DNA of 64,000 nt from Aeromicrobium choanae (GTDB taxonomy: Bacteria; Actinomycetota; Actinomycetes; Propionibacteriales; Nocardioidaceae). Shown here piece after piece: positions 1-64,000 of this stretch; within the stretch, counting starts at the first letter, position 1; every line of letters begins with the position of its first letter. Both the position numbers and the translations under genes were made by a program. Under the pieces are notes generated by a model. It searched no databases and was not told the DNA's origin. It was given only the letters and a program-made list of their open reading frames with translations. The DNA lies in the NCBI RefSeq assembly GCF_900167475.1, contig NZ_LT796768.1, forward strand, positions 434,001 to 498,000, given 5' to 3'.

Positions 1-344
1 CAGGCCAGGAACAGCTTCGAGACGTCGACGCCGGCCAGCACGTGCACGTGCGCGTGGAAGACGGTCTGTCCCGCATTCGCCCCGGTGTTGAACACCAGGT
101 TGTAGTCCTCGTACCCCTCCTGCGTGGCCACCACACGCGTCTGCGCCAGCAGCTCGGCCGCGACGGCCGGCTCGGCGCTCGCGAGGGAGGCCGCGTCGCG
201 CTCGTGCACCTTGGGCACGACGAGGACGTGCACGGGCGCCTTCGGATTGATGTCGCGGAACGCGATCGTGTGCTCGGACTCGGCGATGACGTCGGCCGGG
301 ATCTCGCCCGCGACGATCTTGCAGAAGATGCAGTCAGCAGCCAT
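1..344 (-). CDS. HIT family hydrolase (partial, C-terminus off window)
   Basis: Histidine-triad protein of the HinT/Fhit superfamily, which hydrolyses nucleoside phosphoramidates or dinucleotides; the exact substrate is not readable. The start is ATG at 344 and about 114 residues are present before the window edge. The N-terminus reads MAADCIFCKIVAGEIPA, with the CIFCKI signature of bacterial HIT proteins; the triad HAHVHVL lies near residue 100. The last residues of the family are missing. It lies 21 bases downstream of dnaJ on the same strand, so it is probably cotranscribed with hrcA-dnaJ. Family assignment is firm. Confidence 0.93.
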   Translation of the reverse strand, partial: MAADCIFCKIVAGEIPADVIAESEHTIAFRDINPKAPVHVLVVPKVHERDAASLASAEPAVAAELLAQTRVVATQEGYEDYNLVFNTGANAGQTVFHAHVHVLAGVDVSKLFLA

Positions 345-365
345 GGGCCGACTCTAGCGACCGGC

Positions 366-1514
366 TCACTTGAAGGCGTCGCGGATGCGGCCGAAGACGC
401 CGGAGCGGGAGTTGTGGCCCACGACGGGGTCGACGTGCTCCTCGCCGCGCACGGTGGCGAGCCTCTCGAGCAGCTCGCGCTGCTCGGCGTCGAGGTCGCG
501 CGGGGTCTCCACCACGACGTGAACGGTGAGGTCGCCGCGGCCCGAGCCGCGCAGGCGCGGGACGCCGAAGCCCCGTGCCACCACGGTCTCACCCGACTGG
601 GTGCCCGCCGGCACCTCGATCGGGACGGAGCGCTCGGCGTCGTCGACGTCCTCGCGCTCCGCGTCGAGGGTGGGCAGGTCGATCCGGGTGCCCAGCGCGG
701 CTGCGGTCATCGGCACCGTGATCTGGCACGCGAGGGCGTCGCCCTGGCGCGTGAAGGCGGGGTGGCGGGCCACCTTGACCTCGATGTAGAGGTCGCCGGC
801 CGGGCCGCCGCCCGCGCCGACCTCGCCCTCGCCGGCGAGCTGGATCCGGTTGCCGTCGTCGACGCCGGCGGGGACGTTGACCTGCAGGCTGCGGCGCGAG
901 CGGACGCGGCCCTCGCCGTTGCACTCGCGGCAGGGGTCGGGGATGACCGTGCCGTAGCCGTGGCACGTGGGGCACGGGCGCGAGGTGCGGATGTCGCCCA
1001 GCAGCGACCGCTGCACGTGGTGGACGTTGCCGTGGCCGTGGCAGGTGCCGCACGTGACCGGTTCGGATCCCTCGTTCGCCCCGGTGCCGTCGCAGACCTC
1101 GCACGTCACCGCGGTGTCGACCTTGATCTCGCGGCTGACGCCGAACGCGGCCTCCGCGAGGGTGATCGACAGGCGCAGCAGCGCATCCTGGCCGCGCTGC
1201 ATGCGCGGGCGCGGACCACGCGAGGACGTCTGCCCGAAGAACGCGTCCATGATGTCGTCGAAGCTGAAGCCCTGGCCGAAGCCGCCGCCCATGCCGCCAC
1301 CGGCGGACAGCGGGTCGCCGCCACGGTCGTAGACCGCGCGCTTCTGCGGGTCGGACAGCACCTCGTAGGCCGTGGTGACCTCCTTGAAGCGCTCGGACGC
1401 GTCGGGGGCGTCGTTGACGTCCGGGTGCAGTTGGCGGGCCAACCGGCGGTACGCCTTCTTCAGCTCCTCCGGGGTCGCCTCGCGGGACACGCCCAGCAGT
1501 TCGTAGTAGTCCAA
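366..1514 (-). CDS. dnaJ: Chaperone DnaJ (type I J-protein)
   Basis: Hsp40 co-chaperone that stimulates the DnaK ATPase and delivers unfolded proteins. 382 residues. The J domain at the N-terminus has the HPD motif (LHPDVN, about residue 31). A G-rich linker of about residues 70-90 follows, then four CxxCxGxG zinc motifs ([32 protein letters not shown]) and the C-terminal substrate-binding domains. The start is a TTG at 1514, which places DYYELLGVS where family members have it; the ribosome site upstream is weak. It is 36 bases downstream of hrcA, the usual actinobacterial dnaJ2 arrangement separate from dnaK. Expected to be under HrcA/CIRCE control. Confidence 0.97.
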
Positions 1515-1550
1515 GGTCTCTTTCTCTCTCGCAAGTTCTGGGTGGATCGC

Positions 1551-2567
1551 TCAGCCGTCGGCGAGGATCCGCCCGACGTAGCGGGCGACGGCGCCGACGG
1601 CCGCCATCGTGGCGGGGTAGTCCATGCGCGTCGGTCCCATGGTGCCCAGTTGGGCGAAGCTCTCGCCGTCGGGGCCGTACATGCTGGACACGACGGCCGT
1701 GCCCGACAGGTCGTCGCGACCGGTCTCGCGCCCGATCCGCACGTGCGGTCCGACGGTGGCCTCACCGAGCAGGTGCAGCAGCACGACCTGCTCCTCCATC
1801 GCCTCCAGCACCGGACGGATGGCGGTGTCGAAGTCGGCGCCGAAGCGCGCCAGGTTCGCCGTGCCGCCGACGGCCACGCGCTCGTCGGAGCGCTCGTTGG
1901 AGAACGTGTTCGCCAGGGTCGTGACGATCGAGGTGACGACGGGGCGGTCGTCGGAGGCGAACGTGTCGATCAGCTCGGCCAGCCGCAGCGAGGCCTCGGG
2001 CAGCCGCTCGCCCAGCGTGGCGCGGACGATGCGGGACTTCAGGTCGCCGAGCAGGCCCTCGCTGGGGGTCTGCGCGAGCTCGACGATGCGCTGCTCGACG
2101 CGGCCGCTGCTGGTGATCACGACGATCAGCACGCGCGAGCCCTCGAGTGCGACGAGCTCGACGTGGCGGACGGTGGAGCGCGTCAGCGAGGGGTACTGGA
2201 CGATCGCGACCTGGTTCGTCAGCTGCGCGAGGATCTTCACGCTGCGCATGACGATGTCGTCGACGTCGATCGCGCCCGAGAGGAACGTCTCGATGGCGCG
2301 GCGCTCGGCGACCGACAGCGCCTTGACCTCGGCCAGCCGGTCGACGAACATCCGGTAGCCCTTGTCGGTGGGGATGCGGCCGGCGCTGGTGTGCGGCGCG
2401 GTGAGGTAGCCCTCGTCCTCGAGGGCCGCCATGTCGTTGCGGATCGTGGCCGACGAGACGCCGAGGCGGTGACGTTCCACCAGCGCCTTGGAGCCCACCG
2501 GCTCCTGCGTGGCGACGTAGTCCTCGACGATGGCTCGCAGGACGTTGAGTCGACGGTCCTCGATCAC
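1551..2567 (-). CDS. hrcA: Heat-inducible transcription repressor HrcA
   Basis: Represses class I heat-shock genes by binding CIRCE. 338 residues from a GTG at 2567, preceded by a strong GGGAGGTGA ribosome site; the reading frame is open further upstream, but only this start gives the family N-terminus ([17 protein letters not shown]). A winged-helix DNA-binding domain covers about residues 1-75 and the GAF-like dimerisation domain the rest. It heads an operon with dnaJ and probably the HIT gene. A CIRCE-like inverted repeat sits 20 bases upstream of the start, so autoregulation is likely. Confidence 0.96.
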
Positions 2568-2586
2568 GCTGTCACCTCCCACGCTG

Positions 2587-2613
2587 CTGGCACTCCACCC
2601 TGACCAGTGCCAG
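2587..2613 (-). promoter_or_regulatory. CIRCE-like HrcA operator
   Basis: On the minus strand two 9-base arms, CTGGCACTG and GAGTGCCAG, are separated by 9 bases. The classical CIRCE element is TTAGCACTC-N9-GAGTGCTAA, so length and geometry match exactly and the GCACT/AGTGC core is kept apart from a GC-shifted edge. It lies 20 bases before the hrcA start codon, which fits autorepression of hrcA-dnaJ. Confidence 0.85.
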
Positions 2614-2680
2614 TCTACCGAGGATCCCGAGGGCGGTGCGCCTGCGCGGAGGGCGTCCACCGGCATGGCAACCTGTCGGG

Positions 2681-3109
2681 GTGAGTGAGGTCTCCGTGCG
2701 CCCGGACGGCGCGATCGAGGTCGCCGACGGCGACCAGGTGCTCGTCTACACCCCCTACGCCGTGACGGCGCCCGACGGGACGACCGTCGCGCACGAGTCG
2801 CGCGGCGGGACGATGGCCGCGGTCTGGGCTTGCGCCGTGGGCGAGGCCTTCGTCGAGGTCAGCCACCTGGGCCACGGGCCCGAGGGCGGCGAGCTCGTCA
2901 TGGTGGCCACCCGGCCGGGCCACGCCCCCGAGGTCGCGCTGGGCGCGCTGGTCACCGATGAGATCCCCGCCACCGTGCCCGAGAGCTGGCCGGCGGCGGT
3001 CGACCTGGCGATCGGGCTGATCGTGCGCGACACCCTCGACAGCGGCACGAAGGACGAGATCGAGGACTTCCACCAGCGACTCCTGGGCGTGTGGTTCGGC
3101 CATGGCTGA
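2681..3109 (+). CDS. Conserved hypothetical protein
   Basis: 142 residues from a GTG at 2681 ([10 protein letters not shown]). I do not recognise a named family. It is a soluble, acidic protein without signal peptide or membrane segments; the middle is rich in beta-like segments ([20 protein letters not shown]) and the C-terminal third looks helical ([16 protein letters not shown]). It diverges from hrcA and overlaps the following DUF3097 gene by 8 bases, so the two are probably cotranscribed. The open frame reaches further upstream to 2636, but that would run through the hrcA promoter region. Confidence 0.7.
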
Positions 3110-3935
3110 CCGGTACGGCTCCGACGTCCTGTCCGGCGACTGGCGCCGGCCGGCCCGCGGCCGCTCCACCGAGCTGGCCGCCGACACCGGCCTCGTCGTG
3201 GAGGAGGCCTCCACGGGCTTCGTCGGCGAGATCATGCGCGTCGAGCGCGACCTCGGCACCGTCGAGCTCGAGGACCGGCGCCTGAGGCGCAAGGTCTTCC
3301 CGCTCGGCCCCGGCTTCCTCATGGAGGGCAAGCCGGTCGTGCTGGTCGCGCCCACGCCGAAGGGCAAGGCGGCGCCCACCCGCACGGCCTCGGGCTCGCG
3401 GATCGCCGCCGACACCCGGGCGAAGGTCGCGCTGCCCAGCCGGATCTACGTCGAGGGCCGCCACGACGCCGAGCTCGTCGAGAAGGTCTGGGGCGACGAC
3501 CTGCGCGCCGAGGGCGTGGCGGTGGAGTACCTCAACGGCATCGACGACCTGGCGGCGATCGTCCGCGACTTCTCCCCCGGTCCGAAGCGCCGGCTCGGCG
3601 TGCTCGTCGACCACCTCGTGCCCGGCTCGAAGGAGCAGCGCCTCGCCGACGAGGTGGCGCACGTGCCGCACCTGCTCGTGGTCGGCCACCCCTACGTGGA
3701 CGTGTGGCAGTCGATCAAGCCGCAGCGACTCGGCATGGACGCGTGGCCCACGATCCCGCGGAGCATCGAGTGGAAGCGCGGCATCTGCGCCCACCTGGGC
3801 TGGCCGCACGACGACCAGGCCGACATCGCGCGGGCCTGGAAGGCGATCCTCGGACGCGTCGACTCCTGGACCGACCTCGAGCCCGCGTTCCTGGGCCGCG
3901 TCGAGGAGCTCATCGACTTCGTCACCCTGCCCTGA
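3102..3935 (+). CDS. DUF3097 family protein
   Basis: 277 residues, close to the usual length of this actinobacterial family of unknown function. The N-terminus ([17 protein letters not shown]) and the block LPSRIYVEGRHDAELVEKVW are characteristic. The pattern of an E followed by HDAE, then YLNGIDDL and VLVDHLVPGSKE is reminiscent of a TOPRIM-type acidic fold; that reading is my inference. It overlaps the upstream small gene by 8 bases, and its 3' end overlaps the convergent membrane-protein gene by 14 bases. Confidence 0.88.
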   Translation: MADRYGSDVLSGDWRRPARGRSTELAADTGLVVEEASTGFVGEIMRVERDLGTVELEDRRLRRKVFPLGPGFLMEGKPVVLVAPTPKGKAAPTRTASGSRIAADTRAKVALPSRIYVEGRHDAELVEKVWGDDLRAEGVAVEYLNGIDDLAAIVRDFSPGPKRRLGVLVDHLVPGSKEQRLADEVAHVPHLLVVGHPYVDVWQSIKPQRLGMDAWPTIPRSIEWKRGICAHLGWPHDDQADIARAWKAILGRVDSWTDLEPAFLGRVEELIDFVTLP

Positions 3936-4935
3936 GCAGCTGCAGCTTCCACAGGCCCACCGAGAGCAGCCCCAGCACGAGCGGCCCCGCGATCGTGATG
4001 GTGCGCCAGATCACGAACCCCGCCACGAGCTCGGCCTCGTTGGCGCCGGCCTCGATCGCCAGCAGTGTCGCCACGACGACCGCGTCGAGGATGCCCAGGC
4101 CCGAGAAGGGGAACAGCGTCAGCGGGTAGGCGACGAGGAAGGCCACGAGCACCTCGATCGCCGGCACCTCCGACGCCGTGACCCCGACGAACCGCAGCGA
4201 GGCCACGATCAGCGCCGCATCGACGACGACCATCGCCACGAGGGCGAGCACCGAGCGCGGCAGCGCCCACGGGACGCGATCGACGACGCGGCCCCGGAAG
4301 TCCGCGGCCCAGGCGGCCCACGCAGCGGGGTCGACCCCGCTGCGCATCCTTCCGACGAACCGGGCCAGCCTGCGGGCGAACCCCACCGTGAACGCCTCGC
4401 CGCGGAACGCCAGCCACACGACGGCCAGCAGGGCCGCGCTGACCGAGCCACTCACGACGGCGGGGACGAACTCGCCGAGGTGGAACGTGCCGAGCGCGAG
4501 CATCAGCGCGATCCCCAGCAGCGGTGCGCCGAACCGCACCACGTAGAACGTCACGGTGTTCATCACGGTGCCAGCCAGGCCCGCCGAAGCCGGGATCCCC
4601 CAGGACCCGAACATCGCCAGGCGCAGCACGACGTCGGAGGGCGGCGGTGCGACCGTGGTCATGAGGATCGCCGCCTGGTCGTTCTGCATGGCCCGCACCG
4701 GTGGGCAGCCGGGGATGAACAGCGCCAGCGGCAGGGCGTTGAGGAACTGACGCACCAGCAGCCCGCCCACGAGGACGGCGAACTGCCACGGCGCCAGCTT
4801 CGCGATCGCCGTGCGGACCTGCTCCCAGTCGATGTCGCCCAGGAGCCCGCGGATGACCACGACGATGACCGCCAGCAGGACGACGATCAGTCCGAGCCGC
4901 ACCCAGCGGCGGCGTGCTCCTGTCGCGTCAGGCAT
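3922..4935 (-). CDS. Lysylphosphatidylglycerol synthase TM region / UPF0104-type membrane protein
   Basis: 337 residues with about eight hydrophobic segments beginning at residue 13 ([19 protein letters not shown]). The pattern resembles the flippase-like membrane domain of MprF/LPG synthases and stand-alone relatives; no synthase (GNAT-like) domain follows. The motif [18 protein letters not shown] is typical of the family. Likely role is lipid or lipid-linked substrate translocation, but the substrate is unknown. Its start overlaps the end of arcA by 8 bases, so it appears to be the third gene of an arcD-arcA operon. Confidence 0.8.
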
Positions 4936-6178
4936 CGAGCGGGTCGCGGATGATCGGGCACGTCATGCAGTGCCCGCCTCCGCGGCCGCGTCCGAGCTCG
5001 GCTCCGACGATCTCGATCACCTCGATGCCGGCCTTGCGCAGCAGCGAGTTCGTGTGGGTGTTGCGGTCGTAGGCGATGACGACGCCCGGCTCCAGCGCGA
5101 CGAGGTTGTTGCCGCTGTCCCACTGCTGGCGCTCGGTGTCGTACTCGCTGCCGCCGGTCTCGACGATCTGGAACTTCTCCACCCCGAGGGCCTGCGCGAC
5201 GACGTCGACGAACAGCGCGTCCTCGTGGTCGATGACCTCGATGCCGGGCAGTCCGTCGCCGGGCAGGATCGTGAACGCGTGGATCGTGTTGACGATCTCG
5301 GGGTAGATCGTGACGACGTCACGGTCGGCGAACGTGAAGACCGTGTCGAGGTGCATGGCCGCGCGCAGCTTGGGCATGCCCGCGACGATGACCTTCTCGG
5401 CCGCGCCCTGGTCGAACAGCGCCTTCGCCAGCTGGGTGATGCCCTGGCGCGACGACCGCTCGCTCATCCCGACCAGCACGACGCCGTTGCCCGGCACCAG
5501 GACGTCGCCGCCCTCGACCGTGGCGGTCCCCCAGTTCTCCTCGGGGTCGCCCCACCAGACCTTCGACCCGGCGAAGTCGGGGTGGAACTCGTAGATCGCC
5601 TTCATCAGGAGCGTCTCGTCCTTGCGGGCGGCCCAGTACAGCGGGTTCAGCGTCACGCCGCCGTGCACCCAGCACGTGGTGTCGCGCGTGTAGAGCGTGT
5701 TCGGCAGCGGAGGCATAAGGTACTCGTGGCCGCCGTGCGCCTCGCGGACGAGGGCGCGGTAGCCCGGCGCGAGCTCGCGCGGGAGGTCGCGGGTGGAGAG
5801 GCCGCCGATGAGGAACTTCGTCAGCTCGTCGGCCGGCAGCTCGTCGAGGTAGCCACGGGTCTCCTCCACGAGGCCGATCCCCACCTCGTTCGCCACGATC
5901 TTGCGGTCGAGCAGCCACTCTCGGGCGGTGCGGTCGGCCATCGTCGCGGAGAGCACGTCGTGCAGCTCGACCACGTCGATCTCGCGCTCGCGCATCTTGT
6001 CGACGAAGTCCTGGTGGTCGCGCTGGGCGTTCTGCACCCACAGGACGTCGTCGAACAGCAGGTCGTCGCAGTTCGACGGCGTGAGCCGCTCGTGGGCCAG
6101 TCCGGGCGAGCAGACGAGCACCTTGCGGAGGCGGCCGACCTCGGAGTGGACGCCGTAGGCGTCGGAGGGCTGCGTCAT
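4928..6178 (-). CDS. arcA: Arginine deiminase
   Basis: Hydrolyses L-arginine to citrulline and ammonia. 416 residues from ATG 6178, chosen because AAGGAG lies 4 bases upstream and [15 protein letters not shown] fits the family start. Guanidine-modifying superfamily residues are visible: [24 protein letters not shown] (catalytic His and Asp) and the C-terminal [10 protein letters not shown], whose CMTC contains the catalytic Cys. It lies 22 bases after the antiporter gene. No arcB or arcC is adjacent, so this is not a complete fermentative ADI operon in this window. Confidence 0.96.
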
Positions 6179-6200
6179 GAGACTCCTTCGGAACGTGGGT

Positions 6201-7652
6201 TCACACGATGATCCCACCGGTGAGCAGTTGGTACAGGGCGATCACGGCGCCGATGACGATGACCACGAAGAGGGCCAGCTCGGCGCGGGTGAACACGCTC
6301 AGGCCGCGCTCCCGGCGCGCGATGACGAACAGCACCGCGGCGGGCGCGTAGAGCAGGCACGACAGCAGCAGGAACTCCAGGCCCGCCGCGAAGAACAGGA
6401 AGATCGCGTAGGCGGAGGCGACGGCGGCGAACACCAGGTGCTTGCGCCGCGCGGAGGAGTCCTGCGCCTCGTACGTCTCGCCGCTCAGGGTGAGCTTGAG
6501 CGCGTACGCCGCCGCCAGCAGGTACGGCACGAGCGCGAGGCTCGTGGTGAGGTCCAGCATGAAGTTGAGCGAGTCCTCGACGAACAGCGTCACCGCCAGC
6601 AGCACCGTGACGCCGACGGTGGTGGCGATGAGGGCGGTGATCGGCGTGCCGGCGGCGTTCTCCCGGGCGAAGAAGCGCGGCATGTCGTTGCTGCGCGCGG
6701 GGATGAAGGCGACCTCCGCGGCCATGAGCGTCCACGCGAGGTAAGCACCCAGGACCGACACGATGACCCCGGCGCTGATGAACCACTCGCCCCAGGGCCC
6801 CACGGTCTGCTCGAACAGCCCGACCATCGACGGCTGCCGCGTCCCCGCGATCTCGGCCTGCCCGAAGGCGCCGTAGGACACCATCGTGACGAGCGAGAAG
6901 ATCGCCAGCACGCTGAGGAAGCCGAGCACCGTGGCCTGGCCGACGTGCTCGCGTCGCTGCGCGTACCGGGAGTACACGCTGGCGCCCTCGATGCCGATGA
7001 AGACGAACGTGGTGATGAGCATCGTGTTCTTGACCTGCTCGGACATGGAGCCCAGGTCGTCGTAGGCGAAGAAGTTGTCCCGGAAGGTGCCGGCGTCGAA
7101 GTTGACGCCCAGGACCACGATGAACACGAGGATGGGCAGGATCTTGAAGATCGTGACGATCCGGTTGATCACGGCCGCGTCGCGCACCCCGCGGGCGATG
7201 AGGAAGTGGAAGATCCACACCCCGGCCGTCGACAGCGCGACCGCCAGCAGCGTGTCGCCGTCGCCGAAGTCGGGGAAGAACGCCCCGAGCGTGGCAGTGA
7301 TGAAGACCCAGTAGAACGCGTTGCCCGCCATCGTGCTGGCCCAGAATCCCACCGCGGAGTTGAAGCCGGCGTAGTCGCCGAAGCCCGCCTTCGCATAGAT
7401 GAACACGCCCGAGTCGAGCTCGGGCTTGCGGATCGCGAGGGTCTGGAAGCAGAACGCGAGCATGAGCATGCCGGTGCCGGCGATGGTCCACGCGATGAGG
7501 GCGCCCGCGACGCCGGTGGCCGTGCCGAAACGGGCCGGGAGGGAGAACACCCCTGCCCCGACCATCGAGCCGATGACCATCGCGGTCAGGACCGGACGAC
7601 TGACCTTGGCGGCCGTCCCGCCCTGGGCGGTGGTGACGTCAGCATCAGCCAT
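6201..7652 (-). CDS. arcD: Arginine/ornithine-type APC antiporter
   Basis: 483 residues with about 12 hydrophobic segments; the N-terminal [19 protein letters not shown] matches the GSMVGAGVF motif of basic amino acid/polyamine antiporters (APA family of the APC superfamily). It would exchange arginine for ornithine, citrulline or agmatine across the inner membrane; the exact counter-substrate cannot be read. It stands directly upstream of arcA, which supports an arginine substrate. The start is ATG 7652. Confidence 0.88.
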
Positions 7653-7692
7653 GATGCGAACCTAGCGCAGCGCGGTGGGCGCCGAACAGGCC

Positions 7693-8808
7693 TTATTCGC
7701 CGCCGACGGCCTCCAGGACCACGCGGTCGGCCATCAGCCGGCCCGAGCGCGTGAGCACGACGCGGTCGCCGAGCGGCTCGAGCCAGCCCGCCGCGATGAA
7801 CGGCGCGACGTCGCCGAGCAGTGCCGGCTCGATCCCCTCGGCCAGCCGGATGCGCAGCATGACGTCCTCGAGGTGGCGGGCCTGAGCGTCGGGCCGCTCG
7901 CCGTCGGCACGCGGCGACTCCCCCGCGGCGAGGCGCTGGGCGTAGGCGGCCGGATGCTTGACGTTCCACCAGCGCTCGCCGTCGACGAACGAGTGGGCGC
8001 CCGGGCCGACGCCCCACCACTCGCCACCGTTCCAGTAGCCCACGTTGTGACGGCACTGCGCGGCCTCGTCGCGGGCCCAGTTCGAGAGCTCGTACCAGCG
8101 CAGCCCGGCGGCCTCGAGCAGGTCGTCGGCCAGCAGGTACTTGTCGGCGGTCTCGTCGTCGTCGGGCATGACCACCTCGCCGCGGCGCACCTTGCGGGCG
8201 AACGCGGTGCCGTCCTCGACGATCAGGGCGTAGGCGCTGATGTGGTCGGGCTGCATCTCCAGGGCCGACTCGACGGTGTGACGCCAGTCGTCCATCGACT
8301 CCGACGGCGTGCCGTAGATCAGGTCGAGGCTGACCTGCTCGAAGCCTGCCTCGCGCGCCCACGCGACGGCCTGCGGGACGCGCTCGGGATCGTGGGTGCG
8401 GTCGAGCACCGAGAGCACGTGCCGCACGGCCGACTGCATGCCGAACGAGATCCGGGTGAACCCGCCCTCGCGCAGCTCGGCCAGGGACTGAGGCGAGACG
8501 CTGTCGGGGTTGGCCTCGGTGGTGACCTCGGCGCCCGGCGCGAGACCGAGACGGTCGTCGACGGAACGCAGGAAGCGCACGAGGTCGGCCGCGGGCACCT
8601 GCGACGGCGTGCCGCCGCCCACGAACACCGTGTCCACGGTGCGCTCGGGAACGCGAGCCAGCTCGCTCAGCGCCGCCTCGATGTAGGTGGAGCGGGAGGC
8701 GCCGACGACGTCGGGCCCGCCGAGCTCGTCGGCGGTGTACGTGTTGAAGTCGCAGTAGCCGCACCGCACGGAGCAGAACGGCACGTGCAGGTAGATGCCG
8801 AACGCCAC
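7693..8808 (-). CDS. hemW: Radical SAM haem chaperone HemW
   Basis: 371 residues. The N-terminus GIYLHVPFCSVRCGYCDFNTY holds the CxxxCxxC radical-SAM cluster motif with the extra Cys typical of HemW/HemN-like proteins; VFVGGGTPSQ and EANPDSV follow as expected. HemW binds haem and helps its insertion into respiratory enzymes; it is often annotated as oxygen-independent coproporphyrinogen oxidase, but lacks that activity. The start is GTG 8808. Its 3' end lies 40 bases from the antiporter gene start. Confidence 0.94.
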   Translation of the reverse strand: MAFGIYLHVPFCSVRCGYCDFNTYTADELGGPDVVGASRSTYIEAALSELARVPERTVDTVFVGGGTPSQVPAADLVRFLRSVDDRLGLAPGAEVTTEANPDSVSPQSLAELREGGFTRISFGMQSAVRHVLSVLDRTHDPERVPQAVAWAREAGFEQVSLDLIYGTPSESMDDWRHTVESALEMQPDHISAYALIVEDGTAFARKVRRGEVVMPDDDETADKYLLADDLLEAAGLRWYELSNWARDEAAQCRHNVGYWNGGEWWGVGPGAHSFVDGERWWNVKHPAAYAQRLAAGESPRADGERPDAQARHLEDVMLRIRLAEGIEPALLGDVAPFIAAGWLEPLGDRVVLTRSGRLMADRVVLEAVGGE

Positions 8809-8836
8809 GCCCCCAGCGTACGGGGCGGCCCCGCGG

Positions 8837-10672
8837 TCAGGCCCCGGCGTAGAAGCCGTCGAGGACGTCGGAGTAGCGGTCCTCCACGACGCGCCGCTTC
8901 ACCTTCATGCTCGGCGTGATCTCACCGGACTCGATCGACAGGTCGTGGTCCAGCACGGCCCACTTCTTGATCGTCTCCCACGGGTTGAGCTTGGCGTTGA
9001 GCTCCTCGACGTCCTGGGCGATCTGCTGCTGGATCCCCGGCGACGAGACGATCTCCTGGTAGGACTTGCCCTCCATGCCGTGGTTCGCGGCCCAGGCGTC
9101 GACGGCGTCAGGATCCAACGTGATGAGCGCCGAGCAGAACTTGCGGTCGTTGCCGTGGACCACCATCTGGCTGGCCAGCGGGCAGACCGCCTTGAACGCG
9201 CCCTCGATGTGCGACGGCGCGACGTACTTGCCGCCCGACGTCTTGAAGAGGTCCTTCTTGCGGTCGGTGATGCGCAGGTAGCCGTCGGCGTCGAACTCGC
9301 CGATGTCGCCCGTGGCGAGCCAGCCGTCGTCGACCAGCGCGGAGGCGGACTCGGACTCGAGGTTGTGGTAGCCACGCATGACGCCGGGGCCCTTGATGAG
9401 GATCTCCCCGTCGGTCGCGATCTTGACCTCGGTGCCCGGGAAGGGGCGGCCGACCGTGCCGATGCGGAAGTCGTCGGGGTGGCCGACGACGGCGCCGGCC
9501 GAGGTCTCGGTCAGGCCGTAGCCCTCGAGGACCAGGATGCCCGCGGCGTGGAACCACTCGGCGATGTCGGTGGACAGCGCCGCGGCACCGGAGATGAAGA
9601 AGCGGACCCGGCCGCCGAAGCGGTCGCGGACCTTGGAGAAGACCAGCTTGTCGGCGACGGCGTGCTGCGCCTTGAGCGGCAGCGGCACGGGCTTTCCGGC
9701 CCGCTCCAGTCGCGACTTCTGCAGGCCGACGCGCTCGGCCCAGTGGAAGAGCTTGAGCTTGGCGCCGCCCTCCTCCTCCATCATGCCGACGATGCGGCCG
9801 TAGGCCTTCTCGAAGATGCGCGGCGCGGCGCCCATGAACGTGGGCCTCACGACGGCGAGGTTCTCCACGATCTTCGGCACGCGGCCGTCGACGGCGCACG
9901 GGAATCCGACGGCGAGCTGCGTCGTGAGCAGCACCTTGCCGAACGAGTGCGCCATGGGCAGCCAGCGGTACTCGAGGTCGTCGATCGTCAGCAGGCCCGG
10001 AGCGGCGACGGCGGCGCCCTCGTACGTCCAGCAGTCGTGGACGAGGCGGACGCCCTTGGGACGTCCGGTGGTGCCAGACGTGTAGATCAGGGTCGCCAGC
10101 GACTCGGGGCCGGTGGCGGCGACGCGCTCCTGGACGACGCCGGGGTGGTCGGCGAGGTACTTCTCGCCCTCGGCGATCAGTTCCTCCAGCGAGATCACCC
10201 AGTCGCCGTCGGTCTCACCCTCGAAGGCGACGACCTTCATGACCTGCGGCAGCTCGGAGCGACCGTCGCGCAGCTTCGCGATCTGGGCGTCGTCCTCGGC
10301 GAACACGACGCGGCTCTCGGAGTCGGACAGGATGTAGACGACGTCGGTCGTCACGGTGCTGGGGTAGACCGTGGTGGTGGCCGCGCCCGCGGCGTTGATC
10401 GCGAGATCGGACAGGATCCACTCGATGCGGGTGCCGGACGCGATCGCGACCCGCTCCTCGGGCTCGATACCCAGGGCGACCAGGCCCGCCGCGAGCTTCG
10501 TGACCTGCTCACCCGCCTGGTTCCAGGTCAGCGAGTGCCAGTTCTCGTCGGCATCGGGGTAGCGGAACGCCTCGCGAGGCCCTGAGGCCTCGACGCGGCC
10601 GAAGAACAGCTCGCCGACGTTGCGAGCACGGTTCTGGACGATCAAGAGCTGGTCGGCTTCGGAAACAGCCAT
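8837..10672 (-). CDS. Long-chain fatty acid-CoA ligase (FadD15-like)
   Basis: AMP-forming acyl-CoA synthetase. 611 residues from ATG 10672 (MAVSEADQLL), with GGGAG upstream; the frame is open to 10717. Signature motifs: P-loop TLIYTSGTTGRPKG, WLPMAHSFGK, EGYGLTETSAG, and the hinge region TGDIGEFDADGYLRITDRKK with catalytic Lys in FKTSGGKYVAP. Activates fatty acids for lipid synthesis or beta-oxidation in the cytoplasm. No beta-oxidation genes are adjacent; its upstream region carries a dispersed palindrome. Confidence 0.94.
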   Translation of the reverse strand: MAVSEADQLLIVQNRARNVGELFFGRVEASGPREAFRYPDADENWHSLTWNQAGEQVTKLAAGLVALGIEPEERVAIASGTRIEWILSDLAINAAGAATTTVYPSTVTTDVVYILSDSESRVVFAEDDAQIAKLRDGRSELPQVMKVVAFEGETDGDWVISLEELIAEGEKYLADHPGVVQERVAATGPESLATLIYTSGTTGRPKGVRLVHDCWTYEGAAVAAPGLLTIDDLEYRWLPMAHSFGKVLLTTQLAVGFPCAVDGRVPKIVENLAVVRPTFMGAAPRIFEKAYGRIVGMMEEEGGAKLKLFHWAERVGLQKSRLERAGKPVPLPLKAQHAVADKLVFSKVRDRFGGRVRFFISGAAALSTDIAEWFHAAGILVLEGYGLTETSAGAVVGHPDDFRIGTVGRPFPGTEVKIATDGEILIKGPGVMRGYHNLESESASALVDDGWLATGDIGEFDADGYLRITDRKKDLFKTSGGKYVAPSHIEGAFKAVCPLASQMVVHGNDRKFCSALITLDPDAVDAWAANHGMEGKSYQEIVSSPGIQQQIAQDVEELNAKLNPWETIKKWAVLDHDLSIESGEITPSMKVKRRVVEDRYSDVLDGFYAGA

Positions 10673-10810
10673 TGGAGTTCTCCCGGGGACGGTCGGCAAG
10701 CGTGTGATGCACGTCACCCTATACGCGCGGAGGGCCTCGTTACCGAACAGTCACGAAATCGACCCGGGCGCGAGACGGCCCCGCCGCCCGTGCCATCCGA
10801 ACGCTCCCTT

Positions 10811-10875
10811 GCCACTTTTGGAAACGGATTCACGTGATTCAGGGCTGAGGACGTTGATCCGTTTCCAAAAGTGGC
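10811..10875. repeat. Dispersed CCACTTTTG palindrome, copy A
   Basis: A 65-base element with perfect 19-base inverted arms: 10811-10829 (GCCACTTTTGGAAACGGAT) and 10857-10875, its exact reverse complement. It sits in the 292-base divergent gap between the fatty acyl-CoA ligase and the DUF559 gene. Three more copies occur in this window (near 11.95, 54.68 and 57.10 kb); outer ends are conserved, inner parts differ but stay self-complementary. Confidence 0.9.
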
Positions 10876-10964
10876 GTCCACAGGCCCGCACCCGCGAGTT
10901 CGGGCGTCCACAGGCACCGTCCGGAACCTGTCGGCGACGGCTCGACAAGGACGACTCTCGGTCG

Positions 10965-11900
10965 ATGGCAGATGTTCCGGACGAGCTTCGAGGACGGGCG
11001 TTCACCACCGCGGAGGCGCTCGCGGCCGGTGTCACGCGACGCATGCTCGACGGGCCGCGGTTCGATCGGATTCACCGCGGGCGTGGCGTGTGGGCCGTGT
11101 CCGGCGAGCCCCGCGACCTGCGGTTCCTGCTCCGCGCCGACCGGCTCGTGATGCCCGCCGATGCCGTCGTCAGTCACGTCACCGGCCTCCAGCTGCACGG
11201 CGTCGAACTGGGACACGCCACCCGTCACTGGTCGACCAACTCGACGACCAGGCGAAGCCTCGCGGGCATTGCACTGCACCGGAGGCAGGCGCCCCTGCGA
11301 CCCGTGGTGCTCGACGGGATTCCGGTCCTGCCGGCTCACCGTTGCCTGGTCGACGCGGCGATCACGCTGAGCCACCGGGACATCGTTCGCATCGCGGACG
11401 CCCTGGTCGCCGCCGGCCTGACGACGCCCGAGCACTTCGCGGCGTACGCCTGGGGTCGGCACCTCCACGGCGTGCGCCGCTCGCGGATGAACGCGGGCCG
11501 CGTCCGCGAGCGCGTCTGGTCGTTCCGGGAGACCGACCTGCGGCTCCTGCTGGCTGTGGCGGGCCTGCCCGAGGCGGAGGTCAACCTCGACCTCCTCGAT
11601 GACACCGGCGCGCATCTCGCGTGCGGAGATCTCGTCCTTCGGCCCTGGCGGATCGTCCTGGAGTACGACGGCTGGTACCACGAGCGCTCAGCGGCTCAGC
11701 GGCACAAGGACATCCTGCGACGCGAAGCCCTCGAAGCCGCCGGCTGGCTCGTGATCGTGTTGGTCTCGAGTGACCTCGAACGGCCGGCCAGCCTCATCGG
11801 CCGCGTCTGGCGCTCGATGGTCTCGCGTGGCTACACGGGCCCTCCGCCACGGTTCGCACCGTGGCAGCTCGAGGAGCTCACTCGGTCACCGAAGGGCTGA
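10965..11900 (+). CDS. DUF559 / Vsr-like endonuclease-fold protein with AbiEi-type N-terminal domain
   Basis: 311 residues from ATG 10965; the frame is open upstream but runs through a palindrome and has no family similarity there. The N-terminal 60 residues (FTTAEALAAGVTRRMLDG...IHRGRGVWAV) resemble the winged-helix AbiEi antitoxin domain. The C-terminal 90 residues have the PD-(D/E)xK-like pattern of DUF559: GDLVLRPWRIVLEYDGWYH, then QRHKDILRREALEAAGWLVI. Predicted DNA-acting protein of unknown role. No toxin gene is adjacent. It is bracketed by two members of the same palindromic repeat family, 90 bases before the start and 22 bases after the stop. Confidence 0.85.
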   Translation: MADVPDELRGRAFTTAEALAAGVTRRMLDGPRFDRIHRGRGVWAVSGEPRDLRFLLRADRLVMPADAVVSHVTGLQLHGVELGHATRHWSTNSTTRRSLAGIALHRRQAPLRPVVLDGIPVLPAHRCLVDAAITLSHRDIVRIADALVAAGLTTPEHFAAYAWGRHLHGVRRSRMNAGRVRERVWSFRETDLRLLLAVAGLPEAEVNLDLLDDTGAHLACGDLVLRPWRIVLEYDGWYHERSAAQRHKDILRREALEAAGWLVIVLVSSDLERPASLIGRVWRSMVSRGYTGPPPRFAPWQLEELTRSPKG

Positions 11901-11921
11901 CTCGTGCCGCCCTCCGCTTTC

Positions 11922-11988
11922 CTCCACTTTTGGAAGTGGATTCACCTCGGGAGGTCAGAACCGCGTGAATCCGCTTCCAAAAGTGGAG
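11922..11988. repeat. Dispersed CCACTTTTG palindrome, copy B
   Basis: A 67-base element with 24-base inverted arms (11922-11945 and 11965-11988) that differ at one position. The outer part is CTCCACTTTTGGAAG. It lies between the convergent ends of the DUF559 gene and lepA, 22 bases after the first stop codon. It could act as a bidirectional terminator, but it has no T-run and shares its ends with copies in non-terminal positions. Confidence 0.9.
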
Positions 11989-12023
11989 AGGGGCGGGTCG
12001 GCGGCTGTCGCCCCGCGCCCGAC

Positions 12024-13895
<1,872 letters not shown>

Positions 13896-13899
13896 TGTC

Positions 13900-13921
13900 C
13901 ACGACCTGCGCACAGGTCGTG
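13900..13921 (-). promoter_or_regulatory. Hairpin immediately upstream of lepA
   Basis: Perfect 9-base stem with a 4-base loop (CACGACCTG, CGCA, CAGGTCGTG on the plus strand). It ends 5 bases before the lepA ATG at 13895 and starts 9 bases after the stop of the upstream membrane-protein gene. It could end transcription of that gene or mask the lepA ribosome site; it lacks a T-run. The function is inferred from position only. Confidence 0.55.
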
Positions 13922-13929
13922 ACCAACGA

Positions 13930-14271
13930 TCATCGCCAGGCGTACGCGATGACGACGTTGACCACGACCAGGGCCGCGACGACGTGGCCCCACGGGTTCG
14001 GGGCGGGCAGCTTCTGCTTCATGAACGCGAGCGCCGTGGCGACCGCCGCGATGACGAGCTTGACGCCGACCTTCGCGTTGTTGGGGTCGTGGACGGCCTC
14101 GCTGGCCGAGCCGATTCCGGTGAGCACGATGCCGATCACCAGGGCGGTGGCGACGGCGTGCGCCATGCCCTTGGGGACGCGGGGAGCGCGGAGCGACATG
14201 GCCCACAGGACGAGGGCTGCGACCCAGCACGCGATGTGGACCCAGACGAGGATGTCGTAGAAGAGCTGCAC
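13930..14271 (-). CDS. Small integral membrane protein, unknown function
   Basis: 113 residues from GTG 14271 ([16 protein letters not shown]). Four hydrophobic segments at about residues 5-25, 38-58, 66-85 and 93-113; the last ends at the C-terminus ([11 protein letters not shown]). I do not recognise the family with certainty; it resembles small four-helix proteins such as copper-resistance D or DUF2269-like ones. It stands between lepA (same strand, downstream) and the divergent rpsT. No catalytic residues are evident. Confidence 0.72.
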
Positions 14272-14298
14272 GACCCGAGCGTACGAGACGGAGCGGAT

Positions 14299-14328
14299 TT
14301 GAGGACCGGGCGCTCCCGCTGGTAGCAT
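14299..14328 (+). promoter_or_regulatory. Candidate housekeeping promoter of rpsT
   Basis: TTGAGG (14299-14304) and TAGCAT (14323-14328) with an 18-base spacer, 90 bases upstream of the rpsT start. The spacing and -10 resemble a sigma-70/SigA promoter and would give a leader of about 80 bases, as often seen for rpsT. No experimental support. Confidence 0.45.
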
Positions 14329-14416
14329 TGACGATTGCGTGTCCAGCCCACCGTACGACGGGCTCGGGCGCGACCAAGACTTCTCATCACCGGAACGACG
14401 AAAGAACAGGTTTGCC

Positions 14417-14677
14417 GTGGCGAACATCAAGTCGCAGATCAAGCGCAACCGGCAGAACGAGGCCGCTCGCGAGCGCAACAAGTCCGTGCGCTCCGCGCTG
14501 AAGACGGCCGTTCGCCGCTTCCAGGAGGCCGTCGAGGCCGGCAACACCGACGAGGCCAAGACCCTCGCCGCCGACACCGCGAAGAAGCTCGACAAGGCTG
14601 CTTCGAAGGGCGTCATCCACAAGAACCAGGCCGCGAACCGCAAGTCCGCGATCGCCAAGAAGGCCGCCTCGCTCTGA
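14417..14677 (+). CDS. rpsT: 30S ribosomal protein S20
   Basis: Primary 16S rRNA-binding protein of the small subunit. 86 residues from GTG 14417 ([15 protein letters not shown]), the standard S20 start and length. Basic and Ala-rich helical hairpin, with the family motif [22 protein letters not shown] and the conserved [14 protein letters not shown] near the C-terminus. Single-gene unit, divergent from the small membrane protein and followed by a strong terminator. Confidence 0.98.
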
Positions 14678-14687
14678 TCTTCACGCA

Positions 14688-14717
14688 GACGCCCCGCACC
14701 TGATGGTGCGGGGCGTC
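14688..14717. terminator. Intrinsic terminator between rpsT and holA
   Basis: A perfect 13-base stem (GACGCCCCGCACC and its complement) with a TGAT loop, 10 bases after the rpsT stop and 10 bases before the convergent holA stop. It can serve both directions. Only a short T-poor tail follows, as is usual in very GC-rich genomes. Confidence 0.88.
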
Positions 14718-14727
14718 TTCGCGTTCC

Positions 14728-15723
14728 CTACGACGTTCGGGCGCGCGCCACGGCGATGTCGATGATCATTCGCTCGACCGCGTGGCCGGGCTCGGCCGAG
14801 CCGCCCTTGACCTGCAGGTCGGCGTGCGCGACGGCGTCGAGCGCCTGGCGCAGCGACGCCTCGCTCCAGCCGCGAGCGCTCTGGCGCAGCGAGCGGATCT
14901 TGAACGGCGGTGCGCCCACCTCGCGCGCCAGGTCGGCGTCGCGCAGGCCGGGATCGGCCGTGGCGACCCGGGCCAGCTGCCGCAGCCCCGAGGCGAGCGC
15001 GGCCGTGATCAGCAGCGGGGCGACCTTGGCGGCCTCGGCCCACCGCGCCCGCTCGAGAGCGAGGTCGAGCCGGCCGTCGAGGGCGGCGTCGGCGATCTCG
15101 TAGCCGCGGACCTCCGCCCGGCCGCCGAAGTAGCGGCCGACCACGGTGGCGTCGAGCCGCTCCCCCTCGCCGAGCGTCGTGACGAGCTGGTCGACGGCGG
15201 CCGCGAGCGACCGCAGGTCGGAGCCGACGGCCGCGACGAGCAGGGCGGCACCCTCGTCGTCGATGGCGCGGCCGAGCGTGCGGGCCTCCTGGCGCACCCA
15301 GGCGATGAGGTCGCGCTCGTACTTCGGGGCCTGCTGGGAGACCTCGGAGACGGCGGCGGACTTGCGCAGCTTGTCGAGCAGGCCCTTGCCCTTGGCTCCC
15401 CCGCCATGCACGAGCACGACGGCCGTGTCGTCCGACGGCGACGCGGCGTACTGGAGCAGCTCGCCGGCGACCTGCTCGCCCAGGTCCTGCAGGTCGGTGA
15501 GGACCACGGCGGTGGCCTGGCTGAACAGCGAGGCGCTGGTGAGGGCCGTGAACTCGCCGGGCGCCAGGGCCGAGGCGACGGTCTGGGCGATCTCGGCCTC
15601 GGGAGCGGCTTCACGGACCTGCGCCACGGCCTGGCGCTTGGCGCGGTCGGAGAGGAACTCGGAGTTGCCGGTGACCAGCAGGATCTTGCCGAACGGGTTC
15701 GCCACGTCCCGAGAATAGGTCAC
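14728..15723 (-). CDS. holA: DNA polymerase III subunit delta
   Basis: Clamp-loader subunit that opens the sliding clamp. 331 residues from GTG 15723, which overlaps the comEC stop as GTGA; an internal GTG at 15705 (VANPFGKILLVTGN) is an alternative and gives a more family-like N-terminus. The degenerate AAA+ fold is visible: ILLVTGNSEFLSDRA, VVLTDLQDLGEQVAGELL, VVLVHGGGAKGKGLLDKL, WVRQEARTLGRAI. It is the last gene of comEA-comEC-holA, the common actinobacterial order. Confidence 0.92.
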   Translation of the reverse strand: MTYSRDVANPFGKILLVTGNSEFLSDRAKRQAVAQVREAAPEAEIAQTVASALAPGEFTALTSASLFSQATAVVLTDLQDLGEQVAGELLQYAASPSDDTAVVLVHGGGAKGKGLLDKLRKSAAVSEVSQQAPKYERDLIAWVRQEARTLGRAIDDEGAALLVAAVGSDLRSLAAAVDQLVTTLGEGERLDATVVGRYFGGRAEVRGYEIADAALDGRLDLALERARWAEAAKVAPLLITAALASGLRQLARVATADPGLRDADLAREVGAPPFKIRSLRQSARGWSEASLRQALDAVAHADLQVKGGSAEPGHAVERMIIDIAVARARTS

Positions 15724-17936
15724 CGCGCCGACACGACGAGGTGCCCGTCGCGATCGAGGACGGCGATCGTGCCGGAGGTGTCGGTGCGCCACACCGCGAC
15801 CCGCTGACGCGCGAGGTCGTCGAGCACCGCGGAGGTCGGGTGGCCGTGCGGGTTGTCGGCCCCGACGCCGATCAGCGCGACCGACGGAGCGACCCGTTCG
15901 AGCAGACCCTCCCAGCGGTCGGCGCTCCCGTGGTGCGCCACCTTGAGGACGTCGGCGGACAGGTCGGCGTTGAGCCGGCCGAGGCCGCGCTGGGCCTCCT
16001 CCCCCAGGTCGCCGGTGAACAGGATCCGGTGGCCGCGCACGGTGGCCCGAACGACCACGCTCGCGTCGTTGCGGGCCTCGGGCGCGACGCGGCCGGTGTC
16101 GGCACGCGGCCAGAGCACCTCGAGGTCGACGCCGCCCACCTTCACGCGCTGGCCGGCGAGCAGCCGGATCCGACGCGCGGCGGGCACGGACGGACCACCC
16201 GAGGGTCCGTCGGCGAGCACGTCGACCTCCCGCCCGCGCACTGCTCCACGCCAACCGTCCACGTGGTCGGCGTCGCCGTGGGTGAACAGCAGCAGGGAGA
16301 TGCGATCGATCTCGAGCTCGGTCAGGCAGCGGTGGATGGGACCGGGCTCCTGGCCGACGTCGATCACGATCGCCTCCCCCGGCGCCGTGGGCACGACGAA
16401 CCCGTCACCCTGGCCGACGTCGCACGCCACGACCACCACGTCGCGCGGCGGCCAGCCCGGCGTCGGCGTGCGCACGATCGCGACCAGCAGCCCGAGGGTC
16501 ATGCCGACCGCCAGCGCGGGGCGTCGCAGCAGCCACCACACGCCGCACCCGATCAGCGGCGTGACGGGGATCAGCGTCCACCACGGCCACGGCCACGCGA
16601 TCGCGGCGCCCGGTAAGGAGGCGCCGAGGCGGGCGACCCGCACGATCACCGAGGCCGCCGCCCACGCGACCGTGCCCGGCACCGGGGCGAGGGCGGGCGC
16701 CACGAGGTCGACCAGCCCGGCCGCGAGGCCCGCGACGGTGGCCGGCGCGACCGCGGGCGCCACGAGGACGTTCGCGAACACGGCCACCATCGAGATCTCG
16801 CCGCTCAGCGACGTGACGACCGGGAGGCACGCGAGGTGAGCCGCGATCGGCACCGCCACGGCGGTGGCGACGGGTAGCGGCAGCCAGTGCAGGCGGCGGG
16901 CCAGCGGCGGTGCGAACGCGATGATGCCCGCCGTGGCCGACACGGAGAGGACGAAGCCGGGCCGGGTCGCCAGCCACGGGTCCAGCACCACCAGCGCCAC
17001 GACCGACCACGCGAGAGCTCGCAGTCCGGCACCGGCGCTGCCGACGAGGAGCCCGGCGAGGGCGACCGAGCCCATCACCGCGGCGCGCTGGACGCTGGGC
17101 TCGGGACGCGCCACGACCACGAACGCCACGACGGTCAGCACGCCGGCCAGCAGCACGGTGCGACGCGAAGCCCCGACGGCGCGCAGGCCCAGCAGGACGA
17201 TGCCGAGCACGATCGTCAGGTTCGCGCCGGACACCGCGAGCAGGTGGGTCAGGCCCGTGGTCGCGAACTCCTCGCGCGTGCGGTCGGAGAGGCCTGACTC
17301 GTCCCCCGCGACGAGTGCGGGCACCAGCGCCGCGGCCTGGTCGCCACGGTGGTCGACGCCGTCGCGGACGCCGTCGCGCACCACCTCGCTCCACCGCCAC
17401 CACCACGGACCGGCCCCCGCGCGGCGCCAGTCGTGCACCCGCAGCACGGCCGCTTCGTCGCTGCCGTCCGACGGCTCGAGCCCGGCGCGCACCAGCAGCC
17501 GCGTTCCCGTGACGAACCGCTCGGAGCCCTCGACGAAGGCCGTCGCCCGCACGCGCACACGCCAGGTCCGACCGCGCGACTCCACGACGCGCACCGTCAC
17601 CGGCACCACCGTCCCCGGTCCGCCGGCGCCCGAGAACACGCGCGCGTCCTCGCGCACGTGCACTTCAGCGCGCACTGTCGCTCCGCGCTCGGCCAGCAGC
17701 GTCACCGGGGAGGACTCGACAGCCGTCAGGCGCCACCCGCAGGTGGCCGCGACGACGACCAGGACCGCCGCCGGGAACGCCAGCAGGGGCCGGCGCCACC
17801 CCCAGACGAGCACCACCACGGCGGCCACCGCCACGGCGAGCGAGGCCGCCACCGGGGCCCGGGTGAGCCCGGCTGCGGTCGCCCACGCCACGAGGGCGGC
17901 CGGGACGACGCGCAGGTCAGACCGAGACCCGGTCAC
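15720..17936 (-). CDS. comEC: ComEC/Rec2 family DNA-uptake channel
   Basis: 738 residues. N-terminal hydrophobic helices and an extracytoplasmic region, then the competence membrane domain (about residues 210-490, with LLAVSGANLTIVLG typical of ComEC). The C-terminal metallo-beta-lactamase-like nuclease domain has THGDADHVDGW and VLKVAHHGSADRW. In competent bacteria it carries single-stranded DNA across the inner membrane. Overlaps comEA by 20 bases and holA by 4. Whether this organism is transformable cannot be told from this window. Confidence 0.94.
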   Translation of the reverse strand: MTGSRSDLRVVPAALVAWATAAGLTRAPVAASLAVAVAAVVVLVWGWRRPLLAFPAAVLVVVAATCGWRLTAVESSPVTLLAERGATVRAEVHVREDARVFSGAGGPGTVVPVTVRVVESRGRTWRVRVRATAFVEGSERFVTGTRLLVRAGLEPSDGSDEAAVLRVHDWRRAGAGPWWWRWSEVVRDGVRDGVDHRGDQAAALVPALVAGDESGLSDRTREEFATTGLTHLLAVSGANLTIVLGIVLLGLRAVGASRRTVLLAGVLTVVAFVVVARPEPSVQRAAVMGSVALAGLLVGSAGAGLRALAWSVVALVVLDPWLATRPGFVLSVSATAGIIAFAPPLARRLHWLPLPVATAVAVPIAAHLACLPVVTSLSGEISMVAVFANVLVAPAVAPATVAGLAAGLVDLVAPALAPVPGTVAWAAASVIVRVARLGASLPGAAIAWPWPWWTLIPVTPLIGCGVWWLLRRPALAVGMTLGLLVAIVRTPTPGWPPRDVVVVACDVGQGDGFVVPTAPGEAIVIDVGQEPGPIHRCLTELEIDRISLLLFTHGDADHVDGWRGAVRGREVDVLADGPSGGPSVPAARRIRLLAGQRVKVGGVDLEVLWPRADTGRVAPEARNDASVVVRATVRGHRILFTGDLGEEAQRGLGRLNADLSADVLKVAHHGSADRWEGLLERVAPSVALIGVGADNPHGHPTSAVLDDLARQRVAVWRTDTSGTIAVLDRDGHLVVSAR

Positions 17937-18642
17937 GCAGGTCGGCCAGGGTCGCCTCGCCGATCCCCTTGACGTCCAACAGGTCGTCGACGGAGCGGAA
18001 CGGGCCGTTCTCCTCGCGCCACGCGACGATCGCCTCGGCCGTCACCGGTCCGACGCCGGGCAACGAGTCGAGGGCCACGAGGTCGGCCGAGTTGAGGTTC
18101 ACGACGGCTTCCGCCTGCCCCGACGGGCTCGCCGCTCCCCCGGACGGTGCGGCAGCCGGGGCACCGACCACCACCTGCTCACCGTCGGTGAGCACGCGCG
18201 CGAGGTTGAGGGACGCGGTGTCGACCTTGCCCTTGGTGCCGCCCGCGGCCTTGATCGCCTCGTGCACGCGCGACCCCGGCGGCAGGGTGACGATCCCGGG
18301 GCGGCGCACCCGGCCCGCGACGTCGACCACCAGCGTGCCCGACGTGGCCCCCGCGGACGGCGTGGTGCCGGCCACCTCGACCCCCGACGACGTCGGCACC
18401 GTCACCTCGTGGGGCCGCCCCGCCAGCAGCCACCACACGACGAGCACCGCCGCCGCCCCGCCCACGACCGCCGCGAACCGCACGTGCCCCGGCCGCAGCA
18501 GGCGCCGGGAGGGATCGGGCCTGCGACGCCGGCCGGGCGGTGGACGGTCAGGGTCGGGGAGGGTGGCGTCGAAGGTCGCGGCCAGCTCGGCGAGGCGCTG
18601 CCGTGCGACCTGGGCGCGGGTCTCGGGCGGGACGGGAGCCAT
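17917..18642 (-). CDS. comEA: ComEA family helix-hairpin-helix DNA-binding protein
   Basis: 241 residues. A basic Pro/Arg-rich N-terminus, one membrane span (about residues 55-75, AAVVGGAAAVLVVWWLLAG), a SLBB domain (VVDVAGRVRRPGIVTLPPGS) and a C-terminal double HhH (VNLNSADLVALDSLPGVGP, DLLDVKGIGEATLADL). It would hold incoming double-stranded DNA outside the membrane for ComEC. The start is ATG 18642. First gene of comEA-comEC-holA. Confidence 0.93.
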   Translation of the reverse strand: MAPVPPETRAQVARQRLAELAATFDATLPDPDRPPPGRRRRPDPSRRLLRPGHVRFAAVVGGAAAVLVVWWLLAGRPHEVTVPTSSGVEVAGTTPSAGATSGTLVVDVAGRVRRPGIVTLPPGSRVHEAIKAAGGTKGKVDTASLNLARVLTDGEQVVVGAPAAAPSGGAASPSGQAEAVVNLNSADLVALDSLPGVGPVTAEAIVAWREENGPFRSVDDLLDVKGIGEATLADLRDRVSV

Positions 18643-18732
18643 GTCGCGACCCTAGGAACGCCCTGCGCCCGGCGGAACCACTCGCGCGCGGCCTGTGGAC
18701 CGCGGGCCGCGCGGCGGCGGCCCTGTGGACGG

Positions 18733-19575
18733 TCAGCGGGCGCTGACGGTGACGGCGATCATGCCGGGTCCTACGTGCGCCCCGATGTCGGCGCCCACCT
18801 CGTCCACGGCGACCTCGGCGCGGTCCAGCTTCTGCGCGAGGGAGTGGGCCACCCCCACCGCCACCGGCTCACTGGCCAGGTGCAGCACGCCGATGTCGAA
18901 GTCCCCCGGGTAGGTGCCCACCGTCTCGACGGCGAGCGTGACGAGGCGGGCCAGCGCCTTGGACGACGTGCGGACCTTCTCCAGGGGCGTCACCACCCCG
19001 TCCTCGAGGGTGAGGATCGGCTTGACCGCCAGCGCGGACCCGATGAGCGCCGCGGCCCGGCCGATGCGGCCACCGCGACGCAGGTACTCGAGCGTGTCGA
19101 CGTAGAGCAGCACGCGGGCCGAGCGGGCCGAGGCGACCGCGGCAGCCTCCACCTGCTCGGCGGTGCCGCCCGCGTCGCGCGCGCGGGCCGCGGCGCCCGC
19201 CGCGAACCCGGTGGCCAGTCCCGCCTGCATCGTGTCCACGACGCGCACGGGGACGTCGACCCGGTCGGCCGCGAGCCGCGCCGCGTCCACGGTGCCGGAG
19301 ACCTTCGAGCTGATGTGGACCGACACGATCTCGTCGACGCCGGTGGACGCGAGGGCGCGGTAGACGGCCTGGAACGTCTCGGGCGACGGCCGCGAGGTGC
19401 TCACGGGGACGGACTCGGTCAGTGCGTCGGCGATCATCTGGGAGGTCACATCAACACCCTCGGTGTAGACCCGCGCGCCGATGATGACCGTGGTGGGCAC
19501 GACGGTGATGCCCTCGCGCGCCGCGTCGTCGGGATCCAACGACGCGGTGGAATCGGTCACGACGGCCACGGTCAT
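18733..19575 (-). CDS. DegV family fatty-acid-binding protein
   Basis: 280 residues from ATG 19575. The N-terminus VAVVTDSTASLDPDDA and the central VSVHISSKVSGTVDAARLAA are DegV/FakB signatures; VDTLEYLRRGGRIGRAAALIG forms the second lobe. Family members bind a fatty acid and, as FakB, present it to FakA kinase. No fakA (DAK-type) gene lies next to it here. It is separate from the com genes by 90 bases. Confidence 0.93.
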   Translation of the reverse strand: MTVAVVTDSTASLDPDDAAREGITVVPTTVIIGARVYTEGVDVTSQMIADALTESVPVSTSRPSPETFQAVYRALASTGVDEIVSVHISSKVSGTVDAARLAADRVDVPVRVVDTMQAGLATGFAAGAAARARDAGGTAEQVEAAAVASARSARVLLYVDTLEYLRRGGRIGRAAALIGSALAVKPILTLEDGVVTPLEKVRTSSKALARLVTLAVETVGTYPGDFDIGVLHLASEPVAVGVAHSLAQKLDRAEVAVDEVGADIGAHVGPGMIAVTVSAR

Positions 19576-19610
19576 GGCCGAAACCCTACCCAGCAGGGTG
19601 GGCACCGTCG

Positions 19611-22600
19611 TCAGTAGACGTCCTTCGCGTAGCGCCCTTCCTCGGCCAGCCCGGCGAGCCAGTCGCGCGCACCGTCGCGCGACAGGCCTCCGTGGCGCTC
19701 GGCCAGGTGCAGCAGCGTGGCCTCGACGTCCTTGGCCATGTGCACGCGGTCGCCGCACACGTAGAGGTGAGCACCCTCGTCGAGCCAGCGCCACAGGTCG
19801 AGGCCCTGCTCGCGCATCCGGTCCTGCACGTAGACACGGCGGTCCTGGTCGCGCGAGAACGCCGTGTCGAGCCGGGTCAGCACGCCGTCGCGGCGCAACG
19901 ACTCGAGCTCGTCGCGGTAGAGGAAGTCCGTGGTCGCGTTGCGGTCGCCGAAGAACAGCCAGTTCGGGCCGGGCTCGCCGGCGAGCGCGCGGTGCTTCAG
20001 GAACCCGCGGAACGGCGCGACGCCGGTGCCGGGGCCGATCATGATCGCGGCGGCGCCGGGGTCGCTCGGTGGGCGGAAGTGACGCTGGCGCTGCACGTGG
20101 ATGCTGACGTCCTGCTCCCCCGCCCGGTCGGCGAGGTGACTCGAGCAGATGCCGTGCCGCCGCAGGCCGTGCACGCGGTGCCGGACCACCGAGACGGTCA
20201 CCTGGACCTCGCTCGGGTCCTCGAGCGGGCTGGACGAGATCGAGTACTGCCGCGGCGTGAGTGGGCCGAGCACGGTGAGCCACTGGTCGAGTCGCGCCAG
20301 TGTGGGGTGGTCGTGCAGCAGGTCCACGATCTGCCGACCCCACGCCCACTCCTGCACCGCGAGCCGGTCGTCGGGGTCGGGCAGGCCGCTCACGGCACCG
20401 CGATGGCGGTCGATGACGAGCCGCACGACGGCCGGGGTGATCGTGACCGGGTCGTACCGCTCGGCCAGCGCGTCGGCGAGGCGCACCGGCTCGCCGTCGG
20501 ACTCCAGCAGGGCGTCGCCGTCGAGCCCGGTGAGCGTCAGCCAGGCGTCGACGTAGGCCGGGTCCACGCGGGGCGCCACCGCGAGCGCGTCGCCCGGCTC
20601 GTACTCGAGCGTGCCCTCGGGCAGGTGGAAGCCGAACCGTCGCACCTCCTTGGACGAGTCGGTCGCCGTCAGCAGCTCGTTGCGCGTCAGCCTCGTGACG
20701 AGAGGTCGGTTGCGGCCGTACGCCGGGGTGTCGGGCTCGGTCACCGTGATCGCGTCGACGGCGCCCAGCGCGCGGCCCACGGAGTCGAGCCAGGCCGAGG
20801 CCGGGGCGTCGAAGGCCGGCTCACAGTCGGCGCGTGCGGCGAGGCGCTCGGCACCGAGGTCGGCCAGGCGCTCGTCGAGGCGCCGTCCGAACCCGCAGAA
20901 GTCGGCGTACGTGGAGTCGCCGAAGGCCAGCACGCTGTACCGAAGCCCGACGAGGCGTGGCGCGTCTGCCGCGAGGAGGCGCCAGAACGCCGCCGCCTCC
21001 GTGGGTGGGTCGCCGTCGCCCGTCGTGCTCGTGACGAACAGGACCGTGCCGGTGAGGTCCTCGGGGCGGACGCCGGCGAGCGAGCGGTGGACGGCGGTCA
21101 GGCCCCTCCCGGTGAGGAGGCGGACGAGCTCCGGGGCGTGGTCCTCCACGCGCCCCGTCTGCGACGCGGTGAGGATTGTGACGTCGGCCGAGGCGTCCTG
21201 CGGGTCGGGAGCAACGGCGGCGAGCACCTCGGCGAACCACGCCCGCACCTCCGGCGCGACCGGTGCCGACGGCGGCAGCGTGGGTGCCTGGTGCGTCATC
21301 GCGGCCAGGTAGCCCGCGAGCCAGGCCGTCTCCAGCTCGGACGGCTCCGTGCCCACCGGTGGCGCGACCGGCAGCCGGATCGGCGCGCGCTCCAGGCGCA
21401 CCGCGCAGGCCTTGAACTCCGGCTGCAGCGAATCGGGGTCGACCGCGTCGTTCGTGACGGCGTTGACCGCCAGCCCCTCCCCCGTCATCTCGCCCCAGTG
21501 CATCGGCGCGAAGCAGGTGCCGGGCAGCACGCGGTCGGTGACGACGGCCGGCAGCACCGCCTCGCCACGCCGCGAGACGATCCGCACCGGCGACCCCTCG
21601 CCGATCCCGAGCGCCGCCGCGTCGTCGGGATGGACCTCGACGAAGGGGTCGGGGTTGAGCCGGTTCAGACGCGGGACCTTGCCGGTCTTGGTCATGGTGT
21701 GCCACTGGTGCGGCAGCCGCCCGGTGTTGAGGACCACGGGGAAGTCGTCGTCGGGCAGCTCGGCCGGGGGCAGGTGGGGCCGGGCGTGGAAGACGGCGCG
21801 CCCGTCGGGCATCGGGAACGAGATGCCGGCGTCGTCGACGTAGCGGACCGGGTTGCGGCGCTCGCCGCCCGGCGGGCACGGCCACTGCAGCGAACCCTCG
21901 CGGAGACGCTCGTAGGTCGCACCGCGCAGGTCGTACCCGGTGGCCGGGTTGGCGAACGCCCGGATCTCCTCGAACACCTCCTCGGCGCTGTCGAAGGCGA
22001 AGGCCTCGCCGAAGCCGAGGCGGGTCGCGATGTCGGCGATGAGCCTCCAGTCGGGGCGGGCGTCGCCCGGCGGCGGTCCGACCGGCCGGCACAGCGTGAG
22101 GTTGCGCTCGGAGTTCACCATGACGCCCTCGGCCTCGGTCCACAGCGCGGCGGGCAGGGCGATGTCGGCGTGGGTGAGCGTCTCGTTCTCGGCGTAGGAG
22201 TCCTGCACCACCACGAGGTCGGCCGCGGCCAGCCCCTCCAGCACGGTGGAGCGGTTCGCCACGGAGTGCACGGGGTTGGTGCAGATGATCCAGGCCGCCT
22301 TGACCTCGCCCGCCGCCAGCTGCTCGAACAGGTCGATCGTGCCGCGGCCGACCTCGTCGCGGATCGCGCCCGGGGAGAGCCCCCACACGTCCTCGCAGAA
22401 CGAGCGGTCGGCGGCCGAGACCACCGAGCGCTGCCCCGGCAGCCCCGGGCCCATGTAGCCCATCTCGCGGCCGCCCATCGCGTTCGGCTGGCCCGTCAGC
22501 GAGAAGGGGCCCGAGCCGGTGCGGCAGATCGCCCCGGTGGCCAGGTGCAGGTTGCAGATCGCGTTGGTGTTCCAGGTGCCGTGCGTGGACTGGTTGAGGC

Positions 22601-23492
22601 CCATGGTCCAGCAGGTCATCCAGTCGCCCGCCTCGGCGATCCACCCGGCGACGGTGCGCAGGTCGTCGGCGGCGATGCCGGTCGTGGCGGCGACGGCGTC
22701 GGGCGCGTAGTCGGCCATCATCGCCTCGACGTCGTCCCAGCCGCGCGTGTGGTGGTCGACGAACTCGCGGTCGACGGCCCCCGCCTCCAGCAGCAGGTGC
22801 AGCAGCCCGTTCAGGAAGGCCAGGTCGGTGCCGGGCCGGATCTGGCAGAAGAGGTCGGCCTTCTCGGCGGTCGCGGTGCGGCGGGGATCGACGACGACGA
22901 GGCGCGCACCGGCCTTGACTCGCTCCATCATCCGCAGGAACAGGATCGGGTGGGCGTCGGCCATGTTCGAGCCGATCACCAGGAACAGGTCGGCGTGGTC
23001 GAAGTCGTCGTAGGAGCCGGGCGGGCCGTCGGCGCCCAGCGACTGCTTGTAGCCGGTGCCCGCGCTGGCCATGCACAGCCGCGAGTTCGACTCGATGTTG
23101 ACGGTGCGCAGGTAGCCCTTGGCCAGCTTGGTGGCGAGGTACTGCGCCTCCAGTGACATCTGGCCCGAGACGTAGAGCGCCACCGCATCGGGTCCGTGCT
23201 CGTCGATCACCGTGCGGAACCGGGTGGCCGCCTCGTCGAGCGCCGCCTCGATCCCGACCTCGACCCGCTCGGCTCCCCGGTCGGACCGCACCGATGCCTT
23301 CTCCATGCGTCCCGGTGCGGCGAGCAGGTCGGCGGTGGTGGCGCCCTTCGTGCAGAGCCGTCCGGCGTTGGCGGGGTGACCGGCCGTGCCCACGGCGCCG
23401 GTGACCCGCACCGTGTCGTGCCGCCGCTCGACCTGCAGCGTCAGTCCGCACCCGACGCCGCAGTAGCCGCAGACGGTGTCGACCATCGTCAC
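19611..23492 (-). CDS. Assimilatory nitrate reductase fused to sulfite-reductase-type flavoprotein
   Basis: 1293 residues. Residues 1-700: molybdopterin oxidoreductase with an N-terminal [4Fe-4S] site (CGYCGVGCGL and GRLCTKG) and molybdopterin guanine dinucleotide-binding blocks. Residues about 760-890: flavodoxin-like FMN domain (ILTASQTGRVEDHA, VTSTTGDGDPP). Residues about 920-1293: FAD/NADPH reductase module (RQYSISSSPL, GPGTGVAPFRGFL, YVCGDRVHMAKDV). So NADPH electrons can pass FAD to FMN to the Fe-S/Mo site within one chain. Start GTG 23492 overlaps the cbiX stop as GTGA; ATG 23486 is an alternative. Last gene of the nir/nas chain; reduces nitrate to nitrite for NirBD. Confidence 0.92.
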   Translation of the reverse strand: MTMVDTVCGYCGVGCGLTLQVERRHDTVRVTGAVGTAGHPANAGRLCTKGATTADLLAAPGRMEKASVRSDRGAERVEVGIEAALDEAATRFRTVIDEHGPDAVALYVSGQMSLEAQYLATKLAKGYLRTVNIESNSRLCMASAGTGYKQSLGADGPPGSYDDFDHADLFLVIGSNMADAHPILFLRMMERVKAGARLVVVDPRRTATAEKADLFCQIRPGTDLAFLNGLLHLLLEAGAVDREFVDHHTRGWDDVEAMMADYAPDAVAATTGIAADDLRTVAGWIAEAGDWMTCWTMGLNQSTHGTWNTNAICNLHLATGAICRTGSGPFSLTGQPNAMGGREMGYMGPGLPGQRSVVSAADRSFCEDVWGLSPGAIRDEVGRGTIDLFEQLAAGEVKAAWIICTNPVHSVANRSTVLEGLAAADLVVVQDSYAENETLTHADIALPAALWTEAEGVMVNSERNLTLCRPVGPPPGDARPDWRLIADIATRLGFGEAFAFDSAEEVFEEIRAFANPATGYDLRGATYERLREGSLQWPCPPGGERRNPVRYVDDAGISFPMPDGRAVFHARPHLPPAELPDDDFPVVLNTGRLPHQWHTMTKTGKVPRLNRLNPDPFVEVHPDDAAALGIGEGSPVRIVSRRGEAVLPAVVTDRVLPGTCFAPMHWGEMTGEGLAVNAVTNDAVDPDSLQPEFKACAVRLERAPIRLPVAPPVGTEPSELETAWLAGYLAAMTHQAPTLPPSAPVAPEVRAWFAEVLAAVAPDPQDASADVTILTASQTGRVEDHAPELVRLLTGRGLTAVHRSLAGVRPEDLTGTVLFVTSTTGDGDPPTEAAAFWRLLAADAPRLVGLRYSVLAFGDSTYADFCGFGRRLDERLADLGAERLAARADCEPAFDAPASAWLDSVGRALGAVDAITVTEPDTPAYGRNRPLVTRLTRNELLTATDSSKEVRRFGFHLPEGTLEYEPGDALAVAPRVDPAYVDAWLTLTGLDGDALLESDGEPVRLADALAERYDPVTITPAVVRLVIDRHRGAVSGLPDPDDRLAVQEWAWGRQIVDLLHDHPTLARLDQWLTVLGPLTPRQYSISSSPLEDPSEVQVTVSVVRHRVHGLRRHGICSSHLADRAGEQDVSIHVQRQRHFRPPSDPGAAAIMIGPGTGVAPFRGFLKHRALAGEPGPNWLFFGDRNATTDFLYRDELESLRRDGVLTRLDTAFSRDQDRRVYVQDRMREQGLDLWRWLDEGAHLYVCGDRVHMAKDVEATLLHLAERHGGLSRDGARDWLAGLAEEGRYAKDVY

Positions 23493-24205
23493 ACCGCGGT
23501 CGCGAGGTCGTGGGCGCAGGCGGCGGCGTACCGCTCCAGCACGAGGGACACCAGTCGCTCGTCGGGCCGGCGCTCGTCGAGCAGGGGGGCGGTGACGACG
23601 TCGGCCCCGGCCCGGCCGAGAGCGTCGTGGAAGTGACCGGGCGCGAGCAGGTGGCTGGCGACCAGCACCCGTCGGCCCGGGCGCCTCACGGCGGCCACGA
23701 CCTCGCCCAGCGGCGTGCCGCAGTGGCCCACGTGGCCGAGCTCGACGCGACGGCCGAGCCGGACCGAGAGATCGGCGGCCGTCGCGCGGAGGTCGGCCAG
23801 CGCGCGCGGGTCACTGGACGCGGAGGCACCCAGCACCACCGTGTCGTCGGGTCGCAGGCCCTCGTCGTGCAGGCGCGACACCAGCGTCCGCGTGATGGCG
23901 GGGTGCGGTCCCAGCGGGTCGGCCGCGACGTGACCGGGCCGCCTCGTGACGACGCCCGCGATGTCGTGGTGCACGTGGTAGCCGGCCGACAGCAGCAGCG
24001 GGACGACCACGGCGGGTCGGTCGGCCACCGAGGCGGCGACCTCGGGCAGGGCCGGCTCCTGGACGTCGACCCAGGTGTCGCGGACCTCCACGGAGGGCAG
24101 CGCCCGGCGCACGGCCTCGACGAGGGCGGCCACCGCGGCGGCGCCCCGGGCCGAGCGGGTGCCGTGGCTGCAGGCGATCAGGACGGGCCGTGACGCGATC
24201 CTCAT
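23489..24205 (-). CDS. Sirohydrochlorin chelatase (CbiX-type)
   Basis: 238 residues. The N-terminus VLIACSHGTRSARG carries the CbiX/SirB metal-binding His, and VVVPLLLSAGYHVHHDIAG the second His cluster. Inserts Fe2+ into sirohydrochlorin to make sirohaem, the NirB cofactor; cobalt cannot be excluded. ATG 24205 overlaps the stop of the second micro-ORF by four bases, with GGAGG 7 bases upstream inside that micro-ORF. Its own stop overlaps the nitrate reductase start. Confidence 0.93.
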   Translation of the reverse strand: MRIASRPVLIACSHGTRSARGAAAVAALVEAVRRALPSVEVRDTWVDVQEPALPEVAASVADRPAVVVPLLLSAGYHVHHDIAGVVTRRPGHVAADPLGPHPAITRTLVSRLHDEGLRPDDTVVLGASASSDPRALADLRATAADLSVRLGRRVELGHVGHCGTPLGEVVAAVRRPGRRVLVASHLLAPGHFHDALGRAGADVVTAPLLDERRPDERLVSLVLERYAAACAHDLATAV

Positions 24206-24360
24206 GACGCCACCTCCGTGAAAAGCGCAGAGTACGTCGGCGCCGTCATGACTTGTCTGATGCTCACTCGCTGACGCTCGCTCATGACGCCACCTCCGTG
24301 GAAAGGGCAGAGTATGTCGGCGCCGTCATGATTTCTCTGATGCTCACTCGCTGACGCTCG
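24201..24360. repeat. Tandem 80-base duplication
   Basis: Two adjacent copies, 24201-24280 and 24281-24360, identical at 75 of 80 positions (differences at unit positions 21, 26, 35, 52 and 55). The period of 80 equals one 84-base micro-ORF minus its 4-base overlap, so the duplication copies exactly one cistron and keeps every overlap in frame. Confidence 0.97.
24202..24285 (-). CDS. Micro-ORF 2, 27-residue peptide in nitrate operon
   Basis: 27 residues starting MSERQRVSIRQVMTAP and ending ALFTEVAS. The ATG overlaps the stop of micro-ORF 1 (ATGA) and its TGA overlaps the cbiX ATG. GGAGG 7 bases before its start lies in the last codons of micro-ORF 1. It differs from micro-ORF 1 by E11Q, I12V and S22F, with two silent changes. 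Hydrophilic and without membrane span, Cys or His. Not a family I recognise. Translation is inferred from the overlap and ribosome-site geometry. Confidence 0.6.
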   Translation of the reverse strand: MSERQRVSIRQVMTAPTYSALFTEVAS

Positions 24361-24365
24361 CTCAT
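24282..24365 (-). CDS. Micro-ORF 1, 27-residue peptide in nitrate operon
   Basis: 27 residues starting MSERQRVSIREIMTAP and ending ALSTEVAS. Its ATG overlaps the TGA of the HemD-like gene (ATGA), with GGAGG 7 bases upstream in the HemD-like coding end. The last codons GAG GTG provide the same GGAGG-N7 site for micro-ORF 2. The first eight codons (GAGCGTCAGCGAGTGAGC) look like a GC-rich quasi-palindromic motif seen near gene starts in high-GC actinobacteria, so part of it may derive from a non-coding repeat. Confidence 0.6.
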   Translation of the reverse strand: MSERQRVSIREIMTAPTYSALSTEVAS

Positions 24366-25489
24366 GCGATGTCCTCCCGGTGGAGTGGTTCGAGGCGGTA
24401 GCCGCGCTTGACGACGGTCTTGACGAGGCTGCGGTCGCCGAGGGCCTCCCGGAGGCGCCCGACGGCGACGTCGGCGGCATGGTGGTCGTCGGTGGCGCGA
24501 GGCAGCACCGACAGCACCTGGTCGCGGGTGAAGACGGCGCCGGGGTCGGACGCCAGCAGCCGCAGGACGGCCAGTCCGGCGGGCGGGAGCGGCAGCACCG
24601 CGTGGTCGAGGGTGGCCGCCGTGGCGTGCAGGCGCAGCCGGCCGGTGGCGACGTCGACGCCGAGGTCGTCGCCGCCGAAGTGCAGGACGATCGACCTCAC
24701 GAGGGCACCGAGGCGGCCGCGGTCGGGCACGAGCGGCTCGAAGCCCGCGACGACGAGGGGCTCGGCGGTGACCGGCCCGACGGCGGCGAGCACGAGTCGT
24801 CCCTCCCGCGCCAGCTCCAGCAGGGTGGCCCGCTCGCCGAGGTCGCGCACGACGGACAGCCAGGCGCTCGCACCGGGGGCGGACGTGAAGACGATCGCGT
24901 CGAAGCCACCGGACGCGGCGTCGCGCACCGACCGTTCGACGGCCTCGGGATCCGGCGGCGGGCCCCACCGGTAGACCACGAGGGGCACCGTGGACGCGCC
25001 GGCCGCCGTGACCGCGGACTCCAGCCCGTCGTCGCCGGCACCGTGGTGCTGCACCGCGATCCGCATCCCCTCGACGCCCTCGGCCACGAGGTACTCGGCC
25101 ATCTCACGCGACGTCTCGGACTCGGCGACCCAGTCCGCCACGAGCCCCGAGGCCTGGATGGCGCCTCGGGCCTTGGGCCCTCGCGCGACGATCCGCGCCG
25201 CCGCCAGGACCTCGAGCAGCGGCTCGAGCAGGTCGACGGACTCGGCCGTCTCCAGCCAGCTGCGGAAGCCGATGCCGGTCGTGACCACCACGACGTCCGG
25301 GCGGTCGGCGATGAGCTCCTGCGTGCGCCGCACGAGCGTGTCCTCGTCGATGTGTGCCTCGACCCCGAGCGTCGCGGCGATGTGCACCTGCGCGCCGCGG
25401 CGCACCAGCGCGCTCGCCAGGTCGGTGGCGCGGCGCTGCGCCGTGACGAGGATGCGGGTTCCGGCGAGCACCGGCCCGTGAGGGGTCAC
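24362..25489 (-). CDS. Uroporphyrinogen-III synthase with C-terminal winged-helix domain
   Basis: 375 residues from GTG 25489 (VTPHGPVLAGTRILVTA), overlapping the nirD stop as GTGA. Residues about 10-260 form the HemD fold (two Rossmann-like lobes; VVVVTTGIGFRSWLE, DAIVFTSAPGASAWL). Residues about 285-370 match the OmpR/PhoB-type winged helix (GAVFTRDQVLSVL, VAVGRLREALGDRSLVKTVVKRGYRL). The same architecture occurs next to nirBD and cbiX in mycobacteria. It may make uroporphyrinogen III for sirohaem, regulate the nitrate genes, or both. No phospho-receiver domain is present. Confidence 0.9.
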   Translation of the reverse strand: MTPHGPVLAGTRILVTAQRRATDLASALVRRGAQVHIAATLGVEAHIDEDTLVRRTQELIADRPDVVVVTTGIGFRSWLETAESVDLLEPLLEVLAAARIVARGPKARGAIQASGLVADWVAESETSREMAEYLVAEGVEGMRIAVQHHGAGDDGLESAVTAAGASTVPLVVYRWGPPPDPEAVERSVRDAASGGFDAIVFTSAPGASAWLSVVRDLGERATLLELAREGRLVLAAVGPVTAEPLVVAGFEPLVPDRGRLGALVRSIVLHFGGDDLGVDVATGRLRLHATAATLDHAVLPLPPAGLAVLRLLASDPGAVFTRDQVLSVLPRATDDHHAADVAVGRLREALGDRSLVKTVVKRGYRLEPLHREDIA

Positions 25490-25848
25490 GCGTCCCCCCG
25501 CCGCAACCACACGACGTCGTCGACGACCCGCACGTCCCAGTGCCCCAGCGAGACCTCGGGGTCGTCGAGGCAGACGCCGGTGCGCAGGTCGAACACCTGC
25601 TTGTGCAGGGGTGAGGCGACCGTGGGCACGTCGCCCCGCGACCCGACGAGACCGCGGGCGATGACGTTCGAGCCCGTGAACGGGTCGCGGTGGCCCACCG
25701 CGAGGATCTCGCCGTCGCCGACTCGGAAGAGCGCCACCTGCTCGCCGTTCACCAGCGCCGCGGCGCCCCGGTCGACCCAGAGCCGGTCGATCGTGCACAC
25801 GGCGGTCCACGCCGACTCGGAGACCGTCTCCGACAAGGCCGCGCTCAC
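25486..25848 (-). CDS. nirD: Nitrite reductase small subunit
   Basis: 120 residues from GTG 25848, overlapping the nirB stop as GTGA. Rieske-like fold of the NirD family (VNGEQVALFRVGDGEILAVG, PLHKQVFDLRTGVCLDD) without the Cys/His ligands of true Rieske proteins, as is normal for NirD. Partner of NirB in NADH-dependent reduction of nitrite to ammonium in the cytoplasm. Confidence 0.94.
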   Translation of the reverse strand: MSAALSETVSESAWTAVCTIDRLWVDRGAAALVNGEQVALFRVGDGEILAVGHRDPFTGSNVIARGLVGSRGDVPTVASPLHKQVFDLRTGVCLDDPEVSLGHWDVRVVDDVVWLRRGDA

Positions 25849-28406
25849 TGCACAGCCTCCGTCCGCACGGGCAGCGTGCCGCCGGCGATCACGACGGGGT
25901 CGGCGGGCCGGCGCTGGCCCCGCTCCTCGACGTAGGACAGGTCGGGATCGGGGGTGTCCGGGGCGTTGACGAAGGAGCCGAACTGCGCCAGCTTCTCCGG
26001 GTCGGCCAGGGTCTGCGCCCACTCGTCGGCGTAGTTCTCGACGTGCTCGGCCATCTGCGCGTCCAGCTCCTCCCCGATGCCCAGCGAGTCGTGCAGCACG
26101 ACGTCGCGCACGTGCTCGATGCCGCCCTCGATCGACTCGATCCACGGCGCCGTCCGCTGCAGCCGGTCGGCCGTGCGCACGTAGTAGAGCAGGAACCGGT
26201 CGATGGCCCGGATGAGCTCCTCGGTGGTGAGATCCTCCGCGAAGAGCTGGGCGTGGCGGGGCATGAAGCCGCCGTTGCCGCCGACGTACATGTTCCAGCC
26301 GTGGTCGGTGGCGATGACCCCGACGTCCTTGCCGCGGGCCTCGGCGCACTCGCGGGCGCACCCGGAGACGCCGAGCTTGATCTTGTGCGGCGAGCGCAGG
26401 CCGCGGTACCGCAGCTCGAGCTCGACGGCCAGGCCGACGGAGTCCTGCACGCCGTACCGGCACCAGGTCTGGCCCACGCACGACTTCACGGTGCGCAGGC
26501 TCTTGCCGTACGCGTGACCCGACTCGAAGCCGGCGTCCACGAGGCGCTTCCAGATCGCCGGCAGCTGGTCGATGCGGGCGCCGAAGAGGTCGATCCGCTG
26601 ACCGCCGGTGATCTTGGTGTAGAGCCCGAAGTCGGCGGCGACCTGGCCGATGACGATGAGCCCCTCGGGCGTGACCTCGCCACCCGGGATCCGGGGCACG
26701 ACCGAGTACGTGCCGTCCTTCTGCAGGTTCGCCATGACGTGGTCGTTGGTGTCCTGCAGGCGCGCGTTCTCGCGGTCGAGCACGTGGCCGCGCCCCAGCG
26801 TGGACAGGATCGAGGCGGCGACGGGCCGGCAGATGTCACAGCCGTGACCGCGTCCGTGCTTGGCGATCAGCTCGCTGAACGAGCCGATGCCCGTCATGCG
26901 GGCGACCTCGTACAACTCGGCGCGGCTGAGGTCGAAGTGCTCGCACAGCGCGTTGCTGACCGCGATGCCCTGCGACTCGAGCTCGGCGTTGACGATCTGC
27001 TTCACCAGCGGCACGCACGAACCGCAGCTGGTGCCGGCCTTCGTGCATGCCTTCACGCCGGCGAGGTCGGTGCACTCACCGCCACTGATCGCGCACCGGA
27101 TGGTGCCCGCCGACACGTTGTTGCAGGAGCAGACGGTGGCCGCGTCGGGCAGGGCACCCGTGGTCGGCGGCTCCACGCCGTCGGGCATGAGCCAGGCCGC
27201 GGGATCGCTGCCGAGCTCGGCGTCGACCATCGGCCGCAGGCTCGTGTAGGCCGAGGCGTCGCCGACGAGCATGCCGCCGAGCAGCGTGGAGGCGTCGTCG
27301 CTCATCACGAGCTTCTTGTAGACGCCCGCGAGCGGGTCGGCGTAGACGACCTCGAGGCTGCCACCCTTCGCGGCGAAGGCGTCGCCGAAGCTGGCGACGT
27401 CGACGCCCATCAGCTTGAGCTTGGTGGACAGGTCGGCGCCGGTGAAGGCGGCCGAGCCGCCGAGCAGCCGGTCCGCCACGACCTCGGCCATCGTGTAACC
27501 CGGACCCACGAGGCCCCAGACGCGGTCGGCGATGCAGGCGACCTCGCCGATGGCCCAGATGTGGTCGTCGCTGGTGCGGCACGCCGGGTCGGCCATGATG
27601 CCGCCACGCGGGTGCACCTCGAGCCCCGCCTCGCGGGCCAGCTCGTCGCGGGGACGCACGCCGGTGGCGAAGACGACGACGTCGGCCGGGATGGTCTCGC
27701 CGTCGGCGAACGTCATCCGGCCGACCTTCTTCGTGCCCCGGCCGGTGCGTACGGACTTCGTCGCGGTGGAGGTGCGCACCTCGACGCCGAGCCCCTCGAT
27801 GAGGCGGCGCAGCGCCTGTCCCCCGGCGAGGTCGAGCTGCACGGGCATGAGGCGGTCGGCGAACTCGACGACCGTGCACTCCGCACCCAGCTCGCGCAGG
27901 GCGCCGGCGGCCTCGAGGCCCAGCAGGCCGCCGCCGATGACGACGCCGCGGGCAGGATGACCGAGCTGCTCGCCGCGGTCACGCACCCACGTGCGCAGCT
28001 CGGTGACGTCGTCGACCGTGCGGTAGACGAAGCAGCCCGGCAGGTCGGCACCGTCGATCGGCGGCACCGCGGCGTACGAGCCGGTGGCCAGCACGAGCTC
28101 GTCGTAGTGCTCCTCGCGACCGTGCACCGTGACCGTGCGGGACTCCCGGTCGATGCCCCTGACCTGGGCGTGACGGTGCAGGCGGACGCCCGGCGTGCGC
28201 CACAGGCCCTGGTCGCCGAGCAGCAGGTCGTCGGGGTCGGCGACCGTGAAGAAGGAGGTGAGCGCCACACGGTCGTACGGCGGGCGGCTCTCCTCCCCGA
28301 ACACGTCGATGTCCCACTGCGCGGTCGCGCCGCGCTCGACGAGTGCCTCGACCAGGCGGCGCGCCACCATGCCGGCGCCGACGACGATGAGTCTCTTGCG
28401 TGTCAT
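25845..28406 (-). CDS. nirB: Nitrite reductase large subunit, NADH-dependent
   Basis: 853 residues from ATG 28406 (MTRKRLIVVGAGMVARRL); the frame is open to 28457 but the extra 17 residues precede the Rossmann start. Order: FAD/NAD(P)-binding module, BFD-like [2Fe-2S] domain (VCSCNNVSAGTIR, CTKAGTSCGSCVPLV), ferredoxin-like half domain, then the sirohaem/[4Fe-4S] site with SCVGQTWCRYG and GCARECAEARG. Six-electron reduction of nitrite to ammonium. Heads the nir/nas chain and diverges from narK across 189 bases. Confidence 0.96.
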   Translation of the reverse strand: MTRKRLIVVGAGMVARRLVEALVERGATAQWDIDVFGEESRPPYDRVALTSFFTVADPDDLLLGDQGLWRTPGVRLHRHAQVRGIDRESRTVTVHGREEHYDELVLATGSYAAVPPIDGADLPGCFVYRTVDDVTELRTWVRDRGEQLGHPARGVVIGGGLLGLEAAGALRELGAECTVVEFADRLMPVQLDLAGGQALRRLIEGLGVEVRTSTATKSVRTGRGTKKVGRMTFADGETIPADVVVFATGVRPRDELAREAGLEVHPRGGIMADPACRTSDDHIWAIGEVACIADRVWGLVGPGYTMAEVVADRLLGGSAAFTGADLSTKLKLMGVDVASFGDAFAAKGGSLEVVYADPLAGVYKKLVMSDDASTLLGGMLVGDASAYTSLRPMVDAELGSDPAAWLMPDGVEPPTTGALPDAATVCSCNNVSAGTIRCAISGGECTDLAGVKACTKAGTSCGSCVPLVKQIVNAELESQGIAVSNALCEHFDLSRAELYEVARMTGIGSFSELIAKHGRGHGCDICRPVAASILSTLGRGHVLDRENARLQDTNDHVMANLQKDGTYSVVPRIPGGEVTPEGLIVIGQVAADFGLYTKITGGQRIDLFGARIDQLPAIWKRLVDAGFESGHAYGKSLRTVKSCVGQTWCRYGVQDSVGLAVELELRYRGLRSPHKIKLGVSGCARECAEARGKDVGVIATDHGWNMYVGGNGGFMPRHAQLFAEDLTTEELIRAIDRFLLYYVRTADRLQRTAPWIESIEGGIEHVRDVVLHDSLGIGEELDAQMAEHVENYADEWAQTLADPEKLAQFGSFVNAPDTPDPDLSYVEERGQRRPADPVVIAGGTLPVRTEAVQ

Positions 28407-28450
28407 GCATCCAGCCTCGGTGTCGCAGGTTTCCGACCCGATATCTGGAT

Positions 28451-28466
28451 GTAACAAACAATGACA
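28451..28466. promoter_or_regulatory. Weak candidate GlnR-like site in nirB-narK intergenic region
   Basis: GTAAC, six bases (AAACAA), then TGACA lies 45 bases upstream of nirB in an unusually AT-rich stretch. The GlnR consensus is roughly gTnAC-n6-GaAAC; only the first half-site fits well. GlnR control of nitrate genes is known in actinobacteria, which is the reason to list it. Confidence 0.25.
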
Positions 28467-28595
28467 TCGGTCTCACACCGGCACGAGGTGGCCTGTGAGC
28501 AGAACGTTCCCGCCCGGTTACCCGAAGGAGCGCGTGGGTGAAATGCGGCCTTCCTAGCGTCGGGACGTCCGACCCGCCCCGCGTCAGGAGCCCTG

Positions 28596-29921
28596 ATGAC
28601 CACTGTGAAGACCGACCTGCAGACCTCGTCACTCGTCCACCGCCCCGGCCGCTGGATCGACGGCTGGAACCCCGAGGACGCCGACCAGTGGGAGGGCGAG
28701 GGACGCGCGATCGCCCGCCGCAACCTCGCCGTGTCGGTCTTCGCCGAGTTCTTCGGCTTCATGATGCTGGGCGTGTGGAGCGTGGTGGTGCCCAACCTCG
28801 GCGCGGCCGGGTTCGCGTACACGACCGACCAGCTCTACTGGCTGATCGCGCTGCCCGGACTCACGGGCGCGGCCATGCGCGTGCTCTACACGTTCATGGT
28901 GCCGGTGTTCGGCGGCCGGAACTGGACGGTGATCTCGGCGCTGCTGCTGCTCATCCCGTCGCTCGGGCTGGTGTGGGCGGTCAGCGACCCGACGACCTCG
29001 TTCGGCGTCATGCTGCTGGTGGCGTCGCTGGCGGGTCTCGGCGGCGGCAACTTCGCCTCGTCGATGGTCAACATCTCGTTCTTCTACCCGCAGCGCGAGA
29101 AGGGCAAGGCGCTCGGGATCAACGCCGCCGGCGGCAACCTCGGCACCGGCATCGTGCAGCTGGTGGTGCCGCTCATCATCACCTCGGGTGCGGGCATCGC
29201 GCTCGAGCGCGCCGGCCTGATCTTCGTGCCCGCCGCGATCCTGTCGGCGCTCGCGGCGTTCGTGCTCATGAACAACCTGTCGAACGCGAAGTCGGACCTG
29301 CGCAGCTACGCGCTCGCCGTGAAGAACCACCACACCTGGGTGATCTCGTTCCTCTACATCGGCACGTTCGGGTCGTTCCTGGGCTTCTCGCTGACATTCC
29401 CCACGCTCATGAAGGCGATGCACCCGGACGTGCCGATCGCGGTGGCGTTCCTGGGTGCGGCCACCGGCGCCCTGACCCGCCCCTTCGGCGGCGCCCTGGC
29501 CGACCGGTTCGGCGGCACGCGCGTGACGATGGGCTCGTACATGGCCATGGGCGTCGGCGTCGTCGGCCTGGTGCTCACCCTCGACGAGGCCGGCTTCGGG
29601 CTCTTCCTGGGGCTGTTCCTGCTGCTGTTCGGCGCCGCGGGCATCGGCAACGGCTCGGTCTACCGGATGATCCCGATCGCGTTCCTCATCGGCGCCGACG
29701 ACGACGCCGCGAAGGCGCGGGCGCACCGGGCGGCGGCCGGCTGCATCGGCATCGCGGGCGCCGTCGGCGCGCTGGGCTCCTTCTTCGTCCCCCGGACGTT
29801 CGCCGAGCTGGGCATCACCGGCGGGCTGTGGGCCTTCGCCGGGGTGTACGCCGTGATGCTGGTCGTGGCCTGGGGCGTCTACGCCCGCCCCGGCACCGAG
29901 ACGGCCGCGGCGCGGGTCTGA
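28596..29921 (+). CDS. narK: NarK-type nitrate/nitrite transporter
   Basis: 441 residues, 12 membrane segments, MFS nitrate-nitrite porter family. The Gly-rich nitrate signature is visible twice, as SLAGLGGGNFASSMVNISFF and GINAAGGNLGTGIVQ, and FGAAGIGNGSVYRMIP follows in the second half. Nitrate uptake (or nitrate/nitrite exchange) for the assimilation enzymes encoded divergently. The start is ATG 28596. It ends 10 bases from the convergent ABC permease gene. Confidence 0.95.
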   Translation: MTTVKTDLQTSSLVHRPGRWIDGWNPEDADQWEGEGRAIARRNLAVSVFAEFFGFMMLGVWSVVVPNLGAAGFAYTTDQLYWLIALPGLTGAAMRVLYTFMVPVFGGRNWTVISALLLLIPSLGLVWAVSDPTTSFGVMLLVASLAGLGGGNFASSMVNISFFYPQREKGKALGINAAGGNLGTGIVQLVVPLIITSGAGIALERAGLIFVPAAILSALAAFVLMNNLSNAKSDLRSYALAVKNHHTWVISFLYIGTFGSFLGFSLTFPTLMKAMHPDVPIAVAFLGAATGALTRPFGGALADRFGGTRVTMGSYMAMGVGVVGLVLTLDEAGFGLFLGLFLLLFGAAGIGNGSVYRMIPIAFLIGADDDAAKARAHRAAAGCIGIAGAVGALGSFFVPRTFAELGITGGLWAFAGVYAVMLVVAWGVYARPGTETAAARV

Positions 29922-29931
29922 GGCGGACGGA

Positions 29932-31530
29932 TCATCCGGTCGTGATGTCGCGGCGCCGGAACGCCCACAGGCCCGCCACCACCAGGGCCGCCGCCAGGAC
30001 GATCTCGACCAGCGCAGGGACCGGTTCGAACCCTTCGACCGGCACCTCGGGCAGGTGCGTGAACGGCGAGAGGGAGTCGACCCAGTCCGGGAGCCGCAGC
30101 GTCTCGCCGAGCATGACCTGGAGGGCGACGAATGCCACGACCGCCCACGCCAGCAGGGACCGGTGCGGCCACACGCCGAAGAGGGCGACGGCGAACGCGG
30201 CCACGACGAGCACGCCCGGCAGGTAGCTCACCTGCCCGCCCACCTGCTCGACGATCCGGTCCCACTCCCCCAGCCCGACCGCGTAGCCCACGGCGAGGCC
30301 CAGACCCATCAGCAGCGAGAGGAGCAGTGCACCGGCGAAGGCGACCGAGACGGCAGCGGTCATCCACGAGACCCGCCTGACACCCGTGGCCAGCACCAGC
30401 TCCGCGCGGCCGGACTCCTCCTCCGCGCGGAGCCGGAGCACCGATGTGACCGCGAAGCCGCAGGAGACCACCGCCATGAACAGGAAGATGTAGCGCAGGA
30501 ACGCGTCGATGAGCTGATCCTCGACGTCGGGCGACGCGCCGATGACCTCGGCGATGTCCGGGTTCGAGGCGACGAGGTCCGGAATCGTCGGGATGACCGC
30601 CCCGTAGAGCAGTCCGAGCGCCGTCACGCCGATCGCCCAGCCGATGACCAGGCCGCGCTGGAGGCGAAGGGCCAGGCCCAGCGGCGTGCTGAGGAACCGG
30701 GACGCGCGCGGCCGGCCGGGGCGAGCCGGCAGCACGCCACCGGCGAAGTCGCGACGGACGGTGAGCCAGCCGGCCACGACGAGCATCGCCGCCGTCAGCA
30801 GCACCAGGGGCACGGCCGGCCACCACTGCTCGTCGCCGAAGGCGTCCATGCGCTGCGCCCACCCGAAGGGTGAGACCCACACGAGCGCGTTGTCCTGCAT
30901 CGCTCCCAGGCCGCGGACCAGGTAGCCCACCGCAATCGCCGCCCCGGCCAGCGCGAGGGCGCCACGCGCCGACGTCGACAGCTGCACGGCGACCAGCGTG
31001 ATGGCGACGTAGCTGAGTCCGAGCAGCGTGAGGCCCGCGCCGTAGGTCAGGCTGCCCACGGGGTCCAGGTCCACCGCGAGCATCGCGACGGTCGTGACGA
31101 GGCCGATCAGCAGCGCCGCGGACACGCCGTACAGCAGACCCGCGAGTGTCGCGGCGTGGCGGCCCACCACCGTGGAGCGCACCAGCTCCGCACGACCGGT
31201 CTCCTCCTCGGCCCGGGTGTGGCGAACCACGAGGAACATCACCATGAGACAGATGCCCAGTTGCGCGACCTGCGAGATCTCGTTCGCGACGATGCCGCCC
31301 AGGGTGTCGATCCCGGCCTGGCGGCCGCTCATGAGGAAGCTGACAGGACTCGCCCCGACCGCGCTCGCGTACCCGGCGATCTTCCCGGGGGTGTCGTAGA
31401 TCGACGGGACGGCCAGCGCGCTGGCCGCGATCGTGCCTCCGAGGCCAGCGATCCACAGCGGCAGGATCAGCCGGTCACGCCGCAGGACGAGCCGAAGGAG
31501 ATGCCGTGTCCCCGTGAAGGGCGAGCTCAC
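29932..31530 (-). CDS. ABC-2 type exporter permease (two tandem six-helix halves)
   Basis: 532 residues from GTG 31530, preceded by GAGGAGGTG. About 12 hydrophobic segments in two halves; each half repeats a motif of the type [19 protein letters not shown] (residues about 105-125) and [19 protein letters not shown] (about 365-385), which shows an internal duplication. This is the permease layout of actinobacterial antibiotic-type exporters. GTGA overlap with the ATPase gene. Substrate unknown. Confidence 0.87.
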
Positions 31531-32417
31531 GACGGCACCTCCTCGCCGTACTGACGCAGGAAGAGCTCCTCCAGCGTCGGCGGATGGGCCGCGAGCGAGA
31601 GCACACCGAGCGGTGCGAGCGCCTGCACCGCTGCGTCGAGGTGGACCGACTCCACGTCGAAGGTGACCCGCGCGCCGTCGAACCGGGGATGGTGCACCCC
31701 CTCCACCTCCGAGATGAGCGCAGCGGGCCGAGCGGTCTCGGCGATGACCGTCGTCCGGGTCAGGTGCCGCAGCTCGGCCAGCGAGCCGCTCTGCACGACG
31801 CGACCGGCCCGGATGATGCTGATCCGGTCGGACAGCGCCTCCGCCTCGGCCAGGATGTGCGAGCTCAGCAGCACGGTCGCACCCTCGCCCTTCAGCTCGA
31901 GGACGGCCCTCTGGAACTCCGCCTCCATGAGAGGGTCGAGTCCCGACGTGGGCTCGTCCAGCAGGTACAGCTCGGCCCGGCTGGCCAGCGCGGCGATGAG
32001 CGCCACCTTCTGCCGGTTCCCCTTGGAGTAGGTTCGGTTCTTCTTGCTGGGATCGAACTCGAACCGCTCGATCATCTCCGCGCGACGTGCCTCGTCCAGG
32101 CCTCCGCGCATCCGGGCCAGCACGTCGATCACCTCGCCGCCGGTGAGGCCGGGCCACAGGGCCACGTCGCCGGGAACGTACGCGATCCGGCGGTGGAGCT
32201 CCGCCGCCTCGCTCCACGGGTTCCCACCGAGCAGCCGGGCCGTGCCGGAGTCGGCCTTCAGCAGACCCAGGAGGACACGAATCGTGGTCGACTTGCCGGC
32301 ACCGTTCGGCCCGAGGAAGCCATGGACCTCCCCGGCCTCGACCGACAGGTCGACACCGTCCAGGGCGCGCACGGCACCGAAGCTCTTGACGACGTTGCTC
32401 AGCTCGATGGCGGTCAC
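31527..32417 (-). CDS. ABC transporter ATP-binding protein
   Basis: 296 residues from GTG 32417. Walker [11 protein letters not shown]-loop region, Walker [14 protein letters not shown] with H-loop LLSSHIL; the signature motif is replaced by [12 protein letters not shown], normal for DrrA-like exporters. The C-terminal 80 residues follow the DrrA-type extension. Pairs with the overlapping permease to expel an unknown compound. Confidence 0.92.
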
Positions 32418-32456
32418 TCGCTCATCGTGACACGCGAGTGACCTCCTCCAGCAGGC

Positions 32457-35267
32457 TCAGACGACGACGCTGACCAGCTTGGGCGCCCGCACGATCACCT
32501 TGCGGATCTCCTGGTCGCCGATGGTGCGCACGACGTTGGGCTCGGCCAGCGCCAGGGCGGTGAGGTCCTCGTCGCTGATGTCGGCGGGGACCTCGAGCTT
32601 GCCGCGGACCTTGCCCTGGATCTGCACGACGCACGTGACCAGGTCCTCGACGAGGTACTGCTCGTCGGCGACGGGCCAGGCCTCGTACGTGAGGGTCTCC
32701 TCGTGGCCGAGACGTGACCACAGCTCCTCGGACAGGTGCGGGGCGACGGGCGCCAGCATCAGCACGAGCGGCTCGATGACCGAGCGCGAGCGCACCGACT
32801 CCTTGGTGAGGTGGTTCGTCAGCTCGATGAGCTTCGCGATCGCGGTGTTGAACCGCAGCTCGCCCATGTCCTCGGTGACGCCGGCGATCGCCTGGTGCAG
32901 GGCACGCAGGGCCGCGGTGTCGGGCTCGGCGTCGTCGGCGACGACCTCGCCGGTCTCCTCGTCGACGACGAGGCGCCAGACGCGCTGCAGGAAGCGCTGC
33001 GCGCCCACGACGGCGCGGGTCTCCCACGGACGCGACACGTCCAGCGGGCCCATGCTCATCTCGTACACGCGGAACGTGTCGGCACCGTAGGCCTCGTACA
33101 TGTCGTCGGGCGTGACGATGTTCTTGAGGCTCTTGCCCATCTTCCCGTACTCGCGGTTGACGGGCCTGCCCTCGAAGAACCAGCCGCCGTCGCGCTCCTC
33201 CACCTCGTCGGCCGGCACGTAGGTGCCCCGCTCGTCGGTGAACGCGTACGCCTGGATGTAGCCCTGGTTGAACAGGCGGTGGAACGGCTCCTCGCTGCTG
33301 ACGTGGCCGAGGTCGAACATCACCTTGTGCCAGAAGCGCGCGTACAGCAGGTGCAGGACGGCGTGCTCGACGCCGCCGACGTACAGGTCGACGCCGCCGG
33401 TTTCGCCGGGCGCCTTCGGACCGAGCCAGTAGCGCTCGTTCGTCGGGTCGGCGAGCACGTCGCTGTTGTGCGGATCGGTGTACCGCAGCTCGTACCAGCT
33501 GGAGCCGGCCCAGTTCGGCATCGTGTTGGTCTCGCGGCGGTACCGCTTCGGGCCGTCGCCGAGGTCGAGCTCGACCTCGACCCACTCGGGCACGCGCGCC
33601 AGCGGCGGCTCGGGCTCGCTCGTGGCGTCGTCGGGCTCGAAGGTCTTGGGCGAGTAGTCGGGCACCTCGGGCAGCTCGACCGGCAGCATCGATTCGGGCA
33701 GCGCGATCGCGTGGCCGGCCTCGTCGTAGACGATCGGGAAGGGCTCGCCCCAGTAGCGCTGGCGGCTGAACAGCCAGTCGCGCAGGCGGTAGGTGGTGGT
33801 GCCCTCGCCGAGGCCGCGCTGCTCCAGCCACGCGATGATCGCGGCCTTGGCGTCGTCGACGGCCAGGCCGTCGAGGCTGACGCCCTCGTCGCCGAAGAGG
33901 CCGGTGTTGTCGGAGTCGACGGCCGTGCCCGCGCCCGCGTAGGCGTGATCGAGGCCGCGCTGCTCCTCCAGGGTGGGCACGATCCGCAGGTCGTAGGCCG
34001 TGGCGAAGTCGTGGTCGCGCTGGTCTCCGGAAGGCACGGCCATGATCGCGCCGGTGCCGTAGCCCATGAGGACGTAGTCGGCGATGAACACGGGAATGGC
34101 CTCGCCGTTGACCGGGTTCGTGGCGAAGGAGCCGGTGAAGACGCCCGTCTTCTCCTTGTTCTCCTGGCGCTCGACGTCGGACTTCGCGGCGGCCTCGCGG
34201 CGGTACTGCTCGACGGCGGTGACGGGATCGGGCGCCCCGCTGGTCCAGCGCTGGTCGACGGCCTCGGGCCACGCGTCGGCGGTCAGCGCCTCGACCAGCG
34301 GGTGCTCGGGCGACAGCACCATGTACGTGGCGCCGAACAGCGTGTCCGGACGCGTGGTGAAGACCTCGATCGGGCCCGCGTAGGAGTCGAACACGACGCT
34401 CGCGCCGTGCGAGCGGCCGATCCAGTTGCGCTGCATGAGCTTGACCGGCTCGGGCCAGTCGACGCGGTCGAGGTCGTCGATGAGGCGGTCGGCGTAGGCC
34501 GTGATCCGCATCTTCCACTGGCGCAGGCTGCGCTTGAAGACGGGGAAGTTGCCGCGCTCGCTGCGACCGTCGGCGGTGACCTCCTCGTTCGCCAGCACGG
34601 TGCCCAGGCCCGGGCACCAGTTCACGGGCGACTCGCTGATGTAGGCCAGGCGGTGCTGGTCGATGACCTCGGGGTCGTCGGTGCCCAGCGCCTCGATCAG
34701 CTCGGCGATGGGACGGGCCTGGCCCTGCTCGGGGTCGTACCAGGAGTTGAAGATCTGCAGGAAGATCCACTGCGTCCAGCGCATGAACTCGGGCTCGATC
34801 GTGGCGAACGAGCGGCGCTCGTCGTGGGCCAGGCCGAGGCGGCGCAGCTGGCGCCGCATGTTCGCGATGTTCTCCAGCGTCGTCTCGCGCGGGTGGCGGC
34901 CGGTCTGGACGGCGTAGATCTCCGCGGGCAGGCCGAACGCGTCGTAGCCCAGCGCGTGCAGCACGTTGTCGCCCTGCATGCGGCGGAAGCGGCCGACGAC
35001 GTCGGTGGCGATGTAGCCCAGCGGGTGGCCGACGTGCAGGCCCGCACCCGAGGGGTACGGGAACATGTCCATCAGGAAGTACTTGGAGCCGCCCGCGTTG
35101 TGCCGGGTGTCGTCGGTGGCGAGGTCACCGACCGGGTTGGGCGCCTCGAAGGTGCCCTCGGCCTCCCAGCGGTCCTGCCACGCGGTCTCGATGCGGCCGG
35201 CGTACTCGCTGGTGTACCGGTGCGTCGCGCTCTCGGGTGCCGCACCCTCCGGGGTCTGGTAGTTCAC
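32457..35267 (-). CDS. leuS: Leucyl-tRNA synthetase
   Basis: Charges tRNA-Leu. 936 residues. HIGH-type motif HVGH in [16 protein letters not shown] (about residue 75), CP1 editing domain in the middle, KMSKS-type motif [10 protein letters not shown], and the anticodon-binding and C-terminal domains. N-terminal extension of about 30 residues before the [13 protein letters not shown] start of the core. Essential single gene; no T-box seen upstream. Confidence 0.97.
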
Positions 35268-35341
35268 CGGTCAACACTATCCGGCGACCGGACCCACCCG
35301 GTGCACCGGCGGTCGCCGCACCGCCGAGGCCCCAGCGCTCG

Positions 35342-36013
35342 CTACGGCAGCTTGGCCCGGGCCTCGCGGCGCACGGGCGCGGGAAGCCGGTCGCCCAGTC
35401 GATCCAGGAAGGCGCGCACCTCGTCCGGTGCGACGGCGCCCGCGTGCTTGAGCGCGATCCCGACGGGCTTGGAGACGAGCGGGTCGGGATCGGCGGCGAG
35501 CAGCTCGGCGAGACGCAGGAGGTCGGCGATGCCCTCGGGGTGCGCCGGGCGCGTGTACGCCAGCGGCGCCGTCATGGCCGTGCGACGACGCAGGGGGTCG
35601 GGCGACGCGGCCAGCGCGAACAGCGGCTCCCTCGACCGGTCGCGCAGGAACTGACCGACCACGCGCGGAGCGGCCCGATCGACCATGTCCCACGAGTCGA
35701 TCCTGTCGTGCCGGGCGAGATACAGGTCGTAGCGCTCCTCGCGCTCCGCATCCGTGATGCCCTTGCGGCGCACCTGGAAGTCGACGACGCAGAACGCCGC
35801 CAGCCGCGGCTCGTACTCGCGCTCGTCGAGCAGCCGGCCGACGTCGCCCAGCGTCATGCCGCTGTGTCGCTTGGCGAGCTCGAAGACCGTGCCCATCCGC
35901 ACTCCCAGGACGCCGGCGCCGCCGTGGTAGTGCCGCTGCGGATGCGCGGCAGGGTCCGCGGCATCGCGCAGCTCCCGCAGGAGGTCAGCCGCGGTCGAGG
36001 TCAAGGGAGTCAC
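35342..36013 (-). CDS. DNA alkylation repair protein (AlkD-like)
   Basis: 223 residues from GTG 36013. All-helical HEAT-like repeat protein. The block YDLYLARHDRIDSWDMVDRAAPR contains the SWDMVD signature with the aspartate that corresponds to the active site of AlkD glycosylases, which excise N3/N7-alkylated purines without base flipping. Located between leuS and the potassium uptake genes; 20 bases after ktrA on the same strand. Confidence 0.88.
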   Translation of the reverse strand: MTPLTSTAADLLRELRDAADPAAHPQRHYHGGAGVLGVRMGTVFELAKRHSGMTLGDVGRLLDEREYEPRLAAFCVVDFQVRRKGITDAEREERYDLYLARHDRIDSWDMVDRAAPRVVGQFLRDRSREPLFALAASPDPLRRRTAMTAPLAYTRPAHPEGIADLLRLAELLAADPDPLVSKPVGIALKHAGAVAPDEVRAFLDRLGDRLPAPVRREARAKLP

Positions 36014-36033
36014 CCTGGGGTCGGCACCGAGGA

Positions 36034-36708
36034 CTACTCGTTCCTCAGCGCGCAGAACGTCTCGACCTTGCGGGTGGGGCCGGAGACGATGAGCTCGTCG
36101 GAGGCGGCGATCGAGGTCTCGGGACGCGCGTACGTGAAGTCCTCGCCCCGGCGCTTCACGCCGACGACGGTGACCCCGAACCTGGCCCGCAGCTGGGACT
36201 CCAGCAGCGTGCGCCCGGCCGCGAGCTTCGGCGCCCGCGTGCGCGCGATCGAGAAGCCGTCGTCGAACTCGATGTAGTCGATCATCGCGCCGGTGACCAT
36301 GTGGGCCACGCGCTCCCCCATCGCCGACTCGGGACGCACGACGTGCGTGGCGCCGACCCGCTCGAGGATCCGGGCGTGCTTGGCGTTGATGGCCTTGGCC
36401 CACACCTCCGAGACGCCCAGCTCCACGAGGCTCAGCACGGTCAGGACGCTGGCCTCGATGTCGGTGCCGATGCCCACGACGGCGCGGTCGAACTGCTCGG
36501 CGCCGATCTGGCGCAGGGCCTCGGTGTCGGTGGTGTCGGCCGAGACGACGTGGGTGAACTCGCTGGCGAAGCGCTGCACCAGCTGGGCGTCCTCGTCGAC
36601 GCCCAGGACGTCGTGGCCGAGCCGGACCAGCGACCGTGCGACGGCGGAGCCGAACCGCCCGAGTCCCACGACGAGGACGGGCGCGGTGAGGGGGTCGGTG
36701 TTACCCAA
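36034..36708 (-). CDS. Potassium uptake regulatory subunit KtrA/TrkA
   Basis: 224 residues from TTG 36708, overlapping the transporter stop by 8 bases (TTGGGTAA). RCK-N Rossmann domain with VLVVGLGRFGSAVARSL and the acidic VDEDAQLV at the end of beta-2, then an RCK-C domain (ELIVSGPTRKVETF). Binds nucleotide (ATP/ADP or NAD) and gates KtrB. No earlier or later start fits because the Rossmann motif begins at residue 11. Confidence 0.92.
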   Translation of the reverse strand: MGNTDPLTAPVLVVGLGRFGSAVARSLVRLGHDVLGVDEDAQLVQRFASEFTHVVSADTTDTEALRQIGAEQFDRAVVGIGTDIEASVLTVLSLVELGVSEVWAKAINAKHARILERVGATHVVRPESAMGERVAHMVTGAMIDYIEFDDGFSIARTRAPKLAAGRTLLESQLRARFGVTVVGVKRRGEDFTYARPETSIAASDELIVSGPTRKVETFCALRNE

Positions 36709-38059
36709 TGATCGGTTGCTCCTCGGGAAGGTGATACCTGGATTGGCGCCGCCTCAGCACGAACGCGGAGGCTGCCGTAATCGTGCCCACTCGGCCGATG
36801 AACATCAAGACGATGAGGACGAGCTGGCCCGGGATGTTGAGCTCGGGGGTCAAACCGGTGGACAGGCCCACGGTGCCGAAGGCGGAGGCGGACTCGAAGA
36901 GGCTGTCGGCGTAGGCGGTGTTCGCGACCATCATGAGGGCCATCGCGCCGCCCGTGACCAAACCCACGGCGATCAGCGCGATGCTCAGCGCCGTGCGGAT
37001 GGTGCGGGGGTTGATCGCGCGCGAGCCGATGCGCACCTGCTCCTCGCCGCGCAGCTCGGCCAGGATGACGTAGCCCAGCAGCAGGAAGGTCGTCACCTTG
37101 ATGCCGCCCGCGGTGGACGCGCTGCCGCCGCCGATGAACATCATGATGATCGCCGTGTTCAGGGTGACGGGCTCGACCGCGCCCCAGTCGAAGCTGGCCA
37201 AGCCGCCCGAGCGCGTCATGATGCCGCCCTCGATGCCGGTCACGAGCTTGTCGATGGGACTCAGGTCGCCGATCGTGGCGGAGTTGTTCCACTCGACGAG
37301 GACGAACATCGCCGAGGCGATCGCCAGCAGCGCCAGCGAGCCCCAGACGGTCAGCCGCGTGTGGATCGTCCACGTCTTCGGCGAGCGCCACTCCTGGTAG
37401 AGCTCGGCCAGCACGGGGAAGCCCACACCGCCGGCGAAGACCGCCACCGAGATGGGCAGGATGACGGCGTAGTCGCCGGCATAGCTCGTCAGGCTGTCGG
37501 GGTGAAGCGAGAAGCCGGCGTTGTTGAACGCCATCACCGCGTCGAAGATGCCGTGCCAGAGCGAGTACGCGAACGAGTCGAAGTAGCCGGTGTAGTACCG
37601 CCACGTGAGGATCGCCGCGGTGACGCCCTGGAAGACCAGTGTCGTGAAGGCCACGCGCTTGAACAGCGGGCCGACGTCGCCGAGGCTCACGACGTGCATG
37701 TCGGTCTGCGCGGCCAGGCGGGTGCGCAGGCCCAGCCGGCCGCCCACGAACAGGCCGAGCACCGTAGTCATCGCGATGATCCCGATGCCGCCGATCTCGA
37801 CGAGGACCAGGATGATCGCCTGCCCGATGATCGACCAGTAGGTGCCCGTGTCGACGGTGGCCAGGCCGGTGACCGTGACGGCCGAGGTGGACGTGAAGAA
37901 CGCGTCCATGAACGAGGGATCCTGCTCCCCCTCGCGGGCGAAGGGCAGCAGCAGCAGGAGGGTGCCGGCGAGGATGAGGGTCAGGAAGGCCAGCGGCAGC
38001 AATCGCACGGGATGGGCGATCGACGCCGGGAGGCGAAATCGGCGACGTCCCCAAGGCAC
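36701..38059 (-). CDS. TrkH/KtrB family potassium transporter
   Basis: About 452 residues; the GTG at 38059 (VPWGRRRFRLPAS) is the preferred start, with a TTG at 38083 as alternative. Four membrane-pore-membrane repeats; selectivity-filter-like SAVTVTGLATVD and FNNAGFSL are visible, and GGSASTAGGIKVTTF in the third repeat. Mediates K+ (Na+-coupled) uptake with the KtrA subunit encoded directly after it. Divergent from the CDP-glycerol transferase-like gene. Confidence 0.92.
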   Translation of the reverse strand: MPWGRRRFRLPASIAHPVRLLPLAFLTLILAGTLLLLLPFAREGEQDPSFMDAFFTSTSAVTVTGLATVDTGTYWSIIGQAIILVLVEIGGIGIIAMTTVLGLFVGGRLGLRTRLAAQTDMHVVSLGDVGPLFKRVAFTTLVFQGVTAAILTWRYYTGYFDSFAYSLWHGIFDAVMAFNNAGFSLHPDSLTSYAGDYAVILPISVAVFAGGVGFPVLAELYQEWRSPKTWTIHTRLTVWGSLALLAIASAMFVLVEWNNSATIGDLSPIDKLVTGIEGGIMTRSGGLASFDWGAVEPVTLNTAIIMMFIGGGSASTAGGIKVTTFLLLGYVILAELRGEEQVRIGSRAINPRTIRTALSIALIAVGLVTGGAMALMMVANTAYADSLFESASAFGTVGLSTGLTPELNIPGQLVLIVLMFIGRVGTITAASAFVLRRRQSRYHLPEEQPIIG

Positions 38060-38109
38060 GCCCCGACGGTACACCGGCCACAACCGTCACACGCGGTAGA
38101 TTGCCGCCC

Positions 38110-39876
38110 ATGGCTTCCCCGGCGCGTTTCGTGCGTTCTCTCGTCGCGCGGGTGGGTCACAGCGCGGAGCTTCCGGGCCTGTTGCTGGTCAACGGGACGA
38201 TCCTGCTGGCGCTGCTGCTCGTCGTGCTGGACCTCGACCTGGCCGCCGCGATCGCGCTGATCGTCTCGGTCCTCTCCGAGTGGCTCCTCGAGCGCCGCTC
38301 GCCCCTGTCGTCGATGTTGCTGCGCCAGGCGTCGGCCGGACCTCCGCTGCGCTTCGCGCTGCGCGTCATCGTGGCGGCCACGGCCTCGTCGCAGTTCGCC
38401 GACGACACGGCGCTGCACGCCTTCCTGCTCGTCACCCTCCTGATCGTCACCGGCCTGTGCGCGCGCGCCCTGCACGCCGAGTACCGGCGGATCGGCCCCC
38501 TCAAGCCGATGCGCACCCGCCACATCCCGGGCGACACGTACATCGCCGAGGAGCCCCGCACCCGTCCCGTGCTCGTGACGGTCGTCCAGCTCGCCGCCCT
38601 CGCGCCGGCGATCCTCGGCGCCCCGTGGTGGATCGTGCTGTCCGTCGGGGTGGCCGCCTTCGCGGTCCTGGCCGCCGGGACCGTGCCCGACGTGCTCGCC
38701 AGCTGGCGCATGCGCACCGCCAAGCGGGCCACGGGCTTCACCCCCCAGCTCTCGGCCGTCCAGAAGTTCCTCGACGAGTACCGCCCCGAGGTGGTCGTCC
38801 ACCTCTCCGGCCCCGACACCGCGGCCTACCAGATCAACACCTGGATCGAGGCCCTCGAGAATCTGGACCAGCGCGTCTTCGTGGTGCTGCGCGACCATCC
38901 CCTGTTCGAGCGGATGGCGTCCTCGTCGCTGCCCACGCTGTCGCTGCCCGCGCCGGGCGAGCTGCTGATGCTCGACTTCTCGATGGTCAAGGTGGCGCTG
39001 TACCCGAGCAACACGGGCAACAACATCCACCTGCTCCGCCTGCCCACGATGATGAGCGCCTTCATCGGTCACGGCGACAGCGACAAGAGCGCGTCGAACA
39101 ACCCGTTCTCACGTGTCTACGACGAGCTGTGGGTCGCCGGCGAGGCCGGCGCAGACCGCTACCGCCGCTCCGGCATGCACATCCCGGAGGACCAGTACCG
39201 GTTCGTCGGCCGGCCCCAGGTGCACGCCGTCGAGCGCACGCCCCGCGTCGGCGAGGCCGAGATCCCCACGGTGCTCTACGCCCCCACGTGGGAGGGCGTG
39301 AACCAACACCAGGAGTACTCCTCGCTGCGGGCCATCGGCGTGAAGCTGATCGACGCCCTGCTGGCCGACGGGTCGGTGCGCGTCGTCTACAAGCCGCACC
39401 CGTTCACCGGACAGCGCGACGCCAAGTACCGCATCGCCCACGCGGTGATCGCGCGCCGGCTCGACGACGCCAAGGCCCGCACGGGCATCGACCACCGCGT
39501 CGTCACGAGCGGATCGCTGACCGGCTGGATGAACCAGTCCACCGCGCTGGTGAGCGACATCTCGAGCGTGCTCTCGGACTGGCTCGCGGGCGAGAAGCCG
39601 TACGCCGTGTTCAACCACGCGGGCATCTCGACCAAGGAGTTCCGTGAGGACTACCCGTCCAGCGCCGCCGCCACCCTGCTCGACGGCAACGCGCAGGGCG
39701 TCGACGAGTTCCTCGACGTGATCACCGGCCGGGGCCCCGACCTGCTGGCCGAGTACCGGTCGAAGCTCGCGACCTACCTGCTCGGCGCGCCGGAGCAGCG
39801 CACGCTCGAGGCGTTCCGCGACGCCGTCACGGCCTTCGTGCAGCGTTCGGACGCCGAGCGCTCGATCTACCGCTGA
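38110..39876 (+). CDS. CDP-glycerol glycerophosphotransferase-like protein with membrane N-terminus
   Basis: 588 residues from ATG 38110. The first 200 residues hold four to six hydrophobic segments. The C-terminal 370 residues match the TagF/TagB catalytic domain: PTVLYAPTWEGVNQ, VRVVYKPHPFTGQRD and ALVSDISSVLSDWLAGEKPYAVF. Such enzymes transfer glycerol-phosphate or related alditol-phosphates in wall teichoic acid-like polymers. Its 3' end overlaps the convergent TTEP-repeat gene by 50 bases. Works plausibly with the related gene at 43.5 kb. Confidence 0.85.
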   Translation: MASPARFVRSLVARVGHSAELPGLLLVNGTILLALLLVVLDLDLAAAIALIVSVLSEWLLERRSPLSSMLLRQASAGPPLRFALRVIVAATASSQFADDTALHAFLLVTLLIVTGLCARALHAEYRRIGPLKPMRTRHIPGDTYIAEEPRTRPVLVTVVQLAALAPAILGAPWWIVLSVGVAAFAVLAAGTVPDVLASWRMRTAKRATGFTPQLSAVQKFLDEYRPEVVVHLSGPDTAAYQINTWIEALENLDQRVFVVLRDHPLFERMASSSLPTLSLPAPGELLMLDFSMVKVALYPSNTGNNIHLLRLPTMMSAFIGHGDSDKSASNNPFSRVYDELWVAGEAGADRYRRSGMHIPEDQYRFVGRPQVHAVERTPRVGEAEIPTVLYAPTWEGVNQHQEYSSLRAIGVKLIDALLADGSVRVVYKPHPFTGQRDAKYRIAHAVIARRLDDAKARTGIDHRVVTSGSLTGWMNQSTALVSDISSVLSDWLAGEKPYAVFNHAGISTKEFREDYPSSAAATLLDGNAQGVDEFLDVITGRGPDLLAEYRSKLATYLLGAPEQRTLEAFRDAVTAFVQRSDAERSIYR

Positions 39877-41362
39877 GCAGCAGGAGCAGCAGTCCGGCCG
39901 CGGTGACCACCGCGCCGCCCACGAGGATCGCGGCTCCCGGTCCGCCGGCGTCGGCCAGGCCCGTGCCTCCTCCGCCGCCGCCGGAGCTCCAGTAGTCGTC
40001 CGAGCCCGGGCCCTGCTCGTCGCCACCCGCCGCGACGTCCGTCGGCTCGTCCGTCGGCTCGGTCGTCGGCTCGGTCGTCGGCTCCGTGGTGGGCTCGGTC
40101 GTCGGCTCCGTGGTGGGCTCGGTCGTCGGCTCGGTCGTCGGCTCAGTCGTCGGCTCGGTCGTCGGCTCAGTCGTCGGCTCGGTCGTCGGCTCAGTCGTCG
40201 GCTCAGTCGTCGGCTCAGTCGTCGGCTCAGTCGTCGGCTCAGTCGTCGGCTCAGTCGTCGGCTCAGTGGTCGGCTCGGTCGTCGGTTCCGTGGTCGGCTC
40301 GGTCGTCGGCTCCGCGCACTCGATCAGCCCGGCGAACGGCACCTCGTCGATCCGGCCGGCCGCTCCCGCGTCGCCACCGTGGCGCAGTGAGGCCGCGATG
40401 ACGTTGCCGTCCAGAGGGCTCTGCGAAGCCCAGCGCACGGCTGCGTTCGGCGCGTAGAGGGTGCCCAGCAGCTGAGCGCCTCCCGTCACCTCCACCGACG
40501 TCGCATCGGGGAAGTTCCACAGGATGTAGGGCGCCTGCGCGGCGCCCACGCCCGCAAGCTGGGGGATCGTGCCCGAGAAGCTGCTGCCCGACACGTTGAC
40601 CACCAGCGGCGCGTCCGCCGACGGCACGGGCTCGCGGAAGGTGATGCCGCCCAGTCCGGCGAGTTCCTCCGCGGTCAGGTCGAGCACGTTCGTCTGTCCG
40701 GACTCCATGGAGACATAGGCGGTCGAGCCCGGCGCCAGGGGACGCTCCAGCTCGGTCCCGTTCGCCTCCGTCAAGGGCACGGTCGTCTCGCACGTGCCGA
40801 TGCGGGTGCTGAGGACCCGGTACTCGCCGAACGCTGCGGCGATGTCGACATCGTCCAGCGGCTCGGACAGCGTGGCCGGGTCCTCGTGGAGCTGGACATC
40901 GACCCGGGGCAGGCTTCCGGAAGCGGCACCCGGGGGAACCAATTCCAGCCCGGGACCGGTGTCGTAGGGGTCGAAGCTGTCCTGGCCGAGGACGCGCGCC
41001 TCACCCCCGTTCACCCGCAGGACGGCGTCGGAGCCCGCAGACGGAAAGGCGAGGTCGCCCTGGAGGTAGAGCGCGACGCCCTCGGGCGGCTCGGCGATGG
41101 TGGAGCCCGCGATCTCGTGGGTGGCGCTGAAGGCAAGATCTCCCCCCACCGCGAGGGAGCCGCCGATCTGCCCACCACTGAGGGAGACGTCGCCCTCCAC
41201 GAGCACCTGGAAGCCGTCGTTGGCCGGCGCTGCGGGATCGATGACCACGGGATTGACCGGCCCGACGGCCCACGCCGGCGGCGAGACCACCAGGCTCGCA
41301 CCGGCTGCCGCCGCCAGAATTCCCGCAACGGTCAGAGTCCTACCCACGGTGCGCAGCGCCAT
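39827..41362 (-). CDS. Choice-of-anchor A surface protein with TTEP repeats
   Basis: 511 residues from ATG 41362. Signal peptide at residues 1-32 (LTVAGILAAAAGASLVVSPPAWA). Choice-of-anchor A domain (about residues 45-345; GFQVLVEGDVSLSGGQIGGSL, LLGTLYAPNAAVRW). Then about 23 tandem TTEP units, a Gly-rich linker, and a C-terminal LADAGG followed by a hydrophobic helix and a basic tail (GRSSARRPNAARRP). The tail resembles a sortase signal, but the expected Thr (LAxTG) is Ala. Exported, probably membrane- or wall-associated; binding partner unknown. Confidence 0.85.
   Translation of the reverse strand: MALRTVGRTLTVAGILAAAAGASLVVSPPAWAVGPVNPVVIDPAAPANDGFQVLVEGDVSLSGGQIGGSLAVGGDLAFSATHEIAGSTIAEPPEGVALYLQGDLAFPSAGSDAVLRVNGGEARVLGQDSFDPYDTGPGLELVPPGAASGSLPRVDVQLHEDPATLSEPLDDVDIAAAFGEYRVLSTRIGTCETTVPLTEANGTELERPLAPGSTAYVSMESGQTNVLDLTAEELAGLGGITFREPVPSADAPLVVNVSGSSFSGTIPQLAGVGAAQAPYILWNFPDATSVEVTGGAQLLGTLYAPNAAVRWASQSPLDGNVIAASLRHGGDAGAAGRIDEVPFAGLIECAEPTTEPTTEPTTEPTTEPTTEPTTEPTTEPTTEPTTEPTTEPTTEPTTEPTTEPTTEPTTEPTTEPTTEPTTEPTTEPTTEPTTEPTDEPTDVAAGGDEQGPGSDDYWSSGGGGGGTGLADAGGPGAAILVGGAVVTAAGLLLLLLSGRSSARRPNAARRP
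40038..40313. repeat. 12-base tandem repeat encoding TTEP
   Basis: About 23 units of 12 bases (GTCGGCTCNGTC on the plus strand) inside the choice-of-anchor A gene. Units vary mostly at one wobble position; near 40190-40270 seven consecutive units carry the same A-variant, and before them A and G variants alternate as a 24-base unit. This pattern points to recent slippage or unequal exchange. Confidence 0.95.
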
Positions 41363-41415
41363 TTCGCCATCGTAGGTGGGATTCACGGATCGGGCAGCCG
41401 GGCCGATAGCCTGTC

Positions 41416-44738
<3,323 letters not shown>

Positions 44739-44746
44739 CGGGGACG

Positions 44747-44797
44747 GATCCTTCGTCCTTGCGGTCGTCCTGGCGGCATCTGGGTACCCAGATGCGT
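44747..44797. repeat. GGTACC-centred palindromic repeat, copy 1
   Basis: Begins 8 bases after the stop of the glycerophosphotransferase gene. It contains a perfect 20-base palindrome at 44776-44795 (GCATCTGGGTACCCAGATGC) preceded by about 28 bases (GATCCTTCGTCCTTGCGG...) that match the second copy at 49041. Possible transcript-end structure or mobile palindrome. Confidence 0.85.
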
Positions 44798-44819
44798 GAC
44801 CGTGGGCGATCCTGACCGT

Positions 44820-45239
44820 ATGTCCGACGATCGACTGGGCCCCGACGACGGGCCCTTCTTCCACGGCACCAAGGCGGTCCTCTCCCCCGGCGCTCTGCTC
44901 GAGCCCGGTCGCAGGTCGAACTTCGGCGAGAACCGCACCGCCGGCCACATCTACTTCACCGCCACGCTGGACGCGGCGACGTGGGGCGCCGAGCTGTCCG
45001 TGGGCGAGGGCCGCGGGCACATCTACCGGGTCGAGCCGACCGGGCCCTTCGAGGACGACCCGAACCTCACCGACAAGAAGTTCCCGGGGAACCCCACTCG
45101 CTCGTACCGCAGCGAGGAAGCGATCCGGGTGGTGGAGGAGGTCGTCGGGTGGGAGCCCCATCCGCCGGAGGTCCTCCAGCACATGCTCGACAGCCTCGCC
45201 GCCATGAAGGAGCGGGGCGAGGTCGTCATCGACGACTGA
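44820..45239 (+). CDS. arr: Rifamycin ADP-ribosyltransferase
   Basis: 139 residues from ATG 44820. Near-canonical Arr sequence: FFHGTKAVLSPGALLEPG, RTAGHIYFTATLDAATWGAEL, GHIYRVEPTGPFEDDPNLTD and PGNPTRSYRSEEAIRVV. Transfers ADP-ribose from NAD+ to the ansa-chain hydroxyl of rifamycins and inactivates them. Chromosomal arr genes are common in environmental actinobacteria. Convergent with an MFS efflux gene; a palindromic repeat lies just upstream. Confidence 0.95.
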   Translation: MSDDRLGPDDGPFFHGTKAVLSPGALLEPGRRSNFGENRTAGHIYFTATLDAATWGAELSVGEGRGHIYRVEPTGPFEDDPNLTDKKFPGNPTRSYRSEEAIRVVEEVVGWEPHPPEVLQHMLDSLAAMKERGEVVIDD

Positions 45240-45267
45240 CCTCGCCCCGCCCGGGTGCGGCGCCGGC

Positions 45268-46686
45268 TCAGGCCTTGGCGCCCTGACGGGGCACCAGCAG
45301 GGCCACCAGAGCACCTGCGAACGCGGCCCCCGCGCCGATGACGAAGCAGAGCTGGAACGCTCCCTTGTCGGGGATCGCGTGTCCGGCGAACTCCACCGTC
45401 CTGCTGGTCAGCACGGCGGCCATGACGGCGCCGGCGATCGTGGTGCCGACCGAGCGCATCAGCGCGTTGAGGCCGACACCCGAGCCCGACTCGGACTCCG
45501 GGACGTTGTCCAGGATCAGCGTGGGCATGGCGGCGTAACCGATGCCGACACCCGCGCAGGCGACGAGCGAGCCGAGCATGAGCTCCCACGGCGCGTTCAT
45601 CAGGAACAGCGTCACGAGGTAGCCGACGGCCAGGACCGTGGCACCGATCGACAGCGTGAGGCGGGCACCGATCGAGGTGATCAGCCGACTCGAGACGGGC
45701 GCGAAGAACATCATCATCAGGCCACCCGGCGCCATCCACAGGCCCGCCTGGAGGATCGTCTGGCCGAGGCCGAATCCGGTCTCCTCAGGCAGCTGAAGCA
45801 GCTGCGGCAGCACGATGGACTGCGCCATCATGCCGAAGCCGATGAGGACGGCCGCGAGGTTCGTGAACAGCACGGGCGGGTGGGCGCTGGTGCGCAGGTC
45901 CACGAGCGGGTCGTGGTGGCGCAGCTCGAACCAGCCCCACAGCAGCAGGACGACGACGCCGCCCACGATCGCGCCGATCGTGCGGCCGTCGGACCAGCCC
46001 CACTCGCTGCCCTTGCTCACGCCGATCAGCGCCGAGACCAGGCCGATGGCCAGTCCGATGACCCCGACGACGTCGATCCGGGCGGGGTGCTCGTCGTGGA
46101 CGCTCGGCACGACGACCGCCGTCGCGACGAGGATGATCGCGGCCAGCACGGACGAGAACCAGAACAGCGCGTGCCACGAGTAGTCCTGGGCGATCCACGC
46201 GGCGAGCGGCAGGCCGAGGGCGCCGCCGACGCCGAGGGTCGCGCTGACCGCGGCGACGGCCGTGGCGCGCTTCTCGGGCGGGGCGACCTCGCGCACCATG
46301 CTGATCGCGACGGGGATGTAGCCCATGGCCACGCCCTGCAGGGCGCGGCCGACGAGGAACGGCGCGAGCGAGCTCGACATCGCGGCGATCGCCGAGCCGA
46401 CCACGAGGATCCCCGCCGAGACGACCATGACCTTCTTCTTGCCGTACATGTCGGCGAGGCGCCCGGTGACGGGCATCGTCACCGCTGCCGCGAGCAGCGT
46501 GGCCGTGACCGCCCAGGACGCGTTGCCCGGCTCGGTGCCGAGCAGCCGCGGGAGCTCGCTCTGGATCGGGATGACGAGCGACTGCATGAGCGCGCCGGCG
46601 AGGCTGCCGAAGCACAGCACGAGGATCACGGCGATCGGCGGGAAGCGGGTCGCGACGGTCTCGTCGACGACGGAGGGAGAGCGCAT
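45268..46686 (-). CDS. MFS efflux transporter (DHA2-like)
   Basis: 472 residues with about 14 hydrophobic segments. Motif A GRLADMYGKKKVMV between helices 2 and 3, and the antiporter motif C region AVSATLGVGGALGLPLAAW. Drug:H+ antiporter type; substrate unknown. Divergent from a MarR regulator, with two identical-half operators between them, so it is probably the regulator's target. Confidence 0.9.
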   Translation of the reverse strand: MRSPSVVDETVATRFPPIAVILVLCFGSLAGALMQSLVIPIQSELPRLLGTEPGNASWAVTATLLAAAVTMPVTGRLADMYGKKKVMVVSAGILVVGSAIAAMSSSLAPFLVGRALQGVAMGYIPVAISMVREVAPPEKRATAVAAVSATLGVGGALGLPLAAWIAQDYSWHALFWFSSVLAAIILVATAVVVPSVHDEHPARIDVVGVIGLAIGLVSALIGVSKGSEWGWSDGRTIGAIVGGVVVLLLWGWFELRHHDPLVDLRTSAHPPVLFTNLAAVLIGFGMMAQSIVLPQLLQLPEETGFGLGQTILQAGLWMAPGGLMMMFFAPVSSRLITSIGARLTLSIGATVLAVGYLVTLFLMNAPWELMLGSLVACAGVGIGYAAMPTLILDNVPESESGSGVGLNALMRSVGTTIAGAVMAAVLTSRTVEFAGHAIPDKGAFQLCFVIGAGAAFAGALVALLVPRQGAKA

Positions 46687-46711
46687 GGATGGGTCCTGTC
46701 GAAAACAGCGA

Positions 46712-46748
46712 TGTGTAACCTACACATTCAACTTGTGTAGACTACACA
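46712..46748. promoter_or_regulatory. Twin MarR-type operators
   Basis: Two palindromes, TGTGTAACCTACACA (46712-46726) and TGTGTAGACTACACA (46734-46748), with identical 6-base arms and centres 22 bases apart, about two helical turns. They fill the space between the divergent MFS and MarR genes and are AT-rich relative to the genome. Confidence 0.88.
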
Positions 46749-46779
46749 TGACGACCGTCCCCCGACCACCGGAGTCAGC

Positions 46780-47223
46780 ATGACCTCCATCACCGAGGCC
46801 GCCAGGGCCAACCCGGCCTGGTCCGCGCTCACCGCCATCTCGCGACTCGAGCGGGGGCAGCGCGCAGTCGTCGGACCGCGCGGGCACGCCGACCAGCGGC
46901 TGCTCTGGATGTTCTCCGACGGGCGGCCGCGCACCCTCCGCGAGATCGCGGACGAGCTCGGGCTCGAGCAGTCCACCGTGAACCGCCAGGCGAACGCCGC
47001 CCTCAAGGCCGGGCTGCTGGAGCGGTCGCGGGAGCCGGGTCAGAGCGCGTGGCACTTCACGGCCAACGAGAGCGCGCTCGCGGACTTCGCCCGGGCACTC
47101 GACCGGCACCTCGGCCTGCTGGACCGCGCCCTGGACGCCCTCCCCCGCGCCGATCGCGCTCGGTTCCTCGAGCAGTTCGGCACCTTCGCCGACGCGTTCG
47201 TCGCGGCCGCCGCGGACGCCTGA
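46780..47223 (+). CDS. MarR family transcriptional regulator
   Basis: 147 residues from ATG 46780. The winged-helix core is visible at about residues 30-95 (DQRLLWMFSDGRPRTLREIADELGLEQSTVNRQANAALKAGLLER), with the dimerisation helices at both ends. Probably senses the substrate of the divergent MFS pump; twin operators in between support direct control and autoregulation. 20 bases upstream of a DUF2200 gene. Confidence 0.9.
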   Translation: MTSITEAARANPAWSALTAISRLERGQRAVVGPRGHADQRLLWMFSDGRPRTLREIADELGLEQSTVNRQANAALKAGLLERSREPGQSAWHFTANESALADFARALDRHLGLLDRALDALPRADRARFLEQFGTFADAFVAAAADA

Positions 47224-47243
47224 ACCGGACCTAGAATCGGCGG

Positions 47244-47585
47244 ATGCACCGGATCTTCACCACGAGCGTCGCCTCGGTCTACCCGCACTACGTCACGAAG
47301 GTCGAGAAGAAGGGGCGCACGAAGGCCGAGCTGGACCAGGTCATCGAGTGGCTGACCGGCTTCGACGCGAGCACCCTGCAGAAGCACCTCGACGCCGGGA
47401 CGACCTTCGAGGAATTCTTCGCGCAGGCCGACCTCAACCCCAACGCCTCCCTCATCACGGGCGTCGTGTGCCACGTGCGCGTCGAGGAGGTCGAGGACCC
47501 GCTGATGCAGAAGATCCGCTACCTCGACAAGCTCGTCGACGAGCTCGCCAAGGGCAAGGCGATGGAGAAGGTCCTGCGGGCCTGA
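47244..47585 (+). CDS. DUF2200 family protein
   Basis: 113 residues, the standard length. The full-length sequence is typical: [34 protein letters not shown], and the C-terminal [24 protein letters not shown]. Function unknown; small cytoplasmic protein found in many bacteria. Same strand as the MarR gene, 20 bases after it. 4 bases from the convergent DinB-like gene. Confidence 0.9.
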
Positions 47586-47589
47586 CGCC

Positions 47590-48171
47590 TCAGCGTGGCG
47601 CCCAGCGCGGATCGCGCCCGGCCCGAGCCACCAGTCGATCGAGGACCGGAGCGTCGTCCGGCACGGTGACGGCGGGACCGAACAGCCCCGGGGTGCCGGA
47701 CGGGTCGAACTGCTGCACGAACGCCAGGCACGCGGCCGCCGTCGCGTCGTCGAGGACGTACTCCTGGCCCGTCGCGCGTGCGAGGTCCCAGCCGTGCAGC
47801 ACCACCTCGTCGAGCGCGACCATCCCGGCGACGTCGCCCGGGAGGTCGACCCCACCGGCCCGCGTCATGCCCTCCCACGCCGCGGCCTCGCGCCAGGCCA
47901 GCAGCAGCCGGTCCAGGTGATCGTCCAGCTCGGAGCGCCAGCCGTCCGCCACCGTCGGGGAGGCCTCGGGCTCCGGCGCGGTGTCGGTCAGCGGCCCGAA
48001 CTCCTTGTCGGCGGCGGCGCGGAACGCCTGCGACAGCCCGACGACGTGGTGGAGCATCTGCCCCACGGACACGCCCTCGCACGGGGTCTCGCGGTCGAGG
48101 TGCTCGTCCTCGATGCCCTGGACGGTTGCACGCAGGGCCCGGGCGGCCGGGTGCAGATCGACGGTGCTCAT
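47590..48171 (-). CDS. TIGR03086-type mycothiol-dependent / DinB-fold metal-binding protein
   Basis: 193 residues from ATG 48171 (MSTVDLHPAARALRATV). Four-helix maleylpyruvate isomerase-like fold; metal-ligand candidates are the His of MLHHVVGL and the distal VVLHGWDLARATG. TPCEGVSVGQML at the first loop is typical. Family members are mycothiol-dependent enzymes or of unknown function. Antiparallel to its neighbours. Confidence 0.85.
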   Translation of the reverse strand: MSTVDLHPAARALRATVQGIEDEHLDRETPCEGVSVGQMLHHVVGLSQAFRAAADKEFGPLTDTAPEPEASPTVADGWRSELDDHLDRLLLAWREAAAWEGMTRAGGVDLPGDVAGMVALDEVVLHGWDLARATGQEYVLDDATAAACLAFVQQFDPSGTPGLFGPAVTVPDDAPVLDRLVARAGRDPRWAPR

Positions 48172-48275
48172 GTCACGAGTGTCGTCGCGGCTCGCTCGCG
48201 GCGGAACCCCCTCGCGGCCGTGGGACGCGGCATCATGGATGGGCGGCGCGTGCGCGGCGCGGAACGGAGGTCCCC

Positions 48276-48632
48276 ATGACGAACGAGACCCTCGAGCGAC
48301 TCGAGGCCGAACGCGAGCGGACCCGGGGTCAGCTTCACGGGCTGATGCGGGACTTCGACCAGGTCGTGGAGGCCTCGCTGGACTCCAACGCCGACGACGA
48401 GCACGACCCCGACGGGTCCACCGTGGCATTCGAGCGCTCGCAGGTCGACTCGATGCTGCAGCAGACGCGCCAGCACCTGGTCGAGATCGACGCCGCCATG
48501 GAGCGGGTCGCCGCCGGGACCTACGGCACCTGCGAGTCGTGCGGCCAGCAGATCTCGGAGGCGCGCCTGGAGGCTCGCCCGGTCGCGCGACTGTGCATCG
48601 CCTGCGCCTCGGCGAAGGAGAGCCAGCGATGA
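48276..48632 (+). CDS. TraR/DksA family zinc-finger protein
   Basis: 118 residues from ATG 48276 with GGAGG 6 bases upstream. An N-terminal coiled coil (about residues 2-75) is followed by a C4 zinc finger, CESCG ... CIAC, as in DksA-like RNA polymerase secondary-channel proteins. Many actinobacterial members lack the acidic tip residues of DksA; here the coil region has DDEHDPDGS. Likely modulates transcription. ATGA overlap with the next gene. Confidence 0.86.
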   Translation: MTNETLERLEAERERTRGQLHGLMRDFDQVVEASLDSNADDEHDPDGSTVAFERSQVDSMLQQTRQHLVEIDAAMERVAAGTYGTCESCGQQISEARLEARPVARLCIACASAKESQR

Positions 48633-49042
48633 CGTGGCCGCGGGTCGACGGGATGAGGGGCCTCGAGCTGGGCTCCCGCGGCGAGATGCGCGCCCGCCTC
48701 AACGGGCTCGTCCTCGCCGGCCAGAAGCGCGCGACCGCGGGCATCCTGACGGAGTACGAGGTCGAGAAGGAGGAGCTCGAGCACGTCGGCGAGCGACTCG
48801 CCCTGCTCGACGACGACGGTCACCGGATCGGGACCGTGGAGGTCACCGGCCTCTCGATCCACCCCTTCATCGAGGTCCCGTGGGACTTCGCCGCCGCCGA
48901 GGGCGAGGGCGACGCCGACCTCGACGAGTGGCGCGCCGGCCACCGCGGCTTCTGGGAGGACGCCGGCTCACCGGTCGAGGACGACACCCCGATCGTGTGC
49001 ATCCGGTTCACGCTCGTCGACGTGGTCGAGCCCGGCGCCTGA
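48629..49042 (+). CDS. ASCH domain-containing protein
   Basis: 137 residues from ATG 48629, overlapping the zinc-finger gene by four bases. Beta-barrel PUA-like ASCH fold: LNGLVLAGQKRATAGILTEY, then GTVEVTGLSIHPFIEVPWDFA and the C-terminal CIRFTLVDVVEP. Predicted RNA- or modified nucleoside-binding protein; some ASCH proteins are N4-acetylcytidine amidohydrolases or ribonucleases. The partner DksA-like gene suggests joint expression. Confidence 0.87.
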   Translation: MTWPRVDGMRGLELGSRGEMRARLNGLVLAGQKRATAGILTEYEVEKEELEHVGERLALLDDDGHRIGTVEVTGLSIHPFIEVPWDFAAAEGEGDADLDEWRAGHRGFWEDAGSPVEDDTPIVCIRFTLVDVVEPGA

Positions 49043-49094
49043 TCCTTCGACCTTCGGGTCGCCCGGGCGACATCTTGGTACCAAGATGTCGCCC
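49041..49094. repeat. GGTACC-centred palindromic repeat, copy 2
   Basis: Starts at the ASCH stop codon. It shares with copy 1 the leader GATCCTTCG.CCTT and the core CATCT.GGTACC.AGATG. Positions 49065-49094 form a perfect 30-base palindrome without loop. A smaller stem CGACC/GGTCG with a TTCG loop precedes it. Confidence 0.87.
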
Positions 49095-49126
49095 CCGAGG
49101 ACTCACCGCCGGACCACCCGGACGCA

Positions 49127-49158
49127 ACGGTGCCCCGGTCTCTCGACCGGGGCACCGT
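49127..49158. terminator. Intrinsic terminator between ASCH gene and surface protein
   Basis: A perfect 13-base stem (ACGGTGCCCCGGT and its complement) with a 6-base loop, between convergent genes ending at 49042 and 49198. It can serve both strands. A short pyrimidine tract follows on the plus strand. Confidence 0.85.
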
Positions 49159-49197
49159 CACCTCCCCATGCTGTGAGGCGGTCGCGTCGCTCGCTGG

Positions 49198-52100
49198 CTA
49201 CAGCGCGCGGCGCCGGCCGCTCCACAGGATCGCTCCGCCCACCCCGAAGAGGGCGAGCATGAGCGCCACGAGCCCAAAGCCGATGCTGGTGCCGGTCCTG
49301 GACAGCTGTCCATCCGACGCCTCGGCGGGCTCGCTCGAGTCGGGTCCCCCAGAACCCGACTCCTCGGACACCGCAGGGTCGTCACCCTCCGGGTCCCACG
49401 TCTCCTCCCCCGTGCCGATCTCCGTCGGCGGGGTCTTCACGACGACACCGGCGTCCCACGTGGGGTCGATGCCCTGCGTCGCGGTGATCTCGCGGTGCTC
49501 GTAGTCGCCCTGCAGAGCCGCGTTCGAGTCATCGAGGACGATCACCACGGTGAGGCCGTTCGCCGGGTCGGCATCGGAGTCGAGGGCGTCGTCGCCCCCA
49601 GCGTCCCGCTGCGTGAACTCGTACGTCCGCTGCTGCTCGGGCGTCAGCGTGAAGCGCACCCGGTAGGTGCCCGCCGCGAGCTCGTCGAAGGCGTACCGGC
49701 CGTCGCGATCCGTCGTGGTGGTCGCCAGGACGGCGCCGTCCTCGTCGAGGAGCTCGACGGTGACGCCCGGCAGGGACTTCTCGCCGGGACCCTGGACACC
49801 GTCCTTGTCGGTGTCGATCCAGACGCGGTCGCCGATGGCGTACGTCTTCGTGACGAAGCCGAAGTCGAGCGTCGGGTCGCGATCGCCGTCCTCGTGCAGC
49901 TCGCCGGGGACCGTGGCGGCCTCCCACGTGGACGAGTCGAGCACGCGGTCACCCGCGCCGGCCTTGGTCGGCACGTAGGGCTTCAGCGCCTCCGCCGACG
50001 CGTCCCGGTCGATCCGGACGGTGTACGTCCCATCGCCGGTCAGCGCGGGCAGGTGGTCGAAGGTGTACGCACCGTCCGCACCCGTCGTGACGGGGCCGAC
50101 CGGCTGGCCGAACACGTCGACCACGGGCTTGCCGTCGGGTCCGACGACCTCGAGAACGACACCCTCGATGCCGGGCTCACCGTCGTCCTGACGGCCGTCG
50201 CGGTCGGAGTCCACCCACACGAAGTCGCCGACCGAGACCGAGCGCAGGGGCACGATCTCGGCGAACGTGTCGCCGATCTGGTTGACGATCGGGGCGGAGG
50301 CGTCGTTGACCTTCACAGCCACGTAGGCCGCGAGCGAGCCACCGGCCTGCAGGCGGGTGCCGTCCTTCTGCCTGATCGTGACGGACTCGCTGCCGGCGTC
50401 GTACGACGCCACCAGGTTGCCGCCGATGTCGACCGGCCCGGTCGTGGCGCCGGCGCCGGTGGCCCGGTCGGCCTCGTCGACGAACCCGAGGAAGTCAACC
50501 GCGCCGGGCAGCTCGTCGACGACCGGCAGGATGACGACCTGGTCGTAGCTGCCGTGCGGGATGAACTCGATCCGGTAGACGTAGCGGTCCTGGACCAGCG
50601 AGCCCGACCCGTCCATCTGCGCCGAGATCGACTCGGTCCACTCCTGCGCGACGTTGTCCCAGATGCGCTTGCGGACCTCGGCCTCGTCGCCGTAGGAGGT
50701 CGCCTCGCTGACCGTGTCGGACCAGTGCAGCGGGACGTCGTCCAGGCCGAACAGCGTGGCCTTGTTCTTGATCGTCCTCGTCTCCTTGCCGACGAACTTC
50801 TTCGTGGTCAGCGCGATCGTGACCTGGAAGCGCTTGTCGGCACCGCGAGCGCTGACGACGGCGTCGCCGGCCGCGCTCAGGTCGATGACGAGGTCCTCGT
50901 CGGCATTCGTCCGGAGGTCGAAGTGGGACGCGTCGAGCGCGACACCGTCGTACGTGCCCTTGACGGTCACGCCGGAGAGGTCGCCGAGCTCGAAGACGTC
51001 GGTGTCGACGTGATCGACGATGCGGCTCTCGCGGGCGTCGATGCCCTTGCCGGCGGCGACCGTGAACGTGTAGTCGACCGTGACGGACTCGCCCGGCTCG
51101 ACCGACTGCTGACGCGCTGCGCCGGCCTTGGTGAACACGCTCGGGTCGTTGACCCCACCGGTCGTGTCGGGTAGGGCGACCACCGTGACGTCGCGCGTCA
51201 CGGAGTGCGGGTTGCCGTCGCGGTAGTGGAAGTCGGCCACGTTGCGCCAGCGGTACGGCGTCGCGTCCTTGATGGTCGTGCTGCCGGCGACGGTCAGGCC
51301 GTCGACGGTGTTGAGCTGGGCCTTGACCGCGATCGAGGCGTTGGTGGTCGTGTCCTTGCCGACGTTGACCAGCAGACGCTGCCCGTCGACGCAGTACTGG
51401 CCGACGAACGCGTCACCGGCGAAGGCCGCCGGACTCGTGGGGCAGGTCTCGGCCTCCGTCAGGGTGATGCCGGTGGCGGTGATGAAGTCGTCCGCGTCGA
51501 TGCGCCACGAGGCCTGGGTGGGCAGCGCGTCGCTGATGACCACGTTGCGGCTCAGGACCTTGTTCGGGTTGCTGCCGTCCCAGCCGCGCAGGTCGGCCTT
51601 CAGCGTGTAGGTGAGGTCGGCCGGAGGAGCGAGGTTGCCCTGCTCGTCCGTGACGACGTTCTTCGTGCTCCAGGCAGCCGTCTTGCCGAAGAGCGCGCCC
51701 ACGTTGGGTCCGGGGTTCGGGTTGGCCACGGAGTGCCGCAGGCGGACGCCCGCCTCACGCACGACCGAGGCCGAGCCGAAGGACGCCGTGTTCGTCAGCA
51801 CCGTCTCGAACTGGCCGTAGCCACCGGCGAGCCGGTCGTACTGCGCCTGCAGGAGTGCCTCGATCGCCGCCACGTCCGTGACCTCGGCCCGGTAGGTGAT
51901 CGCGAGGATCGACGGGCCGGGCAGGTCGACCGCTCCGCTGAACTGCTGGCCGGTGACGGCCGGAGCGAAGGTGAACGGCGCGGTCTTCCGGTTCAGTCCG
52001 GCGGCGTCCCAGCTGGTCAGCTGACCGCTGAAGGAGCCCGCCACGTAGCCCAGGCCCGCGGGGAGGCGGTCGGCGATCTCGAAGTCGTCGCGCGCCTCGG

Positions 52101-52716
52101 GCGAGTTGACCCGCAGCGTGTAGGTGAGGTCCTGGTCCACGATCTCGGGCTTGAGCCGGACCGTGCCGTCGACGACCGTCACGAAGCTGTCGAGGTGGCC
52201 CGGTGCGACACCCTTCGAGAAGCCCTCCGAGACGTTCGCGAACTCGTCGCCCTTGTCACGGACGATGACCTCGATCGAGGTCTCCTCGCCGTCGACCTTC
52301 CAGACGATCGTGTCCTCGGCGCTGCCCTCGACCTCGTTGACGGTGAACTTCAGATCGAAGACGCCCTGATTCACGCCGGTGGGCCACGGGTCCTTGAAGC
52401 TGATCGCGACCTTGTTGCCGTCCTGGCGGACCGACTCGATCGCGGTGTTGGCCGACGGGACGCCGGTGACCTTCACGTTCGGACCGAGCTCGAAGTCCAC
52501 GGTCGCACCCGGCTGGACCTGCGTGTTGTACTGCACCCGCAGCGTCAGCTCGTCGCCCTCGTCGACGACGTCGGTGCCGTGATACGTGGCCCCGTTGAGC
52601 AGCAGGCTCGAGGTGATCCCCGAGGTCGCGGCGACCGCGGGAAGTGCCAGCACGGTCAGCAGCAGCGCCAGTGCCGCCACGACCGCGATCCGGGCGGCCG
52701 ACAGAGTTCGTCTCAT
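49198..52716 (-). CDS. Large sorted surface protein with SdrD B-type domains
   Basis: 1172 residues. Signal peptide at residues 1-30 (VVAALALLLTVLALPAVAA). A long region of DUF11/isopeptide-fimbrial-like repeats follows (several VTDVTV-type strands with D/N-rich loops). Two SdrD-type B domains lie at about residues 830-930 (VGDFVWVDSDRDGRQDDGEPG) and 955-1055 (IGDRVWIDTDKDGVQGPGE), with calcium-site-like loops. The C-terminus has a Ser/Glu-rich stalk, LSRTG as sortase motif, a hydrophobic helix and WSGRRRAL. Wall-anchored adhesin or fibrous surface protein. Divergent from the fused sigma factor gene. Confidence 0.88.
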   Translation of the reverse strand: MRRTLSAARIAVVAALALLLTVLALPAVAATSGITSSLLLNGATYHGTDVVDEGDELTLRVQYNTQVQPGATVDFELGPNVKVTGVPSANTAIESVRQDGNKVAISFKDPWPTGVNQGVFDLKFTVNEVEGSAEDTIVWKVDGEETSIEVIVRDKGDEFANVSEGFSKGVAPGHLDSFVTVVDGTVRLKPEIVDQDLTYTLRVNSPEARDDFEIADRLPAGLGYVAGSFSGQLTSWDAAGLNRKTAPFTFAPAVTGQQFSGAVDLPGPSILAITYRAEVTDVAAIEALLQAQYDRLAGGYGQFETVLTNTASFGSASVVREAGVRLRHSVANPNPGPNVGALFGKTAAWSTKNVVTDEQGNLAPPADLTYTLKADLRGWDGSNPNKVLSRNVVISDALPTQASWRIDADDFITATGITLTEAETCPTSPAAFAGDAFVGQYCVDGQRLLVNVGKDTTTNASIAVKAQLNTVDGLTVAGSTTIKDATPYRWRNVADFHYRDGNPHSVTRDVTVVALPDTTGGVNDPSVFTKAGAARQQSVEPGESVTVDYTFTVAAGKGIDARESRIVDHVDTDVFELGDLSGVTVKGTYDGVALDASHFDLRTNADEDLVIDLSAAGDAVVSARGADKRFQVTIALTTKKFVGKETRTIKNKATLFGLDDVPLHWSDTVSEATSYGDEAEVRKRIWDNVAQEWTESISAQMDGSGSLVQDRYVYRIEFIPHGSYDQVVILPVVDELPGAVDFLGFVDEADRATGAGATTGPVDIGGNLVASYDAGSESVTIRQKDGTRLQAGGSLAAYVAVKVNDASAPIVNQIGDTFAEIVPLRSVSVGDFVWVDSDRDGRQDDGEPGIEGVVLEVVGPDGKPVVDVFGQPVGPVTTGADGAYTFDHLPALTGDGTYTVRIDRDASAEALKPYVPTKAGAGDRVLDSSTWEAATVPGELHEDGDRDPTLDFGFVTKTYAIGDRVWIDTDKDGVQGPGEKSLPGVTVELLDEDGAVLATTTTDRDGRYAFDELAAGTYRVRFTLTPEQQRTYEFTQRDAGGDDALDSDADPANGLTVVIVLDDSNAALQGDYEHREITATQGIDPTWDAGVVVKTPPTEIGTGEETWDPEGDDPAVSEESGSGGPDSSEPAEASDGQLSRTGTSIGFGLVALMLALFGVGGAILWSGRRRAL

Positions 52717-52810
52717 CGATGTGTTTCCTTCGTGGTGGAGCTTCTCGTCCCCGAGAACGGGAATGTCTGAACGTTTACTGGAGTGGCGGGGGCGAGAATC
52801 TCGCGCAAAA

Positions 52811-52847
52811 ACGAAACAACGTGTCCCTGTTCACATTGGGACGAAAC
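52811..52847. promoter_or_regulatory. ACGAAAC direct repeats in surface protein/sigma intergenic region
   Basis: Two ACGAAAC copies (52811-52817 and 52841-52847) are 30 bases apart, with an inverted GTCCC...GGGAC pair between them (52823-52842). The region is AT-rich relative to the genome and lies in the 215-base divergent gap. It probably contains both promoters. Regulator unknown; no convincing ECF -35/-10 pair was found. Confidence 0.4.
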
Positions 52848-52931
52848 GAGACTTTTGTTCCAGATGGTGTCGTAACGTGGCGGCCGAAGGGGAGGCACAG
52901 CAGGGCCGGGACACGGCCCGCTCAGCAGGCG

Positions 52932-54605
52932 ATGACGGATCAACACACGCTCGCCGCGCCACCTGACGCCGAGCTGGTGGCAGGGGTGCGGTCCGGGGAC
53001 GAGCACGCGATGGCGCAGCTGTACGAGCGCCACCGTGCGGACGCGCTGCGCGTGGCCAGGATCGTCAGCCAGGACACCGACGCCGACGACCTGGCCGCCG
53101 AGGCGTTCGCCCGCGTGATCGCCAAGATCACCGAGGGCGGCGGCCCGACGTCGGGCTTCCGGCCCTACCTCCACACCGTCATCCGCAACCTCAACATCGA
53201 GCGGCGCCGCCGGGCCGGACGTGAGCAGGCGGCATCCGACAAGCCGTGGCTGCTCGACTCGATCGACGAGGCCGAGCCCGAGAGCTTCGATGACGTCGAC
53301 GCCGATCTGGCCGCTCGCGCCCTGCGCTCCCTGCCCGACAACTGGCAGCAGCTGCTGTGGAAGCTCGACGTCCAGGGCAACAAGCCCGCCGAGGTCGCTC
53401 GCGAGCTCTCCATCCCCGTGGCCTCGGTCTCGAGCACCGTCTACCGCGCGCGCGAGGGCCTACGCGTGGCGTACCTCGAGCAGCACGTGCCCCGCGCCGA
53501 CGACGGTCGCTGCGAGTGGACGCGCGACCGCCTCAGCCGGCTCGCGCGGGGCAGCCTGAGCTCGCGCGCGACCGCGAAGGTCCACCTCCACCTCAACCAG
53601 TGCGCCGAGTGCGCCGCGCTCTACGACGACCTCCACCGGCTCAACACCAAGCTGGGCGCCTTCGTGTGGCCCCTCGTGCTCGCGGGAGGCGTGTCCGCGG
53701 GTGGGTTCCCGTGGTCGGTCGGCGCTGCCGTGTCGCCACCGCCGTCGGGAGGTCCTTCCGGCTCGGGCACCGGCGCCGGCACGAGTGCCGGCGGAGTCGT
53801 CGCGGGCGCACCGGTGGCCGCCGTCGCCGCCGGGATCGTGGCCCTCGTCGCCGTCGTGGCGGCCGGTGCCCTCTGGCTGACGACCAGCTCGGCCGAGCCG
53901 TCCGCGACCCCAGCGGTGACTCCTGTCCTGGATTCCGTCGGCGAGGGAGCCCGCGCGAAGCCCACGACCCCGGCCCTCCCCACGGCGGGACCCCTGGGCC
54001 TCCTCTCGACGCCGCTCGGCGTGACGGAGCTGCCGTCCGGTGAGGACGAGCCGCAGGCGCCCTCGCCCACCGATCCCCCGCCGTCGAACGACGCGCCCGC
54101 GCGCGACCCAGCACCCGAGCCCACCCCGGCCCCCACACCCCAGCCGACCGAGCCCGAGCCGACCGAGCCGGAGCCGACCGAGCCGGAGCCGACCGAGCAG
54201 CCGACCGAGCAGCCGCCGGCCGAGCCGGTCGACCTCGGTGTCGGCGAGCCCACCGTCGTGGCGACGGGCGAGGATCTCCAGTGGGAGCTGACCGTCCCGA
54301 TCCTCGCGCAGGAGGGTGCCGCCGCCGAGTCGTTCACCCTGAGCGTCGACCTGACCATGAACGGCGTGGCCGGATTCGTGGGGCGGCGCTCGGCCGGGTG
54401 GAGCTGCGGCCCCATCGAGGAGGGCGGCTCGAACGGCGAGCCCTACTTCTTCGAGTCGGTGACGTGCGAGTACACGTACCAGCCGGGCCAGGCCGTGGCG
54501 CCGCTGCAGCTCGTGCTCATGTCCGTCGAGCCCTCGGGAACCGTCACGGTCCGTGGCGCGGGCAACGCCGACCCCGACCCGTCGTCGGACTCGCGCCAGT
54601 TCTGA
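52932..54605 (+). CDS. ECF-type sigma factor fused to anti-sigma-like, membrane and exported domains
   Basis: 557 residues from ATG 52932. Region 2 (LYERHRADALRVARIVSQDT, ADDLAAEAFARVIAKI) and region 4 (ALRSLPDNWQQLLWKLDVQG, VSSTVYRAREGLRVAYLEQ) cover about residues 25-190. A zinc anti-sigma-like HxxxCxxC follows (H220, C224, C227). Hydrophobic stretches lie at about 238-260 and 292-318, then a Pro/Thr/Glu-rich stalk (PEPTEP repeats) and a C-terminal domain of about 120 residues (DLGVGEPTVVATGEDLQWEL). A sigma factor tethered to the membrane that could be released by a surface signal. Divergent from the large surface protein. Confidence 0.85.
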   Translation: MTDQHTLAAPPDAELVAGVRSGDEHAMAQLYERHRADALRVARIVSQDTDADDLAAEAFARVIAKITEGGGPTSGFRPYLHTVIRNLNIERRRRAGREQAASDKPWLLDSIDEAEPESFDDVDADLAARALRSLPDNWQQLLWKLDVQGNKPAEVARELSIPVASVSSTVYRAREGLRVAYLEQHVPRADDGRCEWTRDRLSRLARGSLSSRATAKVHLHLNQCAECAALYDDLHRLNTKLGAFVWPLVLAGGVSAGGFPWSVGAAVSPPPSGGPSGSGTGAGTSAGGVVAGAPVAAVAAGIVALVAVVAAGALWLTTSSAEPSATPAVTPVLDSVGEGARAKPTTPALPTAGPLGLLSTPLGVTELPSGEDEPQAPSPTDPPPSNDAPARDPAPEPTPAPTPQPTEPEPTEPEPTEPEPTEQPTEQPPAEPVDLGVGEPTVVATGEDLQWELTVPILAQEGAAAESFTLSVDLTMNGVAGFVGRRSAGWSCGPIEEGGSNGEPYFFESVTCEYTYQPGQAVAPLQLVLMSVEPSGTVTVRGAGNADPDPSSDSRQF

Positions 54606-54646
54606 TCGGTGGCGCCCGCCGCCCAGCCCTTGCCCAAGCCCTGCAC

Positions 54647-54711
54647 CCACTTTTGTGACGTGGTTCGGCCGCCAGAGCTCACCCGGGCCGAATGGCGTCA
54701 CAAAAGTGGGG
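54647..54711. repeat. Dispersed CCACTTTTG palindrome, copy C
   Basis: 65 bases with 25-base arms (54647-54671 and 54687-54711). The first 15 bases (CCCACTTTTGTGACG) and the last 7 (TTCGGCC) of the arm pair perfectly, with three central mismatches. Located between the convergent ends of the fused sigma factor gene and the FMN-binding glutamate synthase-like gene. It diverges from copies A, B and D after CACTTTTG. Confidence 0.88.
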
Positions 54712-54743
54712 TCCGAGGTGGGCGCGCGGCCAGCGACGCCGGG

Positions 54744-56321
54744 TCAGCGGAGGCGCTGACCCTCCTCCGCCTGGTCCTCGCCGAGGGAGGCCATCACGTC
54801 GACCAGCTCGGCCTGCAGCCTCGGGCCGAGCTCGCCCCACCCCTTCTCGTAGCCGTAGAGATCGCGCAGCGACTCCGACGAGCGCTGGCCGTCGAGGATG
54901 TCGATGTCGTCGGCGGTCATCAGCCCCGGGTGCACGACGCCCACGGCCTCGGAGACCTTCAGCAGGTCGCGCCGCAGGGCCAGCACGTAGTTCGCGAGCC
55001 GGTCCTTCTTCGACGTCGGGTCCAGCCCGCGGGTGTACCGCGGGTTCTGCGTCGCGACCCCCACCGGGCAGTGGTCGGTGTGGCACTTCTGGGCCTGGAT
55101 GCAGCCGATCGACAGCATCGCCTCGCGCCCGACGTTGACCATGTCGGCGCCCAGCGCGAAGGCAACCAGGGCGTTCTCGGTGAGGCCCAGCTTGCCCGCG
55201 CCGATGAACGTGAGGTCGTCGGTCAGGCCCGCCACGGCGAAGCGCTTGTAGACCTCGGTGAACGCGATCCGGAACGGGTAGGCCACCGAGTCGGCGAAGA
55301 TCATCGGCGCCGCGCCCGTGCCGCCCTCGCCGCCGTCGATGTTGACGAAGTCGACCCCGCGCTCCCGGGGCCCCATGCGGTCGATCAGCTCGTCCCAGAA
55401 GTCCATGTTCCCCACGGCCGACTTGATTCCCACCGGGAGTCCGGTGGCGTCGGCGACGGCCTCGACGAAGTCGAGCATCGAGTCCACGTCGTCGAAGGCC
55501 GTGTGCCGGCTCGGGGAGGCGCAGTCCACGCCCTCGGGGATGCCGCGGATCCCGGCGATCGTCCGGTCGACCTTGGCCCCCGGGAGCATCCCGCCGAGGC
55601 CGGGCTTCGCACCCTGCGAGAGCTTGATCTCGATGGCGCGGACCGGCGCCGACTGCACGAGGTCGACGAGCCGGCCGAGGTCGAACCGCCCGTGCTCGTC
55701 GCGGCAGCCGAAGTAGGCGGTGCCGATCTGGAAGACGAGGTCGCCGCCGTGAAGGTGCGCCGGAGCGATCGACCCCTCCCCCGTGTTCTGCATGCACCCC
55801 GCGATGGCCGCGCCGGCGTTGAGCGCCTGGATGGCCGGCGCGGACAGGGCGCCGAAGCTCATCCCCGAGATGTTCACCACCGAGGCGGGACGGAAGGCGT
55901 GCCGCCTGCCACGAGGCCCACCGAGCACCTTCGCGGACGGCAGCGGCATCCCCTCACTGCCGTGCGGTGCAGTGGTGGCGCCGGGTCCGGAGAACGTGCG
56001 GTGCTTGATGATCGGGTAGCCGACCACGTGCTCGACGTCGTTGTCGGTGCCGAACCCGAAGTAGTTGTTCTCGCCCTTGGAGCTGGCGTAGACCCAACGC
56101 CGCTGGTCACGCGAGAACGGGCGCTCCTCGTCGTTGCTCGTGACGATGTACTGGCGCAGCTCGGGACCCACGGTCTCGACCCAGTAGCGGAAGTGCCCGA
56201 GGACCGGGAAGTTGCGCAGGATCGCGTGCTTCTTCTGCGTGAGGTCGTAGGCGACCACGCCGCCGAGCGCGGCGGCCGCCAGCCCCGCGAGACCCGCACC
56301 CGCCCGTGTGACTGGTTCCAT
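54744..56321 (-). CDS. FMN-binding glutamate synthase family protein
   Basis: 525 residues. An N-terminal membrane anchor (GAGLAGLAAAALGGVVAYDL, residues about 7-26) precedes a glutamate-synthase FMN/TIM-barrel domain (VVNISGMSFGALSAPAIQALN, IEIKLSQGAKPGLGGMLPG, FVNIDGGEGGTGAAP, CHTDHCPVGVATQNPRYTRGLD). The ferredoxin-like and glutamine amidotransferase domains of true GltB are absent. Function of these stand-alone proteins is unclear; oxidoreductase role is expected. No gltD is adjacent. Confidence 0.9.
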   Translation of the reverse strand: MEPVTRAGAGLAGLAAAALGGVVAYDLTQKKHAILRNFPVLGHFRYWVETVGPELRQYIVTSNDEERPFSRDQRRWVYASSKGENNYFGFGTDNDVEHVVGYPIIKHRTFSGPGATTAPHGSEGMPLPSAKVLGGPRGRRHAFRPASVVNISGMSFGALSAPAIQALNAGAAIAGCMQNTGEGSIAPAHLHGGDLVFQIGTAYFGCRDEHGRFDLGRLVDLVQSAPVRAIEIKLSQGAKPGLGGMLPGAKVDRTIAGIRGIPEGVDCASPSRHTAFDDVDSMLDFVEAVADATGLPVGIKSAVGNMDFWDELIDRMGPRERGVDFVNIDGGEGGTGAAPMIFADSVAYPFRIAFTEVYKRFAVAGLTDDLTFIGAGKLGLTENALVAFALGADMVNVGREAMLSIGCIQAQKCHTDHCPVGVATQNPRYTRGLDPTSKKDRLANYVLALRRDLLKVSEAVGVVHPGLMTADDIDILDGQRSSESLRDLYGYEKGWGELGPRLQAELVDVMASLGEDQAEEGQRLR

Positions 56322-56380
56322 GCCTCAGGTCTAACCCCCCGCGTGCCCGCTGTCGACTCGACGGGCAGGAGGCGAGGTCG

Positions 56381-57043
56381 TCAGTCCTCGTCGACGGGCT
56401 CGCCGGTCGGGTCGTCCTTCCGGACGTCGAGGTGGGCGCCGCCCACGGGACCGTCGGGCCAGTCCACGAGGGTCCACCCGCTCCGCGGATCTCCCTCGAG
56501 CTCGACCAGCCCCGTGTTGGGCAACGGCGAGCGCTCGACGAAGTCGGCGTCGAGGCCTTCGACCCTCGCGCTGGTCCACGTGCGGATCGCGGCACCGTGC
56601 GACACGGCCAGGACCGTCCCGGCACCCGACCTCGAGATGTCGGCGATCGCCGCGTCGTAGCGGTCGAGGAACTCGTGGCCGTCCTCGCCACCGGGCATCC
56701 GTGCTGTCAGCCGGCCGCGCGCCCAGGCGAAGGCCGTGTGGAGGTAGGTCATGTGAGCGTCGTGGTGACCGGCCATCTCGAGGTCGCCCGCGCCGATCTC
56801 ACGCAGGCCGTCCAGCTCGGTCGGCTCGAGCGACCTGGCCGCGATCAGTGGCGTGGCCGTCAGGGTGGTGCGCTGCAGGTTCGAGACGAACACGGCGTCG
56901 ATCGCTCGCGCCCGGAGCGCGTCGGGAACGGCCTCGGCCTGCCTCACACCCAGATCCGTGAGCCCGGCGCCCGGGACGGCGGTGTCGAGCAGCCCGTTCA
57001 CGTTGGACGGCGTCTGGCCGTGGCGCAGCAGCAGGAGTCGCAT
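56381..57043 (-). CDS. Histidine phosphatase (phosphoglycerate mutase-like)
   Basis: 220 residues from ATG 57043. RHG motif in LLLRHGQTPSNVNGLLDT with catalytic His at residue 8; second His in VLAVSHGAAIRTW; Arg and Glu of the pocket in FVSNLQRTTLTA and EIGAGDLEMAG. Belongs to the family of phosphomonoesterases that includes PGM and alpha-ribazole phosphatase; substrate unknown. A palindrome of the CCACTTTTG family lies 27 bases upstream of its start. Confidence 0.9.
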   Translation of the reverse strand: MRLLLLRHGQTPSNVNGLLDTAVPGAGLTDLGVRQAEAVPDALRARAIDAVFVSNLQRTTLTATPLIAARSLEPTELDGLREIGAGDLEMAGHHDAHMTYLHTAFAWARGRLTARMPGGEDGHEFLDRYDAAIADISRSGAGTVLAVSHGAAIRTWTSARVEGLDADFVERSPLPNTGLVELEGDPRSGWTLVDWPDGPVGGAHLDVRKDDPTGEPVDED

Positions 57044-57069
57044 GCCTCCACCCTGTCATCCGCGGCCTG

Positions 57070-57132
57070 CCACTTTTGGAAGGGGTTCCACGTGCCAATC
57101 GCGAATCCGCGTGAATCTGGTTCCAAAAGTGG
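57070..57132. repeat. Dispersed CCACTTTTG palindrome, copy D
   Basis: 63 bases; outer arms of 12 bases (CCACTTTTGGAA) pair perfectly with 57121-57132, the inner part shares only scattered pairs. Between the HxlR gene stop and the histidine phosphatase start on the same strand. It shares with copies A and B the outer sequence CCACTTTTGGAA and a GTGAATC-type inner segment. Confidence 0.85.
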
Positions 57133-57152
57133 GGAGGGGGCGTGGCGCTGGT

Positions 57153-57650
57153 CTAGGCCCTCGCGCGGCCGCTGTCGACTCGCTCGGGAACGATCCCGCC
57201 GTCGGGGGCGCCGGGTCCGTGCCGCAGCTCCAGGTCACGCCCGCGCAGCCGCCCACCGCAGTCGGAGCACGTCAGCTCGGCGTGGGCGACGTGGCCGCAG
57301 GAGGCATGGACGATCTCCACCGGCGCGCCCTCGGGAGCGAGCCACCGGTCGCCCCACTGGCGCAGCATCGTGAGGACGGGCCACAGGTCGCGCCCCTTCT
57401 GCGTGAGGACGTACTCCGACCGCGGGGGCCGTTCCGAGTACTGCACCTCCTCGAGGATCCCGTGCTGGACGAGCGTCTGCAGCCGCGCGGACAGGACGTT
57501 GCGGGCGATCCCCAGGCGCGACTGGAACTGCTCGAAGCGGGTCACGCCCATCAGGGCATCGCGCAGGATGAGCGGGGTCCACCACTCGCCGATCACCTCG
57601 AGGCTCTGGGCGATCGAACAGTTCATCTCGGAGAAGCTGCTGCGGCGCAT
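57153..57650 (-). CDS. HxlR family transcriptional regulator
   Basis: 165 residues from ATG 57650. The winged-helix HxlR core spans residues 10-105 (CSIAQSLEVIGEWWTPLILRD, RFEQFQSRLGIARNVLSARLQ, YSERPPRSEYVLTQKGRDL). A C-terminal extension has a Cys/His-rich stretch (HASCGHVAHAELTCSDCGG), seen in a subset of actinobacterial members. Divergent from an MFS pump with a large nested palindrome between them; likely represses the pump. Confidence 0.92.
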   Translation of the reverse strand: MRRSSFSEMNCSIAQSLEVIGEWWTPLILRDALMGVTRFEQFQSRLGIARNVLSARLQTLVQHGILEEVQYSERPPRSEYVLTQKGRDLWPVLTMLRQWGDRWLAPEGAPVEIVHASCGHVAHAELTCSDCGGRLRGRDLELRHGPGAPDGGIVPERVDSGRARA

Positions 57651-57659
57651 GCCCTCACT

Positions 57660-57721
57660 GTAGTCAGTTGCACCACGCAACGCACTAGGTCTACTGTGCG
57701 TTGCGTGACACAACTGACTAC
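57660..57721. promoter_or_regulatory. Nested palindromic operator between HxlR and MFS genes
   Basis: Outer arms GTAGTCAGTTG (57660-57670) and CAACTGACTAC (57711-57721) enclose inner arms CACGCAACGCAC (57674-57685) and GTGCGTTGCGTG (57696-57707), with 3-base gaps on each side and a 10-base centre. Both arm pairs are perfect. The right side overlaps the putative GTG start of the MFS gene at 57705, so a bound regulator would block transcription start or initiation. Confidence 0.88.
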
Positions 57722-59066
57722 GCGGACCGCCCCGCCCCGCGCCGTGATGGCGGTCGTCGCCGTGGGCGTCCTGCTCTCCGGGTTCGACCTGTTCATCGTC
57801 AACGTCGCGCTCGGCGACATCGCCGCCTCGCTCGGCGAGGGCGACCTCGCCGACCTGTCCTGGATCCTCAACGCCTACGCGATCACCTTCGCGGCGCTGC
57901 TCGTGCCGGCCGGCCGGATCAGCGACCTCATCGGCAGCAAGAACGGGTTCCTGGCCGGCCTCCTGGTGTTCACGCTGGCGTCCGCCGCGTGCGCGTTCAG
58001 TCCGGGACTCGGCACCCTCGTGGCGTTCCGGATCGTGCAGGCCGCGGGCGCGGCGTTGATGATCCCCTCGTCGCTGGGCCTCGTGCTGACCGCCTTCCCG
58101 GCCGAGAGCCGCGCGGGCGCGGTGCGGCTGTGGGCAGGTCTCGGTGGCGTCGGCGCCGCCCTCGGCCCTGTCGTCGGCGGCGTCCTCGTGCAGGCCGACT
58201 GGCGGTGGATCTTCCTGGTCAACGTCCCCCTGGGGATCGCGGCGGCGGTCGTCGGCTGGCGCGTGCTGCCCGAGACGGTCGGGCATCCCGGCCGGCGCCC
58301 CGGCTTCGTCGGAGCCCTGCTGCTGGTGGTCACCGTCGCCACCCTCGTCCTGCTCCTGGTCGAGGGCTCCGAGTGGGGCTGGACCTCGACGCGGACCCTG
58401 ACGGTCGCCGCGATCGTGGTGCTCGGGCTCGCGCTCAACGCGTGGGCCGTGGCGCGATCCGCGGACCCGATCGTCAGCCTCGACCTGCTCCGGACGCCGC
58501 ACTTCGCCTCGATGAGCCTCACCCTGCTGGCCTTCCACGTGTCGTTCGGCGCGATGCTGCTGTCCGTCGTGCTGTGGCTGCAGGACGTCTGGGGCCTCTC
58601 AGCGCTCCAGACCGGCCTGGGCGTGGCACCGGGTCCGCTCCTGGTGCCCTTCGTGGCGGTCTACGGCGGCCGGCTGGTGTCGGCGATCGGCCCACGGGCC
58701 GTGATCGCGCTCGGCACCTCCGTGTTCGCCATCGGCGTGGCGTCGTGGGCGCTGCTCGCCGGACCCTCGACCTCGTACGCCGCGACGATCCTGCCCGGCA
58801 TGCTGCTGACCGGCATCGGAGTGGGACTCGTGGTGCCGCCTTCCATGGCCCTGGGCTGCAGCGAGCTGCCACCGGAGCACCACGGCACGGGGTCTGCCGT
58901 CCTGCAGACCGCGCGCCAGGTGGGCATCGCGGTGGGCGTCGCCGCTCTCGTCGCTGTCCTCACCGCGCAGCCGGTGGGTGCGGACGCCTTCCAGGTCGCC
59001 TGGTGGATGACCGCCGCCTTCGCCCTCGCGGCGAGCCTCACCGCGATCGGACGGTCCACGCGATGA
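57705..59066 (+). CDS. MFS efflux transporter (DHA2-like)
   Basis: 453 residues from GTG 57705; ATG 57747 is an alternative start (MAVVAVGVLLSG), and the first start lies inside the operator. About 14 hydrophobic segments; WILNAYAITFAALLVPAGR and motif A-type GRISDLIGSKNGFL after helix 2; GGVGAALGPVVGGVLVQ as motif C. Drug:H+ antiporter. Divergent from HxlR and overlaps the thioesterase gene by four bases. Confidence 0.88.
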   Translation: MTQLTTRTAPPRAVMAVVAVGVLLSGFDLFIVNVALGDIAASLGEGDLADLSWILNAYAITFAALLVPAGRISDLIGSKNGFLAGLLVFTLASAACAFSPGLGTLVAFRIVQAAGAALMIPSSLGLVLTAFPAESRAGAVRLWAGLGGVGAALGPVVGGVLVQADWRWIFLVNVPLGIAAAVVGWRVLPETVGHPGRRPGFVGALLLVVTVATLVLLLVEGSEWGWTSTRTLTVAAIVVLGLALNAWAVARSADPIVSLDLLRTPHFASMSLTLLAFHVSFGAMLLSVVLWLQDVWGLSALQTGLGVAPGPLLVPFVAVYGGRLVSAIGPRAVIALGTSVFAIGVASWALLAGPSTSYAATILPGMLLTGIGVGLVVPPSMALGCSELPPEHHGTGSAVLQTARQVGIAVGVAALVAVLTAQPVGADAFQVAWWMTAAFALAASLTAIGRSTR

Positions 59067-59833
59067 CCGCCGTGATCGCCGACGTGCTCGACGGTGCCCA
59101 CGACGTCGACCTGCAGCCGTTCAACGGCTTCGGCGGCCTGCAGGGCGGGGTCGTCGCCGCCATCCTCCTGCGCGAGATGCGCGCGGTGGCGTCTCCCGAC
59201 CTCGTCCCGATCGAGCTGACGGCGCACATCATGCGACCGGTCACTGAGCGACTCCGGGTACGGCCCGAGCTCACGCACGACGGTCGCTCGACGAAGCTCG
59301 CCACCGCGATCGCCACCTCCGGCGACAGCACCGCGGCCGTGGCGACGGCGGTGCTGGCGGCGCCGCGCCGTCCGGACGTCCCGACGGACCCGGGCCGGCC
59401 ACCCGTCGTGGACTTCCCTCTAGAGGAGGCCCGGCGCTTCGTGGTGCCGCCGGAGTTCGTGCCCATCAGCACCCGGATCGAGATCCGGCCCGCCACCGCT
59501 CCCCTGCCGTTCTCCGGATCCACCGATCCGAACCTGTGCGCGTGGATCCGGATCAACGAGCGGATCGAGGACCCGTGGGAGCGGCTGCTCATCCTCGCCG
59601 ACGCGCTCGCCCCGTCGTTCTCGGCCGTCCTCAGCCAGGAGCGTCGGATCCCCACGGTGCGCACCACCGTCCGCTTCACGCCCGAGGTGGCCACGGAAGA
59701 AGTGGACTGGGTCCTCGTCGACTCCACCACGGTCGACGCGAGCGGCGACGGCTGGCTCACCGAGGACATCCGCATCTGGACCCCGGACGGGGTGCCGCTG
59801 GCGACGTCGTCGCAGCTGCGGACCCTGCGCTAG
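59063..59833 (+). CDS. Acyl-CoA thioesterase family protein
   Basis: 256 residues from ATG 59063, overlapping the pump gene by four bases (ATGA). Double hot-dog TesB-like fold: FNGFGGLQGGVVAAILLREM near the start and the C-terminal VRTTVRFTPEVATEEVDWVLVDSTT. Cleaves acyl-CoA-type thioesters; the substrate is not known. Cotranscribed with the MFS pump, so it may act on the pump's substrate or its precursor. Confidence 0.82.
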   Translation: MTAVIADVLDGAHDVDLQPFNGFGGLQGGVVAAILLREMRAVASPDLVPIELTAHIMRPVTERLRVRPELTHDGRSTKLATAIATSGDSTAAVATAVLAAPRRPDVPTDPGRPPVVDFPLEEARRFVVPPEFVPISTRIEIRPATAPLPFSGSTDPNLCAWIRINERIEDPWERLLILADALAPSFSAVLSQERRIPTVRTTVRFTPEVATEEVDWVLVDSTTVDASGDGWLTEDIRIWTPDGVPLATSSQLRTLR

Positions 59834-59843
59834 CCGGCCCTGA

Positions 59844-60545
59844 TCAGCGGGCGGCCTCCAACCGGAGCCCCTCGAGCAACAGATCGAGGCCGGCTCGGAA
59901 CTGGTCGGCGTCGTCGTGACCCTCGAACTCGTCGGCGATCAGGTTCAGGAACGGGTACTGCTGCGGATCCAGCGCCCTCCACCGGTCGGCGTACTGCGCG
60001 ATGTAGGTGTCGCGATCCAGCTCGCCGGCCAGGATCTCCTGCGAGGGCTGCCGCCCCAGGTCGGCGGCGACGCCGATGACGTACCCCAGGACGGCCGAGA
60101 CGGCGTGGAACGACTGGCGCGGCGTGAGGTCGAGTCGCAGGACCTGCTCGCCGATCCGCTCGTAGACCATGAGGGCGTTGGGCTGGACCTCGACATTGCG
60201 CATGAAGTACGCAGCCAGCCACGGCCGATCGACGATCGCACCGAAGAGCGTGACGGCGATGGCACGCAGGTCGTCGATCGGATCGGCGCCTCCTGCGAAC
60301 GGCTCCGTCTCGGTGAGCACTCCGGCCAGCACGTGGTCCGTGGCCCGGTCCAGCAGCTCGTCCTTGTTGGCGACGTACCAATAGATGCTGGCGACGCCCC
60401 CGCCGATCCGCGAGGCGAGGGCCCGGAAGGTCAGCGCCGACTCGCCCGACTCGTCAAGGATCGCGACGGCCTCGCCGATCACGGCCTCCATCGAGTGCGA
60501 GGCACGCCGTCGCGCGCCCTCGGAACGGCGTTGTGGTGCTGACAT
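59844..60545 (-). CDS. TetR family transcriptional regulator
   Basis: 233 residues from ATG 60545 ([18 protein letters not shown]). N-terminal HTH at residues about 20-65 ([41 protein letters not shown]); all-helical ligand domain with the TetR_C region. Divergent from the MFS gene starting at 60658. A 33-base palindrome with TCGAAC half-sites lies between them; likely represses the pump and itself. Confidence 0.92.
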
Positions 60546-60589
60546 GGCGACCATCACATCACATCCTCGTGCTCGGGCCTTGCATCGGA

Positions 60590-60642
60590 TCGAACGTCGT
60601 TCTATCGTATCGAACAGTGTTCCATTATGGAACAGCGTTCGA
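60590..60642. promoter_or_regulatory. TetR-type operator cluster
   Basis: A 33-base palindrome at 60610-60642 has outer TCGAAC/GTTCGA arms and an inner TGTTCCATTATGGAACA. Directly to the left, TCGAACGTCGTTCTA (60590-60604) is a near-perfect second site. All lie in a locally AT-rich gap between the divergent TetR and MFS genes; the first palindrome ends 15 bases before the MFS start. Confidence 0.88.
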
Positions 60643-60657
60643 CTGGAGATCCCCTGC

Positions 60658-62115
60658 ATGAACTCACTCACCGCCACCGCGCCGAGCCGCACCTACCCCA
60701 CACTCACGTCCGCGTGGATCCCTCTGTCGGCGTTGTGTCTGGCCTTCTTCGTCGAGATGGTCGACAACACCCTGCTCACGATCGCGCTGCCGACGATCGG
60801 GCGCGATCTCGGCGGCGGCACCACCGCCCTGCAGTGGGTCACGGGCGCGTACTCCCTCACGTTCGGCGGGCTGCTGCTGACGGCTGGGTCGGTCGCGGAC
60901 CGGCTGGGGCGCCGCCGCGTCCTGCTCGTCGGCCTGGCCGCGTTCGGCCTGGTCAGCCTGGCCGTCATCGTCGTGAGCTCCGCCGGCGAGCTCATCGCCC
61001 TGCGCGCCGCGCTCGGCCTCACCGCCGCCGCGATGGCCCCGATCACCAACTCGCTCGTCTTCCGGCTGTTCGACGACGAGACCCTGCGGATGCGCGCGAT
61101 GACCGTCATGATCGTCACTGGCATGAGTGGCTTCATCCTCGGGCCGCTGCTCGGCGGCACCGTCCTGGCCCACTTCAGGTGGGAGTGGCTGCTGGCCGTC
61201 AACGCCCCCATCGCGCTGATCGCCTGGATCGGCGTGCGGCTGGGCGTGCCCGCCGACCGGCCCGAGGACCTGACGCAGGACAGGCTCGACGTGCCCGGCG
61301 CCGTCCTCAGCATCACCACGATCGGCCTGGCCTGCTACGCCTTGACCAGCGGCGTCGAGCACGGCTGGTGGTCAGCCGTCACGTGGGCCTGCGTGCTCGG
61401 GTCGGGACTCGCCCTCACCGCCTTCGTCATGCACGAGCGGCGCACCGCTCAGCCGATGCTCGACCTCTCGGTGTTCCGCTCCGGCACCATCCGGGGTGCC
61501 GCTCTCGCCCAGGTCGGCACGTCGATCGCGATGGCCGGCGTGATGTTCGGACTGATCCTGCACTTCCAGTACGCGTGGGGCTGGAGCCCGGTCCGGGCCG
61601 GCCTGGCGAACCTGCCGCTGATCGCCACCATGATCCTCGCGACCCCGATCTCCGAGTCGCTGGCGAAGCGCTACGGGCACCGCATCGCCTGCCTCGTCGG
61701 CGCTGGATTCCTCGCCGGCTCCCTCGCGGGCTTCGCATGGTCCGTCGACCACGGCTACCTCCCGATCGCCTTCTTCATGGTGACCTTCACGATCGGCCTG
61801 CGCACCGTCATGACGATCTGTGCGGTCGCCCTCGTGACAGCGATGCCGGAGAACCGCACGTCGGTCGCCGCCGCGCTCAACGACACCGCGCAGGAGGTCG
61901 GCACGAGCGTCGGCACGGCCATCGTCGGCACGCTCATCGCCGTGCTGGTGACGACGACGCTCCCGAACGGGGTCTGGAGCAGCGAGCTGGTGGCCTCGTT
62001 CTTCCACGGCGAGCGCCTGGTCTACGCGACCCTGGCGGTCGTGGTCGGCCTCGTGGCCGGCTGGGGCGCGCTCACCCTGACGGACTCACGCTCCACCGAG
62101 GAGCACCCCGCCTGA
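60658..62115 (+). CDS. MFS efflux transporter (EmrB/QacA-like)
   Basis: 485 residues from ATG 60658. About 14 hydrophobic segments; [20 protein letters not shown] (motif D1-like, EMVDNTLL), [16 protein letters not shown] (motif A), and [18 protein letters not shown] (motif C). Typical DHA2 drug:H+ antiporter. Regulated by the divergent TetR gene. Confidence 0.92.
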
Positions 62116-62141
62116 GCGCACCGCGCACTAGGCTCGCGAGC

Positions 62142-63392
62142 GTGAGCACGCGTGACTCTGTCGGCTTCGCCGCGATCGTCGGAGGTCTCGCCGGGGCCGC
62201 CCTCGCCTCGGGGCGCGGCGCTCGTGCGGTCGCGGTCGCGTCGGCCGCAGGAGCAGCCGGACTCGCCGCGTCCGAGGCGGTGGCCCGGGCTCGTCAGGGC
62301 AAGGACGAGATCCCGGCCCTGTGGCAGCGGATCGCCGTGAGCGCGGCGCTCGCGGCACCGCTCGGCTGGGTGGCCGATCGGGCCGGCGCCGGACCGAGGG
62401 CGATCAGCACGGTCACCGGCGCGGCGATCGGCGCACTCGGCCTTCGACCGCAGAAGGTGGCGATGGGTCCCGTGGTCGGTGCCGCGGTCGGCCAGGCACT
62501 GAACCGCAGCGGAGCCTCCGGCGCGCTGACGGCTGCCGTGACGGTCGTGGTCCAGCGCGGCGCCTCGGCACTCGTCTTCCGCGACCCGCAGGTGAGCCTG
62601 CTCGCCGAGCGCGCCCACGCCGCCGACCTGCCGTTCGTGGTCCCCCGCCCCGCCCGGTCGAGGTTCGTCGGCACCGACTACGTCCGCGAGCTCGCCGACG
62701 AGATCGGCGGGGAGTACACCGCCGATCACGGGGACACCGGCATCGTCGCCTCACTCGACGCCCTGGCGGGACCGGGGTTCGACCCTCAGCACGTCGACCC
62801 GCTCGTGCGGGAGTTCTACGAGCACACCACCCGGTTCGCCCTCGACATCGTCCCGCGGTGGCGCGCCTGGGTCCGCCCGGGCTACCTCCTCTACCGCCGC
62901 CTCGTCGCGCGCCCGCTGGGTCAGGCGAGCATGCCGATGAACCAGCGCGAGGCCCAGCGCGGCATCCGCAGCCGCATCGACACGATCTCGGGCGTGGACG
63001 GCACCGTGTCCGTCCGCGGCTGGATCCGGTCGTTCGCCGACGACGACGAGCCGATCATGCTCGGCATCTACACGACCTACGCCCACGAGGGAGCGGGCTA
63101 CGTCAGCGTCGGCTTCCCGCTCCCCGAGGGCAGCTTCACCGCCACGCTGCGCCCGCGCTCACGACCCGACGGCGGCCTCACCCTCACGAGTCGCGTCGAC
63201 GACGGCCAGGCCGGGCACTACCTCTCCTACGTCGACACGACCGCCGACGAGTTGACCACCCTGGCCGTACCCGGCTTCGAGGAGGAGCTCGACGTGTTCG
63301 TCCGCGACGGCGCCCTGCGCGCCGAGCACGCGTTCCGGCTCTTCGGCTTCGGATTCCTCGTCCTGGACTACCGGATCACCCGGAGGTCCTGA
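62142..63392 (+). CDS. Hypothetical protein with Gly/Ala-rich membrane-like N-terminus
   Basis: 416 residues from GTG 62142. The first 150 residues are Ala/Gly-rich with weakly hydrophobic segments ([34 protein letters not shown]). The remainder is soluble: [20 protein letters not shown], and a beta-rich region [27 protein letters not shown] through [15 protein letters not shown] do not recognise the family. Between the TetR-controlled pump and a flavoprotein gene, 26 and 42 bases away on the same strand. Confidence 0.7.
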
Positions 63393-63434
63393 TGGGCCGT
63401 TGACGCCGCGCACGCGCAGGAGCACCGTGGACGG

Positions 63435-64000
63435 ATGAGCACCCAGCTCGACGTGGACTACCTCGTGGTGGGCGCCGGGGCCATGGGGATGGCGTTCACC
63501 GACGCCCTGGTCGACCACTCGGACGCACGCGTCGCCCTCGTCGACCGCCGGCACGCCGCCGGCGGCCACTGGCTCGAGGCGTACCCGTTCGTCCGGCTGC
63601 ACCAGGCCTCCGCGTTCTACGGCGTCGCGTCCACCCTGCTCGGCGGCGGGCGACTGCAGGAGAGCGGCCCCGAGCAAGGCCTGCAGGAGCGCGCCACCCG
63701 GAACGAGATCTGCCGCTACTTCGAGTCCGTCCTGACGGCGCTGACCGACTCCGGCCGGGTGCAGTTCCTGTCCGGCTGCGAGTACACCGGCGACCACACG
63801 GTGGTGTCGCTGGTCTCCGGAGAGCGGTTCAGCGTGCCGGAGCACTGCCGGATCGTCGACGCCCACTACCTGGCCCCGAGCATCCCGGCGGAGCAGCCGC
63901 CGCCCTTCGCGGTCGAGGACGGGGCACGCGTGATCGCGGTCAACGACCTCGCCCGGCTGGAGGAGGCGCCGAGCGAGTACGTCATCGCCGGGGCGGGCAA
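63435..64000 (+). CDS. FAD/NAD(P)-binding oxidoreductase (partial, C-terminus off window)
   Basis: At least 188 residues from ATG 63435. Rossmann motif VVGAGAMGMAFTDALVDH at residues about 10-25, then the acidic VDRRHAAGGHWLEAYPF, as in flavin monooxygenase or NAD(P)-binding families. Substrate unknown. The C-terminal part lies beyond the window. It follows the hypothetical protein by 42 bases. Confidence 0.85.
   Translation, partial: MSTQLDVDYLVVGAGAMGMAFTDALVDHSDARVALVDRRHAAGGHWLEAYPFVRLHQASAFYGVASTLLGGGRLQESGPEQGLQERATRNEICRYFESVLTALTDSGRVQFLSGCEYTGDHTVVSLVSGERFSVPEHCRIVDAHYLAPSIPAEQPPPFAVEDGARVIAVNDLARLEEAPSEYVIAGAG

Follow-up and report, generated by a model that had tools for sequence, protein, structure and literature searches.

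Two tandem copies of a probable MIRU-like dispersed element at the stop/start overlap between a HemD-like gene and cbiX in Aeromicrobium choanae

The window, that is the whole stretch of 64,000 nucleotides of Aeromicrobium choanae analysed here, carries on its minus strand an operon in the order nirB, nirD, a HemD-like gene, micro-ORF 1, micro-ORF 2, cbiX and a molybdopterin-flavodoxin-reductase fusion gene. The gene names proposed in an earlier, sequence-only reading were supported by Pfam domains, with NIR_SIR and Pyr_redox_2 in nirB, Rieske_2 in nirD, CbiX in cbiX (23489..24205) and Molybdopterin, Flavodoxin_1 and NAD_binding_1 in the fusion gene downstream of it. The HemD-like uroporphyrinogen-III synthase, sited between nirD and cbiX (24362..25489), combines a HEM4 domain with a C-terminal winged-helix Trans_reg_C domain. 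Six 4-base overlaps had been said to chain nirB to the fusion gene and all were confirmed, three of them GTGA, at nirB/nirD (25845-25848), nirD/HemD-like (25486-25489) and cbiX/fusion (23489-23492), and three ATGA, at HemD-like/micro-ORF 1 (24362-24365), micro-ORF 1/micro-ORF 2 (24282-24285) and micro-ORF 2/cbiX (24202-24205), every one on the minus strand.

Micro-ORF 1 (24282..24365, minus strand), which adjoins the HemD-like gene, and micro-ORF 2 (24202..24285, minus strand), which adjoins cbiX, are each 27 codons long with ATGA overlaps at both ends; the translations of 24202-24285 and 24282-24365 read MSERQRVSIREIMTAPTYSALSTEVAS and MSERQRVSIRQVMTAPTYSALFTEVAS, each up to the stop. As had been described, they are 80-nt tandem copies, identical at 75 of 80 positions, and their five differences amount to three replacement and two silent changes. 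The placement of GGAGG 7 nt ahead of the ATG at all three ATGA junctions was likewise borne out. The GGAGG ahead of micro-ORF 1 (24373..24377) belongs to the original HemD-like/cbiX junction and is also present in a relative, G013, in which this site is empty, while those ahead of micro-ORF 2 (24293..24297) and of cbiX (24213..24217) are borne by the element. Each copy begins with a near-invariant 22-nt 5' box, at 24344..24365 in copy 1 (ATGAGCGAGCGTCAGCGAGTGA) and 24264..24285 in copy 2, and this 22-mer has two matches in the window with up to 3 mismatches, against 0.03 expected. An exact ATGAGCGAGCG at window 5457-5467 was rejected as a further copy; it lies within a longer reading frame and is followed by no ATGA-bounded micro-ORF. 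A conserved hairpin occupies 24284..24329 in copy 1, enclosing the GGAGG and the AU of copy 2's AUG, and 24204..24249 in copy 2, enclosing the GGAGG and the AU of the cbiX AUG, which stands at the hairpin foot. The hairpin loops hold TACTCT, a TANNNT motif and possible internal -10 box, at 24309..24314 and at 24229..24234, the latter 23 nt before the cbiX ATG. All of these features lie on the minus strand.

The sequence-only reading had itself cautioned that the pair might originate from a repeat, and the unit does recur across the genome as a dispersed element. A blastn search of the 3.42 Mb genome with this stretch found 16 places at E<1e-3, the window included, and a profile built by sequence only from 17 copies of the same genome detected 25 matches (E<=5e-4), of which 21 span the whole element or almost all of it. 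Matches (E<=1e-3) were present in 43 of 49 genomes of the genus Aeromicrobium, A. choanae included, at 0-73 copies per genome. A strict pattern run against a collection with one genome per species returned 78 stretches, those named to genus coming from Aeromicrobium, Nocardioides and Micromonospora; among the genus-named records of that collection no mycobacterium matched it. The 5' box was found in 14 of 393 sampled genomes of the class and 3 of 122 genera, with none for its reversed control among the matches listed. A class-wide profile search, whose sensitivity was reduced by the small number of candidates scored in each genome, matched 6 of 246 genomes, all of the same genus. Tandem copies occur in A. 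choanae in the window and at L032. Another copy of this genome, L036, is one of two identical tandem copies, and by their coordinates four copies lie adjacent at one junction in G026:C164:48563-48886 and three in G006:C1:839618-839861. No description of this element was found in the open-access literature searched.

The position of the copies between genes is highly regular. Of the 25 micro-ORFs in A. choanae, 24 terminate within the start of the following gene or copy, through an ATGA overlap in all cases but one (GTGA), and the 25th continues in frame into a glutaredoxin-like protein. At this locus (L051, G000:C1:1098737-1098787, minus strand) the 5' part of the element forms the N-terminus of the protein (VSERQRASMRIAHAEDARVVVYSREG...), possibly one way for the repeat to add coding sequence. 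Three shortened copies of the same genome, L053, L050 and L052 (30, 63 and 63 nt), are in frame with ATGA or GTGA overlaps at both ends. Another copy, L035 (G000:C1:1445131-1445214, plus strand), lies directly after TAGGTT at the apparent first gene of an operon and precedes a response regulator gene that opens with codons matching the 5' end of the element; it is perhaps the start of a leaderless mRNA.

Outside A. choanae, 132 of 134 copies had enough downstream DNA for analysis, and their terminal ATG opens an ORF of at least 60 codons in 115, of 27-28 codons in 15 and of 24 codons in 2. The genes on either side of the element, as identified by Pfam, include PALP (read as TrpB-like) and Trp_syntA, an amino-acid kinase with ACT domains (read as LysC-like) and a semialdehyde dehydrogenase, PGK and TIM, Aminotran_3 (read as ArgD-like) and OTCace, Oxidored_q2 and Proton_antipo_M (read as MrpC/D-like), and RecG and Cons_hypoth95 (read as RsmD-like). 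All 10 upstream frames tested, from a list of 18, carried a Pfam domain, as did 8 of 9 downstream frames, with none for the 66-aa frame at L043. Pfam was preferred here to open-frame length, which is a weak test for an upstream gene in GC-rich DNA: the ATGA phase was open over at least 100 upstream codons in 100 of 127 copies and over fewer in the other 27, and the same length was reached in phase 0 by 69 copies and in phase +2 by 19. Since the operon neighbours are so varied, the element is unrelated to nitrate as such.

Sites occupied in one genome are precisely empty in others. In G013, the nearest relative examined, with a CbiX 93% identical, the HemD-like gene overlaps cbiX directly at ATGA, with the junction GGGAGGACATCGCATGAGG and no insert; in the window an identical flank is separated from ATGAGG by 160 nt. 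The HemD-like/cbiX site of G045 is also empty. The best CbiX loci were fetched for 30 of the 49 genomes, some of them without an adjacent HemD-like gene, and none of the 29 other loci has a 5' box (<3 mismatches in 17) within 350 nt upstream. The sequence-only reading had made the small-protein case depend on relatives having a conserved peptide at this junction, and none was found at these loci. For 16 further sites of A. choanae the element was deleted in silico and the joined flanks were searched in G013, G045 and G008, with up to 15 extra bases tolerated in a site called contiguous. G013 had 13 contiguous and 3 filled sites, G045 had 8 of each, and G008 had 13 contiguous, 2 filled and 1 not found. 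ATGA stood at all 28 of the empty junctions printed, from 34 empty. The reverse test, made with 5 of the 11 copies of G013, found four sites contiguous in A. choanae within 9 bases and about 29 extra bases at the fifth. Two sites, L039 and L041, are filled in A. choanae, G045 and G008 and empty in G013, which has the highest flank identity to A. choanae. Because same-site copies are mostly mutual best matches (9 of 13 cases), precise loss in G013 is the simplest account; exchange with empty relatives is possible instead. The evidence is a pattern of presence and absence rather than observed movement, and could include strain-to-strain recombination.

The reading frame of the element is kept strictly. 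The pattern allowed 80-93 nt, and all 86 copies that it selected measured 81 (2 copies), 84 (62) or 87 nt (22) and were open to the terminal TGA. A further 48 copies of the genus came from the profile; in 47 the frame closes where the model ends, and the last, also in frame, ends on GTGA one base past it. The sets of 86, 48 and 134 copies come partly from the same species and are hence not independent. One of the 47, L208 (G006:C1:637046-637153, plus strand), contains a 24-nt insertion, is 108 nt in total and remains in frame. Of 81 unique copies none has an internal stop in frame, whereas 41 and 13 do when read in the other two frames. No frameshifts in relatives, which the earlier reading had said would count against coding, were encountered.

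The encoded peptide is another matter. Over codons 9-27, pN/pS was 0.97 in Micromonospora, 1.17 and 1.19 in Aeromicrobium, 1.42 and 1.57 in Nocardioides, and 1.37 and 1.12 within A. choanae; codons 1-8, whose values in the pattern-selected sets are shaped by the pattern, were left out. In 13 same-site pairs pN/pS was 1.24, while 0.12 was obtained for the downstream genes over their first 25 codons (12 of the 13 pairs, one dropped) and 0.57 for the upstream genes over their last 20 (13 pairs). No purifying selection on the micro-ORF peptide was therefore seen by pN/pS, in same-site pairs or in the copy sets. Our best reading of these comparisons is that selection keeps the frame, and with it a presumed translation, and not the peptide product. 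The 5' 22 nt are conserved beyond the needs of the encoded peptide. Substitutions per site between same-site copies were 0.042 in the 5' box, 0.126 and 0.103 in the stem, 0.183 in the loop and 0.335 in the spacer, and the ATGA showed 0 changes in 52. The low rates in the 5' box and stem at shared sites indicate that constraint acts on copies in place.

RNAalifold, applied to 17 copies of A. choanae (set A1), predicted a stem in which the central part of the ORF pairs with its final bases, the 3' arm consisting of GGAGG, the spacer and the AU of the next AUG. In A1, 98.4% of the cells were paired and 17 cells carried double changes, versus 5.5 in shuffles, and none of 500 shuffles reached any of the five measures. 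In A2 (51 copies from Aeromicrobium and Nocardioides, plus some without a genus label), 92.5% of the cells were paired with 64 double-change cells versus 18.5 in shuffles; four measures were reached by 0 of 500 shuffles and the number of double-change pairs by 3 of 500. The 30 Micromonospora copies (A3) have a similar stem with a shorter loop and 96.9% of cells paired, the 3' arm being fixed by the pattern. A joint three-genus alignment (A4) misaligned the Micromonospora hairpin and was excluded from all counts. One-sided stem changes on the mRNA strand of A1-A3 comprised 126 G.U versus 6 A.C, or 61 versus 6 once the mostly-G.U pair of each set was dropped, an excess that could partly reflect constraint on the Shine-Dalgarno sequence (SD). 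Folded in isolation, the window hairpins of copy 2 and copy 1 reached -23.6 and -20.1 kcal/mol (z -3.22 and -2.75); among 8 hairpins folded, one (L011, z -0.59) was no better than shuffles. In a 135-nt context the cbiX start is partly paired, with a probability of being unpaired of 0.44 for the SD and 0.53 for the AUG, and the empty site of G013 gave 0.51 and 0.67. The corresponding values at the element-free GTG junctions were 0.14 and 0.04 for the HemD-like gene and 0.44 and 0.02 for the fusion. These junctions are equally or more paired, and accessibility alone thus does not single out the cbiX junction. In same-site pairs, 12 of 17 changed stem cells stay paired and 5 are unpaired in one copy, with 1 double change among the 17.

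The loop contains TANNNT in 14 of 17 A1 and 50 of 51 A2 copies, where shuffling leads one to expect 0.17 and 0.19, and the motif ends 23, 24 or 26 nt ahead of the terminal ATG; it occurs in 0 of the 30 Micromonospora copies of A3. In A1 its A and final T are kept in 17 of 17 copies, with variation in the two columns preceding that T, and among the 13 same-site pairs the A changed in none and the T in one. The final T is a third codon position, and its retention is therefore not peptide conservation. TANNNT is the usual actinobacterial -10 core, and to judge by sequence the loop motif of the Aeromicrobium and Nocardioides types is possibly an internal -10 box. If so, transcription would begin immediately upstream of the 3' arm, and the resulting mRNA, lacking the 5' arm, would have a free ribosome-binding site (RBS).

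Taken together, the locus probably holds two tandem copies of a MIRU-like, non-autonomous dispersed element inserted at a stop/start overlap, with a frame that would couple the adjacent genes. The strict frame and the hairpin over the next start lend support to the earlier suggestion that the micro-ORFs are translated cistrons or translational couplers. On this reading a unit of 80 or 83 nt inserts in the sense direction at an ATGA where a stop overlaps a start, and insertion duplicates the ATGA, the upstream gene retaining its stop and the downstream gene its start; a unit length of 2 modulo 3 between the two ATGA copies leaves both flanking signals intact. The element contributes a micro-ORF in frame, a GGAGG of its own and a hairpin folding over this GGAGG and the next AUG. 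Left untranslated, this hairpin, which covers the new RBS, would repress the downstream gene. Ribosomes finishing the HemD-like gene would restart on micro-ORF 1, melt each hairpin as they translate, stop at the UGA overlapping the next AUG and restart again, lastly on cbiX. The peptide would be a by-product, and the act of translation would be what selection keeps. For the types found in Aeromicrobium and Nocardioides, a -10 box in the loop may add a promoter as well.

The sequence-only reading had also allowed that the micro-ORFs encode a peptide regulator or enzyme partner, that is, a functional small protein of the nitrate operon duplicated in place. Open frames, a good SD and exact overlaps are what such a gene would show, but none of the 29 other CbiX loci fetched, that of the nearest relative included, has the element upstream, it recurs in unrelated operons, its pN/pS is about 1 or above and its peptides have no Pfam match, and we regard this explanation as highly improbable. 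Scarcely better placed, and in our view very unlikely, is an RNA processing, stability or attenuation site in which the ORF is incidental. A strong hairpin within operons would suit it; however, 23400-25600 had no Rfam match at E up to 1, no terminator-like site was found in 24100-24500, and the strict frame would have no role.

Two further explanations are compatible with the preferred reading of a coupling element, and as accounts in their own right both seem doubtful. According to one, the element is a mobile promoter whose loop TANNNT serves as the -10 box of a short downstream mRNA, the frame being kept only to spare the read-through mRNA. The frequency of the motif in A1 and A2 and the retention of its A and last T speak for this, as does the ability to drive regX3 by itself that the available text of PMC4213456 reports for the MIRU region. 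Yet the motif is missing from the Micromonospora copies, a sigma-70 scan found no promoter-like site and no -35/-10 pair at the window copies, and a promoter alone accounts for neither the strict frame nor the hairpin. The other, to which we would give a similarly low weight, is a selfish repeat whose hairpin and 5' box serve mobility through recognition of single-stranded DNA, with translation merely tolerated and gene-start sites seen because other insertions were purged. Dispersal, precise ATGA junctions, turnover of presence and absence in both directions and a 5' end more conserved than the peptide requires all fit it, but the constraint on 5' box and stem relative to the spacer persists at shared sites, which the mobility of fixed copies need not preserve. 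Moreover, in A. choanae a reverse transcriptase (PF00078) was not found and a Y1 transposase (PF01797) had no match at E<=1, the control search for the latter matching in 10 of 14 genomes.

Among known systems, REP/REPIN sequences are small, dispersed, hairpin-bearing, non-autonomous repeats with RAYT (Y1) transposases. The element here shares the first four properties, but its genome is without a Y1 transposase match and it sits at start codons with a kept frame. The mycobacterial interspersed repetitive units (MIRU) were reportedly described by Supply et al. in 1997. As portrayed in the accessible portions of two sources, MIRU are mobile, insert at start codons and carry an ORF coupled at -4 nt (PMC12548453), and units of 77 and 53 bp lie at senX3-regX3 (PMC4213456). 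On these descriptions the likeness is broad. Ours is also a short repeat at many loci (25 matches in one genome), apparently mobile and found in tandem; its internal sense ORF overlaps the downstream start by 4 nt, the overlap here being read from sequence; it stands at start codons where relatives have the same sites empty; and 77 and 53 bp, like 80 and 83, are 2 modulo 3. To the promoter activity reported for the MIRU region corresponds here the candidate TANNNT of the loop. In contrast, our element occurs in Aeromicrobium, Nocardioides and Micromonospora with none matched in mycobacteria, and the covarying hairpin, the loop TANNNT and the lack of peptide constraint found here are not stated for MIRU in those portions. 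Our best reading is that the element works like a MIRU and is not to be classed as one, belonging to other genera and being likened by description, not by sequence. Enterobacterial RU-1/2/3 are, in the portion of PMC2759123 available, small mobile intergenic sequences with reading frames; they too are small mobile sequences containing a frame, but they are MITE-like, and insertion at a stop/start overlap is not stated for them there. Translational coupling by termination-reinitiation at ATGA overlaps, as outlined in part of a review (PMC12548453), is the same working as we propose, with the coupling ORF and a structured RBS here arriving on one mobile cassette.

We tentatively consider that the element might be a mobile two-way expression switch, with the hairpin coupling genes on the operon mRNA and the loop -10 box uncoupling the downstream gene. 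On the operon mRNA the hairpin would hide the next RBS and open only to ribosomes translating the micro-ORF, while a short second mRNA starting from the loop -10 box, without the 5' arm, would have a free RBS. Core operons would then acquire such switches in some species and lose them precisely in others. For the search for small proteins the element carries a warning, since a chain of overlapping micro-ORFs in a GC-rich genome can consist of repeats and not of small proteins, and it shows that selection for being translated is separable from selection for the peptide, two things that micro-ORF searches usually confound. As far as the consulted portions of the MIRU sources go, a way of life described as mycobacterial would extend to three other actinobacterial genera. 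Junctions with and without the element form natural pairs, at TrpB/TrpA, LysC/Asd, PGK/TIM and ArgD/ArgF-type neighbours and at HemD-like/CbiX, and these allow direct tests of coupling, hairpin gating, the internal promoter and possible precise loss.
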